DNA of 64,000 nucleotides from Solirubrobacterales bacterium (GCA_027449125.1 DAIDME010000106.1:19312-83311), one strand, 5' to 3'. Shown: positions 1 through 64,000, counted from the stretch's first letter. Translations and numbers: made by a program. The notes: generated by a model from the letters alone, not told the origin.

Positions 1-732
1 TTCCGGCCCCCAATGGAATCCTACGACCCCGACTGGTTGCCGCTGATGGCGCTGATGCTGCTGGACGCGGGGGGTAAGACGCCGGGCATCAAGACGATCG
101 ACCTCTCCGAACTGCCAACGGCGCTGGTCCCACTGGTCACCGGACTGATCGCGCGCCTCACCTACGACATCCAGTTCTGGACCGAAGCTGACAAACGCAC
201 GCCGGTCTGCATCGTCTGCGACGAAGCTCATGTCTATCTGCGGGAGACCGAAGATGGCTCACCGGTCTACGACTGGGCGATGCGTCGCTTCGAGACGATC
301 GCAAAGGAGGGCCGCAAGTACGGGGTCTGTCTGGCCGTCGTCAGCCAGCGTCCCAGCGAGCTCAACCGCACCGTGCTCAGCCAGTGCAACAACTTCATGA
401 TCCTGCGCCTCAGCAACGACCCCGACCACGAGGCGATCGTCCAGCTCGTGCCGGGTGCATTTGCCGGCGTCGCGGACCTGCTCCCCACCCTCGACGTCGG
501 CGAAGCCGTCGTCATCGGTGACGCGGTGCCACTACCGGTGCGCATCAAGCTTGATAAGGCGACGCACGGCCCCGACAGCCGCACGATTCCGTACTGGTCG
601 CTGTGGGCCAATCAGCCGACCTCGCCCGAAGCGATCAGCCTGGGCGCATCCGCGCTGCGCGCCCAGTCGCGCACGCTGGCCCGAGCCGAAATGACGGCCA
701 AGAGCGCGGAAGCGGCCGCGGCCACCGACTGA
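1..732 (+). CDS. HerA-like / DUF87-type ATP-binding protein, C-terminal part (runs off the left edge)
   Basis: Frame is open to position 1; translation has Walker-B-like 'VCIVCDEAHVYL' and 'VSQRPSELNRTVLSQCNNFMILRLSNDPDH', typical of HerA-type ATPases. Confidence 0.8.
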   Translation, partial: FRPPMESYDPDWLPLMALMLLDAGGKTPGIKTIDLSELPTALVPLVTGLIARLTYDIQFWTEADKRTPVCIVCDEAHVYLRETEDGSPVYDWAMRRFETIAKEGRKYGVCLAVVSQRPSELNRTVLSQCNNFMILRLSNDPDHEAIVQLVPGAFAGVADLLPTLDVGEAVVIGDAVPLPVRIKLDKATHGPDSRTIPYWSLWANQPTSPEAISLGASALRAQSRTLARAEMTAKSAEAAAATD

Positions 733-876
733 CCAATTTCGGCTACCCGCACCAGCGCCCGGGCGCTTGTGGCGCCGCGGCCGGCGCGCAACAGCCGTGA
801 GCCGTTCAGAAGATTTCGTTCAGGCAGCGACCCGGTCTGGGGTCGTTGACGTGGCCCTTCCGGGCGCTCCTGACGC

Positions 877-914
877 TTCCATGGCAGAGTGAGCATTCCA
901 TGGCAGAGTGAGCA
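877..914. repeat. Perfect 19-bp tandem duplication (ttccatggcagagtgagca x2)
   Basis: Direct reading: 877-895 and 896-914 identical. Confidence 0.95.
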
Positions 915-1530
915 GCCGAGAAGTCCGTAACCTCGAAGCGCTGAGCCGGCTGTGCGCCTTCTGGCCGCCCGCAGCGGCAAGCTTCGCCTCGGAGTTGGCG
1001 ATCGACGCCAAGACCGCGGCCGGCTACCTGCACATCCTCGAGCAGCTCTTCTTCGTGCTGCGCCTGCCGGCCTGACATGTCAAGCTGGGACACCGCGTCG
1101 TCAAGAGCCCAAAGCTTCACATCGCCGACACGGGCATGCTCTGTGCGCTGCTCGAACTCGACGAGCGACGACTCGGCGACGATCCCGGCATCGGCGCCAC
1201 GGCGTGTGAGACGTTCGTGGTGGCGGAGATCGCGCGGACCGCCGCCTACGCGCAGAACGGTCCGTGGCCGGGCCCGCACCACTACCTCAACCAGCGTGGA
1301 ATCGAGGTCGACCTCGTGATCGAGCACGCCGCCGGAGACGCCGTCGCGATCGCGGTCAAGAGCTCGGCGACGCCGCGTGCCGCCGACACCGCAGGCCTGC
1401 GCCTCATACGGGACAAGCTCGGAGCGCGCTTCCGGGCGGGGATCCTCGTGCACCTCGACCCCGACACCCTGACCTTCAGCGACCGCATCCACGCGCTGCC
1501 GCTCGCGGCGCTGTTTGGAGCGCCGCAAGA
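905..1530 (+). pseudogene. Remnant of an AAA ATPase with DUF4143 C-terminal domain: N-terminal ATPase part missing, apparent frameshifts and in-frame TGA
   Basis: 'REVRNLEALSRL' (frame 2), 'RLLAARSGKL' (frame 1), 'ELAIDAKTAAGYLHILEQLFFVLRLPA*HVKLGHRVVKSPKLHIADTGMLCALL' (frame 2, * = TGA) resemble the DUF4143 domain where a Trp (PPWH) is usual at the stop. Confidence 0.65.
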
Positions 1531-1600
1531 CGCACGGCCGGGTGGCCCAACAGCAAGTGGGCCACCCGGTAAGACACGTATGCCAGGAGGCGAACGAGGC

Positions 1601-2911
1601 TCAGCGTGCCGGGAAGCTCAGGCGGACCGTCGCCGCGACACTGTCAGCGAGCTGTTCGGGGACGTTGACTCGGTCGGCGTAGCTGGGCCAGCCGGCCACG
1701 ACCTCGGTGGTCTGCTCGAGCACAGCTTTCGCCAGCGTTCGCGGCAGGGACGCGACCCTTGCGACCGCTGCAAAGTCCGCAACCGTGAAGCTGTCGCGTT
1801 TGCCGTTGACGCTCATCTGGTGGCGTGCCGTCCAGGGACCGGCCGCGTTGTAGGCCCAGGTCAGGTCGTAGGCCGGAGCCAGAGCCCAGACGCCGGCTCG
1901 GTCCATCTTGAAGCTGATGTTCTTGACGTGGTCGTCCTGGTTGCGGGCAACTACGTTGAACACCATCCGCCTGAACATCTGTTCCATGTCCTCGCGTCCC
2001 AGGCCGATCTGGCGCATCGCGTGGAACGCCTGCTCGTAGCTGTGGGCGCCAGGCTGCCTGTAGTCGAGCTGCGCAAGCGCACCAAGGGTTTGCACGTGCA
2101 CGCGGCCACCGGAGTCGGTGCGGTCAAACCTGCGGGTCATGAAGTGCCAGCGGCCGCCCTCCGGCAGAAGCCGGCACGGCGTCATACGAATGTCGGCGTC
2201 TGCGGCCATCAACGAGTACGCGTACTCGACCATGCCGTACCCCAGCGGGTCAGCGAGAGTGTCCCGATCCCTGTTGCCCTTGACGCCGTCGAGCTTGAGC
2301 AGCCAGTGCGTGAACCCCGGTTCCAGGTCAAGCTGTCCCGAGCGCACCTGTCCGGTGTCGGGGTTGTAAGCGATCAGCGCCTTGGCACGCGCTCCGCCCG
2401 CACTCGTGCCGACCTGGAGGATGTCACGCATGGCCTGCCTGCGTTGCCCGTCAGCGAGACTTACCGCAAGCTGCTCACGGTCAGCGACGACCTCGGACGC
2501 AAGCCGGACGAGTGCGTCGATCTGCAGGTCGTGATCAGCCCCCGCATTGGGCCCCTGAACAGGCCGGAACTCGAGCGCACCCATCCCGCGCCGTCCGACA
2601 TAACACAACCGCTCGACCGCTACGAAGCTCCCCGGTGTCCGCCCCTGACCGGCCAGCCACGTATCGATCAGCGCCTGTCCGTACCTATCAGGCAGCGAAT
2701 CTGCGAGCAGCCCAGGCAGACCGTGGAAGCTATCTGGATTGAGGTTTGAGAACTGGTAGGGCGCTTCGCGCAGGGGCATCACCAGCGGCGCGAGCTGGAT
2801 ACCGGACTCGGCGAACCGGCGGTCGTACTGAAACGTAGCGGTACCGCCGTCGTCAGGGCTTGACACCGCGCCGATGCGCCTGCCCCAAAGTCGGACCTCG
2901 GCGACCTTCAC
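1601..2911 (-). CDS. hipA: Type II toxin-antitoxin system HipA family serine/threonine kinase toxin
   Basis: 436 aa; 'GTSAGGARAKALIAYN', 'NQDDHVKNISFKMDRAGVWALAPAYDLTW' catalytic motifs; 4-bp overlap with upstream HipB-like gene. Confidence 0.92.
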   Translation of the reverse strand: MKVAEVRLWGRRIGAVSSPDDGGTATFQYDRRFAESGIQLAPLVMPLREAPYQFSNLNPDSFHGLPGLLADSLPDRYGQALIDTWLAGQGRTPGSFVAVERLCYVGRRGMGALEFRPVQGPNAGADHDLQIDALVRLASEVVADREQLAVSLADGQRRQAMRDILQVGTSAGGARAKALIAYNPDTGQVRSGQLDLEPGFTHWLLKLDGVKGNRDRDTLADPLGYGMVEYAYSLMAADADIRMTPCRLLPEGGRWHFMTRRFDRTDSGGRVHVQTLGALAQLDYRQPGAHSYEQAFHAMRQIGLGREDMEQMFRRMVFNVVARNQDDHVKNISFKMDRAGVWALAPAYDLTWAYNAAGPWTARHQMSVNGKRDSFTVADFAAVARVASLPRTLAKAVLEQTTEVVAGWPSYADRVNVPEQLADSVAATVRLSFPAR

Positions 2912-3258
2912 GACTCATCGCCCCATCTCCATGGCTCCGCTGGCTCGTCAGGCCGGGCGGTTGGCCGAGCCCGCCGGCGTGCGCGACCGCGGCTCTCGAG
3001 CAGCTCTAACGGGTCTGGCTCGGCGGCAGGCAGGAGCGCTTCGAAGTTCGAGCCGAGCCCGAGCGCCCTGAGGACGCGGATGAGCACGCCCACGCCAACC
3101 GGGGTGCCGGCCTCGAGTCGCTGAAGCGCGGAACGGCTCACACCCGCCTCGCGTGCGAGCTCGGTCTGGCGGAGGTTACGCGCAAGGCGTTGGCGCGCAA
3201 CCCGCTGACCAAGCTCGCGCATCACAGCTGCGTCCTCTATGTCATTAGTGATCCGCAT
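2908..3258 (-). CDS. hipB: HipB-like XRE family antitoxin
   Basis: HTH 'LRQTELAREAGVSRSALQRLEAG'; ATGA overlap with hipA. Confidence 0.9.
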   Translation of the reverse strand: MRITNDIEDAAVMRELGQRVARQRLARNLRQTELAREAGVSRSALQRLEAGTPVGVGVLIRVLRALGLGSNFEALLPAAEPDPLELLESRGRARRRARPTARPDEPAEPWRWGDES

Positions 3259-3380
3259 AAAGCCGTGTTAGCGAAGCATAAAGTCGAGAGTGGCAGTTTA
3301 GCGCATCAGTTATGCAGCTGTCGTTTGGGCTGCTTAGTGATTCTTATCTGATCTTTTAATGACTTATACTGGGTTTAGCG
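3255..3380. promoter_or_regulatory. AT-rich hipBA promoter/operator region with repeated GCATAAAG and TTAGCG motifs
   Basis: GCATAAAG at 3255-3262 and 3276-3283 (21 bp apart); TTAGCG at 3268, 3298 and 3375. Confidence 0.5.
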
Positions 3381-3957
3381 CTTCAGCTCTGATACGTAAA
3401 AGCGCGAATTGTTAGGGCCGGAGCCGGCTATGACCCGGAGCATCCCTTCTGGGAAGGCCGGGACGACGCGGAGATCGCCGACTGAAGGCACCTGGCATGG
3501 CTCGAGGGATCCGACCGGGAACCGCTTCCGGGCAGGCGAGGCGTGCGGCGGGACGGCACGGCCCTCCCGCAACCGCGAGCAGCCCCAGCCTCCCAGCACC
3601 CCCGACCGCCAACGCGGACACAACAGCCGGCCGGCAGCGAGATCCGCCTCGACCACAGCACGATCGTCTGAGACGATGAGCACCACGACCTCCGACGGCG
3701 TCACGGGCTCCCTCGTCTCACCCCGTCAAGGTTCCGGCGAGGGAGCCCAACATGAACAGGATCACCACCATCCTGCCGCCCAACCACCCGCCGAGCGATC
3801 CCCATCACCACGCTCGCTGCCGCCCACCGCCCCCGCCGTCAACACCCAGCGTGCCGCTCAACACACGCGGCGGCTTGTGGCCCACCTTGGTTGCGTCCAG
3901 CCCGCCGCGCCTGTCCTTGACCGTTCCGGAGGCGGCGCGTGCGAACATTCCCCTGAC

Positions 3958-4503
3958 TTGGACTCCGCTCGCGGACAGCTCCTGATCGCCGGCCCCACGC
4001 TCCAGGACCCGAACTTCTGGCGCACCGTGGTGCTGGTGGTCGAGCACACCGCGGACGGGGCGCTGGGGCTCGTGCTCAACCGGCCCTCACAGTCGAAGGT
4101 GGGCAAGGCGGTGCCGCAGCTGGTGGCGCTGACCGACCCCGAGGACGACGTGCTGATCGGTGGCCCGGTCAACCGCTCGGCGGTGATCGTGCTCGCCGAC
4201 TTTGAGGACCCAGAGGCCGCCGCGCTGATCGCCTTCGGCAGCGTCGGCGTGCTCTCGAGCGACGCCGCCTCCGACCTGGCAGACGCACACGTGCGGCAGG
4301 CGCGCGTCTTTGCGGGCCACTCCGGCTGGGGCCCCGGGCAGCTGGACGGCGAGCTCGAGCGCGGCGACTGGTTCCTGGAGCCTGCGCAGCACGACGATGC
4401 TTTCACAGAGGCTCCCGAACATCTGTGGCAGACGGTGCTGGAGCGCAAGGGCGGCAGCTACACGCTGGTTGCGCGGATGCCGGATGACCCGTCGCTGAAC
4501 TGA
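3958..4503 (+). CDS. YqgE/AlgH family protein (UPF0301); start uncertain
   Basis: 'GQLLIAGPTLQDPNFWRTVVLVVEHTADGALGLVLNRPS' and 'GHSGWGPGQLDGELERGDWF'; the ORF extends upstream to 3409 but only the part from about 3958 (TTG) resembles the family. Confidence 0.85.
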   Translation: MDSARGQLLIAGPTLQDPNFWRTVVLVVEHTADGALGLVLNRPSQSKVGKAVPQLVALTDPEDDVLIGGPVNRSAVIVLADFEDPEAAALIAFGSVGVLSSDAASDLADAHVRQARVFAGHSGWGPGQLDGELERGDWFLEPAQHDDAFTEAPEHLWQTVLERKGGSYTLVARMPDDPSLN

Positions 4504-4580
4504 CCGTCGCTGAACTGAGACGCTCACCCACCCGCGCGCGTGCGCGCAGGACGCGTCCGGCGCTCCCTACGATCATTGCC

Positions 4581-5522
4581 GTGAAGGGCGAGCACCAGCA
4601 CAGCCACGAAGCCTCGCAGGCACGCAAGCTCACGCTCACGCTGGCGCTGATCCTCGCGTTCATGGCCCTGGAGGTGACAGTGGGCGTGCTGTCCGGGTCG
4701 CTGGCACTGCTCTCCGACGCAGCTCACATGCTGACCGACGCGGCGGCCCTGGCGGTGGCCCTGCTGGCGGCGCGGCTTGCGGCCAGACCCGCGCGCGGAG
4801 TGATGACCTTCGGTCTCGGCCGCGCTGAGATCCTCAGCGCCAACGCGAACGGCATGACGCTGCTGGTGCTCGCGCTCCTGATCGCATACGGCGCCATCCG
4901 GCACCTGATAGCGCCGGTGCGCGTCGACGCCGGACCGGTCCTCGCGGTCGCCCTGGCCGGAACGGTCGTGAACCTGCTGGCCGTGCGCATCCTCGGCGGC
5001 CACGCGCACGCGCACGCGCACGGGCACGACCACGCGCACCGCAGCCTGAACATCGAGGGCTCCTACCAGCACATCCTCACGGACCTGTTCGGGTTCGCGG
5101 CGACGGCGGCCGCGGCGGTGGTCATCCTCGCGACCGGCTTCGACCGGGCCGACGCGGTGGCCGCGCTGCTGATCGCGGCGATCATGATCTTCGCCGCCCA
5201 GGGGCTGATCCGGGCGTCGGTGCGCGTGATGATGGAAGCAGCGCCGGAGGGCACCGACCCCAACCAGATCGGCCAGGCGATGGCCGCCCATCCGGGCGTT
5301 GTCGAGGTGCACGACCTGCACGTCTGGGAGGTGACCTCCGGCTTCAACGCCGTCTCCGCGCACGTGCTCGTACACCCCGACGAGGACTGCCACGAGGTCC
5401 GCCGCGCGCTCGCCGAGCTGCTGCGCGAGCGCTTCCAGCTGGCGCACTCGACACTGCAGCTGGAGCACGCCGAAGCCGCCCAGAGCCCGCTGCAGATCGA
5501 GCTATCCCGGCACGCCGGCTGA
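4581..5522 (+). CDS. Cation diffusion facilitator family transporter (CzcD-like)
   Basis: 313 aa, 'SLALLSDAAHMLTDAAALAVAL', His-rich loop 'GGHAHAHAHGHDHAH'. Confidence 0.9.
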   Translation: MKGEHQHSHEASQARKLTLTLALILAFMALEVTVGVLSGSLALLSDAAHMLTDAAALAVALLAARLAARPARGVMTFGLGRAEILSANANGMTLLVLALLIAYGAIRHLIAPVRVDAGPVLAVALAGTVVNLLAVRILGGHAHAHAHGHDHAHRSLNIEGSYQHILTDLFGFAATAAAAVVILATGFDRADAVAALLIAAIMIFAAQGLIRASVRVMMEAAPEGTDPNQIGQAMAAHPGVVEVHDLHVWEVTSGFNAVSAHVLVHPDEDCHEVRRALAELLRERFQLAHSTLQLEHAEAAQSPLQIELSRHAG

Positions 5523-6290
5523 GCCACCGGCACGCTCCCGCAGCACCGACGCGCGTGCGACCGCCGCGGCGCGGCGCGGCCCGGCCTGCTCCAGCTCCGC
5601 GTGCAGCGCGCGGATGCGGTCGAGGATCTCGTCGGCCGCAGCCTGCTGCTCCGCTCTGCTCGGGTCGGCCACCGCCTCAAAGCGCAACGGCGGCCCGTAG
5701 CGCACGACGACCTTCGCGAAGCGCAGGCGCCGCCAGTTGCGGATCCGGTTGGACCCGAGGATCGCGACCGGGACCACGGCGGCACCGGACTCGAGCGCCA
5801 GGCGCCCGATCCCCGGCCTGGCCTGCTCGGCCAGCCGGCCGCTGCGCGACCGCCCGCCCTCGACGTACATGCCCACCGCGCCGCCTCGTCCCAGGACGGC
5901 GAACGCCGTCTTGAACGCCTCCTCGTCGCGCTGACCGCGCCGCACCGGGAACACGCCGCCGTGGCTGTAGATCCAGCTCATCGGGTGGCGCCCGAACATC
6001 TGCGACTTCGCCATGAAGTGGATGTGACGGCGGACGAAGGCGCCCGTGAAGAAGTGGTCCATGAACGAGGCGTGGTTGGGAGCGAGGATCACGGGCCCGT
6101 TGGGGACGTTCTCAGCGCCGTAGCCCACGGTCCGGAACAGTGCGACGGCGATCCAGACGGTGATCACCCGCACGAGCTCATACGGCCACTGCGGCGGGCG
6201 GCGCCGCACGCGCTGGTGGTAGCGAGTGAAGCGCTCCGCGGGACGCGGGTCCCGGTAGACCTGCGGGCGGATCTTGACGTCCGCTGACAT
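5502..6290 (-). CDS. 1-acyl-sn-glycerol-3-phosphate acyltransferase (PlsC-like)
   Basis: 'NHASFMDHFFTGAF' (NHxxxxD) and 'YVEGGRSRSGRL'. Confidence 0.9.
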   Translation of the reverse strand: MSADVKIRPQVYRDPRPAERFTRYHQRVRRRPPQWPYELVRVITVWIAVALFRTVGYGAENVPNGPVILAPNHASFMDHFFTGAFVRRHIHFMAKSQMFGRHPMSWIYSHGGVFPVRRGQRDEEAFKTAFAVLGRGGAVGMYVEGGRSRSGRLAEQARPGIGRLALESGAAVVPVAILGSNRIRNWRRLRFAKVVVRYGPPLRFEAVADPSRAEQQAAADEILDRIRALHAELEQAGPRRAAAVARASVLRERAGGSAGVPG

Positions 6291-6298
6291 CGTGGCGC

Positions 6299-7207
6299 TC
6301 AGCCGCTGAGCGGCAGCACCAGCGCCGGGCGCTCGATCGTGTGGTCGGCCTGCGTCGCGATCACCGCCGTCGCGATCGCCATGAACTCGATCACGTGCGA
6401 GCCCCAGCCGTGCGAGGCCTGGTTCAGGCGCACGCCGACCAGGCCGTCGGCCTTGACCGTCTCAGCTTCGGACTGCATGCGCGACATCGCCAGCTCGCGG
6501 GCGTCGTAGAGCGCCTGGGTGAAGTTCGTCATCTCGACGTTGCGGCCGAGGTTGCGCATCGACTGCATCATCCCCTGGCGCGCGACGTGGTAGACGCAGT
6601 TGCCCATCACCAGCCCGACGGGCCGGTAACCCGCCCGCAACAGGGTCGAGAAGTCCTGGCCGCTCAGATCGGAAGTGAAGGGACGCCCGCCCGGCGCGCG
6701 GTGAAGCTCGCCCCCGGCGTGCCGCACGGCGGTGCCGACGGCGATGAACTCGGCCATGTCGGCGCCCCAGTCGTAGCGGCCGATCGTGAGCCGCACGCCG
6801 ACGATCCCGTCGGCGCCGAGCTGGTCGGCCTCCTCCTCCATGCGCGTCATCGCGAGCTCGCGGGCGTGGTACATGGCCTGCGTGAGCACCCGCATCTCCA
6901 TGTTCTGGTTCCAGGCGGCCTGCTGGAAGCCGATGTGGTAGATCGAGCTGCCGAGCACCAGCCCGAGCGGCTCAAACCCAGCCTCCTTGACCAGCAGGAA
7001 CTCATTCACGGACAGGTCGCTGGTGAAGAACCCCCGCGCGATGTCCTCACGCATGCGCTCGAGCCGTTCACGCCCGGACGCCGGTAGCCCCTCCAGCGAG
7101 CCGGCCCGGTAGGGCGAGGCGCCTTCAGTCTGCCCATCCGGCTGCGCCGGGCCCGCTTGGCCCGGCTGGCCCTGCGGGCGCTCACCACGTCGATCCAGAA
7201 ATCCCAT
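6299..7207 (-). CDS. Protein with two tandem YbjQ/heavy-metal-binding-like domains
   Basis: Two internal homologous units beginning FTSDLS and ending in 'GVRL...EFIAVGTAV' / 'GVRL...EFMAIATAV'. Confidence 0.75.
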   Translation of the reverse strand: MGFLDRRGERPQGQPGQAGPAQPDGQTEGASPYRAGSLEGLPASGRERLERMREDIARGFFTSDLSVNEFLLVKEAGFEPLGLVLGSSIYHIGFQQAAWNQNMEMRVLTQAMYHARELAMTRMEEEADQLGADGIVGVRLTIGRYDWGADMAEFIAVGTAVRHAGGELHRAPGGRPFTSDLSGQDFSTLLRAGYRPVGLVMGNCVYHVARQGMMQSMRNLGRNVEMTNFTQALYDARELAMSRMQSEAETVKADGLVGVRLNQASHGWGSHVIEFMAIATAVIATQADHTIERPALVLPLSG

Positions 7208-7223
7208 GCGAAGCGACCCCTCC

Positions 7224-7679
7224 CTAACCCTCTAACACCAAACGCTCGAGCGCCTGCCGCGTGCGCTCGCTGCTGCGTGCCTGTGCCGCAACCGCCTGCG
7301 CGAGCAGCGCCAACCAGTCGTCCAGCTCGAGCGTATCGGTCTTGATCGCGATCCCGCCCGAGACCCTGGAACGCACGGCGCTGACGCGACCACCGTCCCG
7401 CCTGAGCACCAGCCGCTGGTCACCCGCGACCACGATGATCTCGGCAACGAGCCTCGGGCCGCGGAAGCCGCTGCGGACACGCTTGATCTCGACGAGCCCG
7501 GGCAATGCCGCGTCGAGGCGCGTCGCGAGCCCCTCGACGAACGCGGCGATGTCACTGAGGTCGGCGCGCAGCGCGGCGGCGACCAGATCCAGGTCCGGGT
7601 CGCTGCCCGCCCCGGCCTGGGCCAGGCCGGCCCCGGACGCCGGCTCGATCTCCGTGCTCTCGCCCTCTTCCGAATTCAC
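7224..7679 (-). CDS. Conserved hypothetical protein
   Basis: 152 aa from GTG at 7679; same orientation, immediately upstream of the YbjQ-like gene. Confidence 0.55.
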   Translation of the reverse strand: MNSEEGESTEIEPASGAGLAQAGAGSDPDLDLVAAALRADLSDIAAFVEGLATRLDAALPGLVEIKRVRSGFRGPRLVAEIIVVAGDQRLVLRRDGGRVSAVRSRVSGGIAIKTDTLELDDWLALLAQAVAAQARSSERTRQALERLVLEG

Positions 7680-8073
7680 GCCCTTCAGGCTACGACACCT
7701 GAGACCTTTCGTGTCAGCGCAAGGCCCTGCGCGCGGGTCCAAATACGCGTCTTGCCAGCCACAACAGGTTCTGCATGCTCCAGAAGCGGCCGGCGGACCG
7801 TCGCCGCGCCAGCTCCCGACGGCTGCACGAACTCAAGAACAAGCCGGAGCTATCCACAATCGCACCTCACAGCGAACTGACCACGGACATTGACCCATCT
7901 CCCGGTAGTCAATAACAGGGCTCGGACAGAACCCGCAAATTGCGTCCTTCTCAACCGCCCGGCAACCCTGGCTGTGGTGGCGGCAGGCCGGCGGAGGCCG
8001 CTCAGCCAACGGCGCGCTCACGCCTGCGACTATGCTGGCCGCGGTCAGAACGAGTCGAACCTAGGAGGGCCAG

Positions 8074-8286
8074 TTGCCTGACGTCGAAGCTCACATCACC
8101 GGGACGGTCTGGAAGATCGAGGTCGAGGTCGGAGACACGGTGCAGGAGGGTGACGCGGTCGTCATCCTCGAGTCGATGAAGATGGAGATGCCGGTGGAGT
8201 CCGAGGAATCCGGCGTGGTGAGTGAGATCCGCTGCACGGAGGGCCAGGCGGTCTCCGAGGGCGATGTGCTGATCGTCCTCGAGTGA
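8074..8286 (+). CDS. Biotin carboxyl carrier / biotinyl-lipoyl attachment domain protein
   Basis: 70 aa with 'ESMKMEMPV' biotinylation motif; RBS-like 'aggagg' upstream of TTG start. Confidence 0.92.
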   Translation: MPDVEAHITGTVWKIEVEVGDTVQEGDAVVILESMKMEMPVESEESGVVSEIRCTEGQAVSEGDVLIVLE

Positions 8287-8304
8287 CGGGGCCGGATGCG
8301 TGGC

Positions 8305-9078
8305 TCAGCTGGCGTCCCAGCGAAACCAGCGCACGCCAATGGCCGTACAGATGACGATGTAGCCAAAGGCAGCCGCGACCGCGCCGGTGTCGGTCGCGCC
8401 CCAGGCGCCCACATCGAGCACACCGGCGTACATCGTCATCGCGACGCCCACGGGGCTCCAGCGCGAGACGTCCTGCCAGAAGCTGCCGAGCGCGCCCGTC
8501 TGGCCGAACGTGCCGAGGATGATGAGCGCCGCGAGCAGCACGCGCGCCACCGCCTGCAGCGTGTCGGTCGAGCGGATCAGCCCCACGAGCGCCTGGGCGA
8601 TCGCGAGAAACACGCCGCCCGCCAGCGCCGAGACCAGCAGCACCAGCAGGTATTGCCCGATCGAGGGCGAGAGGTTGTGGATGCGCGTGCCGACGATCAC
8701 CACGATCAGCGCCAGGATCAGGTTGGCCAGCGCCTGCACCGCCAGGCGGCTGGTCATGATCGCCCAGGTGGGCGCCGGCGTGACCCGCAGGCGCTGGAAG
8801 ACGCCCCGCTCGCGGTCCCGCGAGGTCGAGAGCGCATAGCCGACGATCGCCATCGCCAGCAGGCCGTATGAGATCGCCAGGCCGATGATGTAGCCGACCC
8901 CGTCGAAGGTCTGCGCCGCCCGCGGTCGGTCGGTGATGACCAGCAGGAAGATCGGCAGGAGCAGGCTCACGATCAGCGAGCGCCGGTGTTTGCGGAAGGC
9001 GGCGAAGTCGGCCTGAAGCAGCGCGCTCAGCACTGTGCCGATCGATGGCACCGGGCGCGGCTCGGATTCGCTAGTCAC
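8305..9078 (-). CDS. ABC-2 type transporter permease
   Basis: Hydrophobic protein downstream of and overlapping an ABC ATPase gene; GTG start at 9078. Confidence 0.85.
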   Translation of the reverse strand: MTSESEPRPVPSIGTVLSALLQADFAAFRKHRRSLIVSLLLPIFLLVITDRPRAAQTFDGVGYIIGLAISYGLLAMAIVGYALSTSRDRERGVFQRLRVTPAPTWAIMTSRLAVQALANLILALIVVIVGTRIHNLSPSIGQYLLVLLVSALAGGVFLAIAQALVGLIRSTDTLQAVARVLLAALIILGTFGQTGALGSFWQDVSRWSPVGVAMTMYAGVLDVGAWGATDTGAVAAAFGYIVICTAIGVRWFRWDAS

Positions 9079-9982
9079 GGACCTCGCTCCCGGTGAGCCC
9101 GATGAACACGTCCTCCAAGGTGACCTCGCCGTGGGCCACCTCGCGCACGCGCGGATCGTCACGGTGCTTGACGATCAGCTCACCCGGCGTCTCGGCCGTC
9201 AGGAGCCGCCCGTGGTCGATGATCGCCACGCGGTCGCAGACGGCCTGTGCCTCCTCCATCGAATGTGTCGTCAGCAGGATGCTCCCGCCCCGCTCCCGCA
9301 GCTGCTCGATGCGCGACCAGAGCCGCCGGCGCGACTGCGGGTCAAGGCCGGCGGTGGGCTCGTCCAGCAGCAGCAGCGCGGGCTCGTGCACCACCGCGAT
9401 CTGCAGCGCCAGGCGCTGCTGCTGGCCACCGGAGAGCTGGCTGAAGGGCTTGCCCGCCTCGGCCTCGAGACCGACCTCGGCGAGCCGCCCTGAAAGCTCG
9501 CCATCACGCAGGCGCACCCCGTAGAGGCCCGCGTAGAGGCGCAGGATCTGCGTGATCGTGAGGTCCGGCTGGAAGCTCGTTGCCTGCAGCTGCACACCGA
9601 TGCGAGCCTTGGCCCGCATCGCGTCGTGGCCGATGTCGATCCCATCCACCCGGATCGTGCCCGCACGCGGCCTGACGAGACCTTCGATCGCGCTGAGCGT
9701 GCTGGTCTTGCCCGCGCCGTTCGGCCCCAGCAGCCCGAAGATCTCGCCGCGCCGTATCCGCAAGCTGACCTCCGCGACCGCCACCTTGGCCCCGTAGGCG
9801 ACGGTCAGCCCATCGACCTCGAGCACGCTGTCACCGACAACGGGCAACCTGGCTGCCGGTGGCCGCGCCGGCTGCTCCGGCAGCGCTCTCGGGAGCAGCA
9901 GCAAGGACCCGTCCGCGCGCTCCTCCCCAACCACATAGGTCTCGGTCCGCCCGGCTCTGACGACGCTCACTGTCTCGGCCAC
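9071..9982 (-). CDS. ABC transporter ATP-binding protein
   Basis: 'GLLGPNGAGKTST' Walker A, 'LSGGQQQRLALQIAVVHEPALLLLDEPTAGLDP'. Confidence 0.95.
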   Translation of the reverse strand: MAETVSVVRAGRTETYVVGEERADGSLLLLPRALPEQPARPPAARLPVVGDSVLEVDGLTVAYGAKVAVAEVSLRIRRGEIFGLLGPNGAGKTSTLSAIEGLVRPRAGTIRVDGIDIGHDAMRAKARIGVQLQATSFQPDLTITQILRLYAGLYGVRLRDGELSGRLAEVGLEAEAGKPFSQLSGGQQQRLALQIAVVHEPALLLLDEPTAGLDPQSRRRLWSRIEQLRERGGSILLTTHSMEEAQAVCDRVAIIDHGRLLTAETPGELIVKHRDDPRVREVAHGEVTLEDVFIGLTGSEVRD

Positions 9983-10024
9983 GCCTCGGACACTAGCGGC
10001 CGGCGCGGCGCCGGTGGCCGTTCC

Positions 10025-10192
10025 TCAGTCGTCCTGCTCCCAGGGCGTGAAGTCAGCCTTGCGAGCCCCGCAAACAGGGCAGAACCAGGTTTCAGGGATG
10101 TCCGCGAACGCGGTCCCGGGTGGGATGCCGCCGTCCGGGTCGCCCTCTGCCGGGTCGTAGATGTACCCGCAGGACTCGCAGAGATACCTCAC
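10025..10192 (-). CDS. Rubredoxin (55 aa, not in the supplied ORF track)
   Basis: Manual translation: [55 protein letters not shown], with CxxCGY and CPxCG. Confidence 0.95.
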
Positions 10193-10232
10193 TTGCGGCA
10201 GCTTAGCCGACCGCCCGCGCTACGGTCGGGGC

Positions 10233-10808
10233 GTGAGCGCGCGTCCTGCCGCAACCGTGATCCTGCTGCGTGGCGACCGTTGCGGGCTGGAGCTGCTGAT
10301 GGTCAAGCGCAACCCGTCGGCGCGCTTCATGCCTGGGCACTGGGTCTTCCCGGGCGGCGCCGTGGACCCGGTCGACGGTGGCGGGGACACCGCACACGAG
10401 GCGGCCGCGCGCCGCGAGCTTCGTGAAGAGACAGGCATCCAGCTGGCCGCCGACGCTGAGCTCATCCTCCGTGCCCGCTGGATCACGCCGGAGCGCGCGC
10501 CGGTGCGCTTCGACACACGCTTCTACCTGGCGAGGGCGCCGGGTGGCCAGGAGCCGGTGGTCGACGGCACAGAGATCGTGGCTGCCCGCTGGCTGGCTCC
10601 TCGGGAGGCCCTCGAGCTCAATGCGGACGGCAGCTTCGCGCTGGCGTTCCCCACGCGCCGAGAACTCGAGCAGCTGGCCAGCTTCGCGTCGGCGGAGCAG
10701 CTGCTCGCCGCTTTCCGTGGGCGCGCCGGCGCAGTCCGGCCGCTGATGCCGGTCATCACCGACACGGGTGAGATCGTGCTGCCCGAGACGGCGGGAGGGT
10801 CAGTCTGA
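10233..10808 (+). CDS. Nudix hydrolase
   Basis: 'GGAVDPVDGGGDTAHEAAARRELREETGIQL' Nudix box; GTG start at 10233. Confidence 0.9.
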   Translation: MSARPAATVILLRGDRCGLELLMVKRNPSARFMPGHWVFPGGAVDPVDGGGDTAHEAAARRELREETGIQLAADAELILRARWITPERAPVRFDTRFYLARAPGGQEPVVDGTEIVAARWLAPREALELNADGSFALAFPTRRELEQLASFASAEQLLAAFRGRAGAVRPLMPVITDTGEIVLPETAGGSV

Positions 10809-12692
10809 CTCCTCGTCGGCGATCACGTGCAGCACCGCGTTGATCAGCGCGAGGTGAGTGAACGCCTGCGGGTAGTTGCCGAGGTGCCGGCCGCTGTGCG
10901 CATCGAGCTCCTCGGCGAACAGCCCCAGACGCGAGGCGTGAGCGAGCAGCCGCTCACAGAGCACGCTCGCACGCGTGCTCTCGCCGATCTCCGACAGGGC
11001 CGAGACGAGCCAGAAGGAGCAGATCAGGAACGTTCCCTCCTCCCCTTTGAGACCGTCGTCGGTCTCGTCGGTGCGGTAGCGCAGCACCAGGCCGTGCTCG
11101 GTCAGCTCGTCTGCGATCGCGGTCACCGTGTTGCGCACGCGCTCGTCGTCAGGCGGCAGGAAGCGGTTGAGCGGGATCAGCAGTGTCGAGGCGTCGAGCG
11201 CATCTGTGTCGTAGTGCTGGCGGAACACGCCACGCTCGGAAACGCCTCTGGCGAGGATGTCCTCGCGGATCTCGTCGGCCGTCTGCTGCCACTGTGCGGC
11301 CAGCTCATCCTCGCCCTCACGCTCGGCCAGCCGCGCCCCACGGTCGGCCGCGACCCAGCACATCAGCTTCGACGAGACGTAGTGCTTGGGCTCGCCACGG
11401 GCCTCCCAGATGCCCTGGTCGGGCTTGTCCCAGACCGCCAGTGCGCACTGCACCTGATCCTTGATCACACCCCACAGCCGCTGGGGGATGTGGCCGCCCG
11501 TCTTGGTGTGCAGATAGATCGAGTCGAGCACCGCCCCGTAGACGTCGTTCTGGCGCTGGTTGTAGGCGCCGTTGCCGATCCGCACGGGCCTAGCGCCCTC
11601 GTAGCCGCCCAGATCGTCCAGCGTCGACTCGGCCAGGTCCCGCTCGCCGCCGACCCCATACATGATCTGCAGGCTGCCGTCGTCGTTGCGCTCGAGGTCG
11701 GCGACGAACTGCATGAAGTCGTCGGCCTCCCAGTCGAAGCCCAGCGCGTGCAGGCCCCACAGCGTGAAGGTCGCGTCGCGCATCCAGCAGTAGCGGTAGT
11801 CCCAGTTGCGCTCGCCCTGCGGCGCCTCCGGCAGTGAGGTGGTGAGCGCGGCCACCATCGCGCCGGTGGGCGCGTAGGTGAGCCCTTTGAGCGTCAGGGC
11901 CGAGCGGTGCAGGTGCTCGCGCCAACGGTGATCCGGGAAGCGCCCGCCGGCCAGCCACTCGCGCCAGTAGTGCTCTGTGTAGAGCAGACGCTGCTCAGCG
12001 TCCTGGAGATCACTGGGGCCATCCAGGCCACGTCCCCAACCGAGCGCGACGTAGCGCTTCTCGCCCTCCACCAGGGTGTGACGGGCACGTGCGCGACTGC
12101 CCTCGATCCCTAGCCGCAGGTCGGAGTGCAGCGCGATCTGCTGACCGTCCGCGCTCTTGGCCTCGGCCACCCCCCAGTCGCCATCGGGCACCGTCCACTG
12201 TGCCGGGTCACGGCCGTAGTCGAACATCGGCTCGCAGATCACCTCCACCTGGACGCTGCCCTGCACGCACTCGATCACGCGCACCAGCATGTGGTCGGCG
12301 TCCTGGTCGGTCGGTGGCCGCGTGCGCCCGTACTCCTCGCCGTGCTGCTCACGCCAGGGTCCGATCGTCAGCCCGTCGCGCACGACCATCCAGCCCGATG
12401 GCGTCAGCCACGTGGTCTCGATCACCATCGTCCCCGGCACGTAGCGGACCGTCAGCGGCACCACCATGCCGTAGGGACCTACCCGGAAGGAGCCGGCGCG
12501 GCGGTCGAGCAGCGCCCCGAACATGGACGGCGCGTCAAAGCGGGGCACCCCCAACCACTCGATGCTGCCGTCGGGCGCCAGCAGCGCCCCGGTGTGGCAG
12601 TTTGAGAGAAAGGCGTAGTCGGCTATCGCCGGAAACGGCGAGCCGCCGGTCAGCGGCCGGTCATGCGGCGGGATCGGGATCGTCGGCGACAC
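10800..12692 (-). CDS. Glycoside hydrolase family 15 protein (glucoamylase/trehalase-like)
   Basis: 'IADYAFLSNCHTGALLAPDGSIEWLGVPRFDAPSMFGALLD', 'NWDYRYCWMRDATFTLWGL'. Confidence 0.93.
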   Translation of the reverse strand: MSPTIPIPPHDRPLTGGSPFPAIADYAFLSNCHTGALLAPDGSIEWLGVPRFDAPSMFGALLDRRAGSFRVGPYGMVVPLTVRYVPGTMVIETTWLTPSGWMVVRDGLTIGPWREQHGEEYGRTRPPTDQDADHMLVRVIECVQGSVQVEVICEPMFDYGRDPAQWTVPDGDWGVAEAKSADGQQIALHSDLRLGIEGSRARARHTLVEGEKRYVALGWGRGLDGPSDLQDAEQRLLYTEHYWREWLAGGRFPDHRWREHLHRSALTLKGLTYAPTGAMVAALTTSLPEAPQGERNWDYRYCWMRDATFTLWGLHALGFDWEADDFMQFVADLERNDDGSLQIMYGVGGERDLAESTLDDLGGYEGARPVRIGNGAYNQRQNDVYGAVLDSIYLHTKTGGHIPQRLWGVIKDQVQCALAVWDKPDQGIWEARGEPKHYVSSKLMCWVAADRGARLAEREGEDELAAQWQQTADEIREDILARGVSERGVFRQHYDTDALDASTLLIPLNRFLPPDDERVRNTVTAIADELTEHGLVLRYRTDETDDGLKGEEGTFLICSFWLVSALSEIGESTRASVLCERLLAHASRLGLFAEELDAHSGRHLGNYPQAFTHLALINAVLHVIADEESD

Positions 12693-13180
12693 GGCTCGGC
12701 CGCTAAGACTACCTGGCCGTCCGAACGATCCGCGCCATTCTCCAGACGGCCAGCCGCACCCCGCCAACGTCAGCAGCAGCCCAGCCGGCCAGCGATGCGA
12801 CGGCTCCGGCGACGCTCGCCGCCACTTCAGCGACCAGCTGGAGGTTGCGCTGGAGGTTGCCGCCCGACACGATCGGCCGGCTCGCGGTCAGCCTGGCGAG
12901 GGAGCCGGCCAGCCCGAGCGCCCCGATGATCGCGCAGCCGTGCAGCGGCTCGTCGGCTACAGCCGCGAGGATCAGGCTGTCTGTCGAGAGGACCGCTGCG
13001 CTCCTCCGCCTTGATGCTCCCCGACCGTACACCTGGCGTCGCTGGGCGGCAAGGCTGCCTCCCGGGCGCGTTCCCCTGGCAGACGAGGCAGGTCGGCACT
13101 CCGGTGGACGGGCGCCAGAAGGGCGTGGTGGCGCGGCGCGCATGCGGCCCGGCACCCGCAGACTCGTCTGGCTCGGGGGT

Positions 13181-13229
13181 CGTCGGGGTGGGCCGGGCTG
13201 GGGGCCGTCGGGGTGGGCCGGGCTGGGGG
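13181..13229. repeat. Short G-rich direct repeat (cgtcggggtgggccgggctgggg x2, period 25)
   Basis: Direct reading at 13181 and 13206. Confidence 0.85.
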
Positions 13230-13272
13230 TCGGCGCGGTGGCGCACCCGGCCAGCGGGCCGGGTGCGACAGG

Positions 13273-14007
13273 CTACGTGTCGCCGTTGAAGTTCGGCAGG
13301 CCGGCGGCGCGCAGCCAGTCGCTGACGTGCACGTTCAGGACCTCGAACTGGCCGGTGAAGATGAGCACGCCCATGCCGACGAGGACCGCGCCGCCGAGGC
13401 CGATCACGACCGGGTAGTGGCGCTTGACGACGTTCAGGGCGGCGGTCACCTTGCCGAACGCGAGGCCCGTGACCAGGAACGGGACGCCCAGCCCGGCGCA
13501 GTAGATCGCGAGCAGGAAGGCGCCCTGGTAGGCGCTCGAGGAGGTGCCGGCGGCGCTCACGATCGCACCGAGGGTGGGGCCGCTGCAGGGCGTCCAGCAG
13601 ATCGCAAAGGCGGCGCCGGTCAGCACCGGGCCAGAGCGGCCGGCGCGCTGGGTCAGCGCCGGCAGGTGCCATTCACGGGCGATCCGAGGGATCAGCGGGC
13701 TGGCGACGAAGATGACGCCCATGACGACGATCAGCGCGCCGCTGACGTCGCGGGCGGTCGTGCCGGTGAAGGCGCCGCGCAGCGCCTGCTGGCCGAGCAG
13801 GCCAAGGGCGATGTAGATCGCGGAGAAGCTGCCGATGAAGGCGAGCGTGGGGCCGATCACGCGGCGGGCCCTCAGCTCGGCGGTGTCGCTCACGCCCGCG
13901 ACCGAGGAGATGTAGCCGGGAACCAGCGGCAACACGCAGGGCGAGAGGAAGCTGATGAGGCCGGCGCCGAACGCGACCGGGATGCCGATGCCTGCTGCTG
14001 GGTCCAT
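13273..14007 (-). CDS. ccdA: Cytochrome c biogenesis protein CcdA family
   Basis: 'FGAGLISFLSPCVLPLVPGYIS' and 'GAAFAICWTPCSGPTLGAIV'. Confidence 0.93.
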   Translation of the reverse strand: MDPAAGIGIPVAFGAGLISFLSPCVLPLVPGYISSVAGVSDTAELRARRVIGPTLAFIGSFSAIYIALGLLGQQALRGAFTGTTARDVSGALIVVMGVIFVASPLIPRIAREWHLPALTQRAGRSGPVLTGAAFAICWTPCSGPTLGAIVSAAGTSSSAYQGAFLLAIYCAGLGVPFLVTGLAFGKVTAALNVVKRHYPVVIGLGGAVLVGMGVLIFTGQFEVLNVHVSDWLRAAGLPNFNGDT

Positions 14008-14148
14008 TTTGCGGGGTTAGCGTAACTCGGGGGGGTTAATTTCGGGTGCTCGCGGCCTCCATTGTGTGTGCACACGGACAAACCGGACCTGTCGTTGCGG
14101 GCGGAGGGGCTGGCACGGCGATCGGAGGGGCCAAATACATCCCAGGGC

Positions 14149-15063
14149 ATGTACTTGGCCCACGAGATCGCTGGGATTGCGCGGGCGCAGGGCGGCCACG
14201 TCACGCGTGAGCAGCTGCGCGCGCTGGGCCTCTCGCGGATGGCGATCGAGCACCGGGTCTCGCAGGGGTCGCTGATCCGCGTGCACCACGGGGTCTACGC
14301 TGTGGGTCGGCTTGCCACCACAGCCCAGGAGAGCGCCCACGCGGCACTCCTGGCCGCGGGCCCGCGGTCGGCACTGGCGCGCCGCAGCGCGCTGGCGCTG
14401 TGGCGGTCGGCGCGCGACTGGCCGGCGCCGCACGAGCTTGTGAGCTCCTGCGACGTGCGCGTCAAGGGGCTCGTGGTACGGCGCTCGCAGACGCTGATCG
14501 TGCGCGACATCCGCACCGTCCAGGGGCTGCGGGTGACGAGCCCGGCGCGCACAGCACTCGACCTCGCCCCGAGCTGCAGCGCACAAGAGCTCACACGGAT
14601 CGTTGACGAGCTGCGCCACGGGTGCGGCCTGAGCGTGGCGGCGCTGCGGGACGTGGTGGCCCGCAACCGACGCCACCCGGGCGCAGGCGCGCTGCGCGAG
14701 CTGATCGGCGAGAGCCAGCGCGAGCCGGCACGTTCCGAGCTCGAGCGGGAGTTCATGCGCATGATCCGCCGCCACCGCCTGCCACTGCCCCGGCTCAACG
14801 TCTACGTGGGGGGCGAGCGGGTGGACGCCTACTTCCCCGAGCACGGCCTGGTCGTCGAGCTGGACGGGCGGCTCACGCACGGCTACGACTGGCGCCCGGC
14901 GTTCGAGGAGGACCGCCGCCGCGGAGTGGACGTGATGCTCCGCACCGGGCTGCCGACGCTCCGCTTCACATGGCGCCAGATCAAGCACCAGCAGGACGCC
15001 ACGGCCGCCAAGCTCCGGGCGATCTTGGCTGCGCGACAGGCGCCGCTGAGGCATCCAGGCTGA
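14149..15063 (+). CDS. AbiEi-like winged-helix plus DUF559/Vsr-like nuclease-fold protein
   Basis: 'MYLAHEIAGIARAQGGHVTREQLRALGLSRMAIEHRVSQGSLIRVHHGVYAVG' and C-terminal 'VDAYFPEHGLVVELDGRLTHG..FEEDRRRGVDVM'; alternative start 14062. Confidence 0.8.
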   Translation: MYLAHEIAGIARAQGGHVTREQLRALGLSRMAIEHRVSQGSLIRVHHGVYAVGRLATTAQESAHAALLAAGPRSALARRSALALWRSARDWPAPHELVSSCDVRVKGLVVRRSQTLIVRDIRTVQGLRVTSPARTALDLAPSCSAQELTRIVDELRHGCGLSVAALRDVVARNRRHPGAGALRELIGESQREPARSELEREFMRMIRRHRLPLPRLNVYVGGERVDAYFPEHGLVVELDGRLTHGYDWRPAFEEDRRRGVDVMLRTGLPTLRFTWRQIKHQQDATAAKLRAILAARQAPLRHPG

Positions 15064-15122
15064 TCGTGGGCGCGCGCGGAGGAACGCGTGGCGGCCGAGA
15101 CCGGCCCTGCCGCGCCCCAGCG

Positions 15123-17495
15123 TCAGCTCGCGGCGGCGGTCCCGGCGGCGGCGGTGCCCGCGGCGGCGGTTGCAGCTGGCACCGCCCGCCGCAACCGCGC
15201 GCTGTTGAAGACGACAAGCGCCGAGGAGAGCGCCATGGCTGCGCCGGCAAACAGCGGGTCGAGCAGACCGAGCGCCGCGACCGGGATGGCGACGAGGTTG
15301 TAGGCGAACGCCCAGACGAGGTTGCCGTGGATCGTGCGCAGCGTTCGGCGCGCGAGGCGGATCGCGGTCGGCGCGACGCGCAGGTCATCACGCAGGATCA
15401 CCAGGTCGGCCGCGTTGATCGCCACATCGGTGCCCGACCCGATCGCCAGGCCGAGGTCGGCACTGGCCAGCGCGGCCGCATCGTTGACGCCGTCGCCGAT
15501 CATCGCGACCCGCCGTCCCTGCTGCTGCAGCGAGCGGATCAAAGCGACCTTGTCAGCGGGCAGCGCCTCGGCGACCACCTCCTCGACGCCGATAGCAGCC
15601 GCCACGGCCTGCGCGGTTGCGTTGTTGTCGCCGGTCGCCAATATGCATCCCAGGCCGAGCGCGTGCAGTCGCGCGACGGCGTCAGCGGCAGACGGGCGGA
15701 TCGCGTCGGCCAGCGCCAGAACGCCCAGCACGCGGTCGTCCTCGCGCACCGCGATGGCGGTGCGTCCCTGCCGCTCCCAGCCGTCGACGCTGGTCGCAAG
15801 CCCCGCCGGCAGCCCGGCCCCGGGGCGACCGACCGTGACCCGGCGGCCACCCACAAGCCCGTGCGCACCACTCCCCGGAACGGCGATGAAATCGCTCACC
15901 GTCGGCAGCTCGACACCGCGCTCGGTCGCCGCCGCCACGACCGCCCGCGCGAGGGGATGCTCGGAAGCGGCCTCGACCCCCGCGGCCAAAGCCAGCAGCC
16001 GCGCCTCCGCCACACCCGGAGCCGCCTGGACGCCGGCGAGCGCCATGCGCCCCTCGGTGACCGTTCCGGTCTTGTCCAGGACCACAGTGTCGATCGCGCG
16101 CGAAGCCTCGAGCGCGCCGTACCCCTTGAAGAAGATCCCGAGTCGCGCCCCGGCCCAGGTCGCGACCACCAGCGCGGCCGGGGTCGCCAGCCCAAGCGCA
16201 CAGGGACACGCGACGATCAGCACCGCCAGTGCCGCGCTGATCGACGGGTCCGCGGCGTGCCCTCCAAACAGCCACGCCGCGAGCGTGCCGGCGGAGATCA
16301 GCATCACCGTCGGCACGAACACCGCTGAGACGCGGTCGGCCAGCCGCTGCACCGATGCCTTCTCGCTCTGCGCCCTGGCCACCAGCCGGAGCATCTGTCC
16401 GAGCTGCGTGTCAACGCCGACGCTGGTGGCGCGCACCACGAGCCGACCGTCGAGCGCCACGGTACCGCCCAGCACGCGGCCGCCGGGGACCGTCTCCTCA
16501 GGCAGCGACTCACCGGTCATCACACTGCGGTCCACCGCCGCGCGTCCGTCCACGACCTCGCCGTCGGTCGCGATCGTCTCACCAGGACGTACCACGAAGC
16601 GATCGCCGACGTGCAACTGGGAGAGCGCGACGCGGCGCTCGCCCCCCAGATCGTCGAGCACCGCCACATCCCGGGCCCCGACCGCTGCCAGGGCACGCAG
16701 CGCATTACCGCTGCGCCGGCGGGACCATGCCTCGAAGTAGCGCCCCGCCAGCAGGAAGGTCGCGACCCCGGCCGGCACGTCGAGGTAGAGCCCGCCACCG
16801 GAGCGGGCGCCGAGTCCACCCGCGCCGCCGTGGTGCACGCCCGAGTAGAGCACGAACATCGTGTAGAGGGACCAGGCGGTGGCCGCCACGATGCCCGCCG
16901 AGACGAGCGTGTCCATCGTCGTGGCAGCGTGCCGGGCGTTGCGAACCGCCGCCTCGTAGAAGGGCCAGGCCGCCCAGGTGACGACGGGTGCGGCCAAGAG
17001 CACCATCAGCCAGCGCCAGCCCGCCAGCCGTAGCGATGAGTCAAGCGAGAGCAGGATCGACAGGTCGCAGAGCGGCATGAACAGGATCGCCGCCACCACG
17101 AAGCGCCTTCGCAGCGAGCGCACCCGCGCATCGAGCTCTCGCGCCTGCACCTCGTGCTCCTCGGCAAGCGGGTCTGTCGCGAGGGCCGTGGCCGAGTAGC
17201 CGGCCGCCTCGACCTCCGCCAGGAGCCGCTCGAGCTCGAGCGGCTCCTCCAGCGTCACGAGCGCCTGCTCAGAGGCGAAGTTGACGCTCGCCCGCACACC
17301 CTCCAGCCGGTTCAGCCGGCGTTCGATCCGGGCGGCGCAAGCGCCGCAGGTCATGCCGCCGATCGCCAGCGAGAGCTCGCGGCCGGCCCCGGCACCGGGC
17401 TGGCGCCCAGCCCCAGCCCCGGGCTCGCGGCCGCCCCCAGCCCCGGGCTCTCGCCCGGCGCGCCCCCCGGCCACATGAGCCTCCTCGACGCTCAT
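15123..17495 (-). CDS. Heavy-metal (copper) translocating P-type ATPase
   Basis: 'GGMTCGACAARIE' HMA domain, 'ACPCALGLATPAALVV', 'DKTGTVTEG', 'GDGVNDAAAL'. Confidence 0.95.
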   Translation of the reverse strand: MSVEEAHVAGGRAGREPGAGGGREPGAGAGRQPGAGAGRELSLAIGGMTCGACAARIERRLNRLEGVRASVNFASEQALVTLEEPLELERLLAEVEAAGYSATALATDPLAEEHEVQARELDARVRSLRRRFVVAAILFMPLCDLSILLSLDSSLRLAGWRWLMVLLAAPVVTWAAWPFYEAAVRNARHAATTMDTLVSAGIVAATAWSLYTMFVLYSGVHHGGAGGLGARSGGGLYLDVPAGVATFLLAGRYFEAWSRRRSGNALRALAAVGARDVAVLDDLGGERRVALSQLHVGDRFVVRPGETIATDGEVVDGRAAVDRSVMTGESLPEETVPGGRVLGGTVALDGRLVVRATSVGVDTQLGQMLRLVARAQSEKASVQRLADRVSAVFVPTVMLISAGTLAAWLFGGHAADPSISAALAVLIVACPCALGLATPAALVVATWAGARLGIFFKGYGALEASRAIDTVVLDKTGTVTEGRMALAGVQAAPGVAEARLLALAAGVEAASEHPLARAVVAAATERGVELPTVSDFIAVPGSGAHGLVGGRRVTVGRPGAGLPAGLATSVDGWERQGRTAIAVREDDRVLGVLALADAIRPSAADAVARLHALGLGCILATGDNNATAQAVAAAIGVEEVVAEALPADKVALIRSLQQQGRRVAMIGDGVNDAAALASADLGLAIGSGTDVAINAADLVILRDDLRVAPTAIRLARRTLRTIHGNLVWAFAYNLVAIPVAALGLLDPLFAGAAMALSSALVVFNSARLRRAVPAATAAAGTAAAGTAAAS
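17380..17462. repeat. Imperfect ~24-bp tandem repeats encoding GR(E/Q)PGAG(G/A)G units at the CopA N-terminus
   Basis: Protein 'GREPGAGGGREPGAGAGRQPGAGAGRE'. Confidence 0.8.
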
Positions 17496-18070
17496 CGCGC
17501 CAGCACCATCGCCGCGAACATGTAGGCCATCGCGAAAGCCATGGTGGCGAGCGAAGCCCGCACGTCGGCGCCGCAGACCAGCGAGGGCGCGCCCTGACCG
17601 TCACGACCGCTGAGCGAGCGGCCGTCCACGCGACGGTCAGCTCCCGCGATCCAGAACACGCAGCCCGCCAGCGAGTAGCCCACGAGCACCCAGCTGAGCA
17701 CAGGCAGCGTCTGGCCGAGCCACATGTAGACCATCGCCGCCAGCTCGGCGGCCGCGGCCAGCCACAGGAGGTTGGTGCGGCGGCCCTCCAGGACGCGGAA
17801 GAGCAGCAGCGCCAGCACTACCCCGGCCGCGTTTGCGAACAGCAGCTGCCAGACGACCGCGGGTATGGGGATGTGGTCGATCGCGGACGGCGCGAACATG
17901 GCCGCCATCCCGATCCCCATCAGCACGTGACCCGCATGCCACAGGCGGCTCTCACCCGGGATCGCGACGAGGTGGCGGGCGTGCGCGACGACCACCAGAA
18001 TCAGCGCGCAGGTCCAGACCAGCGCGAGCCACGTGGGCATCAGGTGCATGCCGCCGGCCGCGACCGCCAT
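17492..18070 (-). CDS. DUF5134-like integral membrane protein
   Basis: Multi-TM, 'HAGHVLMGIGMAAMFAP...IPAVVWQLLFA'; 4-bp overlap with the copper ATPase start. Confidence 0.65.
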   Translation of the reverse strand: MAVAAGGMHLMPTWLALVWTCALILVVVAHARHLVAIPGESRLWHAGHVLMGIGMAAMFAPSAIDHIPIPAVVWQLLFANAAGVVLALLLFRVLEGRRTNLLWLAAAAELAAMVYMWLGQTLPVLSWVLVGYSLAGCVFWIAGADRRVDGRSLSGRDGQGAPSLVCGADVRASLATMAFAMAYMFAAMVLAR

Positions 18071-18287
18071 CCCTCGATTGCTGTGGGCGCCGCCGCCGGC
18101 GAGCACCTGACCAACACCTGGCATCTTCATGGGTGAACCTGACCTGAGTGCGACGTGAGGACCCACCCCGCCCCGGACCGCCGGGATGCGTGACCTCCGG
18201 CTGCTGGTAGGTTGACGGGATGCTAGCGAAGCACGGTCGCCTCCCCGCCAGCGCCGACCTGCCGACGGACGCGCCCGCGGCCACGCC

Positions 18288-19268
18288 GTGACCGCGCGCC
18301 GAGCGCAGATCGCGCTGGGCGTCCTGTGGCTGCTGGCCGGACTGCTGCAGTTCCAGGGTTTCATGTACACGCACGCCTTCGTGCGGGAGGTGCTCGGCGT
18401 GAACGCCGACGGGCAGCCGGCGCCTCTGGCCGCGACGATCACCGGGCTCGTGGGCCTCTACGGACGCGACCTGCCGCTCTGGAACACGCTCGTGGGAGAG
18501 CTGCAGTGCGCGATCGGGCTCGGCCTGATCGTCAGCCGGCGCAGCGTCCGCCCGGCCCTGGCCGTCGGCTTCGTCTGGTGCCTGGTGGTCTGGACGGTGG
18601 GCGAGGGGCTCGGCGGGATCCTGACCGCGCAACCGCTCTCACCGCTGATGGGCGCGCCCGGCGCCGCGCTGATCTACGGTCTCGTCGGGCTGCTCGTCTG
18701 GCCTCGGGACGAGCGCGCGGAGCGATCATCAACGCGCCACCGGCCGCTCGCCAGCCGTGGCGGCCGCCTGATCTGGGCGGTGTTGTGGCTCGAGGCGGCG
18801 GCGCTGTGGTTGACCGGCGCCCAGGGCAGCCCCGCAGACCAGCTGCGCGCGATGGCCACCGCCGCCCCGGAGCCACTGGCAGGCTGGGACCGCGCGCTGG
18901 CAGGCGTCCTGCAGGGCGCCGGCGGCGCAGTCCCGCCGGCACTGGCGGCGGTCTCGGTGGCGGTCGGGCTCGGCGTCCTGACTCGCATGCGACCGGCGGC
19001 CCTGGCCGGCGGATCCCTGCTCGCACTCGCCTACTGGGTCTTCGGCCAGTCGCTGGGTGGCCCCTTCTGGACGGGCGCCTCGACCGACGTGAACTCAGGG
19101 CCGCTGTTCGTGCTGCTGGCCGCCTACCTGTCAGCCCCCTTACGGCTCCCCCAGCCATTGGCCGCCGGCACTCGTGCGAGCGCTGGCGGCGGTGCTACCG
19201 TCGCCCCGAGACCATGGCGCGAGCAACCGAGCCCTCCCGATGAAGCCGGCGGTACCAGGCTGGGGTAG
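18288..19268 (+). CDS. Integral membrane protein, function unknown
   Basis: 326 aa, many hydrophobic segments, GTG start. Confidence 0.65.
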   Translation: MTARRAQIALGVLWLLAGLLQFQGFMYTHAFVREVLGVNADGQPAPLAATITGLVGLYGRDLPLWNTLVGELQCAIGLGLIVSRRSVRPALAVGFVWCLVVWTVGEGLGGILTAQPLSPLMGAPGAALIYGLVGLLVWPRDERAERSSTRHRPLASRGGRLIWAVLWLEAAALWLTGAQGSPADQLRAMATAAPEPLAGWDRALAGVLQGAGGAVPPALAAVSVAVGLGVLTRMRPAALAGGSLLALAYWVFGQSLGGPFWTGASTDVNSGPLFVLLAAYLSAPLRLPQPLAAGTRASAGGGATVAPRPWREQPSPPDEAGGTRLG

Positions 19269-20088
19269 CTGGAGCTTCGAGCCGGTGCTCTGGATCCTGC
19301 TGGTCGCGGCGACGATCTGGTACGTCTCGCTCGTGCGGCGCGCACGCGCCGCCGGGCACCCGGTCGGGATCAGGTACTGGGGGTTCTTCTACGGCGGCGA
19401 GTTGCTCGCGTTCCTGACGCTCTCCTCGCCGCTCAACACGATCGCGATCCACTGGCTGCTCTGGGCCCACATGGCTCAGCACACGCTGCTTGCCGACATT
19501 ATTCCGCCGCTGGTGATCCTCGGGCTGCGGGACCCCGTGATCACCGCGGGCCTGTCGCCCAGCGCGCGTGCCTGGCTGGAGCGCCACCCTGGCGCGGGGC
19601 GCTTCTGGGCGCGGGCCACCAACCCGCTGGTCTGCGTGCCGGTCTGGTCGGCGACCGTGATCGGCTGGGCACTGCCCCCGATCTTTGACTTTGCCACCGC
19701 TCACCACGAGCTGCTGGAGCTCGAGCGAGTGATGCTGTTCGGTGCCGGCGTGCCGATGTGGTGGATGTTGATCTCACCGGTACCGAGCGCCAACACGCCG
19801 AGCGGCGTCAGCCGCCTCCTCTACCTCGCGGTCTCGCGTGGCGCCGGCGCGCTGGTCGGGCTGCCGCTGACGTTCTTCACATCCGCGCTCTACCCGCTGT
19901 ACGTGTCGTTTCCGCGCGGCTTTGGCATCTCGCCACTCTCTGACCAGGAGCTGGCGGGCGCGACGATGTGTCTGGTCGAGTCCTTCGTCTTCGGCGTTGC
20001 GATGGCGGTCGTCTTCGTCGACGCGCTCAACCGCGAGGAGCGGGCCGCGCAGCTGCGCGACCAGGAGTACCTCACGCACTCGCGCTGA
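19240..20088 (+). CDS. Cytochrome c oxidase assembly factor CtaG/YppE-like
   Basis: 'LAFLTLSSPLNTIAIHWLLWAHMAQHTLLADIIPPLVILGL'; ATG at 19240. Confidence 0.85.
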   Translation: MKPAVPGWGSWSFEPVLWILLVAATIWYVSLVRRARAAGHPVGIRYWGFFYGGELLAFLTLSSPLNTIAIHWLLWAHMAQHTLLADIIPPLVILGLRDPVITAGLSPSARAWLERHPGAGRFWARATNPLVCVPVWSATVIGWALPPIFDFATAHHELLELERVMLFGAGVPMWWMLISPVPSANTPSGVSRLLYLAVSRGAGALVGLPLTFFTSALYPLYVSFPRGFGISPLSDQELAGATMCLVESFVFGVAMAVVFVDALNREERAAQLRDQEYLTHSR

Positions 20089-20200
20089 CGGGCGCGGCGC
20101 GGAGCAAGCGGCGCAGAGCAAGCGGCGGGGCGCCGGGCGGGCGCATCGCGTGCCCGTATGTCGGCCAAACCGGACCACGGCCCGGTGGTAGCGTGCGGCC

Positions 20201-21640
20201 ATGACCGAGACCGCACCCACCGTCCAGAACTTCATCGGCTCCGAGCACACGGCCGCCACGAGCGGCGAGACCGAGCCGATCTTCAACCCCTCCACCGGTG
20301 AGGTGATGGCTCACGCGCCGCTCTCCGGCGCTGAAGACGTCGACCGCGCGGTAGACGCCGCACAGCGCGCCTTCGCGGGCTGGTCCACCACCACGCCCAG
20401 CGAGCGGGCGCTCGCGCTCATCCGCCTGGCGGACGCGATCGAGGCCCACGGCGAGGAGCTGGCGACGCTCGAGGCAGACAACGCCGGCAAGCCGATCGCC
20501 GCCATGCGGGACGACGAGATCCCGTTCTGCGCCGACAACCTGCGCTTCTTCGCGGGGGCGGCGCGCACGCTTCAGGGTCCCACCGCCGGTGAGTTCCAGC
20601 CCGCGCGCACCTCCTTCATCCGGCGCGAGCCCGTAGGCGTGGTCGGGCAGATCGCCCCCTGGAACTACCCGCTGATGATGGCGATCTGGAAGATCGGCCC
20701 GGCGATCGCAGCCGGCAACACGGTCGTGCTCAAGCCGGCCGAGACCACTCCGCTCTCGACGCTGCGGCTCGCCGAGCTGGCCGCCGAGTTTCTGCCCAAG
20801 GGCGTCCTCAACGTGATCACCGGCCACGGCAGCCCGGCCGGCCAGGCGCTCGTCACCCACCCGCAGGTGGCGATGGTCAGCCTCACCGGCAGCGTCGAGA
20901 CCGGCAAGTGGATCGCCAGGGCGGCCGCCGACACGCTCAAGAAGGTGCACCTCGAGCTCGGCGGCAAGGCGCCCGTGATCGTCTTTGACGACGTGGACCT
21001 GCCCGGCTCACTGGAGCAGATCGCCGCCTGCGGCTATTACAACGCAGGCCAGGACTGCACCGCGGCCACCCGCGTGCTGGCCGGCGCCTCCGTCTACGAC
21101 GAGGTTGTGAGCGGCCTGGCCGAGCAGGCGCGCTCACTGGTCCTGGGCGACACCCGCTCGGAGCAGACGACGCTTGGCCCGATCAACTCGAGACGCCAGC
21201 GCGAGCGCGTCGAGGGCTTCCTCGAGCGCAGACCCGACCGCGCCGAGGTCGTGACCGGCGGGCGCGAGCCCGACCGCGCCGGCTTCTACCTCGAGCCGAC
21301 CGTGGTCGCCGGCCTGGAGCAGTCAGACGAGATGATCCAGCGCGAGATCTTCGGCCCGGTGATCACGGTGCAGCGCTTCAGCGACGAGGCCCAGGCGGTC
21401 GCGTGGGCCAACGGCACCCCCTACGGCCTGGCCGCGAGCGTCTGGACACGCGACGTCGGCCGCGCGATGCGCGTCGCGAACGCGCTGCGCTTCGGCGCCG
21501 TGTGGATCAACAACCACATCACGATGGCCTCCGAGATGCCCCACGGCGGCTACAGGGAGTCCGGCTACGGCAAGGACATGTCGCTCTACGCGCTGGAGGA
21601 CTACACCAACGTCAAGCACGTGATGGTGGCTCTGGACTAG
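20201..21640 (+). CDS. Aldehyde dehydrogenase (betaine-/aminobutyraldehyde dehydrogenase-like)
   Basis: '[33 protein letters not shown]', '[14 protein letters not shown]', '[13 protein letters not shown]'. Confidence 0.93.
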
Positions 21641-21651
21641 AGGCTTGCCCT

Positions 21652-21681
21652 CCGGGGGCGGTCGCGCTTGACCGCCCCCGG
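21652..21681. terminator. 12-bp perfect GC-rich stem-loop between convergent genes
   Basis: CCGGGGGCGGTC-gcgctt-GACCGCCCCCGG, directly after the aldehyde dehydrogenase stop; no U-tract. Confidence 0.7.
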
Positions 21682-21718
21682 TCCTGGCGTGCCGGTGCTC
21701 ATCGGCTCGCGCACGAGC

Positions 21719-22627
21719 TCACGGGTTGCAGTGCCCACAGCAGCCGGGGTCGGCGCAGCGCAGCCCATCGGCGCGAGGCCGGCGCTCCGAGTGCCCGCAG
21801 CGCACGCAGCCGTGCAGCTCGTGGGCAACGAGCTCCGTTGGCTGGGCGCAGTGGCAGCAGGGCAGGCCGCGCTGGCGCTCGAGCAGACCGTGGCCCGGCG
21901 CCCCGCAGGCCGGACACAGTCGCGCCAGACGCTCGCCGAGCTGTGCGGCCAGGGCCGCGATCTCGCCCATGCGGGTCGGATTGAGGTGGGCGCGCATGTC
22001 GGTCTCGAGCCGCGCCCGGCCGTCGCCGGAGGCCGCGGCGCACTGGCGGATCGCGCGCTCGAGCAGGCTGACGTCGGTGACGCCTTTGAACAGCGGTCCG
22101 TCGTGCGCGCCGTTGACCCGCACCACCACGGCGTGTGACGGAAAGCCCACCCGCTCCAGGAAGGCGAGCGTGCGCCGATCGCTCGCGCGGGTCTCGATGT
22201 GGGCGAAGTTGGTGCGCTCGCTCGAGCGTTGCTCGACCAGCTCGATCCCGAGCTCGTCGTCGATGAACGCGAGCAGCTCGATGCCGGCCGGTATGAGAAC
22301 CAGCTCGGGGTGCGGGCCGAAGCTGCCCTCCGAGGCGAGACCACGCGGCAGGTCGAGCGCCCGCATGCCAAGCCTCGCCTTGGCCAGCGCGGTATGCCTC
22401 GCTGTGCCCGGCCGGGGGACCTCACCGGTGAAGGTGCCGAGCGCGTCGGTGTCGACCGCCGCCACCACCACCCGCAATCCCGCCGTTGCCTGTAGCGCAG
22501 GTGCGATCAGCCGCTGCTTGCCGTGCATGGTCGCGAGCGCGACAGCCGCCCCGGCGTAGGGGTGCCGCGGCCCGCCGCCGGCCCTCAACGGTGCGCGCCT
22601 GCCGGCTCTGACCCCGCCGGGACCCAT
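21719..22627 (-). CDS. DUF6671-like protein with C-terminal Cys-rich zinc-ribbon-like region
   Basis: 'PYAGAAVALATMHGKQ...LGTFTGEVPRPG...KARLGM...GLASEGSFGPHPE'; C-terminal CPACG/CCHC/CVRCG motifs; overlaps the dabA-like gene by 43 bp. Confidence 0.65.
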   Translation of the reverse strand: MGPGGVRAGRRAPLRAGGGPRHPYAGAAVALATMHGKQRLIAPALQATAGLRVVVAAVDTDALGTFTGEVPRPGTARHTALAKARLGMRALDLPRGLASEGSFGPHPELVLIPAGIELLAFIDDELGIELVEQRSSERTNFAHIETRASDRRTLAFLERVGFPSHAVVVRVNGAHDGPLFKGVTDVSLLERAIRQCAAASGDGRARLETDMRAHLNPTRMGEIAALAAQLGERLARLCPACGAPGHGLLERQRGLPCCHCAQPTELVAHELHGCVRCGHSERRPRADGLRCADPGCCGHCNP

Positions 22628-25050
22628 GGCTCCCAGCGACCGTCGGGGGCGCGCAGCTGCCAGGGCTGGTCGGGCTGCTCGCGGGCGGCCAGCGCGATCC
22701 AGCTGCCGCCCACGTACTGGCCGAGCAGGTCGCTCGAGGCGATCAGCGCGTCGATCCGCTCGAGCGGGGCCTCGACCACGAACAACGGCCGCATGGGCTC
22801 GTGGAACAGGGTCTCGCCGTGGGCGACGGACTGCCAGGGCAGCCCCAGCATCAGGTCGCCACCTGAGCCCTGCAGTACACCGACATCACCGAGCACGTTG
22901 TGCAGGGTCTTGTCGCCGGCGCCGAGGATCTCCGGGTCGACGCTCGAGAAGTAGTACTGAGCGCTGATCCACTGGACCACCAGCCCGGGGGCGGTGAGGA
23001 TCGTCAAGAGCGCGCTTGCGTCCGGGTCGTTGCGCCACTCGTAGGAGTGCAGGAAGGTGCGGCAGCCGAGGTCGAGGCCGCTGACCGCGGCGCTGGGCGC
23101 GACGATGAAGGCGGCGTTGCGCGCGAGGCCCCACTCGGGCCTGACCTGCGCCCAGTCGCGCCCTCGCCGGCGCGGCGCGGCGCGGCCGGGCAGCAGCCGC
23201 GCCCGCTCCGCCGCAAGCGCCCTGCCAGCCGCCTCGAGGTCGGCCCGCACCGCGGTCAGATCGGCCTGCGGCATGACATCGATCAGGCTCACGGTGTCAC
23301 TGGCGGTATCGTGCTCGGCCGCCACGAAACGCGTGCTGTCCGGGACGTTCAGGCCGTGCTCGCGGAGCCCGGCGCGCACCTGCCGGTCGTTGAGGATCAT
23401 CGCCGCCAGCCGTGCGTTCTCGCCGCCGGCGTGGCCGCCGCAGGCGCCGCATTCGAGCGCCGCCCGGTAGGCGTTGTTGGTGACGGCACTCGTGTGTCCG
23501 ACGATCAGGATCGTGGGCGCGAAGCGCCCGGTGAGACCGATCGTATGGAGGGTCTGCGCGGCCCAGGCCAGCTGCTGCTCGAGCGCCATGCCAGAGCGCA
23601 GCTCGAGCGGCGGTCGGGCGGGTGAAGAGCCAGCGGTGAGCCGCGGTGCGAAGGTCCGCACCGCGGCTGCGGCGGCTGCCAGCCAGCCGCTCGCCTCAGC
23701 CATGCTGTAGGGGGCGAGCGGGCTTGCCTTGGCGCTTGTGTGTGCCGCCGCGAGCGCCTGCGAGCGCCGCCGCCCGGCGAGCGCGCCGGCGGCCGTGGCG
23801 TCCTCGACCTCGGCGAGCACCGCGGTGGGCTCGAGTGGCCCGGGCAGGAGCCGCGTGGCGCCGGCGCTGTGCAGGTGCTCAAACACGACTGGCAAACCGA
23901 AGAACCCCGCCATCCCGAAGGTCTCCCAGCGACTCGGAGCGAGCGACTCCAGCGCGCGCCGCAGACCCTCAGAACGGGCATCGATACAGAAGATCGCCTG
24001 GGCCGCAGGCCTGCTCTCAGCCTGTGGGGGGCGGCCGGCACGAGCCGGCCGCCCCCCACGCGCGAGCTTGGCCAGCAACCGGTCGCGGTAGTGCCACTCA
24101 TAGGCGTCCTGCCAGATCCAGGCGCGCTCGACAGCTGCCGTCGGCGCCGCTGCGGCGTCCATGGGGCGCTCGGCCCCGGCGAGCAGCCCGCCGAGCGCGA
24201 GGCCCCGCTCGCTTGCGGTGCGCCGCAGCGCCAGTGATTCGTAGCTGAGCCGCAGCGCGAGCAGATCGGGAGTCCCACCCGGCGCGTCACAGAGCTCGGG
24301 ATGCTCGTCGCGCCAGCGGAAGTGGGCGGCGAAGCCGGGCGTGCGGCAGAGCTGCTCGAGCAGTTCCCGCTCGATGCGGGCGTCGGGGATTTCGAGCACG
24401 TCGAGCGCCCAGGCGATCGCCGCGAGCGGCTCGTCCCTGAGCAGGCGGGCTGCGCCAGTCCCGGCCAGCCGCCGCAGCGCCGGATCGTGCGCTGCCAGCG
24501 CCCGCCAGGCGGCAAACATGCCGTGCTCCCGACCCGGCATCGACCAGGCGGCCTGTGAGGAGCCACAGAAGGCGGAGCACCACTTCAGCACCTCGTGGTC
24601 CACCGCCGGCGCCAGCTGCGTCGCAAGCGTCGCGTCCACGCGGCCGCAGGCACCCAGCAGCGGGCGCGCCGGCGACTCCTGCTCTGCCGCGTTCAGGAGC
24701 GCGTCCAGCAGCAGCTCCTCGGCCCGCTCGCCGCCGCCCAGATCGGGCAGGCGCCGGCGTGCCGCGGCGTGCAGGTCGGCCCGCGTGATCCGGCCGTCCG
24801 CGTACGCCTGCCGGTACTGCGTGAGCGTCATGTGACCGCGCAGCCCGAGCAGCTCCCCGCCCCAGGCCACGGCCGATTCGAAGCCGAGCTCCTGCACCCC
24901 GGCCAGCGGGTTGACCGCGATCAGGTCGGTGATCGGCCAGGCCACGGGCAGCTTTGCGGCGGCGCCGGCCACGGCATCCGCCACCGACTCGGCGCGCGCA
25001 TCCGTGCCCGGCGCGGTCGCCGCCGCCGCTCTCTGCGCGGCGGCGCTCAC
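22585..25050 (-). CDS. dabA: Probable inorganic carbon transporter subunit DabA (DUF2309)
   Basis: 'AIFCIDARSEGLRR' (C-x-D) and 'GHTSAVTNNAYRAALECGACGG' (His and Cys 15 residues apart) match the reported DabA zinc-ligand pattern; GTG start overlaps the dabB stop. Confidence 0.9.
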   Translation of the reverse strand: MSAAAQRAAAATAPGTDARAESVADAVAGAAAKLPVAWPITDLIAVNPLAGVQELGFESAVAWGGELLGLRGHMTLTQYRQAYADGRITRADLHAAARRRLPDLGGGERAEELLLDALLNAAEQESPARPLLGACGRVDATLATQLAPAVDHEVLKWCSAFCGSSQAAWSMPGREHGMFAAWRALAAHDPALRRLAGTGAARLLRDEPLAAIAWALDVLEIPDARIERELLEQLCRTPGFAAHFRWRDEHPELCDAPGGTPDLLALRLSYESLALRRTASERGLALGGLLAGAERPMDAAAAPTAAVERAWIWQDAYEWHYRDRLLAKLARGGRPARAGRPPQAESRPAAQAIFCIDARSEGLRRALESLAPSRWETFGMAGFFGLPVVFEHLHSAGATRLLPGPLEPTAVLAEVEDATAAGALAGRRRSQALAAAHTSAKASPLAPYSMAEASGWLAAAAAAVRTFAPRLTAGSSPARPPLELRSGMALEQQLAWAAQTLHTIGLTGRFAPTILIVGHTSAVTNNAYRAALECGACGGHAGGENARLAAMILNDRQVRAGLREHGLNVPDSTRFVAAEHDTASDTVSLIDVMPQADLTAVRADLEAAGRALAAERARLLPGRAAPRRRGRDWAQVRPEWGLARNAAFIVAPSAAVSGLDLGCRTFLHSYEWRNDPDASALLTILTAPGLVVQWISAQYYFSSVDPEILGAGDKTLHNVLGDVGVLQGSGGDLMLGLPWQSVAHGETLFHEPMRPLFVVEAPLERIDALIASSDLLGQYVGGSWIALAAREQPDQPWQLRAPDGRWEPWVPAGSEPAGAHR

Positions 25051-26642
25051 GCGGCCGCGCCCTGTTCGGTGAGACGTGCCGGCGCCTCCGCGGGCCGTCT
25101 GCGGAGGGTCGCCGCAGGCCACTGGCCCTGCCCCGTGACACGAGTGCTGCCGAGCTCGAGCAGACGCGGGTAGAGCCATCCGCGCAGGCCAGCGCCGGCG
25201 TCACCGGGCGCCCAGACCAGCACCTGCAGCGCGAGGAAGGCAATCGCGAGCGCGGGCAGCGTGAGCGCCAGCGGCAGCGTGTGCGAGCCTCGCGCTGCGA
25301 TTTGCAGGTAGGCCGTGAGCGCCGCCAGCAGGCAGGTGTAGGCGGCGAGGGCCAGGGCTCCCATCGCGAACACGGCGGGCGCTGGCAACAGCGCGCGGCG
25401 CAGCAGCGAGGCGCCGACCGTGAGCGAGGCCGCCCAGGCGAAGCTGAGCGGCACGACCGCACCCGGCTCGGCCAGCGCCGCGTGCGCGATGCTCGCGAGC
25501 GCCGCGAGCATCGCGCACCCCAGCGCCGCCGCGAGTGCGATCAGCATGGCCGGGGTCGGGCGGGCGGCGCGCGTCGGCGCGGGCGCGGCGCGTTTGGCCG
25601 CTTGCGCCGCCACGGCCCCGTCGGCGGCCAGGAAGGCGCTCGCCTTGTAGAGCCCGTGACCGATCAGATGCACGATCGCGGCGGCGTAGGCGCCCAGTCC
25701 GCAGGCCATCAGCATGAAGCCCATCTGGGCGCTAGTTGACTGTGCGAGGCCGCCCTTGACGTCGGGCCGCGTGAGGCTGAGCGTGCTGGCGTAGAGCGCC
25801 GTCACCAGCCCGATCGTCACAGCCAGCGCCGGGCCGGCCGGGCCATCGGCGAAGACCGGCGCGCAGCGCACCAGCAGGAAGCCGCCGGCGTTGACGAGGC
25901 CCGCGTGCAGCATCGCCGAGGCGGGAGTCGGCGTGGTGACACTCGCCGCAAGCCAGGACTGCCCGGGCAGCTGGGCCGCGCGTGCGGCCGCCGCCAGCGT
26001 CAGCAGCACCGCCACGCAGGGGGCGGCCGGTAGCGCGACGACCAGCAGCGGCAGCTTGGCGTGGCTGAGCGCCACGGCCACGTGGTGGAGGTGGCTGAGC
26101 GACGCGTCGCCGGCGCTGTGCCAGATCAGCGCCCCGGCGCAGAGCAGCGCCGCGTCGCCGGCCAGCAGCACGCGGGCGGTGCGGCGCAGGCCCTCGCGGG
26201 CGAGCGGCAGTTGGCGGCGCTGGCCCACGACCGCCAGCAGGCCAAGCGTGGTCAGCTCCCAGCCGAGCAGCAGCAGCACCAGATGCGCGGCCGTGACGGT
26301 CAGCGCCACGGCGCTCGTCACGAGCGCCGTCGTGCGGATCAGACGGGGTTGCTCGGAGGCGCCGGACAGGTTGCGCAGGGCGAAGGCCTGGACCAGCGCG
26401 CTGACCCCGAGCACCAGCACCAGCATGGCCGCCGACAGGCGCCCGGCGGTCAGCGACAGCGGACCGGCCACGGACGTGGCAGGGGGTCCGATCAGTGCGC
26501 ACACGACCAACGCGGCGGCGAGCGTGAGGGACAGTGAAACCCCCGCCAGGCAGATGCGACCGGTCAGCTCGCTCCGGCGCGTGAGGAGCTCCGCCAGCAC
26601 GAGGCTCAGCGCGGGCAGCATCACGACCGCCCAGACCATCAT
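25047..26642 (-). CDS. dabB: Proton-conducting membrane subunit (NuoL/DabB-like)
   Basis: Antiporter-like 'SWLAASVTTPTPASAMLHAGLVNAGGFLLVRCAPVF', 'TSAQMGFMLMACGLGAYAAAIVHLIGHGLYKASAFL'; adjacent to dabA. Confidence 0.88.
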   Translation of the reverse strand: MMVWAVVMLPALSLVLAELLTRRSELTGRICLAGVSLSLTLAAALVVCALIGPPATSVAGPLSLTAGRLSAAMLVLVLGVSALVQAFALRNLSGASEQPRLIRTTALVTSAVALTVTAAHLVLLLLGWELTTLGLLAVVGQRRQLPLAREGLRRTARVLLAGDAALLCAGALIWHSAGDASLSHLHHVAVALSHAKLPLLVVALPAAPCVAVLLTLAAAARAAQLPGQSWLAASVTTPTPASAMLHAGLVNAGGFLLVRCAPVFADGPAGPALAVTIGLVTALYASTLSLTRPDVKGGLAQSTSAQMGFMLMACGLGAYAAAIVHLIGHGLYKASAFLAADGAVAAQAAKRAAPAPTRAARPTPAMLIALAAALGCAMLAALASIAHAALAEPGAVVPLSFAWAASLTVGASLLRRALLPAPAVFAMGALALAAYTCLLAALTAYLQIAARGSHTLPLALTLPALAIAFLALQVLVWAPGDAGAGLRGWLYPRLLELGSTRVTGQGQWPAATLRRRPAEAPARLTEQGAAA

Positions 26643-26692
26643 CTGTCCACCCCTGCGACGCTGCGCGGATCCGCACCCATGCTGAACTCCTT

Positions 26693-26738
26693 TTAGCGAA
26701 TTACAATATCGGAGACCAGATTAGCGAATTTCAATTCG
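26693..26738. promoter_or_regulatory. Putative operator of the dab operon / divergent regulator
   Basis: ttagcgaattacaat (26693-26707) and ttagcgaatttcaat (26721-26735), one mismatch, 28 bp apart; perfect inverted repeat CGAATT-tc-AATTCG at 26725-26738. Confidence 0.65.
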
Positions 26739-26782
26739 TATGTCAACTTGCCGCTGTCGCACATTTGCCCTAGCCTTCGCGC

Positions 26783-27070
26783 GTGGGCGAGTGGACCTTC
26801 CTGACCAACCACGCGCATGTGCTGATGTGTGTCGCGCGTGATCCGGGCGTGCGGCTGCGCGAGGTGGCGGACGCCGTGGGCATAACCGAGCGCGCGGCCC
26901 AGAAGATCGTTGCCGACCTGGTCGCGGCGGGCTACCTGGAACGGCAGCGTGCCGGCCGGCGCAACCACTACGAGCTCAAGCGCGACATGCCGCTGCGCCA
27001 CCCGATGGACCGTGAGCACCAGATCGGCGAGATCCTGCGCGTCTTCTCTGCGATCGAGCCGGAGCCCTAG
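26783..27070 (+). CDS. Winged-helix (MarR-like) transcriptional regulator
   Basis: 'VRLREVADAVGITERAAQKIVADLVAAGYLERQRAGRRNHYEL'; divergent from dabB. Confidence 0.8.
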   Translation: MGEWTFLTNHAHVLMCVARDPGVRLREVADAVGITERAAQKIVADLVAAGYLERQRAGRRNHYELKRDMPLRHPMDREHQIGEILRVFSAIEPEP

Positions 27071-27080
27071 ACCGCCGCCA

Positions 27081-27821
27081 TCAGGTCGGCAGCCGGCCCT
27101 CCTGGGCCAGCTTGTCGAGGTGGGCGGCGAGCGTCAGCTCGGCGACCGGACGCAGGGGCGGCGGGACCTCCGGCCAGGCCGCGTCGAGCAGCTCCTCGGG
27201 CGAGCGCAGGCCGGCCGCGAGGGCGTCGAGCAGCGCCTGCTCGCGGGCCTGGCGGTGCGCGATGTACTGGTCGAGCTTGGTCGCGGGGTCGCGCACGAGC
27301 GGGCCGTGGCCGGGGGCGATCAGCTCCAGGCGCAACGCACGCAGGCGCGCCAGGGCCCGCAGGTACTCGGCCAGCTGCGAGCCGATGAAGACGCTGCCCT
27401 CGCCGAGCACCGCGTCGCCCGTGAACGCCACGCCGTCTGCGACGAAGACCAGGTGGTCGGGGGCGTGGCCGGGCGTCGCGACCACCGTGAACGGCCCGAT
27501 CTGGTCGCCGTCGCAGAGCAGCCTGGTGACGGTCCCGCGCGCAGCGGCGAGCGGGACCGGGGAGAAGCGGGCGACAAGCTCGGGGGCCGCCTGCGCGTGG
27601 TCTGCGTGGTCGTGGGTGAGCAGCACGGCGCCGAGGCCACCGCGTGCCTGCACCTCGGCGCTGATCGCGTCCAGGTGCGCCTCGAGCGCCGGGCCGGGAT
27701 CGATCACCCAGGCCGGCCGGCGGCCAAAGATCCAGGTGTTGGTGCCGGTCAGCGTGAGCGGGCCGGGGTTGTCGGCGCGGATGCCGATGGCGTCCCGGTC
27801 GGGCAGCTCCAGGGCTGACAT
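27081..27821 (-). CDS. MBL-fold metallo-hydrolase
   Basis: 'LLTHDHADHAQAAPELV', 'TPGHAPDHLVFV', 'APGHGPLV'; ATG at 27821. Confidence 0.9.
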   Translation of the reverse strand: MSALELPDRDAIGIRADNPGPLTLTGTNTWIFGRRPAWVIDPGPALEAHLDAISAEVQARGGLGAVLLTHDHADHAQAAPELVARFSPVPLAAARGTVTRLLCDGDQIGPFTVVATPGHAPDHLVFVADGVAFTGDAVLGEGSVFIGSQLAEYLRALARLRALRLELIAPGHGPLVRDPATKLDQYIAHRQAREQALLDALAAGLRSPEELLDAAWPEVPPPLRPVAELTLAAHLDKLAQEGRLPT

Positions 27822-27846
27822 GGGCTCAGGATGACAGGATGGGGGC

Positions 27847-28884
27847 GTGGCGGACACCGAACATCAGCCCAACGCGGACGAGCTCGGGCTCACCGACGAG
27901 AAGGCCAGGCGGAACCTCAGGCACGGCCTGATCTCGCTCGGCGTGCTGGTCGCGCTGGCCGCCGGCCTGCTGCTGTCGGTGCCGAGCCTGCATGGCGTCG
28001 AGCACGAGATCCTGCGCATGCCGGTTCACCTGATCCTGATCGCGATCGGCCTGGAGATGCTCTCGTGCGCGAGCTACGTGGTCTGCTTTCTGCTGGTCTT
28101 CGACCGGGTGCCGCGGCGCTTCGGGGCGCGCGTGGCACTGAGCGAGCTGGCCTTCGGCGCGGCGGTCGCGCTGGGCGGTGCGAGCAGCATCGCCGTCGGC
28201 GCCTGGCTGCTGATCGAGCGCGGCGAACGGCCCGGTGAGGTCGCGGAGCGTTCGGCGGTGCTGTTCCTGCTGACCAGCGGGATCAACCTGATCACGCTGG
28301 CCGCGGCCGGCCTGGGCGTGTGGTTCGGGATCCTGCCGGGCGACCGCGACCCGCTGCTCAGCCTGGTGCCAGGTGCCGTGGGCGTCGTGGTGTTCTGCTC
28401 CTTCCTGGCACTGCCGACGGTCAGCGACCGCCTGATGGCCGGACGCAGCGGACGCTTCGCGAGCTGGGCGAACGCCAGCTCGGAGACGATCCGCCTGACC
28501 GCCAGGACCCTGTTCACGCCCGACTGGCGGCTGCTGGGCGCCTTCGGCTACCTGTGGTTCGACATCGCCGTCCTGTGGCTCGCCTTCAAGGCGCTCGGCC
28601 ACACGCCGCCGCTGCCGACCGTCGTGCTCGCCTACCAGATCGGATACCTCTCGAACCTGATCCCGATCCCCGGCGGTATCGGCGTCCTGGACGGCAGCTT
28701 CGTCGGGCTGTTCGCGCTCTACGGGGTGCGTGGCACGCTCGCCGCCTCGGCGACGATCGTCTACCACGCGATCTCGCTCTGGGTTCCGGCGACCTGGGGA
28801 ACCATCGCCTTCCTGCTGCTGCGGCGCAGTCGCCACGAGCCGATCCGGTGGCGCGGACTCACGCTCCGGCGACGGGCGGAATAG
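27847..28884 (+). CDS. Flippase-like (YbhN / lysylphosphatidylglycerol synthase TM-domain) membrane protein
   Basis: 'YQIGYLSNLIPIPGGIGVLDGSFVGLFALYGV'. Confidence 0.8.
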   Translation: MADTEHQPNADELGLTDEKARRNLRHGLISLGVLVALAAGLLLSVPSLHGVEHEILRMPVHLILIAIGLEMLSCASYVVCFLLVFDRVPRRFGARVALSELAFGAAVALGGASSIAVGAWLLIERGERPGEVAERSAVLFLLTSGINLITLAAAGLGVWFGILPGDRDPLLSLVPGAVGVVVFCSFLALPTVSDRLMAGRSGRFASWANASSETIRLTARTLFTPDWRLLGAFGYLWFDIAVLWLAFKALGHTPPLPTVVLAYQIGYLSNLIPIPGGIGVLDGSFVGLFALYGVRGTLAASATIVYHAISLWVPATWGTIAFLLLRRSRHEPIRWRGLTLRRRAE

Positions 28885-29060
28885 GCGGCCGGCAGCGGCC
28901 TGTCCCGGTACGCACTGCAACGCGCACGCCCGGACAGCGCTCTATCTTGTCCTGAATCGCAGAGCCAGCTTCACCCGGGTCGGTACTAGCGCTCATCCGC
29001 AGCGGCGCGGCCAGCACTCGCAACGACCTGGCCGAGCGTCTGGGCGTCGCTCGCTCGACC

Positions 29061-30125
29061 GTGGTCCAGCGGCTGGCCGTGCTGACAGCGGCACGACTCG
29101 TGCGGGTGGCGGGCGACGCGCAGTCAAGCGGCGGCAGGCCGGCATCGGTGTTCGCCTTCAACGAGGGGGCCGGCCTGGTCGTGGTCGGCGACCTGGGGCA
29201 GACGGGCTGCCACCTGGCGGTCTGCGACCTGGGCGCCCGGCCACTTGCCGAACACACCGCGCCGCTGCAGATCGAGCAGGGGCCTGAGGTCGTGATCAGC
29301 TGGGCCAAGGCGCGCTTCGCCGAGCTGCTTGCCGAGCTGGGACGTGGCTGGCAGGACGTGCTGGGTGTCGGGATCGGACTGCCCGGCCCCGTCGACTTCG
29401 ACACCGGCCGCCCGGTCAGCCCACCGGCGATGCCCGCCTGGGATGGGGTCGACGTGCCCGCCATGTTCGCCGACGTCACCGACCGGCCGGTCCTGGTTGA
29501 CAACGACGCGCGCATCATGGCGCTCGGTGAGCACCGCACCGCGAGGCGCGGCGACCGTCACATGATCTTCGTGAAGCTCGGCTCCGGCATCGGGGCGGGG
29601 CTGATCTCCTACGGCGAGGTCCTGCGCGGCGAGCGCGGGGCGGCGGGAGACATCGGCCACATCGTCGTCGACCCGGAGGCATCGGAAGTCTGCCGCTGCG
29701 GCAACGTCGGGTGCCTCGACGCGGTCGCCGGCGGCTGGGCGATAGCCCGGCGGCTGGGCGATCTGGCGCCGACCCCGCCGGACGTGGTGAGACTGGCGCG
29801 CGACGGCCAGCCGGAGGCGATGGCCGAGGTGAGGCGCAGCGGCCGGCTGGTGGGCGCCGCCGTGGCCAACGCCGTGAACCTGCTCAACCCGACCTCAGTG
29901 GTGATCGGCGGCAAGCTCGCCGAGGCTGACGAGCAGGTCTTTGCAGCCGTGCGCGAGGCGATCTACCGGCACGCCACGCCGGTGGCCTCGCGCCACCTGG
30001 AGATCGCGCTCACCGAGCTCTGGCACATGGCCGGCGTGATCGGCGCGGCGCACATGGTGATCGACCACGTGCTGGAGCCCGAGCGCGTGGGCGCCCTCGT
30101 CGAGCGCCGTCTGCGGGCCGCCTGA
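29061..30125 (+). CDS. ROK family transcriptional regulator/kinase-like protein; N-terminus probably extends upstream
   Basis: 'VDNDARIMALGEHR', 'GSGIGAGLI', 'GDIGHIVVDPEASEVCRCGNVGCLDAVAGG'; HTH coding continues upstream ('ALIRSGAASTRNDLAERLGVARST') without a canonical start. Confidence 0.88.
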   Translation: MVQRLAVLTAARLVRVAGDAQSSGGRPASVFAFNEGAGLVVVGDLGQTGCHLAVCDLGARPLAEHTAPLQIEQGPEVVISWAKARFAELLAELGRGWQDVLGVGIGLPGPVDFDTGRPVSPPAMPAWDGVDVPAMFADVTDRPVLVDNDARIMALGEHRTARRGDRHMIFVKLGSGIGAGLISYGEVLRGERGAAGDIGHIVVDPEASEVCRCGNVGCLDAVAGGWAIARRLGDLAPTPPDVVRLARDGQPEAMAEVRRSGRLVGAAVANAVNLLNPTSVVIGGKLAEADEQVFAAVREAIYRHATPVASRHLEIALTELWHMAGVIGAAHMVIDHVLEPERVGALVERRLRAA

Positions 30126-30155
30126 GCGGCGGTCAGGGTGCCCGCGGGGCGTCAG

Positions 30156-30785
30156 TCAGCCGTTGGCAGCCGCCGCCTGTGCGGCCAGGGCGGTGATCCT
30201 CGGCCAGTCGCCGGCGTCGATCAGCTCGGCCGTGACCATCCAGGAGCCACCGATGCAGATGACGTTCGGCAGCGCGAGGTAAGCGCCGGCGCGGTCCCGA
30301 TCGATGCCACCGGTCGGGCAGAAGCTGACCTGCGGGAACGGCCCGGCCAACGCCCGGATCGCCTCGACCCCGCCGCTCGCCTGCGCCGGGAAGAACTTCA
30401 TCGTGGTGATCCCGCGCTCCAGCAGCCGCAGGACCTCGCTCGCGGTCACCGCCCCCGGCAGGAAGGCGCCGCCGGCTTCCGCGGCGGCCGCCGCCAGCGC
30501 CTCCGTGCAGCCCGGCGAGACGATGAACCGCGCGCCCGCAGCGCGCGCCGCTCGCAGCTGCGCGGGCGTGTTGACCGTGCCCGCCCCAACCACGGCTTGC
30601 GGAAGCTCAGCCGCGATGCGCCTGATCGCCTCGATCCCCGCCTCGGTCCGCAGCGTCACCTCCAGAACAGGCAGGCCGCCTGCCACCAGCGCACGCGCCA
30701 ACGGCACGGCGCTACCTGCATCGGCGATGGTGATCACCGGTACGACGCGGGTCGTACCGAGCAACTCCACGAAACTCTCGCTCAC
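30156..30785 (-). CDS. eda: 2-dehydro-3-deoxy-phosphogluconate (KDPG) aldolase
   Basis: 'RVVPVITIADAGSAVPLARALVAGGLPVLEVTLRTEAGIEAIR', 'MKFFPAQASGGVEAIRAL', 'FCPTGGI'. Confidence 0.93.
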   Translation of the reverse strand: MSESFVELLGTTRVVPVITIADAGSAVPLARALVAGGLPVLEVTLRTEAGIEAIRRIAAELPQAVVGAGTVNTPAQLRAARAAGARFIVSPGCTEALAAAAAEAGGAFLPGAVTASEVLRLLERGITTMKFFPAQASGGVEAIRALAGPFPQVSFCPTGGIDRDRAGAYLALPNVICIGGSWMVTAELIDAGDWPRITALAAQAAAANG

Positions 30786-30817
30786 AGGGTGCTCCGCTTT
30801 CAGTTCGGGCGCACCGG

Positions 30818-32728
30818 TCAGACCTCCACGAGCTCGCGGATGTCCACTCTGGCCGACGCGTCCGGATAGGGTTCCTGCAGGGTAGTGAAGACGCTCGCGC
30901 CCGTGTCCGCACTGGAGACGGACATCCGGAAGAGGCTGAACAGCTCACGCCCGAGGCCCTCCTCACCGGCGCGCGGCGCCGGCACGGGCTCGCGCGACGC
31001 GAGGTCGACACCCAGAACGTCCAGCCGGCCCGAGCGCGCGTCCAGCCGGATGCGGTCACCATCGCGCAGGCGCGCCAGGGGCCCGCCGCAGGCCGCCTCC
31101 GGAGTGCAGTGGATTGCCGCGGCCACCTTCCCGGAGGCCCCTGACATACGACCGTCCGTCACGAGCGCCACGCGCAGGCCGCGACCCTGCATGACGCCGA
31201 GTGCCGGCGTCAGGCGATGGAGCTCGGGCATGCCGTTGGCGCGCGGTCCCTGGAAGCGGACGACCACGACCGCGTCCTCGTCGAGCGTGCCCGCGGCGAA
31301 TGCGTCCAGGAAGGCCTGCTGGTCGTCGAACACACGGGCGGGCGCCTCGATCACGCGCTGCTCCGCGCTCACCGCCGAGACTTTGATCACGGCCCGCCCG
31401 AGCGTGCCCTCGATCACGCGGATGCCGCCGTCACGCGCGAAGGGCTCATCGGCGGCGCGCAGCACCGCAGGGTCGACCTGACCCGCAGGCGACGCCGGCA
31501 GCCAGCGCAGCTCACCGCCGACCAGCTCCGGCGCCTGCGTGTAGCGGCTCAGACCGTGGCCGGCGACGGTGGGCACGTCCTCGTGCAGCAACCCGGCATC
31601 GAGCAGCGCCGAGATCAGGCTGGCGGTTCCACCGGCCCGCTGGAAGTCGTTGATGTCCGCCTTGCCGTTCGGGTAGATGCGGGCGAGCAGCGGCACCAGG
31701 CCGGAGAGCTCGGCGAAGTCCTGCCAGGTGAGGGCGATGCCGGCTGCGGCGGCCATGGCAACCAGGTGCATGGTGTGGTTCGTCGAGCCGCCGGTCGCAA
31801 GCAGCGCCACCACTGCGTTCACGATCGCACGCTCGTCGACGATCCGACCAACCGGCGCATGTTCCTCGGGGTCGGCGAGCGCGACGATCCGGCGGCCCGC
31901 CGCCTGCGTCAGCGAGCGCCGCAACGCGGTCCCGGAGGCGACGAAGCTGGCGCCCGGCAGATGCAGTCCCAGGGCCTCCATCAGCAGCTGGTTGGTGTTG
32001 GCCGTCCCGTAGAAGGTGCAGGTTCCGGGTGCGTGATAGGAGCGCATCTCCGTATCGAGCAACGCCGCGGCGCCGACCTCGCCCCGTGCGTGGCGTTCGC
32101 GCGCGCTCGCCTTTTCGGCGTTCGGCATCCCCGACGGCATCGGCCCGCCCGGGACGAAGATGCACGGCAGGTGCCCGAAGCTGAGCGCGCCGATCACCAG
32201 GCCCGGGACGATCTTGTCGCAGACGCCGAGCAGCAGCGCGGCGTCGAACATGTCGTGCGCCAGGGCCACAGCGGTCGCCATCGCCACCACATCCCGGCTG
32301 AACAGTGACAGCTCCATGCCCTCGCGCCCCTGGGTGATGCCATCACACATCGCCGGCACGCCGCCCGCGAACTGGGCGACGCCGCCCGCGCGCAGGATCT
32401 CCTTCTTGAGCAGCGCCGGATAGCGGTCAAGCGGCTGGTGCGCCGAGAGCATGTCGTTGTAGGCGGATACGATCGCGACGTTGGGCACCTCACGCCGAGC
32501 GAGCAGCTCCTTTTCGTCGGCGCCGCAGGCTGCAACTCCGTGCGCGAGGTTCGCGCAGCCTGAGCGTCCCCGTGGGCGACCGTGGAGGCGGTCCTGCTCG
32601 ATGCGGCGGTCAATGCGGTCGAGGTATGCCCGCCGGCTCTCACGGCTGCGGCGAGCGATCCGGTCGGTGACCTCGGCTACCGCCAGGTGGACGTCACGGG
32701 AGGGTCGGGCTGTTGGCCGGTTGTGCAT
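30818..32728 (-). CDS. edd: Phosphogluconate dehydratase (IlvD/Edd family)
   Basis: 'CDKIVPGLVIGALSFGHLPCIFVPGGPM', 'GTCTFYGTANTNQLLMEALGLHLPG', 'LVTDGRMSGASGKVAAAIH'; adjacent to eda. Confidence 0.93.
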   Translation of the reverse strand: MHNRPTARPSRDVHLAVAEVTDRIARRSRESRRAYLDRIDRRIEQDRLHGRPRGRSGCANLAHGVAACGADEKELLARREVPNVAIVSAYNDMLSAHQPLDRYPALLKKEILRAGGVAQFAGGVPAMCDGITQGREGMELSLFSRDVVAMATAVALAHDMFDAALLLGVCDKIVPGLVIGALSFGHLPCIFVPGGPMPSGMPNAEKASARERHARGEVGAAALLDTEMRSYHAPGTCTFYGTANTNQLLMEALGLHLPGASFVASGTALRRSLTQAAGRRIVALADPEEHAPVGRIVDERAIVNAVVALLATGGSTNHTMHLVAMAAAAGIALTWQDFAELSGLVPLLARIYPNGKADINDFQRAGGTASLISALLDAGLLHEDVPTVAGHGLSRYTQAPELVGGELRWLPASPAGQVDPAVLRAADEPFARDGGIRVIEGTLGRAVIKVSAVSAEQRVIEAPARVFDDQQAFLDAFAAGTLDEDAVVVVRFQGPRANGMPELHRLTPALGVMQGRGLRVALVTDGRMSGASGKVAAAIHCTPEAACGGPLARLRDGDRIRLDARSGRLDVLGVDLASREPVPAPRAGEEGLGRELFSLFRMSVSSADTGASVFTTLQEPYPDASARVDIRELVEV

Positions 32729-32735
32729 GTTGCGA

Positions 32736-32769
32736 GCTATATCTAATTCGAGTTATGCTTGTCAAGCAT
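32736..32769 (-). promoter_or_regulatory. Predicted sigma70-like promoter of edd with palindromic operator over the -35 box
   Basis: Minus strand TTGACA (complement of 32760-32765), 18-nt spacer, TATAGC (complement of 32736-32741); palindrome ATGCTTG-t-CAAGCAT at 32755-32769. Confidence 0.6.
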
Positions 32770-32823
32770 CAAAAGTGTTAAAGACCTACCGGAGAGGAGC
32801 TGGTGTTCAGTGGGAGGACTGCG

Positions 32824-33087
32824 ATGAGCGCGGCGCTCGAGGATCGGGCGAGGTTCGGGCAGGACGACTGCGCGACCGTGGTGCTGGCCAGCTTCGCCTG
32901 CCGCAGCTGCCTGACCGCACCGGACCTGGTCACCCTGACCGGCACGCCGGGCGAGCGGATGGCGACCAGCGAGTGCCCCGCTTGTGGGGCGCTGAACCGC
33001 GTCCGAATGAGCGACACGCAGGCTTTCAAGCTGTGGACGCTGCAACGAGGCAACACCTTCGTGCACTTCGCGCCCCAGTACTGGTAG
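32824..33087 (+). CDS. Small hypothetical protein with two Cys pairs (zinc-ribbon-like)
   Basis: 'FACRSCLTAPDL...SECPACGALNRV'; ATG at 32824. Confidence 0.55.
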   Translation: MSAALEDRARFGQDDCATVVLASFACRSCLTAPDLVTLTGTPGERMATSECPACGALNRVRMSDTQAFKLWTLQRGNTFVHFAPQYW

Positions 33088-33139
33088 CGGCGACGCCGCC
33101 GCGGCGGACAGCAGGCCCAGTTCAGCTAGTCTGGCGACG

Positions 33140-34027
33140 ATGGCGCAGATAACGATCGCGAGCGGCCTGCCGTTCGAGTACGAGACGTTCGGGAACAGCG
33201 TCGATCCACCCGTGCTGATGGTGATGGGGTTCGGCTCGCAGCTGGTCTCCTGGCCGCGCGAGTTCTGCGCGCAGCTGGCCGCCGCCGGACGCAACGTGAT
33301 CGCCTTTGACAACCGCGACTGCGGTCTGTCCGCAAAGCTCGACGGCAACGAGCCGCCGCTCGAGCAGATCGGGCTCGCGGCGGCTGCGGGCGACTTCCAG
33401 CGCGCCCGTGCGCTGGCGCCCTACACCTTCAGCGACATGAGCGACGACGGCTTCGGACTCCTGGATGCGCTCGGCATGGAGCGCGCCCACGTGGTCGGCG
33501 TCTCGATGGGCGGCATGATCGCCCAGACGATGGCGATCGAGCATCCCGAGCGGGTGCTGAGCCTGACCTCGATCATGTCGCACACCGGCGAGCCCGCTTA
33601 CGGGCAGTCAACGCCCGAAGCGCGTGCGGCACTCCTCGCGCCGGAGCCCGAGGGCCGTGACGCGTACATCGAATCGGCTGCAACCTGGCTGACCTGGCAC
33701 TCTCGACGCTACCCGGAGCTGGAGCAGACGCGCGCGATCGCAGCCGAGACATACGACCGCGGCCTCTGCCCGGCGGGCACGCGCCGTCAGCTTGCGGCGA
33801 TGCTGGCCAGCGGGCCGCGCGCCGAGGGGCTGCGGCGGCTGCGCTTGCCGACCCTGGTCATCCACGGCCTGGATGACACGCTGATCGCCCCGAGCGGCGG
33901 CGAACGCACGGCCGAGCTGGTCCCGGGAGCGAAGTTGTTGATGCTCGCGGACATGGGCCACGACCGCCCACGGCCGTTGTGGCCCGCGCTCTGCGACGCG
34001 ATCGCGGAGCACACCGCCTCGACTTGA
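33140..34027 (+). CDS. Alpha/beta hydrolase
   Basis: 'GVSMGGMIAQTMAIEHPERVLSLTSI', 'HGLDDTLIAPSGG'. Confidence 0.9.
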   Translation: MAQITIASGLPFEYETFGNSVDPPVLMVMGFGSQLVSWPREFCAQLAAAGRNVIAFDNRDCGLSAKLDGNEPPLEQIGLAAAAGDFQRARALAPYTFSDMSDDGFGLLDALGMERAHVVGVSMGGMIAQTMAIEHPERVLSLTSIMSHTGEPAYGQSTPEARAALLAPEPEGRDAYIESAATWLTWHSRRYPELEQTRAIAAETYDRGLCPAGTRRQLAAMLASGPRAEGLRRLRLPTLVIHGLDDTLIAPSGGERTAELVPGAKLLMLADMGHDRPRPLWPALCDAIAEHTAST

Positions 34028-34045
34028 GCGGCGCCGCCGCCGCGC

Positions 34046-35059
34046 TCAGCCGGCCAGCACGGGCACCAGCTGCGCAGCCCCCGCCTGAGCCTGCGCCTTC
34101 GCCGCGTACATGCGCTTGTCAGCGCGATCGAGCCAGGACCCGAGCCGCTCTCCCTCGCGGCGCTCCGCGACGCCGAAGGACCATACCGAGGCGCTCTGGC
34201 CCCGCAGGCCGGCCGCCCACCCCTCGGCGTCCGCGGCCGTGAGCCCCGGCAGGACCGCGACGAACTCGTCGCCGCCGACGCGGGCGACGAGATCCACCGC
34301 ACGCGCGGCGGTCTGTAGCTCGGTCGCAAAGCCTGCGAGCAGCCGGTCGCCGGCGACGTGGCCGCGCTGGTCGTTGACCTGCTTGAGGCCGTCGACGTCG
34401 ATCACCACAAGGCTCGCAGCGCCCGCGCCACGCCGCCCGTCGAGGATCTCGGCTGCCGCCTGGTCGAGGCCACGGCGGTTCAGCAGTCCGGTCAGCTGGT
34501 CGTGACGAGCCTCGTGGCGCAGGTTCGCGAGCATCTGGGAGAGCAGCACCGAGAGGACCACCGACGTAGCCAGCACCGGCAGCGACTCCGCCAGCACGCG
34601 CAGGTGCTGTGGGTTGAGCCCGGTTGCGGCGCAGATCACCCCGAGCTCCAGCAGGTAGGTCAGCGTGACCACTCGCGAGCGAAAGAACCCGGTGGCCCAG
34701 ATCCCGACCCACACGAGACCGAAGCCGGCGAGCAGGCCGGCCTGCTCGCCGTGCCCGACCGCCATTATGAGGCCCGCTACCAGCACGGTGGCCGTTGCCA
34801 GCGCCAGCAGCGCACCGTCGCCGACCCTCGACCCCAACAGGACCAGCACGACCGCGACCAGCCCCAGCAAGCCGCCGCACGTCGCACACACGACGGGCGA
34901 CGTGGTGACGTAGTGGGGCAGCGCCGCCATCACGGCGACGCTGACCGCGAAGGTGCCCTGCACCAGCGCTAGCGTCCAGGTCTTTGGCGACAGGAACCTG
35001 GGCAACGAGGTCTTGGCGGTTACGGCAACCGAATTCATATCCATACTCCGGTCCATCAT
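34046..35059 (-). CDS. Membrane-anchored GGDEF-domain protein
   Basis: N-terminal TM segments; 'HDQLTGLLNRRGLDQ', 'RVGGDEFVAVLPG' (GGDEF). Confidence 0.9.
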   Translation of the reverse strand: MMDRSMDMNSVAVTAKTSLPRFLSPKTWTLALVQGTFAVSVAVMAALPHYVTTSPVVCATCGGLLGLVAVVLVLLGSRVGDGALLALATATVLVAGLIMAVGHGEQAGLLAGFGLVWVGIWATGFFRSRVVTLTYLLELGVICAATGLNPQHLRVLAESLPVLATSVVLSVLLSQMLANLRHEARHDQLTGLLNRRGLDQAAAEILDGRRGAGAASLVVIDVDGLKQVNDQRGHVAGDRLLAGFATELQTAARAVDLVARVGGDEFVAVLPGLTAADAEGWAAGLRGQSASVWSFGVAERREGERLGSWLDRADKRMYAAKAQAQAGAAQLVPVLAG

Positions 35060-35156
35060 CCGGGTCCATCAGCTCTACACGACGGCGGTCATCACTCCGC
35101 GACGCGGAACGCATCGGCAATTCGGACCCCGGCCTTGAGCGCTGGCCGCGGGCCGA

Positions 35157-36311
35157 TCAGCCGGCGACGTAGGCCGTGACGGACGCCGAGCGCACGACAC
35201 CCGCGCCGCTGACAGCCGTCGCCGTGTAGGTGATCTTCTCGACCGCCGCGCCGCGCCGCACGTGCACACGCAGCCGACAGGACACGATTCCGGAGACGCG
35301 ATCGCTGGCGACGCAGCGCGCCCGCGCAACCGCCCGGTAGTGACCACCTCTGCGTACGCCGGCGACGCGCACGCGCGGTGCGCCCAGGTCCATGCGGATG
35401 TGGCGCACGGTGACGCTCGCGCCGGTGCCGGCCGTGGTGCGGATCCTCCGCGTGAGCGTGGCGTCCCGCACGCTGTGTCGTAACACAACAGGCTTGGGAC
35501 AGCCGCCGACGATCACCGACCCGGCCCGGTTGCAGACGAATCTCACCGTGAGCACGGTGTGCCACCAGCCGCGGCGGTTGCGGTGGGCGCGGCTGCTTAG
35601 CACAGCGCGGATCGTCGGCTTGGTGACGAACGCATCCTCGACGGTCGGGCCGGTCACCGTCTGCGAGGCAGACGAGCCGGCGTAGCCCGCGGAGCCCGCG
35701 TAGGTGGCGGTGATCGTCTCCGTCGTATCCGCCGGTACGGTGTAGGCCAGCGTGGCAACACCGGCCGAAAGCGCGACCGACCCAAGCAGCCTGCCCTCCA
35801 CCGAGAACACGACCTCGCCGGACGGCGTACCGTCGCTCGGCGCGGTCGCCGTCACCTGCGCGGCGAGGCTCGCGGGGCCGACCGTCAGCACCGCGGTCGT
35901 GCCGGCCTGGGCGACAGGGATCGTCTGCTGGGCCTGAGCGGGTCCGTACCCGGTGCTGCCGCCGGTGCCGGGCACATCGGCGTCGATCACGCAGCTGCCC
36001 GCGTTCACGAACGAGACCACGCCCGCCTCAAGCACGCAGGCGCCGTTGGTGGTGGCCGGGTCGACCGCGAAGCTCACGGACTCGCCCGAGGGGTTCGCCG
36101 CCGCCGTGGGCGTGTAGGTCGGCCCGCCAACAACGGCATCGGTCGGCGGCGAGGATGTGAACTGGACTGTCTGCGGTGTCAGCGTCCGTGGCAGCGCCCG
36201 TTCACGGACGGCCACCGCGCTCGCGCCGGCGGTGGCGCTGAGCGCCGCGCCCGCCACGCTCGCGGCGAGGGTGAACACCAGAAGTGTGCGCGCCGGCGGC
36301 AGCTTCCACAT
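35157..36311 (-). CDS. Secreted protein with Ig-like (Big_3-type) repeat
   Basis: Signal-peptide-like N-terminus; 'VVFSVEGRLLGSVALSAGVATLAYTVPADTTETITATYAGSAGYAGSSASQTV'. Confidence 0.7.
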   Translation of the reverse strand: MWKLPPARTLLVFTLAASVAGAALSATAGASAVAVRERALPRTLTPQTVQFTSSPPTDAVVGGPTYTPTAAANPSGESVSFAVDPATTNGACVLEAGVVSFVNAGSCVIDADVPGTGGSTGYGPAQAQQTIPVAQAGTTAVLTVGPASLAAQVTATAPSDGTPSGEVVFSVEGRLLGSVALSAGVATLAYTVPADTTETITATYAGSAGYAGSSASQTVTGPTVEDAFVTKPTIRAVLSSRAHRNRRGWWHTVLTVRFVCNRAGSVIVGGCPKPVVLRHSVRDATLTRRIRTTAGTGASVTVRHIRMDLGAPRVRVAGVRRGGHYRAVARARCVASDRVSGIVSCRLRVHVRRGAAVEKITYTATAVSGAGVVRSASVTAYVAG

Positions 36312-36452
36312 AAGCGGTCATCCCCTGGGCGCCGCCGGACGCGGCGCCTGGTAGCGGAGCAGCGTAGCGGAGCACGGCCAGCGCGGCGAGCGCTGGGCGG
36401 ATGGTTGCGGCGCCGTCGCGGCCCGTCAACAGCGAGCGGAGCACAGCTGCGG

Positions 36453-37490
36453 TCAGCCTGCCGGCGGCCGGCTGGCGCCAGGGGCCGCCAGCGCGGCGAT
36501 CAGCTCCGCTTCGCGCGCGGCCGACAGGCCGGCCCGGCGCGGCCGGGTCAACCCCAGCTGGCGTTCCCAGGCCAGCGTGTCGGTGATGGTCTCCGCTGGC
36601 GGCCGGCGCTTCAGGCCCGCGCCGAGAGCGCGGCTGCCGTCGCGAGCACAGAAGCCTCGCCACTGCGGGTCGGCCAGCCAAAGCGCCAGTGACTCCTCCC
36701 CCATGAACTCCCCGACGCCGTGCTGCAGGAGCCAGCCGTGCGGGGCGCGCACGAGCGGCCCCGAGTGCCCGCCGATCCGGCGCGAGAGCTCGACCCAGGC
36801 GGCGAGCGTGAGCCGTTCGCCGACCACGTCGTAGGTACCGCATTCACCTCTGGCGGCGCAAACGAGCAGCCAGCTCGCGAGGTCGCGAACGTCGATCGCC
36901 TGCACGGATGCGCGGTCGCCGTCGTCAGGCACGAGCATCGCGGCGCCGCCGTCGCGTGCCGCCCTGGCAACCCAGTAGCCACCACGGTCGCTCGGGTCAC
37001 CGGGGCCGGCTATCAGGCCCGAGCGCGCGATCAGCAGGCCAGCCTCACCGGCGGCGCGACAGGCGAGCTCACAGGCGACCTTGGCCTCGCCGTAGAGCTC
37101 AGCCCCGGCCCGATCCTCATCGGTCGGAGCGAGCAGAGCCGCGGTCTCGTCCGCCCCGATCGCGGCGTGTGACGCGTAGACGCTGCCGGAGGAGACGTAG
37201 ATCCAGTGCCGGGCGCGATCACGCAGCGCCGCGAGGGCGGTGCGTACCATCCGGGGCTGCCAGCTGAGCTCCACCACCGCGTCCCAGTGCTCCTCGCGCA
37301 CCGCGTCGTAGGCGTCCGGCTCAAACCGGTCGGCCCGGACCAGCCGCGCGCCCGCCGCCGCCGGGCCGCTCACGCCGCGGGCCAGGCAGGTCACGGAGTG
37401 ACCCTGCGCCAGTGCTTGACTGGAGATCTCGCGCCCGAGCCAGGCCGTCCCGCCGAGCACCAGGAGCTTGAGCTGCGAGCCGGCCGCCAC
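36453..37490 (-). CDS. NAD-dependent epimerase/dehydratase family protein
   Basis: 'LKLLVLGGTAWLGREISSQALAQGHSVTCLARG', GTG at 37490. Confidence 0.88.
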   Translation of the reverse strand: MAAGSQLKLLVLGGTAWLGREISSQALAQGHSVTCLARGVSGPAAAGARLVRADRFEPDAYDAVREEHWDAVVELSWQPRMVRTALAALRDRARHWIYVSSGSVYASHAAIGADETAALLAPTDEDRAGAELYGEAKVACELACRAAGEAGLLIARSGLIAGPGDPSDRGGYWVARAARDGGAAMLVPDDGDRASVQAIDVRDLASWLLVCAARGECGTYDVVGERLTLAAWVELSRRIGGHSGPLVRAPHGWLLQHGVGEFMGEESLALWLADPQWRGFCARDGSRALGAGLKRRPPAETITDTLAWERQLGLTRPRRAGLSAAREAELIAALAAPGASRPPAG

Positions 37491-37753
37491 GCGGCAGATC
37501 GTAGCGACCCTGAAAGCCGGCGGATTTTCGCTCAAATTGCGCGAAGTGGCCCTGTGCCCGCTTGCGTTAGAAGCACCGCCTCGCATAGATTTGACGCAGC
37601 GGTTCGGGAGGGAGCAATGTCCGCGAAAGCCAAGCGAGACGGCTCCCGACGGCGAGCGACAGAGCTTTTTCCGCGCGCAGGCTACGCGCGTGAGCAGGCA
37701 CGGTCATCGCCCCCGAGCCGCTTTTCGTCCCGCGAGGGACTCAGCGCCGCAAC

Positions 37754-38905
37754 TCAGGCCGCGGCGGCGCGGCTGCGGTCCGCGCTGACGACCACCCGGT
37801 CGCGCCCGGTCGCCTTGGCCTCGTAGAGAGCGCGGTCGGCGCGCGCAAACCAGGCGTCGGCGGCCTCGCCGGCGAGCGCCTCCGCGACCCCGGCGCTCAC
37901 CGTGGCCGCCGTTCCGCAGCTTTGCCCGTCCCCTGCCAGCGACCGCACGGCGGCGAGGAACCGCTCAGCGAGCCTGGTCGCGTCGTCGAGCGCTGCGTCG
38001 CGCAGGATGACCGCGAACTCGTCGCCGCCAAGTCGTGTGACGACATCGGCGCGCCGCGGAAAGCAGCGGGCGAGCGCACCCGCAACCGACGCGAGCGTCA
38101 GATCGCCGCAGGCATGCCCTTGCGCGTCGTTGATCTGCTTGAAACCGTCGATGTCGACCAGCACGAGGCTCGCCGGCTCGCCCGCGAGCGTGTGGACCTG
38201 CAGCACCCGCGGCAGCTCGCGCTGGAACACACCGCGGTTGCAGAGCTTCGTCAGCGGATCGATGTCGGCCTCGCGGCGGGTGTCCTCCAGCTCAACGGTC
38301 AGCCGATCGACGCGCTGACCGAGCTCGCGTGCGAGCTCCAGCTGGCGGGCGCTGCGCTCGTTGATCAGCTCGGTGAGCCGCTGCACGCTCTCGAGCGCAA
38401 GCGCTTTGAGCTCCGCCGCCGGAGCGTCGGCCGCAGCCCGCAGGCGCGCCAGCTGGCCGGCGGCCTCGGAATCGGCGGCGCTGTCGCCGATGAGCGCCCG
38501 GGAGAAGCGCTCGACGACCAGCCAGACAGCGTCCTGGAGCTCGCCGATCGCCTGCGATGTGCTGGCCCGGTCCGCGCGCACGTGTGCGACCACATGCCGG
38601 CACAGTCCGTCCCAGTCGCGGTCCCGGACGAGCAGTTCCGGTGCGCCCGGCGGTGGCGCGAGGACGAGGACGTGTCGGGCCCACGCTTCCAGCTCGCCTG
38701 CCGCCTCGGAGTCGGCGCTCGCGGCATCCCGCAGCGCTCGCAGGATCGCGGCCACGGCATCCAGCGCCGCATGCGGAGCCTGCTCGGAGTGTGGCCGCGC
38801 AGGCTCCTCCTCCAGCGGACCCGCCGTGGCCGCCGGTTCCGTGACCGCGAGATCGACCTCGACGAGGCTGGAACGTCGCAGATTCATCGTTGGTTGGATC
38901 GTCAC
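37754..38905 (-). CDS. GGDEF-domain diguanylate cyclase-like protein
   Basis: 'DIDPLTKLCNRGVFQRELPRVL', 'TRLGGDEFAVILRD'. Confidence 0.9.
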   Translation of the reverse strand: MTIQPTMNLRRSSLVEVDLAVTEPAATAGPLEEEPARPHSEQAPHAALDAVAAILRALRDAASADSEAAGELEAWARHVLVLAPPPGAPELLVRDRDWDGLCRHVVAHVRADRASTSQAIGELQDAVWLVVERFSRALIGDSAADSEAAGQLARLRAAADAPAAELKALALESVQRLTELINERSARQLELARELGQRVDRLTVELEDTRREADIDPLTKLCNRGVFQRELPRVLQVHTLAGEPASLVLVDIDGFKQINDAQGHACGDLTLASVAGALARCFPRRADVVTRLGGDEFAVILRDAALDDATRLAERFLAAVRSLAGDGQSCGTAATVSAGVAEALAGEAADAWFARADRALYEAKATGRDRVVVSADRSRAAAA

Positions 38906-39133
38906 GACGCAGATTTACTTGAGCCTTGACGGCTACGGCCTCCAGCACCGATCGCGTGCCCACGCTCGCCGCGGCCCGCACACAGCCACGCCCCGCGGAT
39001 GATCCCGGTTGCCTGCGCAAGAACCGCGCGACCTGGGTACGCTGGGGACGCGCCCGTCGCGCCGACCCCGTCGGGCTCACGATTCCGCTTGGCGTGGGGC
39101 GGCTCACGCCGATACGCGCAGTGCCGAAGACCA

Positions 39134-39907
39134 ATGGATCAAGACCTCTCTCCGCAACCTGACCAGGGTCTCATCGAGCCTGGCGCGCCCGCGCTCGACC
39201 TCGACCGCGATGGCTTCGAGGCTGTCCCGCTCGTCACGCCACCGGCACCACCCTCGCCCGCTCGCAAGACGACCGCCAAAGCACGGGCGGTCGCGGAGCT
39301 GGTGGTGACGGTCGCCGTGGCGGGAATCTTCGCGCTGCTGATCCAGGCCTTTCTGGTCAAGCCGTACAAGATCCCGAGCGGGTCGATGATCCCGACGCTG
39401 ATGATCGGTCAGCGGATCCTGGTCGACCGCCTTGCCACCCACCCGACGCTCGGCGAGGTGGTGGTCTTCCATCCGCCCAAGGGTGCGCTGGTCGGCGCTG
39501 ACGGCGTCTGCGGCAACGCCCACCAGGGCTACGGCCACCGGCAGCCCTGCGACCGTGACTCAGGCGGCCCGTCGTCACAGACCTATGTCAAGCGGGTCGT
39601 CGGCCTGCCCGGCGACCACCTGAAGATCATCGACGGCTACGTCTACCTCAACGGCAAGCGTGAGAGCTTCGGCTACCACCCCAGGGCGGACGCCCACATC
39701 AACGGGTTCGTGGCCTGCAGCCCCGCGGAGGCCTCGTACTGCAACTTCCCGCAGACGATCACGGTGCCCAAGGGCTACTACTACATGATGGGCAACAACC
39801 GCGGTGTCTCCGATGACAGCCGCTACTGGGGCCCGGTGCCGCAGTCCTCGATCATCGGCACCGCGTTCTTCACCTACTGGCCGCTCGGCCGCATCGGCAC
39901 GCTCTGA
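39134..39907 (+). CDS. lepB: Signal peptidase I
   Basis: 'YKIPSGSMIPTLMIGQRILVDRL', 'YVKRVVGLPGDHLKI', 'MGNNRGVSDDSRYWGPV'. Confidence 0.93.
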   Translation: MDQDLSPQPDQGLIEPGAPALDLDRDGFEAVPLVTPPAPPSPARKTTAKARAVAELVVTVAVAGIFALLIQAFLVKPYKIPSGSMIPTLMIGQRILVDRLATHPTLGEVVVFHPPKGALVGADGVCGNAHQGYGHRQPCDRDSGGPSSQTYVKRVVGLPGDHLKIIDGYVYLNGKRESFGYHPRADAHINGFVACSPAEASYCNFPQTITVPKGYYYMMGNNRGVSDDSRYWGPVPQSSIIGTAFFTYWPLGRIGTL

Positions 39908-39916
39908 CCGGCCGCG

Positions 39917-41695
<1,779 letters not shown>

Positions 41696-41701
41696 GACCG
41701 A

Positions 41702-42586
41702 TCAGGCGAGGCCCAGCCGCGCGCAGACCAGTGGCGCGGCCGGCGCCACCTCTGCCGAGAGCTGCGGCAGGAGCACCGCCCACCCTGGCTGCAGGGCGAC
41801 CGCCTGCCGCACGAGCTCCAGGCCACGATCGACCGCACCGGTCTGGACGGCCCCGAGACCGGCCCAGAAGAGCAGCTCGTGGTTACCCGGAGCGAGCGCG
41901 AACGCCCGCTCGTAGAGCGCCGCCGCCTGATCGTGGCGCCCTTCCCCGGTGAGCTCGTCGCCACGGCTTGCGAGCTCGTAGGCCTGATGCAGCTCGTAGA
42001 GCCGGCGCAGCTCGACGAGCGGCTCGGGGTGATCCTCGACGTGCAGCCTGACATCCGCCTGCCAGCGCTCGCCTGTCGCCGGCACCACCAGGAGCGCCGC
42101 CGACTGGCGACCGCGGACGTCGCCACCGGCGGCCTCGGCGGCGTCGAGCGCCGCGAGCAGGCGGCTGGCCAGCGGGCCAGCCGCCGTGGTGAAGACCTCC
42201 AGCATCCGCGGCCACACCTCGGAGCTGGCCATGATGTTGGCCTGGCAGGAGACCTGCTCGCCGGTCACGTGCCCGGCATGGGTCATGCAGCTCTCACCGG
42301 TGTGCGCGGCCACGCCTCCGTTTGCGTCGACGATCGCCAGCTGGCGGCTCGCCGCGCCCGGGTCGGCCGCGATCAGCTGCTCGAGCGCCTCACGCGCACT
42401 CGCCCCGGCGGCCAGCAGCTCGAGCGCGTCGGGGCCGTGGGCGACGCGCACATTCGCCTGGGTGGCGACCGCGCCCACCCCCGGGCGCGCCCACGGCACC
42501 GTCGGGCCGACGGCGAACCAGTGCGACTGCACGGCAACGCCGAGCTCTCCGGTCTGCGGGTCGCGGGCGACGATCGAATAGGTCAC
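41702..42586 (-). CDS. DUF1028-family protein with C-terminal tetratricopeptide-like segment
   Basis: 'YSIVARDPQTGELGVAVQSHWFAVGPTVPWARPGVGAVATQA'; GTG at 42586. Confidence 0.85.
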   Translation of the reverse strand: MTYSIVARDPQTGELGVAVQSHWFAVGPTVPWARPGVGAVATQANVRVAHGPDALELLAAGASAREALEQLIAADPGAASRQLAIVDANGGVAAHTGESCMTHAGHVTGEQVSCQANIMASSEVWPRMLEVFTTAAGPLASRLLAALDAAEAAGGDVRGRQSAALLVVPATGERWQADVRLHVEDHPEPLVELRRLYELHQAYELASRGDELTGEGRHDQAAALYERAFALAPGNHELLFWAGLGAVQTGAVDRGLELVRQAVALQPGWAVLLPQLSAEVAPAAPLVCARLGLA

Positions 42587-42665
42587 GCCTCCTATCGTAG
42601 GCGCCCGCCGCAACGGGTGGGCGCCCGGGCCGGCTCGGACAATGTCCGGGTGCGTGAGGCGACGC

Positions 42666-43865
42666 TCACGACGAGCCGCATTCACCCTGGCAGCGCACCG
42701 CAAGCAACGCGACATCGTCCTCGAGCGGCCCGTCGTTGAGCGCCTCCACGTGGTCCAGCAGGCCGTCTGGAACCAGGTCCCAGGTCGCGTCGGGGCCGGC
42801 TCCCGCGAGCAGGCCGATCAGCCCGTCGATCCCGAGCCGCGCGCCGCGGGACACGACGCGCCCCTCATAGATCCCGTCGGAGTAGAGCAGCAGCGTCCAC
42901 TGCCCGCCGAGCCGGATCTCATGCAGGTCCCAGCGCGGCGGCAGGCCGATGCCGAGCGGTGGCCCCCCTCCGTGTTCGGTCAGCGGGCTCACACCTTCCG
43001 CGGTGGCGATCAGCGGCGGCGGGTGCCCTGCGAGCGCGAGGCTGGCCGTACCCAGGTTGAGGTCCAGCTCGATACTGGCGAGCGTCGCGTATACGTGCTC
43101 GGCGTGGCGCTCCTGGTTTGTGAGACGGTCGAGCGTCTCCAACAGCTGCAGCTGCCCGACCCCCGCGAAGATCAGGGTCCGCCATGCGATGCGAAGCTGT
43201 ACGCCGAGCGCGGCCTCGTCCGGACCGTGGCCGCACACGTCACCCAGGACCACCTGGAGCCGCGCCGGCGAGCTCTGGACGACATCGAAGAAGTCGCCGC
43301 CCAGCACCTGCCTGCGGTCACCGGGGCGGTAGCCGGAGCGCACCTGGACCCGCGGGTCGTCGAGCAGGAACCGCGGCATCAGGCCACGCTGCACGCGACT
43401 CGCCTCGGCGCTCTGGTAGCGCAGCATCGCGAGCTCGCGGGCGTACCGCTCGGCCCGCTTGCGCTGGACCGAGTGCCGGATCGCACGGGCGAGCGAATGC
43501 CCAGGGCTCGTCTGCCGCCACACATAGTCCTGCGCGCCCGCGCTGAGCGCCGCGACACCAGCGCTCTCATCTCCGTCGGCCACCAGCATCACCACAGGCA
43601 GGTCCGGGTTGCCCGAGCGGATCTGCGCCAACGTGTCCATGCTGGAGGCATGTGGCCCGTCGGCAGCCAGCAGCACGCAGTCGGCCCCTTCGCCGAGCGC
43701 CGGGCCGGCGTCAGCCGCGCTGGCCATGATCGCGACGCGCAGGCGGGGCCAGACGGCCCGGAGGCGTCCGACCAGCGCCTGCGCCTGCGCTTCGTCGGCA
43801 TCGATCAGCACCAGTTGCTCGGGGTCACCCGACCGCCGGGCTGACACCTCTGTGCGTGATCTCAT
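42666..43865 (-). CDS. PP2C-type (SpoIIE/RsbU-like) phosphatase with N-terminal receiver-like domain
   Basis: 'GDRRQVLGGDFFDVVQSSPARLQVVLGDVCGHGPDEAAL', 'LLLYSDGIYEGR'. Confidence 0.88.
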   Translation of the reverse strand: MRSRTEVSARRSGDPEQLVLIDADEAQAQALVGRLRAVWPRLRVAIMASAADAGPALGEGADCVLLAADGPHASSMDTLAQIRSGNPDLPVVMLVADGDESAGVAALSAGAQDYVWRQTSPGHSLARAIRHSVQRKRAERYARELAMLRYQSAEASRVQRGLMPRFLLDDPRVQVRSGYRPGDRRQVLGGDFFDVVQSSPARLQVVLGDVCGHGPDEAALGVQLRIAWRTLIFAGVGQLQLLETLDRLTNQERHAEHVYATLASIELDLNLGTASLALAGHPPPLIATAEGVSPLTEHGGGPPLGIGLPPRWDLHEIRLGGQWTLLLYSDGIYEGRVVSRGARLGIDGLIGLLAGAGPDATWDLVPDGLLDHVEALNDGPLEDDVALLAVRCQGECGSS

Positions 43866-44052
43866 GTTGCTAACCCCCGTCTCTGGTCAGCCGCGCTCCG
43901 CTTGCCCTGTTGGCGAACGCGGCGCTTGGATGCGGTTGCCGCCAACGGCGGAACTTTCCGCTCGCCCGCGCGTTCAAACGGTGACGGTACAGGCGGAAAG
44001 CTGCCGCGCGTGGCGTACGCCCGCGCGGAGGCGTGACAGAGGCTGGCGAGAG

Positions 44053-44403
44053 ATGACAGGCGGACTCAGTGTGGACCAGCAGGAGCGGGGGTTGGTTGTT
44101 GTTGCCGGCGAGCTCTCGCTTGCCGAGGCAGACAAGCTCGACCGCCACCTGTCAGGGCTGCTGGCAGCAACCGACGAGGAGCTGATAGTCCTCGACCTCG
44201 CGAGCCTCGTGTTCATCGACTCAACCGGCCTGGGCGTGTTGGTGCGCGCGCAGCGCGCCGCCAGCGAGCGGGGAATCCGGCTGGCAGTGCGCAACCCCGG
44301 CCCGCAGACGCAGCGGCTTCTGAGTCTCACCGGACTCGACGCACACCTGGTGCTCCCCGGCCAGGCTCCCGGGCCGAAGAGCTCGGCAGGCTCCACGGGC
44401 TGA
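44053..44403 (+). CDS. STAS-domain anti-sigma factor antagonist (RsbV-like)
   Basis: 'EELIVLDLASLVFIDSTGLGVLVRAQRAA' with phosphorylatable DST motif. Confidence 0.9.
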   Translation: MTGGLSVDQQERGLVVVAGELSLAEADKLDRHLSGLLAATDEELIVLDLASLVFIDSTGLGVLVRAQRAASERGIRLAVRNPGPQTQRLLSLTGLDAHLVLPGQAPGPKSSAGSTG

Positions 44404-44965
44404 GCTGTTCAGCCGCGCCCGTCTGCACTGGCTGCCCGGGCCGGCCAAAGGTCATCCTGACCTCGGTGCCGGCGCCGCTCCCGGCGTCGAACTCGACCGT
44501 CGTGGCCAACGCGCGGATCACGGGCAGCCCCATGCCAAGACCGCCATCGCTCCCCGCCCCTGCCACGATCCCGCAACCGCGGTCGCTGACGACGGCGTCC
44601 ACCGAGCCGGCGCGCACGGTGCAGGAGAAGATCAGCGGCCCGGATACGGTGGGGTAGGCGTGGAGCACGACGTTGTTGCACGCCTCGCTCACCGCCGTAC
44701 AGATGTCGTCGAGCAGGCGGCTTTCAAGCCCGGTCTCCTGCGCGACGGTGCGTAAGAGCGTTCGCACCAGCGACACAGACTCGGGCCGACTGATCAGCTC
44801 GAGCCGGATCGTGAGGTAAGCGTGGGGCTTGGTCTGCTCCGGCCCGGCGTGCCGGCTCGCGGCGCCCGGCCGCAGTACGCCAGGCTCGCCCCCGGCCCCG
44901 GGCTCACAGCGCCTGTCAGGACGGCCCCGCACCTCAGATCCGCCCCCTGACCACCCGCGTAGCAC
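44327..44965 (-). CDS. ATP-binding anti-sigma factor (RsbW/HATPase_c_2-like); start uncertain
   Basis: 'DDICTAVSEACNNVVLHAYP', 'VSDRGCGI', 'GGLGMGLPVIRAL'; true start probably downstream of 44965, near 44830. Confidence 0.85.
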   Translation of the reverse strand: MLRGWSGGGSEVRGRPDRRCEPGAGGEPGVLRPGAASRHAGPEQTKPHAYLTIRLELISRPESVSLVRTLLRTVAQETGLESRLLDDICTAVSEACNNVVLHAYPTVSGPLIFSCTVRAGSVDAVVSDRGCGIVAGAGSDGGLGMGLPVIRALATTVEFDAGSGAGTEVRMTFGRPGQPVQTGAAEQLSPWSLPSSSAREPGRGAPGVRRVR

Positions 44966-45211
44966 CCTGCGGTGGCTCGGCGGCGCCCAGATCGTCGCTG
45001 AGCCACCGCAGGCCCCACAGCTGCGGCAGCGCTCCGTGCGGTGAGGAGTGGATGAGCATCGGGCGTGTCTCTTGATGTTCCGCTTCGCGATCAGATCGGT
45101 CAGTTGTCCTATCAGCTACCCGTGGTTCAGGCGGCGAAACTCGCCGTGAGCTCGCCGATCCGGCGCACGGCCGAGCCTCGCCGCCCTCGCCACCCAGACG
45201 GTGCCGCGCGG

Positions 45212-45457
45212 TCACACGCGAGGCTGCGGAACGCCTCCCTCACCGCCCGGCGCGGAGGCGCCATCCGGATACGGCGGTCGGGCCACACGTTCGGCGTAGA
45301 GGGCCATCCACAGCAGCGAGATCACAAAGCCGATCCCGCCGACGATGAGCAGGATCAGTCCCACGATGTGGAGGTTGATTCCCGCCGTGGTAACGCTGAT
45401 CGCCCAGCGAAGTATCGCCCCGATGGCGATCAGAATGAGTGAGCCGCCTAGTCCCAT
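45212..45457 (-). CDS. DUF6458-like small membrane protein
   Basis: 'MGLGGSLILIAIGAILRWAISVTTAGINLHIVGLILLIVGGIGFVISLLW'; RBS ggag upstream. Confidence 0.8.
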   Translation of the reverse strand: MGLGGSLILIAIGAILRWAISVTTAGINLHIVGLILLIVGGIGFVISLLWMALYAERVARPPYPDGASAPGGEGGVPQPRV

Positions 45458-45653
45458 GTCGGTCTCCTTCTCATGGACAGTTGAATGCTTGCGACAGAGC
45501 CTGTGATTCCCGTCTGCGTGCGGTCTCAACCGCGTGCGTGCGGTGCCGACGGTCAGCCGCTGGCCAGCGCGCCGACATTGATTGGGAGCGCTGCGTTCCG
45601 GGTACACGACCGCTCGTGACCGGTGGTCAGGCGCCGCCGAGAAAGGAGACACG

Positions 45654-45824
45654 ATGTTCGCACTGGTCGTACTGCTACTGATCCTCGCCGTGTTCGGCGG
45701 TCTCGGGTTCGCTGCCCACTTCCTGTGGTTCGTGCTTCTGGCCGCCGTTGTGCTGTGGGTCCTCGGCTTCTTCATCGGCGGTGTGGAGGCAGGTGCCCGA
45801 CGGCGCTGGTACGGCCGTTTCTGA
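45654..45824 (+). CDS. Small (56 aa) hydrophobic membrane protein
   Basis: 'MFALVVLLLILAVFGGLGFAAHFLWFVLLAAVVLWVLGFFIGGVEAGARRRWYGRF'; RBS aaaggag upstream. Confidence 0.75.
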   Translation: MFALVVLLLILAVFGGLGFAAHFLWFVLLAAVVLWVLGFFIGGVEAGARRRWYGRF

Positions 45825-45946
45825 TCTGGCCACGGCGCCGAGGCCGACCTGCTCGGGGTCCTCGGCAAGATCTGGCGGCGGCACGCGGAGGGGAAGCCGG
45901 GCGGACGTCCCCCTCGCGGCCGTTGCCGCGATAATCTGATGCCATC

Positions 45947-46285
45947 TTGGATGGTGAGTTCTCGGTAGCAATCAGAAGTGAGGGGCCTGCGACGCTCGTG
46001 TGCGTCACCGGGGAGCTGGACATCGCCTCCAGCCAGACACTGGAGCGCGAGCTGGGCCAGCTGCATGCCGACGCGCTGGTGATCGTCGACCTGCGCCAGG
46101 TCACGTTCATCGACTCGACCGCGCTCGGCGTGCTGGTGCGCGCGCACCAGCAGGCACGCGAGCAGGGACGGCGCCTCGGGCTCGTGCGGGTCGACGGTCA
46201 GGCCAGCCGCCTGCTCAGTCTGACCGGACTCGAGCACGAGCTGCTCGTGGCCGACTCACCCGAGCAGCTGCTCGGCGAGAGCTAA
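45947..46285 (+). CDS. STAS-domain anti-sigma factor antagonist (RsbV-like)
   Basis: 'ALVIVDLRQVTFIDSTALGVLVRAHQQA'. Confidence 0.9.
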   Translation: MDGEFSVAIRSEGPATLVCVTGELDIASSQTLERELGQLHADALVIVDLRQVTFIDSTALGVLVRAHQQAREQGRRLGLVRVDGQASRLLSLTGLEHELLVADSPEQLLGES

Positions 46286-47127
46286 GCCACCGGCTGACGC
46301 CCGTGGTCTGCGAGCGTCACGCGCACGAACTCGCCCTGCGCGTGGCGCGTCGTGCTGATCGCGTCGACCAGCCCCGCCAGCCCGCCGGCGCGCGCACCCA
46401 GCGCGGCGTCGGCCACCGGCCCGACCGTGAGCATCATGCGCCGGTCCGAGACGGACACACCAACGGTCAGCCCTCCGGCAGATGTCACATCGGTGAGACC
46501 TACGAGGGCGTCGTTGATCGCATACAGGTCGGACGCACCGGCGATCGTGAAGCCGAGCCCGGCAGCGGTCGCGCGCGCCACGCGACCCACCAGGTGACCG
46601 AGCATCGCAGCCGGCCGGCACCACAGGAGAATGTCGTCACCGGGCGGCTGTTCGGGGCCATCGGCCCATGATTGGGCAGGTGAGAAACCGTCGTCGGCCT
46701 CGTGCTCACCGGTTCGAAACCGCATCGTCACCTCGGTGCCGCCAGCTGCTGGGTTGCGCACCTGGACATGGTCACAGAGCGCGCTGATCAGCGCCAGTCC
46801 AAGCCCCATGTGCTCGGCCCCGCCCGTGAGCCGATCGCGCGAGATCTGGTGGATGCCGGCGCCCTCGTCACGCACCTGCACCTCGAACAGATCGGGGCCA
46901 CTGATGGCGACCACGCGCATCGGCCCGTGCCGCCCCGGGTAGGCGTGCATGACCACGTTGTTGCACGCTTCACTGACCGCCGTCCTGACATCGGTCGATA
47001 CCTCCTCCGCACAGGCGGAGAACTCGAGCAGGCCCGTGAGGGCGGCGCGCACGATCGCCACGCTCTGGGGCCGGCTCTCGAGCTCGAGCCCGACGCAAGC
47101 AGGTTTTGAAGTCACGGACTCGACCAA
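46282..47127 (-). CDS. ATP-binding anti-sigma factor (RsbW-like) with additional C-terminal domain
   Basis: 'TDVRTAVSEACNNVVMHAYPG', 'VRDEGAGI', 'MGLGLALISALCDHV'; about 130 extra C-terminal residues. Confidence 0.85.
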   Translation of the reverse strand: MVESVTSKPACVGLELESRPQSVAIVRAALTGLLEFSACAEEVSTDVRTAVSEACNNVVMHAYPGRHGPMRVVAISGPDLFEVQVRDEGAGIHQISRDRLTGGAEHMGLGLALISALCDHVQVRNPAAGGTEVTMRFRTGEHEADDGFSPAQSWADGPEQPPGDDILLWCRPAAMLGHLVGRVARATAAGLGFTIAGASDLYAINDALVGLTDVTSAGGLTVGVSVSDRRMMLTVGPVADAALGARAGGLAGLVDAISTTRHAQGEFVRVTLADHGRQPVA

Positions 47128-47230
47128 GGTAGCGCACCAGCACCGGTGCGGAGGGGCGACCGCCCGGACCGGTCAGCTACTCACGCGATCCACCAGTGCT
47201 GGTCGCTAACCCCGGCGCCGACGCGCGGGA

Positions 47231-48031
47231 CTACACGTCCACCGACGCCGACAGCCGCTCCAAGGTCTTGCCGAGGATGCGCGAGACCTGCATCTGCGAC
47301 ACGCCGACCTGGTCGGCGATCTCGCTCTGCGTGCGATCCTCCACGAAGCGCAGCGCAAGCACGTGACGATCACGCTCTGACAACTGCCTGACCGCCGGCG
47401 CAAGCGACGCGGTCAGGTCCACCAACTCAAAGCGCTCGTCGGTCTGGCCAATCGATTCCCCGAGCGTGGCGGCTTCGCCATCGCCGTCGTCGTGCGGGGT
47501 GTCGAACGAGACCGCGTGATGGGCACCGGCGGCCTCGGCCGCCTCGAGGACCTCCGTGACGCTGAGCTCGAGGAACTCGGCGACCTCGTTGTAGGTCGGC
47601 TCGCGCCCCGTCTGCGCGGTGAGCTGGCGCTGGGCCTGAGCGACTTGGAGGGCCAGCTCCTGTATGCCCCGAGGCATGTGGACGGCCCAGCCACAATCGC
47701 GGAAGTAGCGCTTCAGCTCACCGACGATCGTCGGTACCGCGAAGTGCTGGAAACCGATCCCGCGATCCGGGTCGTAGCGGTCGATCGCCTTCACCAAGCC
47801 GAGGCTGGCGACCTGCTCGAGGTCGTCCAGCGGCTCGCGCGCACCACGGTAACGGCGCGCGAGCTTGCGCGCCAGCGGTAGGTATCTGCGAACCAGCGCC
47901 TCGCGTGCCTGCCGGTCGCGGTGGCCCTGCCAGCGGCGAAACAGCTCCGCGACCGGAACTTCCCGCCCGCCGAGCGAGCGCGGATCTTGAACGACTCCAG
48001 AGCTCATATCCATGCCGACGCTCATACCCAC
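47231..48031 (-). CDS. SigB/SigF/SigG family RNA polymerase sigma factor
   Basis: 'YRGAREPLDDLEQVASLGLVKAIDRYDPDRGIGFQHFAVPTIVGELKRYFRD', 'TQSEIADQVGVSQMQVSRIL'. Confidence 0.95.
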   Translation of the reverse strand: MGMSVGMDMSSGVVQDPRSLGGREVPVAELFRRWQGHRDRQAREALVRRYLPLARKLARRYRGAREPLDDLEQVASLGLVKAIDRYDPDRGIGFQHFAVPTIVGELKRYFRDCGWAVHMPRGIQELALQVAQAQRQLTAQTGREPTYNEVAEFLELSVTEVLEAAEAAGAHHAVSFDTPHDDGDGEAATLGESIGQTDERFELVDLTASLAPAVRQLSERDRHVLALRFVEDRTQSEIADQVGVSQMQVSRILGKTLERLSASVDV

Positions 48032-48111
48032 AGGTTACAGCCCGCAAACCCGGGCTGATGCCCCTGTGTCAGCTGGCGTTGACGCGACCGCCGTCCTCAG
48101 CCGATTCCTCC

Positions 48112-48894
48112 TCAGGGGATGTCCGGCACGAGCGCGGCGATCGAATCGACCACGCGCGAGGCGCGGTATGGCGCCCGCTCGGCGGCCTCCCGCGTCGTCA
48201 GGCCGGTCAGCACGAGCACCGTCCCCAGCCCCGACTCGATGCCCGCGATCACATCGGTATCCATCCTGTCCCCGACCATGATCGTGGTCTCCGAGTGCGC
48301 GCCGATCGCGTTCAGCGCCGAGCGCACCATCAGCGGGTTCGGCTTGCCGACGTAGTAGGGCCGCACACCGGTGGCGGCGGTGATCAGGGCCGCCACTGAA
48401 CCGGTCGCAGGTATCGGACCGTGCAGCGACGGTCCGGTCGCGTCGGGGTTGGTGGCCAGGAACCGGGCCCCGCGCTGGATCAGCCGCGTTGCCAACGTGA
48501 TGCGCTCGAAGCTGAGCGTGCGCGTCTCTCCGAGCACGACGTACTCGGGGTCGGTCTCGGTCATCGTGTAACCGGCGTTGTGCAGCGCGGTGGTGAGCCC
48601 CGCTTCGCCGATCACGAACGCAGTCCCGCCGGGCCGCTGATCTTCCAGAAAGCGAGCTGTGGCGAGCGCTGAGGTCCAGATGTTCTCCTCATCAACGTCG
48701 ATGCCGGATGTACGAAGCCGCGCCGAAAGGTCGCGCGCGGTGTAGATCGAGTTGTTGGTGAGCACGAGGAACGGCATCCCGCGCTCACGCAGACGGGCGA
48801 TGAACGCATCCGCACCCGGGATCGCGTGTTCCTCGCGCACGAGCACGCCGTCCATGTCGATCAGGTAGGCGCGGACGCTGCGCTCGGAGTTCAC
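48112..48894 (-). CDS. HAD-IIA family hydrolase
   Basis: '[40 protein letters not shown]', '[26 protein letters not shown]'. Confidence 0.93.
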
Positions 48895-48970
48895 AGCCCC
48901 ACAGTAACCGGGCGCGGCGTCGGCCGTCGTCGTGTTCCCGGGCCCAGGGCCAACTATCCTGGTTGGCGCG

Positions 48971-49963
48971 ATGCTCGCCGCGCTCTACAGCACCGACGGA
49001 GACCCGCCCGAGCTGGAGATTCGCGACATCCCGACGCCGTCTCCAGGGCCGGGCGAGGTCCGTGTCAGGATCGCGATCTCAGGTGTCAACCCGACCGACT
49101 GGAAGACCCGGAAGGGACTCACCGGCCGCAGCGCTTCGCCGCCCGGCGGCTTCCAGATCCCCAACCAGGACGGCTCCGGCACGATCGACGCCGTAGGCGA
49201 CGGTGTCAGCACCGAGCGCATCGGTCAGCGGGTCTGGCTGTTGCTCGCGGCGCACGGAAGCAGCTACGGGACCGCCGCCGAGTACACGGTCGTCCCGGCG
49301 GCGAAGGCGATACCGCTGCCCGACGATGCATCCTTTGAACTGGGCGCATCGCTGGGCGTGCCGGCGCTCACTGCCGCCTACTGCCTGACGACCGACGGTC
49401 CCCCTGCGGGCCGCACGGTGCTCGTGTCCGGCGGCGCAGGCGCCGTCGGACACGCGGCCATCGAGCTCGCACGGTTTGAGGGTGCGGCCAGCGTCATCGC
49501 CACGGTCAGCGGTCCGGCCAAGGCGGCGCTGGCCACCGAGGCGGGGGCGGACACGGTCGTCAACTACCGTGACAGCACCGCCGCGGATCGCATCCGCGAA
49601 GCAGCCCCCACCGGCGTTGAGCGGTTCGTGGAGGTGGCCATAGCCGAGAACCTCGAGCTGGACCTGAGTGTGGCGGCACCCGGCGCCGTGATCGTCGCCT
49701 ACGCCGCGGACAGCACGAGCGTCGCCCACGCGCCGGTTCGCAGGCTGATGGCGGCCAACATCGCCCTGCGCTTCATGCTCCTGTACCTGGTACCCGCAGC
49801 AGACCTACAGGCGGCGGTCGCCCGTACCTCGGCGGCGCTGGCGGCGGGCGCCTTGAGCGCACTGCCGATCCAACGCTTCAGCCTGCACGAGGCCGGCGCA
49901 GCCCACGACGCCGTCGAAGGCGGCGCGGTCGGCAAAGTCGTGATCGACCTCAACCAGGATTGA
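48971..49963 (+). CDS. NADPH:quinone reductase / zinc-type alcohol dehydrogenase-like protein
   Basis: '[33 protein letters not shown]', '[20 protein letters not shown]'; ATG at 48971. Confidence 0.9.
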
Positions 49964-50025
49964 GCCGGCGATCCCGGCCGCCCGAGCTGGCGGCGGTCTC
50001 GGTCTCGCGGCGGGCTCGATCAGAG

Positions 50026-50107
50026 TGGCGGGAGGAGGATTCGAACCTCCGAAGGCAGTGCCAACTGATTTACAGTCAGTCCCCTTTGACCGCTCGGGAA
50101 TCCCGCC
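50026..50107 (-). tRNA. tRNA-Tyr (anticodon GTA)
   Basis: Reverse complement GGCGGGATTCCCGAGCGGTCAAAGGGGACTGACTGTAAATCAGTTGGCACTGCCTTCGGAGGTTCGAATCCTCCTCCCGCCA; GGCGGGA/TCCCGCC acceptor, CTGACTGTAAATCAG anticodon arm, long variable arm, no encoded CCA. Confidence 0.95.
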
Positions 50108-50154
50108 AGCGAGCGCCGAGTGTATACGTTCCGGCGGCCCTGGAGCCGGCTCGC

Positions 50155-51312
<1,158 letters not shown>

Positions 51313-51499
51313 TCTCCGACTCCTTCCGGACCACGGATCAGCAGTCCCGGGCCACCGGCACACCAGTGGTCCGCATCTGGCTTGGATCCCCCTCTAGGGA
51401 CCGTCGAGTGATACCACACTTCGCCCAACTTCGTAGCAATCGGCACAACATCCCGAAGCTGCCGCGAGATCGCAGACGCTGCTCTACGCTTCCCTGAAC

Positions 51500-52507
51500 A
51501 TGACCAGCGTCTCCAGCACCAACACAAACGGCCGGCTAGTGGACGTCCAAGCGCAGCTTCCGCCGGTGAGGATGAGCCTCACGCGCGTCGGCGTCACGGG
51601 CGTAGAGAAGGTCATCAGGCTGAACCTCGGCGGGCGCAGCCAGCTGTTCTGGGCGCGCTTCGAGTGCGTGGTCGAACTCGGCCCCGACCAGAAGGGCGCA
51701 CACATGTCGCGGTTCGAGGAGGTGGTAAACGAGGCGATCGGCCAGGTCGTCCTCGGCGAGACCCCGTTCCACGCCGAGACGCTCGCCGAGCACATCGCCC
51801 AGCTGGTCCGCGAGCGCCAGCACGCCCGTCGCGCCGAGGTCACCGTCGAAGCGCGCTTCCCGGAGCACAAGCCCGCACCGGTGTCGGGGATCGAGACTCA
51901 GGAGCTGTACACGCTCCACGGCTGCGCGGTCAGCACCGCGGCGGGCACACGACGCCTGATCGGGGTCTCCGCGCAGGGGATGACCGCCTGCCCGTGTGCG
52001 CAGGAGCTGGTGGCGTCGAGCGCGCGCGCGCGCCTGGGCGAGAGTGGCTACGACGGCGATGAGATCGAGCGGATCCTCGCAGCGGTTCCGGTGGCCACGC
52101 ACAACCAGCGCGGCCTCGGAACGCTGTACGTCGGCCTGCCCGAAGACACCGGGCTCGAGCTCGACGCCCGCCTGCTGCTGGAGGTCGTCGAGCAGTCCAT
52201 GTCCTCCGAGATATACGAGCTGATGAAGCGCAGCGACGAGGCGCACGTGGTTGAGAAGGCTCACCGCCGGCCACGCTTCGTCGAGGACTGTGTCCGGGAG
52301 ATGATCCGCGGGGTGCTGGAGCAGCTGCCGCAGTTGCCGGACGAGGCCTTCGTCAGCGCGCGGCAGGAGAACCTCGAGACGATCCATCAGCACAACGTGG
52401 TCGCCGAGCGCTTCGGCACGCTCGGCGAGATCAGAGCCGAGCTCGAGAGCGGAGCGTACGCGGGCCACCACACCAGCCGCCGCGCGTGGCTCGACCGGGA
52501 CGCCTGA
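51500..52507 (+). CDS. mptA: GTP cyclohydrolase, FolE2/MptA family (COG1469)
   Basis: '[26 protein letters not shown]', '[14 protein letters not shown]', '[12 protein letters not shown]'. Confidence 0.88.
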
Positions 52508-52550
52508 ACGGAGCAGGCGAGCCTCACGCGCATCCGCTAGCGTCAAGCCC

Positions 52551-53132
52551 ATGCCACTGGTTCCCATGGTCGTCGAGCGCACCGCCCGAGGCGAGCGCGA
52601 GTTCGACATCTACAGCCGGCTCCTGAACGAGCGCATCATCTTCCTGGGCACTCCGATCGACGACATCGTCGCCAATCTCGTCGTCGCCCAGCTGCTGCAC
52701 CTGGAGTCCTCCGACCCCGACAAGGACATCTCGATCTACATCAACTGCCCGGGCGGTTCGATCTATTCGGGGCTCGCGATCTACGACACGATGCAGTTCA
52801 TCAAGCCTCAGGTGCAGACGATCTGCGTCGGCATCGCGATGTCTATGGGCTCGCTGCTGCTGATGGCGGGCGCCAAGGGCAAGCGCTTCGTGCTGCCCAA
52901 CAGCCGTATCCTGATCCACCAGCCCTCCTCGGGCTTCGAGGGCCAGTCCACCGACATCGAAATCCACGCTCGCGAGGTGCTCAACATCCGCCGGCGCATC
53001 GACGAGATCTATGCGCAGCACACCGGCCAGACGGTCGAGAGGGTGCATGCCGACATGGAGCGCGACCGTTTCTTCAAGGCGGACGAGGCGGTGGCCTACG
53101 GTCTGGTCGACCGTGTCATCGAGAAGCACTGA
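52551..53132 (+). CDS. clpP: ATP-dependent Clp protease proteolytic subunit
   Basis: '[22 protein letters not shown]', '[32 protein letters not shown]'. Confidence 0.97.
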
Positions 53133-53162
53133 CGGCCGCTCGCATCTACTAACCTGCGGGCC

Positions 53163-53306
53163 ATGACCAACCTCCACGAAGACGACTTCGAAGAAGACGA
53201 CGAGCTGGGCTACGGCGACGACGATGGCGACGCCGAATTCGACGACCCCGAAGCCTTCGACGACCTCGAGTTCGATGAGGACGAAGAGGAAGAAGAAGAG
53301 GACTAG
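53163..53306 (+). CDS. 47-aa extremely acidic microprotein (not in the ORF track)
   Basis: Manual translation: MTNLHEDDFEEDDELGYGDDDGDAEFDDPEAFDDLEFDEDEEEEEED*; 29/47 residues D/E, no K/R. Confidence 0.65.
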   Translation: MTNLHEDDFEEDDELGYGDDDGDAEFDDPEAFDDLEFDEDEEEEEED

Positions 53307-53324
53307 CCGACCCGCTTTGGTGAC

Positions 53325-53348
53325 GCGCCCGCCCCGCTGGGCGGGCGC
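53325..53348. terminator. GC-rich 10-bp stem-loop between convergent genes
   Basis: GCGCCCGCCC-cgct-GGGCGGGCGC after the acidic microprotein stop; no U-tract. Confidence 0.65.
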
Positions 53349-53366
53349 TGATTACGGGCGGTGGGC

Positions 53367-54155
53367 CTAACTGACGCTGTGCTCGATGTGGCCCAGCGAC
53401 CCGACCTCAATCCTTACGGTGTCGCCTGACTGCAGGTAGCGGGGCGGCTTCATGCCATGCCCGACGCCGCTCGGTGTGCCGGTCAGGACGAGATCCCCGG
53501 GGCGCAGCGTGCAGGTTTCCGAGATGAAGGCGAGCAGCGTCTCGACCCCGAACACGAGGTTGGAGGTGTTCGAGCTCTGACGCAGCTCGCCGTTGACCCA
53601 GGTCTTGATCGTGAGACCGCCCGGGTCAGGCACCTCGTCGGCCGTCGTCAGCCACGGCCCGAAGGGGCAGAACGTGTCGGCGCCCTTACCTCGCACCCAC
53701 TGCGGCTCGCGGCCCTGGAGATCGCGGCCGGTGACGTCGTCGGCGATGCAGTACGCGGCGGCGCTACCGCCTGAGCCGATCGCGATCATCAGCTCGCCCT
53801 CGTAGTCGAGCTGGGTCACCACCGCCGGTTTGACGACCGGGCCGCCGGGAGCCGTCGCCGAGCTCGCCACCTTGAGGAAGACCGTCGGCCATGCGGGGCT
53901 GTCGTGGCCCATCTCCGCGATGTGGTCGGCGTAGTTGAGCCCGATCGCGTAGATCGTGCCTGGATTGGGGATCGGCGCCAGCAGCTTCACGTCCGCAAGC
54001 CCGTACTCGCCCAGGTCGGTATCCGTGCCGATTCTGCCGGCGAGAACGTCACGGACAGCGTCGGCACCTCGCGCGAACGCCCGCACGCGCTCGCCGCTGA
54101 CGACGCCGCCGAGCGGCTCGGAGCCGGGATCGGTGATGAAGGTCGCAAGTTTCAT
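53367..54155 (-). CDS. Fumarylacetoacetate hydrolase (FAH) family protein
   Basis: 'IYAIGLNYADHIAEMGHDSPAWPTVFLKVASSATAPGGPVV', 'LDYEGELMIAIG', 'LTGTPSGVGHGMKPPRYLQSGD'. Confidence 0.95.
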   Translation of the reverse strand: MKLATFITDPGSEPLGGVVSGERVRAFARGADAVRDVLAGRIGTDTDLGEYGLADVKLLAPIPNPGTIYAIGLNYADHIAEMGHDSPAWPTVFLKVASSATAPGGPVVKPAVVTQLDYEGELMIAIGSGGSAAAYCIADDVTGRDLQGREPQWVRGKGADTFCPFGPWLTTADEVPDPGGLTIKTWVNGELRQSSNTSNLVFGVETLLAFISETCTLRPGDLVLTGTPSGVGHGMKPPRYLQSGDTVRIEVGSLGHIEHSVS

Positions 54156-54159
54156 GCGG

Positions 54160-54990
54160 TCAGCATGTCAGGTTCCGGTAGAGCTCCGAGCGACGGTCCG
54201 CAAACACGTCGTTGTGAGGTCCGATCGCCTTGTCCTCGGCCTGCTCGAGCGCCACGCGCGCCGTGATCGTGACCGTGCGGTCGTCGTAGACCGGCCCGAC
54301 GAGCGGGTATCCGTCGGGCCCGACTATCACTGTCCCGTTGACCCAGACGAGGCCCCGCTCGGTCCTCGCGCGGTCGCTGCAGGCGATGAACATCCGGTTC
54401 ACCGACGCGGCCGCCTGCGCCCGTACGACCTCCATCGAGCGCTCGCCCGTGGGCCGGCTCTCGGCCGGCCAGTTGGTGGGGACACAGAGCAGCCGGGCAC
54501 CCTCCAGCGCCGCGGTGCGAACCCATTCGGGGAACTCGAGGTCGTAACAGACCATCGTCGCGATCCGGCCAAAGCGCGTGTCGAGCACCGCGGGCGGCTG
54601 GTCGCCTGGCAGGAAGAACTCGGGCTCGCGACCCCACAGGTGCGCCTTGCGGTACACGGCCCGCAGTCCGCCCTCGTCGATCACGACCGCACTGTTGCGC
54701 GGCATCTGCGCGGCCGCATCGGCCTCGCAGAGCCCGGAAACCACGACGATCCGGTGGTGCGCCGCGAGCGCGGCGAGCGCCGTCACCGTGGGACCGTCGA
54801 GCGGCTCGGCGAGCGCCCGCACCTCGGCGCGCTCGGAGAACACGTAGCCGCTGTTGGCAAGCTCGGGGAGGACGATCACCTCGGCGCCGTCCCTGGCGGC
54901 CCGCTCGACGCTCTCGAGGCACGCCTGCCGGTTGTGCTCTGCGCTGCCCACCTCGAGCTCGACCTGACAGCATGCGATCGTGATGCTCAC
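54160..54990 (-). CDS. Carbon-nitrogen hydrolase (nitrilase superfamily)
   Basis: Glu/Lys/Cys triad contexts 'LPELANSGY', 'YRKAHLWG', 'MVCYDLEFPE'; GTG at 54990. Confidence 0.92.
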   Translation of the reverse strand: MSITIACCQVELEVGSAEHNRQACLESVERAARDGAEVIVLPELANSGYVFSERAEVRALAEPLDGPTVTALAALAAHHRIVVVSGLCEADAAAQMPRNSAVVIDEGGLRAVYRKAHLWGREPEFFLPGDQPPAVLDTRFGRIATMVCYDLEFPEWVRTAALEGARLLCVPTNWPAESRPTGERSMEVVRAQAAASVNRMFIACSDRARTERGLVWVNGTVIVGPDGYPLVGPVYDDRTVTITARVALEQAEDKAIGPHNDVFADRRSELYRNLTC

Positions 54991-55568
54991 CGGACCGCTC
55001 CCTGTGGGTCCGGCAGGCCGGGGGCCAGTATCCAGAGGATCCTTGCTCCCTCTTCGCCTCGCGCGCTCCAGGTGTGGGGGACTGATGCGCCGAACGTGAG
55101 CGCGTCGCCGGAACCGAGCGTGAAGGTCTCCTGCGCAAAGCTCACCTCGACCTCTCCATGCAGCACAAAGCACACCTCGCACTCGCTGGGCAGCGTGTAG
55201 AGTTCGCTGCCGCCGGAGCCTCCGGCCGGCACCACCGACTCGAGCACCGTCACGTGGCGTTCGTCAGCAGGGGTGATGAGCGTGTCTACCACGTCAGAGG
55301 CCTTGGGGAGATCAGCCAGGCGCGGCCTGTCGGAGCGGCGTACGAGGGTCGTCTCAGGCTCCCGGAACAGGTCCGCCAGCGGCAGTCCGAGCGCGGCACA
55401 GAGCGCCTCCAGGCTGGCGATGGACGGGCTGGTGATGTCACGTTCCACACGCGAAAGGAAGCTCTTGGTGACACCGGCGCGCTCGGCGACCTCGCCCAAT
55501 GACAGACGGCTGTGCTCGCGCGCGTGTCGCAGGCGCGCGCCGATCCGGATGTGCTTGGCAGCTGCCAT
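54987..55568 (-). CDS. XRE family transcriptional regulator with C-terminal cupin domain
   Basis: 'RLSLGEVAERAGVTKSFLSRVERDITSPSIASLEALCAALGL' plus 'ECEVCFVLHGEVEVSF..GDALTFGASVPHTWSA'; 4-bp overlap with the nitrilase gene. Confidence 0.92.
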   Translation of the reverse strand: MAAAKHIRIGARLRHAREHSRLSLGEVAERAGVTKSFLSRVERDITSPSIASLEALCAALGLPLADLFREPETTLVRRSDRPRLADLPKASDVVDTLITPADERHVTVLESVVPAGGSGGSELYTLPSECEVCFVLHGEVEVSFAQETFTLGSGDALTFGASVPHTWSARGEEGARILWILAPGLPDPQGAVR

Positions 55569-55644
55569 GGTCGCGCTCAACGGCACAGTACCCGACGCCC
55601 GCGGGCGACCGCCGGCCGTGGCGCGCGTGGCCCGGCCCCGCCGC

Positions 55645-56247
55645 TCATGGGCGCCCTGCGGCACGGCTGATCAGTGTCCGCAACCGTTTCCGCGCCACCA
55701 GCAACCCGATCGAGCCACCACCGAGCACGACCCACGCTGGGAACGCGGCGTCATCGACGGTCAGCCGCCGCAGCGTGAACAGCGTCAGCAGCGAGCCGAG
55801 CGCGCTGGCGATGAACGCGCTCGGACTCTCGGTCTGCGGCGTGCGGTATGCCTTGCGGATCGTCGGCAGCGCCGCAAAGGCGTCGGCGAACACACTGGCG
55901 CCCACCGCGAGGTACCCGCGCGCGCTCACCGCCCACACCACCAGCGCCGCGACGGCGCACGCCGCGGAGCCGATGTCCCAGCGCTCGAGCCGCGTGAAGG
56001 CGCGACGGCTCCCAACCGACGCCGCCAGCACGAGCAGCGGTCCCAGCCCGAGTGCGAGCGTCACCAGCGATGCGAGCCCCACTCCCGCGCTGACCTCCGC
56101 GGCAAAGGCGATCAGCGGGACCAGCGCCCACAGCGCCCAGCTGACGCGGTTGGGATGCGCACGGCCACGCAGCGTCGCCTGCGCATAGCGGAGGTTCCCG
56201 AGTATGGGCAGGATGGCACCGACGATCGCGAAGCGGGGGTCGATCAT
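55645..56247 (-). CDS. Integral membrane protein with duplicated PQ-loop/SemiSWEET-like segments
   Basis: 'GAILPILGNLRYAQATLRGRAHPNRVSWALWALVPLIAFAAE' and 'FADAFAALPTIRKAYRTPQTESPSAFIASALGSLLTLF'. Confidence 0.55.
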   Translation of the reverse strand: MIDPRFAIVGAILPILGNLRYAQATLRGRAHPNRVSWALWALVPLIAFAAEVSAGVGLASLVTLALGLGPLLVLAASVGSRRAFTRLERWDIGSAACAVAALVVWAVSARGYLAVGASVFADAFAALPTIRKAYRTPQTESPSAFIASALGSLLTLFTLRRLTVDDAAFPAWVVLGGGSIGLLVARKRLRTLISRAAGRP

Positions 56248-56301
56248 CGGCGGCGGGCGCTGCGTGCTGCAAGCGGCATCACTGCCGCTTGTAGCACCTG
56301 C

Positions 56302-57771
56302 TCACGCGGACGCGCCGGCAAGCTCGCGTTCGGACTCGCTTACCGCCCGCTGCTCGGCGCCGACATCGACCGTGCGTGACAGCAGCCAATACACGAGCCC
56401 TGAGACGGCGAGCCCGACAAGCCAGGAGATGTCCACGTCGGAGAGCTGCTTGGCGATCGGGCCTGTGAAGCTGAAGCCGGCCAGGCTTGGTAGCACCATG
56501 AACGGGATCTCAGCCGCAAAGCCGACGAAGTAGGCGACCAGCCCGCGCCAAGCCCAGGCTCCGTAGAGACCGTCCGGCCTGAAGAGGTCCGTGATCGCGT
56601 AGTGGCCGTGACGGACGAAGAAGAAGTCCACCAGGTTGGTGGCCGTCCACGGCACCAGCAGATAGAGCATCAGCGTCAGCGAGTTGGATACGGTGGTGGC
56701 CGCGTTCGAGGAGATCGTCTCTCCGACCACGAACCAGATGACCGTCAGCACCAGGATGCCGCTGACGCGCGCGGCACGCGTCGGGCGTATGCGCTTGAAC
56801 GAGTCGATCGCCGTCAGCAGGCTGAGCATGCCGCCATAGGCGTTCATGCCCATCGTCGCGATCAAGCCGGCCGCCAGCAGGATCGCGGCGACGGTGCCGA
56901 GCGGGTCGAAGATGTTGTTGCCGGCGATCTTGGTGCCGTCCAAGCCGTCTGTCGCGCCGAGCCGGATCGCGAGCCAGGCGCCGAGCGCGATCAGCCAGAC
57001 CGGCGAGCTGGCGGCGCCGAGGAAGACCGAGGCGATCACCCTGCGGGCCTTCGTCAACTTGGGTAGGTAGCGCGAGTAGTCAGAGACATAGGGCGCGTAG
57101 GTGATGTTGTATGCCGCCGCGACCGAGAACTGCGCCATGAACGCGGCGAAGACGAAGCCGAGGTGCTGGTGCGGCGCGTGCCCGCCCGCATCTCCCAGCA
57201 GCACCCCGATCGAGAGGATGCTCACGACCGGCAGCGCGAGCACGAGGATCGCCCGGAAGGCACGGTGCACCCAGTCGTGACCCCAGATCGCGATCACGGC
57301 CGCCACCACGGCCGAGAGCACGGCCACCACCGTTGGGTTGAACCCGAAACTGGTCTGGAAGCCCTGCGCGGTCAGCACCTGGTCGGTCACGTTGAACGCG
57401 AGGTAGGTGAAGAGCGTCGCGAACAGCGGCACGAGCACACCCCGGTAGCCGAACTGAGCGCGTGACTGGATCATCTGCGGCAGCCCGAGCAGCGGGCCCT
57501 GCGTGGCGTGGAAGGCCATAAACACGGTGCCCACGACGATGCCGAGGGCGCCGGCGAGGATCGTCCATCCGAGCGAGAGGCCCATCGCCGGGCCGACGAA
57601 GCCGATCGGGATGGTGAAGTACTGGAAGTTGCCAAGGAACCAGAGCGGCGCCTGATGCCAGAGCTTGGCGTGGCGCTCGTCGTCCGGCACCCAGTCGATC
57701 GACCGGCGCTCAACCTCCCACGTCGGCGGCGTCTCCGCCACCCGGACTGGAATCTCTTCCTCCACGCTCAT
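56302..57771 (-). CDS. NCS1-family (cytosine/purine-type) cation symporter
   Basis: 12-TM-like, 'FMAFHATQGPLLGLPQMIQSRAQFGYRGVLVPLFAT'; ATG at 57771. Confidence 0.9.
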   Translation of the reverse strand: MSVEEEIPVRVAETPPTWEVERRSIDWVPDDERHAKLWHQAPLWFLGNFQYFTIPIGFVGPAMGLSLGWTILAGALGIVVGTVFMAFHATQGPLLGLPQMIQSRAQFGYRGVLVPLFATLFTYLAFNVTDQVLTAQGFQTSFGFNPTVVAVLSAVVAAVIAIWGHDWVHRAFRAILVLALPVVSILSIGVLLGDAGGHAPHQHLGFVFAAFMAQFSVAAAYNITYAPYVSDYSRYLPKLTKARRVIASVFLGAASSPVWLIALGAWLAIRLGATDGLDGTKIAGNNIFDPLGTVAAILLAAGLIATMGMNAYGGMLSLLTAIDSFKRIRPTRAARVSGILVLTVIWFVVGETISSNAATTVSNSLTLMLYLLVPWTATNLVDFFFVRHGHYAITDLFRPDGLYGAWAWRGLVAYFVGFAAEIPFMVLPSLAGFSFTGPIAKQLSDVDISWLVGLAVSGLVYWLLSRTVDVGAEQRAVSESERELAGASA

Positions 57772-57912
57772 CGGCGTTGCTCCCTTTGCGTTCGGGCACA
57801 CCCAGGTGCCGCCACAACCATCTCCGATGCTCAAGAGTACACGAGCGTTGCTCATTGTGCAATAGGTTCACGTGTCGCGCCAGGGCTGAGCCCCGGCGCC
57901 GCGCGACCGCTC

Positions 57913-58302
57913 TCAGGGGCGAGCCGATAGGTGCTCGTGCACGCACAGCCACTGTCCCGCGCGCGCGAGCAGGACGATCGTCTCGCGCTCAGGGTTGCGG
58001 ACGAGCTCTCCATCCCATTCGAGCTCGGTGTCCACGTCGTGGGTGAAGACGGCGAGCGTTCCTCGCAGCTGCAGATGGGGTGCGCTCGAGCGGCACGAGC
58101 GCACGCGGAAGCCGTGCTCGCGCTCCCAGCGCTCCCACTCAGCCTCGTACGCGGCGCGCGACCGCAGGACGGCCGCCTGGCCGGGAAAGACGAACGTCGC
58201 ATCCGGCGCAAAGGCGGCGAAATACTGCTCGCGCCGGTGCGCCGCGAAGTCCGCGACGATGCCGTGCACCACGCTCGTGACAAGCTCTACCTCGGCAGCC
58301 AT
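57913..58302 (-). CDS. SnoaL/NTF2-like small protein
   Basis: 'VVHGIVADFAAHRREQYFAAFAPDATFVFPG..LRGTLAVFTHDVDTELEWDGELVRNPERETIVLLARAGQWLCVHEHLS'; ATG at 58302. Confidence 0.75.
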   Translation of the reverse strand: MAAEVELVTSVVHGIVADFAAHRREQYFAAFAPDATFVFPGQAAVLRSRAAYEAEWERWEREHGFRVRSCRSSAPHLQLRGTLAVFTHDVDTELEWDGELVRNPERETIVLLARAGQWLCVHEHLSARP

Positions 58303-58400
58303 GCAAACACCCCTCCAATCGCCCGGCATCGATCGACCCGCGCAGTGCGATGACTAATAAGCAATACTCGTGGCCTGGAGCGTAACAGAGAGGTAATCCC

Positions 58401-59435
58401 ATGTCTGAACCGATAGGCCCCGCCGACACGTCCAAGACGCCGCGCTTCGCGGGCTTTGCGAGCTTCGCCCTGCTCCCGACGCTCGAGCAGGCCGGGCGAG
58501 CCGACATCGCCGTGGTCGGCGTACCGTTCGATGCCGGCGTGTCGTACCGGCCGGGCGCGCGTTTCGGGCCCGCGCACGTGCGCGAAGCATCACGGTTGCT
58601 GCGCCCCTACAACCCCGCCCTGGATGTCTCGCCGTTCGCCTCGGCGCAGGTCGTCGACGCGGGCGACATCGCTGTCAACCCGTTCGACATCCCGGAGGCG
58701 ATCGCCACGATCGAGCGCGAGGCAGGACGCTTCCTGGAGCGCGGCATCCGCCTGGTGGCGGTCGGCGGCGACCACACGATCGCCCTGCCGTTCCTGCGCG
58801 CCCTGGCAAAGCGTCACGGCGCGCTCGCGCTGCTGCACTTCGATGCGCACCTGGACACCTGGGACACCTACTTCGGCGCCGCGTACACCCACGGCACTCC
58901 CTTCAGGCGCGCCTTCGAAGAGGGGCTGCTCGACACTGACGCGCTCTGCCACGTGGGCACCCGCGGTCCGCTCTACGGTCGCGAGGACCTGGACGACGAT
59001 CGCCGCTTCGGGTTCGGGATCATCACGAGCAGCGACGTCTACAGGCTGGGAGTAGAGCGGGTCGCCGAGCAGTTGCGGGCGCGGATCGGCAACCGGCCGC
59101 TCTACGTGTCGGTGGATATAGACGTGCTGGATCCGGCGCACGCGCCGGGAACCGGCACACCGGAGGCGGGTGGCCTGACGAGCCGCGAGCTGCTCGAGCT
59201 GCTGCGGGCGTTGCGCGGCACAGCGCTCGTGGGCGCGGACGTGGTGGAGGTCTCACCGCCCTACGACAATGCCCAGCTGACGGCGATCGCAGCGAGCCAC
59301 GTAGCCTATGACCTCATCTCGCTGATGGCGATCGGCGCAGGCGAGGAGCCCGCGACAGCCCGCGATGGCTCGGCGCCGGGGCACGCTCACGGCGACCGCG
59401 ACGGCGGCGCAGCGGCCGCGCCGACGCTCAGCTGA
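58401..59435 (+). CDS. Agmatinase/ureohydrolase family protein
   Basis: Mn-ligand motifs '[14 protein letters not shown]', '[10 protein letters not shown]', '[22 protein letters not shown]'. Confidence 0.93.
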
Positions 59436-59560
59436 GCGGCACGCGGCGCCAATCAGACGCTCGCTCAGATTCCCGACACCGGGGGCCGCTGGCCGCGTTA
59501 TGATCGTCGCGTCGAGCCGTCGGGGCGATCCAACCGGGTGATCCAGGGGAGGGCGAGCAG

Positions 59561-60529
59561 ATGAACGCGCAGCGTGTTGCCAAACGAACGATGCGGTTGG
59601 CCGGACGGGCCGCCGCGATTGCGGCGCTCATCGGCGTCGTGACCGCCCCGGCGCTCGCCGTCGCCAAGCCCCCCAATCGTGGTGGCGGTGGTGGCGGCGG
59701 CGGCGGTGGCGGAGCAACGCCCACCGGCAACGACGTCTCCTACCCTCAGTGCGGAACGAGCCTGCCGTCGGCGCCCGCATTCGCGATCGTCGGGCTGACC
59801 GGCGGGCTTGCCAACGACCTCAACCCCTGCTTCGGACCGTCCGCCACGTACCCGAGCTACACGCAGAGCGAGCTCTACTGGGCCGTGGCTTCCGCGACTG
59901 GCGCGAGCACCCAGCCCAAGGTGTCGCTCTACGTCAACACCGCCGACCCGGGCAACGTCTACAACGGCACGGCGATCGGTGACTGGCCGACTTCCTCGTC
60001 GTCAGCCGACCTCTACGGAGCGTGCACGACCACGACGGTCACGCTGAGCGGCACAACCTACACGGTCGGCACCGATAGCACCGCGTGCGCCTGGCAGTAC
60101 GGCTACAACAAGGCGACCCAGGACGTGACCTGGCTGGCCTCTGCCGCGCAGGCGATCAACGGCCAGCTTTCATCCTCCACGGTGCCTGCGACGGCCAGCA
60201 GCTACCCCTGGTGGCTCGATGTCGAGACCGCCAACACCTGGCAGTCGGACACGGCCATGAACGTCGCGGATCTGCAGGGCATGGTCGCCGGACTCGAGGC
60301 CGCTGGGGCCGGCAAGGTAGGCGCCTACTCCACGGCCTCGCAGTGGGACAGCGTGACCGGCGGGACCAACTCCAGCTCGGGGTCCCTGTACGGGATTCCG
60401 GAGTGGCTCCCCGGCGCACGCACCCTCTCCGGAGCCCAGGCCAACTGCACTCAGCCAGCCTTCACCGGCGGCGCCGTGACGCTGACCCAGTGGTTCAGCC
60501 GCCCGGTTGACAGCGACTGGGCCTGCTGA
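59561..60529 (+). CDS. Secreted protein, DUF1906/GH25-like fold, with polyglycine linker
   Basis: Signal peptide, Gly11 tract, 'GNDVSYPQCG', 'YPWWLDVETANTWQ'. Confidence 0.7.
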   Translation: MNAQRVAKRTMRLAGRAAAIAALIGVVTAPALAVAKPPNRGGGGGGGGGGGATPTGNDVSYPQCGTSLPSAPAFAIVGLTGGLANDLNPCFGPSATYPSYTQSELYWAVASATGASTQPKVSLYVNTADPGNVYNGTAIGDWPTSSSSADLYGACTTTTVTLSGTTYTVGTDSTACAWQYGYNKATQDVTWLASAAQAINGQLSSSTVPATASSYPWWLDVETANTWQSDTAMNVADLQGMVAGLEAAGAGKVGAYSTASQWDSVTGGTNSSSGSLYGIPEWLPGARTLSGAQANCTQPAFTGGAVTLTQWFSRPVDSDWAC

Positions 60530-60570
60530 GACCCGGCCCAACGCGCGTCCGCGCTCGCAGTCGGCCGCCG

Positions 60571-60587
60571 GCCCGGCTTCGCCGGGC
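60571..60587. terminator. Stem-loop GCCCGGC-ttc-GCCGGGC downstream of the secreted protein gene
   Basis: Perfect 7-bp stem about 40 bp after the stop at 60529. Confidence 0.5.
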
Positions 60588-60648
60588 GACAGCGCCGCCG
60601 CGTCATCAACGCGGGCCGCCGGGACCGAAGCCGCCACAGGCAACACAG

Positions 60649-60685
60649 ATGCACGAACCGCCCGGCCCCCGCGCAGTTCGTGCAT
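60649..60685. repeat. Perfect 10-bp inverted repeat ATGCACGAAC/GTTCGTGCAT, 17-nt spacer
   Basis: Direct reading. Confidence 0.9.
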
Positions 60686-61164
60686 TACGTCCCGGCGGGC
60701 TCAGGCAGTCGGCGCAGCAACTGGTAGTGTCGTGTCCAGGCTTGGTCGGAGCCGCAGCGCCCACCGGCTGACTGTCGCCCGCGCCCTGAGAGCCCGGTCC
60801 GGATGAGCATTGGGAGATGCGTGCTCACGCACCGGGAACCGCGACCACCGACGCCGCCGACACATGCTTCGTCGCCCATGCAATCGCGTTGAAAGGCCCC
60901 GGCGACTGCGGAAGCGATAGCCACCGAGTTGCAAGCCTTCCGCGCATAGGAGGTGGCAGGGTTGAGCGTCTGAGGTGCCCGTCGTGAGGTCGATGCAGGT
61001 GTCGGCTCGCACTCCAGATCGCGGCTGCGCGGTCGTCAGGTGCGCGATGCCGCGAATCAGGGCTAGTCAAGTAGCGAGTGCCTGAAACTGTTGCCGCCCT
61101 CTCGCCAACGGGCCGCGTTGCAGTGGGCGGTGTCCGCGCTTATTTCGGCAAGTGCGCTTCCAAC

Positions 61165-61569
61165 ATGCCAATGCTGGGCGCGTGGCGTCGAAGGATCATC
61201 TCAGCGCTTGCGATCGCGACTCTGGTTGCTGCCGTCGCGATCAGCCTATTTGTGGCGAGCGATGGCCACGGTCCCGGTGTGAGTACGTTCAACGCGTGCC
61301 TCAGCCACAAGCCGTTCTTGACGACGACTGTGAGACTGTCTAACCACCGTGTGGTTGACACGATCAGGGACCGAGCCTCGGGATCGGTGGTCGGCGAGCT
61401 AGCGATGCTCCCGACGGTGCGAGCACGCGAGAACTTCAGCACGACACGCTGGTTGCCAGCCGGCTCCGGATCGGCGAACGGGCGATTTTTGCTTCTCACG
61501 CACTCCCCCGCTGGTCGCGATGCGCAGGCCATGTTCACCTGCAGCCAGACGGTGATTCCAGGGCCGTAG
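61165..61569 (+). CDS. Hypothetical single-TM (membrane-anchored or secreted) protein
   Basis: 'MPMLGAWRRRIISALAIATLVAAVAISLFVAS' N-terminal anchor; no family recognised. Confidence 0.5.
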   Translation: MPMLGAWRRRIISALAIATLVAAVAISLFVASDGHGPGVSTFNACLSHKPFLTTTVRLSNHRVVDTIRDRASGSVVGELAMLPTVRARENFSTTRWLPAGSGSANGRFLLLTHSPAGRDAQAMFTCSQTVIPGP

Positions 61570-61606
61570 GGTTGCGGGCTGGGGCTCACTGACTATAATT
61601 CTGGTC

Positions 61607-61897
61607 ATGACCGACACGATGTCTCTTGCTAGCGCGAAGGCCCGATTCTCTGAATTGGTCGATCGCGTCGAGCGTCAACAGGACCGAGTGATCGTCACGC
61701 GCAACGGCAAACCGGCCGCTGTCGTGATCAGCATCGATGACCTCGAAAGCCTCGAGGAAACACTAGCCGTCATGTCCGATCCTGACCTGGCTGCCCAGAT
61801 AGCAGCGAGCGAGGCTGCTTTCGCCGCTGGCGAAGCCGGCGTGGGTTTGGACAAGCTGCGTGCTGATTTGCAGACTCGGCGCTCCGCTGAGCAGTGA
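61607..61897 (+). CDS. Type II toxin-antitoxin antitoxin, Phd/YefM family
   Basis: 'SLASAKARFSELVDRVERQQDRVIVTRNGKPAAVVISIDDLESLEETL'. Confidence 0.92.
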   Translation: MTDTMSLASAKARFSELVDRVERQQDRVIVTRNGKPAAVVISIDDLESLEETLAVMSDPDLAAQIAASEAAFAAGEAGVGLDKLRADLQTRRSAEQ

Positions 61898-62166
61898 GCA
61901 ACGAGATCTGGCGCATCGCGGTGATGCCGCCAGCCCGCCGACAGTTCGACAAACTGCCGATCTCAGTCGCTGCAGCGGTGTTGGAGACGCTTGAGGCGAT
62001 CGCCGAGAACCCGCGTCGGTTGGGCAAGCCGCTGATGTTCGAGCACGAAGGACGCTTCTCAGCCAGGAGGGGGCCTTATCGCATCATCTATGAGCTCGAG
62101 GACCAACAACGCGTCGTTCGGGTGATCGCGATCGGGCACCGGCGTGACGTCTACCGATCGCGCTGA
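61894..62166 (+). CDS. Type II toxin-antitoxin toxin, RelE/ParE family
   Basis: 'MPPARRQFDKLPISVAAAVLETLEAIAENPRRLGKPLMFEHEGRFSARRGPYRIIYELEDQQRVVRVIAIGHRRDVYR'; 4-bp overlap with antitoxin. Confidence 0.94.
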   Translation: MSNEIWRIAVMPPARRQFDKLPISVAAAVLETLEAIAENPRRLGKPLMFEHEGRFSARRGPYRIIYELEDQQRVVRVIAIGHRRDVYRSR

Positions 62167-62217
62167 CCGCCGTCCGAGATCCCGCTACCAGCTCGCCGCG
62201 CATTGCGGGTCCGTCGC

Positions 62218-62886
62218 CTAGCTCTTGATGTTGCTCGTCTTGTGAGCAAAGCGCGACTGGTAGCGAGGCGTTGAGAGTGTTTGGGTGCTGCGCAGAGCTG
62301 GGAGCCATGGGTGGGCTGGTTGTTCCTGCTTGAGCGTGTCCGCCAGCCATCCGCGCTGGTCGTCGTTCAGGCGCGGAAGCACGTGAGTGAAGTCCTCCTC
62401 GTCCTTGGCTCGGCAGTGCTTGGCCTTGAACAGCAGCACGATCTCCGGGGCGAGGTACGGAATGCTGTCTTGCGTGGTGGCGATTGCCTCAGCGAGTGAG
62501 CGACGGATGGCCGGTTCGCGCCGATAGGTCCATTCGCCTGACGGCCAGTGCTGGCGCATCAGATCGATGCGCCAGCAGCGGGTGTCGGGGTCCCTGCCCC
62601 ATGTCTGCCACCGCTGCTCGATCGTTGCGCCCGCGTGCTCGAGCGGGCACAGCTTGCCGTCGCCTGCGACAAACCACTCCAGCGGCGGGAGTGCATCGCG
62701 AACGGTCTCAAACGTGTCGCGGTCGATGACGATCTCGAGGTCCTCGTGGCTTCGCCATGTCTCCCCGGCGAAGAGCTCAAGCGCCCAGCCGCCTGCAACC
62801 GCCCAAGCAACGCGAGTGTGGTTCAGCCAGCCGGCCACCTCGACCGGAGACCACGGATCCCAGCGATCGGGCTCGGTTTCATGCAC
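62218..62886 (-). CDS. Nucleotidyltransferase-fold protein (aminoglycoside adenylyltransferase-like)
   Basis: 'VAWAVAGGWALELFAGETWRSHEDLEIVIDRD', 'APEIVLLFKAKHCRAKDEEDF'. Confidence 0.8.
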   Translation of the reverse strand: MHETEPDRWDPWSPVEVAGWLNHTRVAWAVAGGWALELFAGETWRSHEDLEIVIDRDTFETVRDALPPLEWFVAGDGKLCPLEHAGATIEQRWQTWGRDPDTRCWRIDLMRQHWPSGEWTYRREPAIRRSLAEAIATTQDSIPYLAPEIVLLFKAKHCRAKDEEDFTHVLPRLNDDQRGWLADTLKQEQPAHPWLPALRSTQTLSTPRYQSRFAHKTSNIKS

Positions 62887-63051
62887 GCGTGAAAGACAAG
62901 CACGCTAGCGGCTTGCCGCGGGCGGCGGGTGCTAACGATCGCCCAGGCCGTACCGCCCGACGCACCCTCCCAAGGTCCACGCGAAGTGGATCGGGTGACA
63001 CGCAGGAGACATGCATGCCCTGACCCGAGTGCGCGGCAGGATGTGCGCGTG

Positions 63052-63807
63052 TTACCGGCCGGCGGATAGGAGCAGTACCAGCGGGATCCGCTGCCGGCGG
63101 CGGAACTCGGTCTCGTTCTCGAAGCGAGCTCGATCCGGGGGGCATTCTCGAAGGTTGCGCAACGAGAACCCGGCGCCCTGGAGGGCTCGCACGTAATCCT
63201 CGGTCGTTCGGTGGTACCAACGGCTCTGCGCGCCCAGCCAAAGCTGATAGCGCGGCCCCGTGAGGAAGTAGTTGTCGACAACCCAGTCCTCGCGTGGCTG
63301 GTCGGTGCTGGCCCGGGGGTCGTTGCTGCTCACGACCGGGTGCACAACGCTGAACACGATCCGGCCGCCCGGCGCCAGCCAGGCATGACAGCGGTCAAAC
63401 ACGACACTGATGTCCGCCACGTAATGCAACGCCATTCGCGAGAGCACCAGATCAAACGATGCCGCGGAAGCATCGAACTCCTCGATATCGCATCTGACTA
63501 CCTGCGCCCTGGGATCGGTGAGCGCTGCGCCGGCCGCGTCGACCATACGCTCCGAGCCATCAACCCCGAGGTAGCTGGCCACACCCGCTTCCAGCAGCAG
63601 GCGTCCGGTGCTGGCATCACCACACCCGAGATCCAGTACCCGTAGCCCGGATACCGACCCGAACTCCTCGATCACGGCCGGCTCCTCCATCACCACGTTG
63701 GGGTTCTCGGCCCACCGCCGGTGTGAGCGGTACCGCTCAAACACCCCAGGATCGTCATAGAACGCGCCGCCACGACGCTCCGGCTCTGCTGATGAATCGC
63801 GATCCAT
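63052..63807 (-). CDS. Class I SAM-dependent methyltransferase
   Basis: 'VLDLGCGDASTGRLLLEAGVASYLGVDGSERMVDAAG'. Confidence 0.92.
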   Translation of the reverse strand: MDRDSSAEPERRGGAFYDDPGVFERYRSHRRWAENPNVVMEEPAVIEEFGSVSGLRVLDLGCGDASTGRLLLEAGVASYLGVDGSERMVDAAGAALTDPRAQVVRCDIEEFDASAASFDLVLSRMALHYVADISVVFDRCHAWLAPGGRIVFSVVHPVVSSNDPRASTDQPREDWVVDNYFLTGPRYQLWLGAQSRWYHRTTEDYVRALQGAGFSLRNLRECPPDRARFENETEFRRRQRIPLVLLLSAGR

Positions 63808-64000
63808 CTACCGAGACGAGAAGCGTACCGAAGCCACCGGCCCCCCTGACCCGCGCAAGGCAGGGCCAGTGGCACAGTCTCCAGGGTGCCTGTCCGAACA
63901 CCGAAGTGGGTGCCGGCCAGTTACGGATGCGCGGCCGAGCGATAGCGGGAAGCTACGGACGTTTAGCGTCATTTCTGCCGGGTTTCGGCCATAGCTTCGG

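Follow-up and report, generated by a model that had tools for sequence, protein, structure and literature searches.

DUF6671 beside a DabAB carbon pump in a Solirubrobacterales genome: probable mark of a modular low-CO2 toolkit in bacteria

A 64,000-nucleotide stretch of Solirubrobacterales DNA (the window) carries an operon for the DabA-DabB inorganic-carbon pump together with a gene of the DUF6671 family, which is not mentioned in the literature searched. The locus raises the question of what the pump supplies in this host and what the additional gene does beside it. Carbon-concentrating systems have been studied mainly in autotrophs. A sequence-only reading of the window had proposed the DUF6671 protein as a third component of DabAB. 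The neighbourhoods, the co-occurrence of genes, the DUF6671 tree and a predicted operator favour, on balance, the view that the locus belongs to a class of modular islands for bicarbonate starvation (low CO2), and DUF6671 is probably the sign of a toolkit, not described before, for life at too little CO2.

The genes dabB, dabA and DUF6671 form a single overlapping run on the minus strand. dabB (26642-25047) encodes the proton-conducting membrane subunit of the NuoL/Mrp type (PF00361, 5.3e-34), and dabA (25050-22585) encodes the beta-carbonic-anhydrase-like catalytic subunit (PF10070, 2.4e-218), with a GTG start that overlaps the dabB TGA. The DUF6671 gene (22627-21719; PF20376, 8.4e-45) overlaps dabA by 43 bp, and its conserved part begins at about 22561; its proposed family was confirmed by a profile score of 153.7 bits, the curated cut-off being 23.8. 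A regulator gene of 95 aa with a winged-helix domain of the MarR/IclR type (PF12802, 2.9e-8) diverges on the plus strand (26783-27070). The run, its coordinates and overlaps and the divergent gene were all recovered, by profile matches and in the sequence, as the sequence-only reading had described them, and the strong stem-loop that it had noted is a perfect 12-bp stem at 21652-21681 (z -3.8 for the stretch), terminator-like without a T-run and lying between convergent gene ends. A putative leader ORF of 13 codons (MGADPRSVAGVDR; 26639-26680, minus strand) has an AGGAG ribosome site and a TGA that overlaps the dabB ATG; a leader of this length stands at the matching position in the same-genus genomes G012 and G021. 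The order dabB-dabA-DUF6671 is identical in these two genomes. The 'IlvD' matches located right of the operon come from an edd-like dehydratase of the window itself and do not count as island members.

DabA is full length (PF10070) and aligns to Halothiobacillus neapolitanus DabA2 (PDB 9rd0) with an E of 1.5e-113. The active-site residues of DabA2 have been named from cryo-EM as Cys351, Asp353, Arg355, His524, Cys539, His585 and Asp590, and the DAB2 complex was found to be a DabA-DabB heterodimer (PMC13144422). The alignment to 9rd0 keeps the zinc ligands C351/H524/C539, the D353/R355 dyad and the H585/D590 pair; the zinc site is intact with a His-Cys spacing of 15, as had been claimed. With the Cys2His zinc site and Asp-Arg dyad in DabA, and DabB encoded by an overlapping gene, the window DabAB is, judged by its sequence, an ordinary, intact member of the known pump family.

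The host genome (3.17 Mb, 92% complete) holds DabA as a single copy and one weak beta-carbonic-anhydrase-like match. RuBisCO in the genome, which defines a RuBisCO-linked CO2-concentrating operon, was not found: a profile search of the whole 92%-complete genome gave no PF00016 match, which extends the earlier remark that none lies in the window. Both DabA and DUF6671 are absent from the five same-genus genomes that have RuBisCO. Since no RuBisCO is detectable in the host, the pump could plausibly provide ordinary carboxylations with bicarbonate, and the earlier suggestion of an anaplerotic-type supply in a heterotroph stands to that extent. In the proposed mechanism, proton-motive force through DabB would drive one-way hydration of CO2 by DabA, and the bicarbonate would feed essential carboxylations, a destination likewise suggested by the lack of a RuBisCO match.

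DUF6671 is tied to inorganic-carbon uptake, as seen in co-occurrence and in gene neighbourhoods. Among 61 relatives, DUF6671 occurs in four genomes, all with DabA, which is present in 6 of the 61 overall. Among 297 genomes of the window's phylum, DabA is found in 5 of 7 genomes with DUF6671 vs. 15 of 290 others (p=1.6e-5; p=1.7e-4 after removal of the window's own genome), and in an alpha-proteobacterial sample of 337 genomes it is found in 7 of 13 vs. 35 of 324 (p=2.8e-4; p=1.2e-3 without the centre genome), all four p-values including genome relatedness uncorrected. The two genes adjoin in several of the sampled genomes.

The neighbourhoods of DUF6671 reach well beyond DabA. A scan of named genomes yielded the best-matching 80 DUF6671 loci, from Actinomycetota, Bacillota, Chloroflexota, Cyanobacteria, several proteobacterial classes and others. 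Neighbouring ORFs were clustered without preselected families and named by NCBIfam and Pfam, and counts were then made with defined probes. The uptake classes found by clustering are DabAB, SbtA with the PII-like SbtB, CmpABCD-like ABC transporters and SulP. Within 10 kb of DUF6671, DabA was counted at 30 loci, SbtA at 11, CmpA at seven and SulP at two, proportions that are biased because the loci were picked by similarity to a DabA-linked query; the DabA count rests on DabA probes, as long ORFs labelled 'Dab' can be other NuoL/Mrp proteins. DUF6671 thus adjoins DabA at about 30 of the 80 loci, and a rarity of DUF6671 homologues next to dabA, which the sequence-only reading had named as evidence against itself, was not what the survey found. 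Enzymes within the same distance include isocitrate dehydrogenase (17 loci), PyrC (11), TsaC (nine), IlvD (seven), MurF (six), and FolC, PurE and PurK (five each), and the winged-helix regulator is present at 20 loci.

Several of these neighbours use or release CO2 or bicarbonate, namely TsaC, PurE, PurK, an acyl-CoA carboxylase-type carboxyltransferase and isocitrate dehydrogenase. Others belong to carbamylated-lysine families: PyrC, FolC and the Mur ligases are such families, and IlvD is counted with them. Lysine carbamylation has been demonstrated for the IlvD family (PMC5770437). Theme genes, which encode carbon uptake systems or CO2-linked enzymes, occur in 3 of 29 control regions; these were taken from the genomes of the loci, from two of the plasmids and from the remainder of the window. 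Against these controls, theme genes are found in 12 of 12 DUF6671 plasmid records (Fisher p 6e-8), which are all the matches in their collection at E <= 1e-3; in 11 of 18 survey loci with the window excluded (p 4e-4); and among the 80 loci with p 1e-11. In the probe search no theme gene was detected at 15 of the 80 loci, of which at least one, L125, has SbtA by clustering. On a conjugative Pseudomonas plasmid, DUF6671 is surrounded by SbtA, TerC, PyrC, IlvD, TsaC, CysD and a Mur ligase.

In nearly all genomes checked, the island TsaC and IlvD come on top of other copies; in the genome of locus L092 only one TsaC was found. The island IlvDs keep the CDK lysine, the PyrC members keep theirs, and so does FolC where the motif matched. 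The idea that the island paralogues have become CO2-independent through loss of the carbamylated lysine was set aside, as no such loss was seen in PyrC, IlvD or motif-matching FolC, and the copies are therefore not obviously CO2-independent. TerC, CysD and BioA-like genes also lie near DUF6671 without a place in the theme; CysD and TerC recur there and have no obvious CO2 role.

Cyanobacteria give a mixed picture. The cmp, sbtA/sbtB and flv genes are induced by low CO2, and in Synechococcus and Cyanobium, DUF6671 lies amid them. An even cyanobacterial sample has DUF6671 in 39 of 194 genomes, and of 20 loci inspected three have an uptake system and 17 have no theme genes, which suggests that in this group DUF6671 serves a broader purpose or another one, or that the genes are scattered. 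At seven of these 20 loci, DUF6671 adjoins a small membrane protein that is HemJ-like by eye.

In a tree built from 98 DUF6671 proteins, at least 28 switches in the type of neighbouring uptake system are required, the minimum possible being four, and the well supported branches alone force at least four changes for DabA and at least five for SbtA. DUF6671 hence follows the theme and not a single pump. Neighbourhoods and tree together point to a transporter-independent island member and not a pump subunit.

The winged-helix family is the second recurrent member of these loci. Homologues of the 95-aa regulator were found by tblastn survey at many DUF6671/inorganic-carbon loci, including SbtA-type Arthrobacter plasmids, Bacillota, Chloroflexota and Gammaproteobacteria. 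A palindrome, ACACGA-N(6-8)-TCGTGT, emerged from a de novo motif search over 33 dereplicated regions upstream of homologous regulators, with an EM score of 301 compared with a mean of 114 and a maximum of 130 in 12 shuffled sets, and serves as their common predicted operator. In the window, the dabB promoter TTGACA-17-TAATCT (26718-26746, minus strand) has the predicted operator TACGAATTGAAATTCGC (26740-26724) as its spacer, which it occupies exactly, all 17 bp between TTGACA and TAATCT; this placement is the geometry of a repressor site. A PWM trained without the window ranks this site second in the 64 kb, the PWM being AT-biased in high-GC DNA; its top match, at 32739, is probably an artefact of that bias. 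The promoter-operator layout is kept in the same-genus genomes G021 and G013, the latter without DUF6671. The divergent regulator is thus present as first noted; it had been listed as a mere accessory, yet it recurs across the loci with a predicted operator of its own. The most constant island members are DUF6671 and, in many phyla, this regulator. At low CO2 the regulator would leave its predicted operator between the -35 and -10 of dabB, and the island genes would be induced.

DUF6671 is the sole Pfam family matched by all 81 members compared; Maf, Ham1 and NTPase models are absent among the 25 families listed for them, and the DUF6671 profile gave only weak zinc-ribbon noise against PDB sequences. 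Over these 81 sequences, H13, K15, K61, E78, E95, D188, R190, R197 and eight cysteines are invariant. From this conservation, K15, K61, E78, E95, D188, R190 and R197 look catalytic, and the cysteines could make up a pair of Cys4 zinc ribbons at the C terminus. AlphaFold (AF2) models of two family members have pLDDT values of 95.5 and 94.5, and for both, Foldseek gave Escherichia coli YjjX as the best PDB match. HAM1, Maf and other NTP pyrophosphatases of this kind figure prominently in the matches that follow; the probability is 1.00 for YjjX, HAM1 and others, but the scores are moderate (E ~1e-3; TM-score 0.45-0.48 of target). By hhalign, T-x-H-x-K and A-x-x-K-A of DUF6671 align on the phosphate-binding and KA motifs of RdgB with a probability of 40%, while the sequence alignment with YjjX was not significant. 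The models make an ITPase/Maf/HAM1/YjjX-like fold quite likely, and a nucleotide-pyrophosphatase-type activity is proposed only tentatively. DUF6671 is most likely a nucleotide-pyrophosphatase-like enzyme with the ITPase/Maf/HAM1 fold and a double zinc ribbon. By the structural matches of the models and the tentatively RdgB-aligned motifs it would resemble YjjX, HAM1 (RdgB) and Maf, and it differs from them in the eight-cysteine double ribbon at the C terminus, in T-x-H-x-K in place of T-x-N-x-x-K and in the lack of a Pfam match to those families among the models listed. Such an enzyme might act on what a lack of bicarbonate does to the nucleotides; for example, abnormal ones might accumulate as bicarbonate-dependent purine and pyrimidine steps stall, and DUF6671 might clear them.

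Other explanations have to be weighed against the island. That DUF6671 is instead a nucleotide-binding sensor or second-messenger hydrolase that signals CO2 status, rather than a house-cleaning enzyme, is unlikely: its ITPase-like predicted fold, its occurrence together with SbtB, a PII protein, at some loci of cyanobacteria and its independence of transporter type would all suit a sensor, but the invariant polar residues suggest catalysis, and winged-helix or LysR proteins already cover regulation. The view of the island as a metal-stress module (zinc, manganese or Fe-S) with carbon uptake incidental draws on the zinc bound by PyrC, carbonic anhydrase, DabA and DUF6671, on the Fe-S cluster of IlvD, on the extra copies of metalloenzymes, on the cysteine-rich DUF6671 itself and on TerC, which handles metals and is found at 9 of the 80 loci and 6 of the 12 plasmid loci. 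This view leaves SbtA, SbtB, Cmp, SulP, TsaC and PurE/PurK unexplained, as well as acyl-CoA carboxylase, isocitrate dehydrogenase and the Mur ligase, and the regulator is a MarR/IclR-type winged helix and not Fur/Zur; we consider it improbable. The earlier proposal of a metal-handling protein likewise loses ground, since the cysteines of DUF6671 look like parts of zinc ribbons with a structural role, joined to a domain that resembles nucleotide pyrophosphatases.

The main proposal of the sequence-only reading, a third functional DabAB component for assembly, zinc loading or regulation of DabA, can be given little probability. The significant co-occurrence speaks for it, and so does the dabA-DUF6671 gene overlap, which is seen in the window and also in Aminobacter, Fuscovulum and Ideonella plasmids. 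Against it, DUF6671 adjoins SbtA, CmpABCD or SulP at many loci with no DabA nearby, and most surveyed DabA genomes are without it (35 of 42 alpha-proteobacterial and 15 of 20 same-phylum); the DAB2 complex seen by cryo-EM has two subunits (PMC13144422). As the main explanation, a third subunit was rejected on the occurrence of DUF6671 away from DabAB, on the DabA genomes without it and on the transporter changes on the tree. A phage or defence origin was dismissed, as DUF6671 has no match in phages, PADLOC or PHROGs.

Beyond the island itself, a wider model is conceivable, though we hold it with less than even confidence: a bicarbonate-starvation regulon in many phyla, resembling that for zinc starvation, in which an exchangeable pump is joined by a dedicated regulator, a winged-helix or LysR protein with a conserved operator, by backup copies of those enzymes that give out earliest at low CO2 (including the enzymes PyrC, IlvD, FolC and Mur ligases with their spontaneously carboxylated lysine) and by DUF6671 as signature enzyme acting on a stress-only nucleotide. 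If true, there would be a cross-phylum low-CO2 toolkit in heterotrophs, carried partly on conjugative plasmids, which would explain DabAB and SbtA in organisms without RuBisCO and would show which cell functions suffer most from a bicarbonate shortage, including carbamylated-lysine-dependent enzymes. The unstudied family DUF6671 would gain a testable role.

Among known systems, the closest to the window is DAB2/MpsAB (DabA-DabB, vectorial CO2 hydration), with which it shares both subunits and all active-site residues; it differs in a host without detectable RuBisCO, in the third overlapping gene DUF6671 and in the divergent winged-helix regulator with a predicted operator inside the promoter spacer. 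The cyanobacterial low-CO2 gene set (cmpABCD, sbtAB, flv) contains DUF6671 in Synechococcus and Cyanobium, whereas the window's genome is without detected RuBisCO and its uptake system is DabAB. The Zur regulon holds spare enzyme copies, and like the island it brings together a transporter and additional copies of essential enzymes under a single regulator family; the island's theme, however, is CO2/bicarbonate or carbamylated lysine and not zinc, and the island's regulator lies outside the Fur family.

The dabB gene is preceded on the minus strand by a leader ORF of 13 codons (26639-26680), which has a good ribosome site and a stop that overlaps the dabB start. A leader of 13 codons, differing in sequence, is conserved in two same-genus genomes (loci L198 and L199), and its retention suggests translational coupling or a leader peptide. 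Near the dab operon, a ROK-family protein, a KDPG-aldolase-like ORF, and an edd/IlvD-family dehydratase (29061-32728) probably constitute an Entner-Doudoroff cluster, which is without relation to the DUF6671/dab finding.

Several proteins recur beside DUF6671 or DabB in the surveyed loci. In Melainabacteria/Obscuribacter-type genomes, Mur-ligase-related proteins of only ~300 aa lie 5' of DabB-DabA-DUF6671 (L088, L099, L131, and, at the 5' end, L126), and they look like shortened versions of the 460-aa members found elsewhere. A CysD-like PP-loop protein repeatedly adjoins DUF6671 (L046, L053, L091, L092, L101, L126, and L189), with a cysN neighbor noticed at none of these loci; this protein is not known to have a CO2 role. 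In the cyanobacterial sample (L158-L177), DUF6671 is adjoined in seven of the 20 loci by a membrane protein of ~194 aa, HemJ-like in appearance, rather than by a carbon pump.

The conjugative plasmid pSDM007 of Pseudomonas hygromyciniae (L049) carries a dense island of SbtA, TerC, DUF6671, PyrC, IlvD, TsaC, CysD, and Mur ligase, several genes of which are absent from the PLSDB gene table; mercury and aminoglycoside resistance genes are also present on this plasmid, outside the island.

In several same-phylum genomes (L019-L023, L026, and L030-L032), DabA lies within open frames of ~1300 aa, a length consistent with putative DabB-DabA fusions; such a fused DabB-DabA has reportedly been described for Acidimicrobium.
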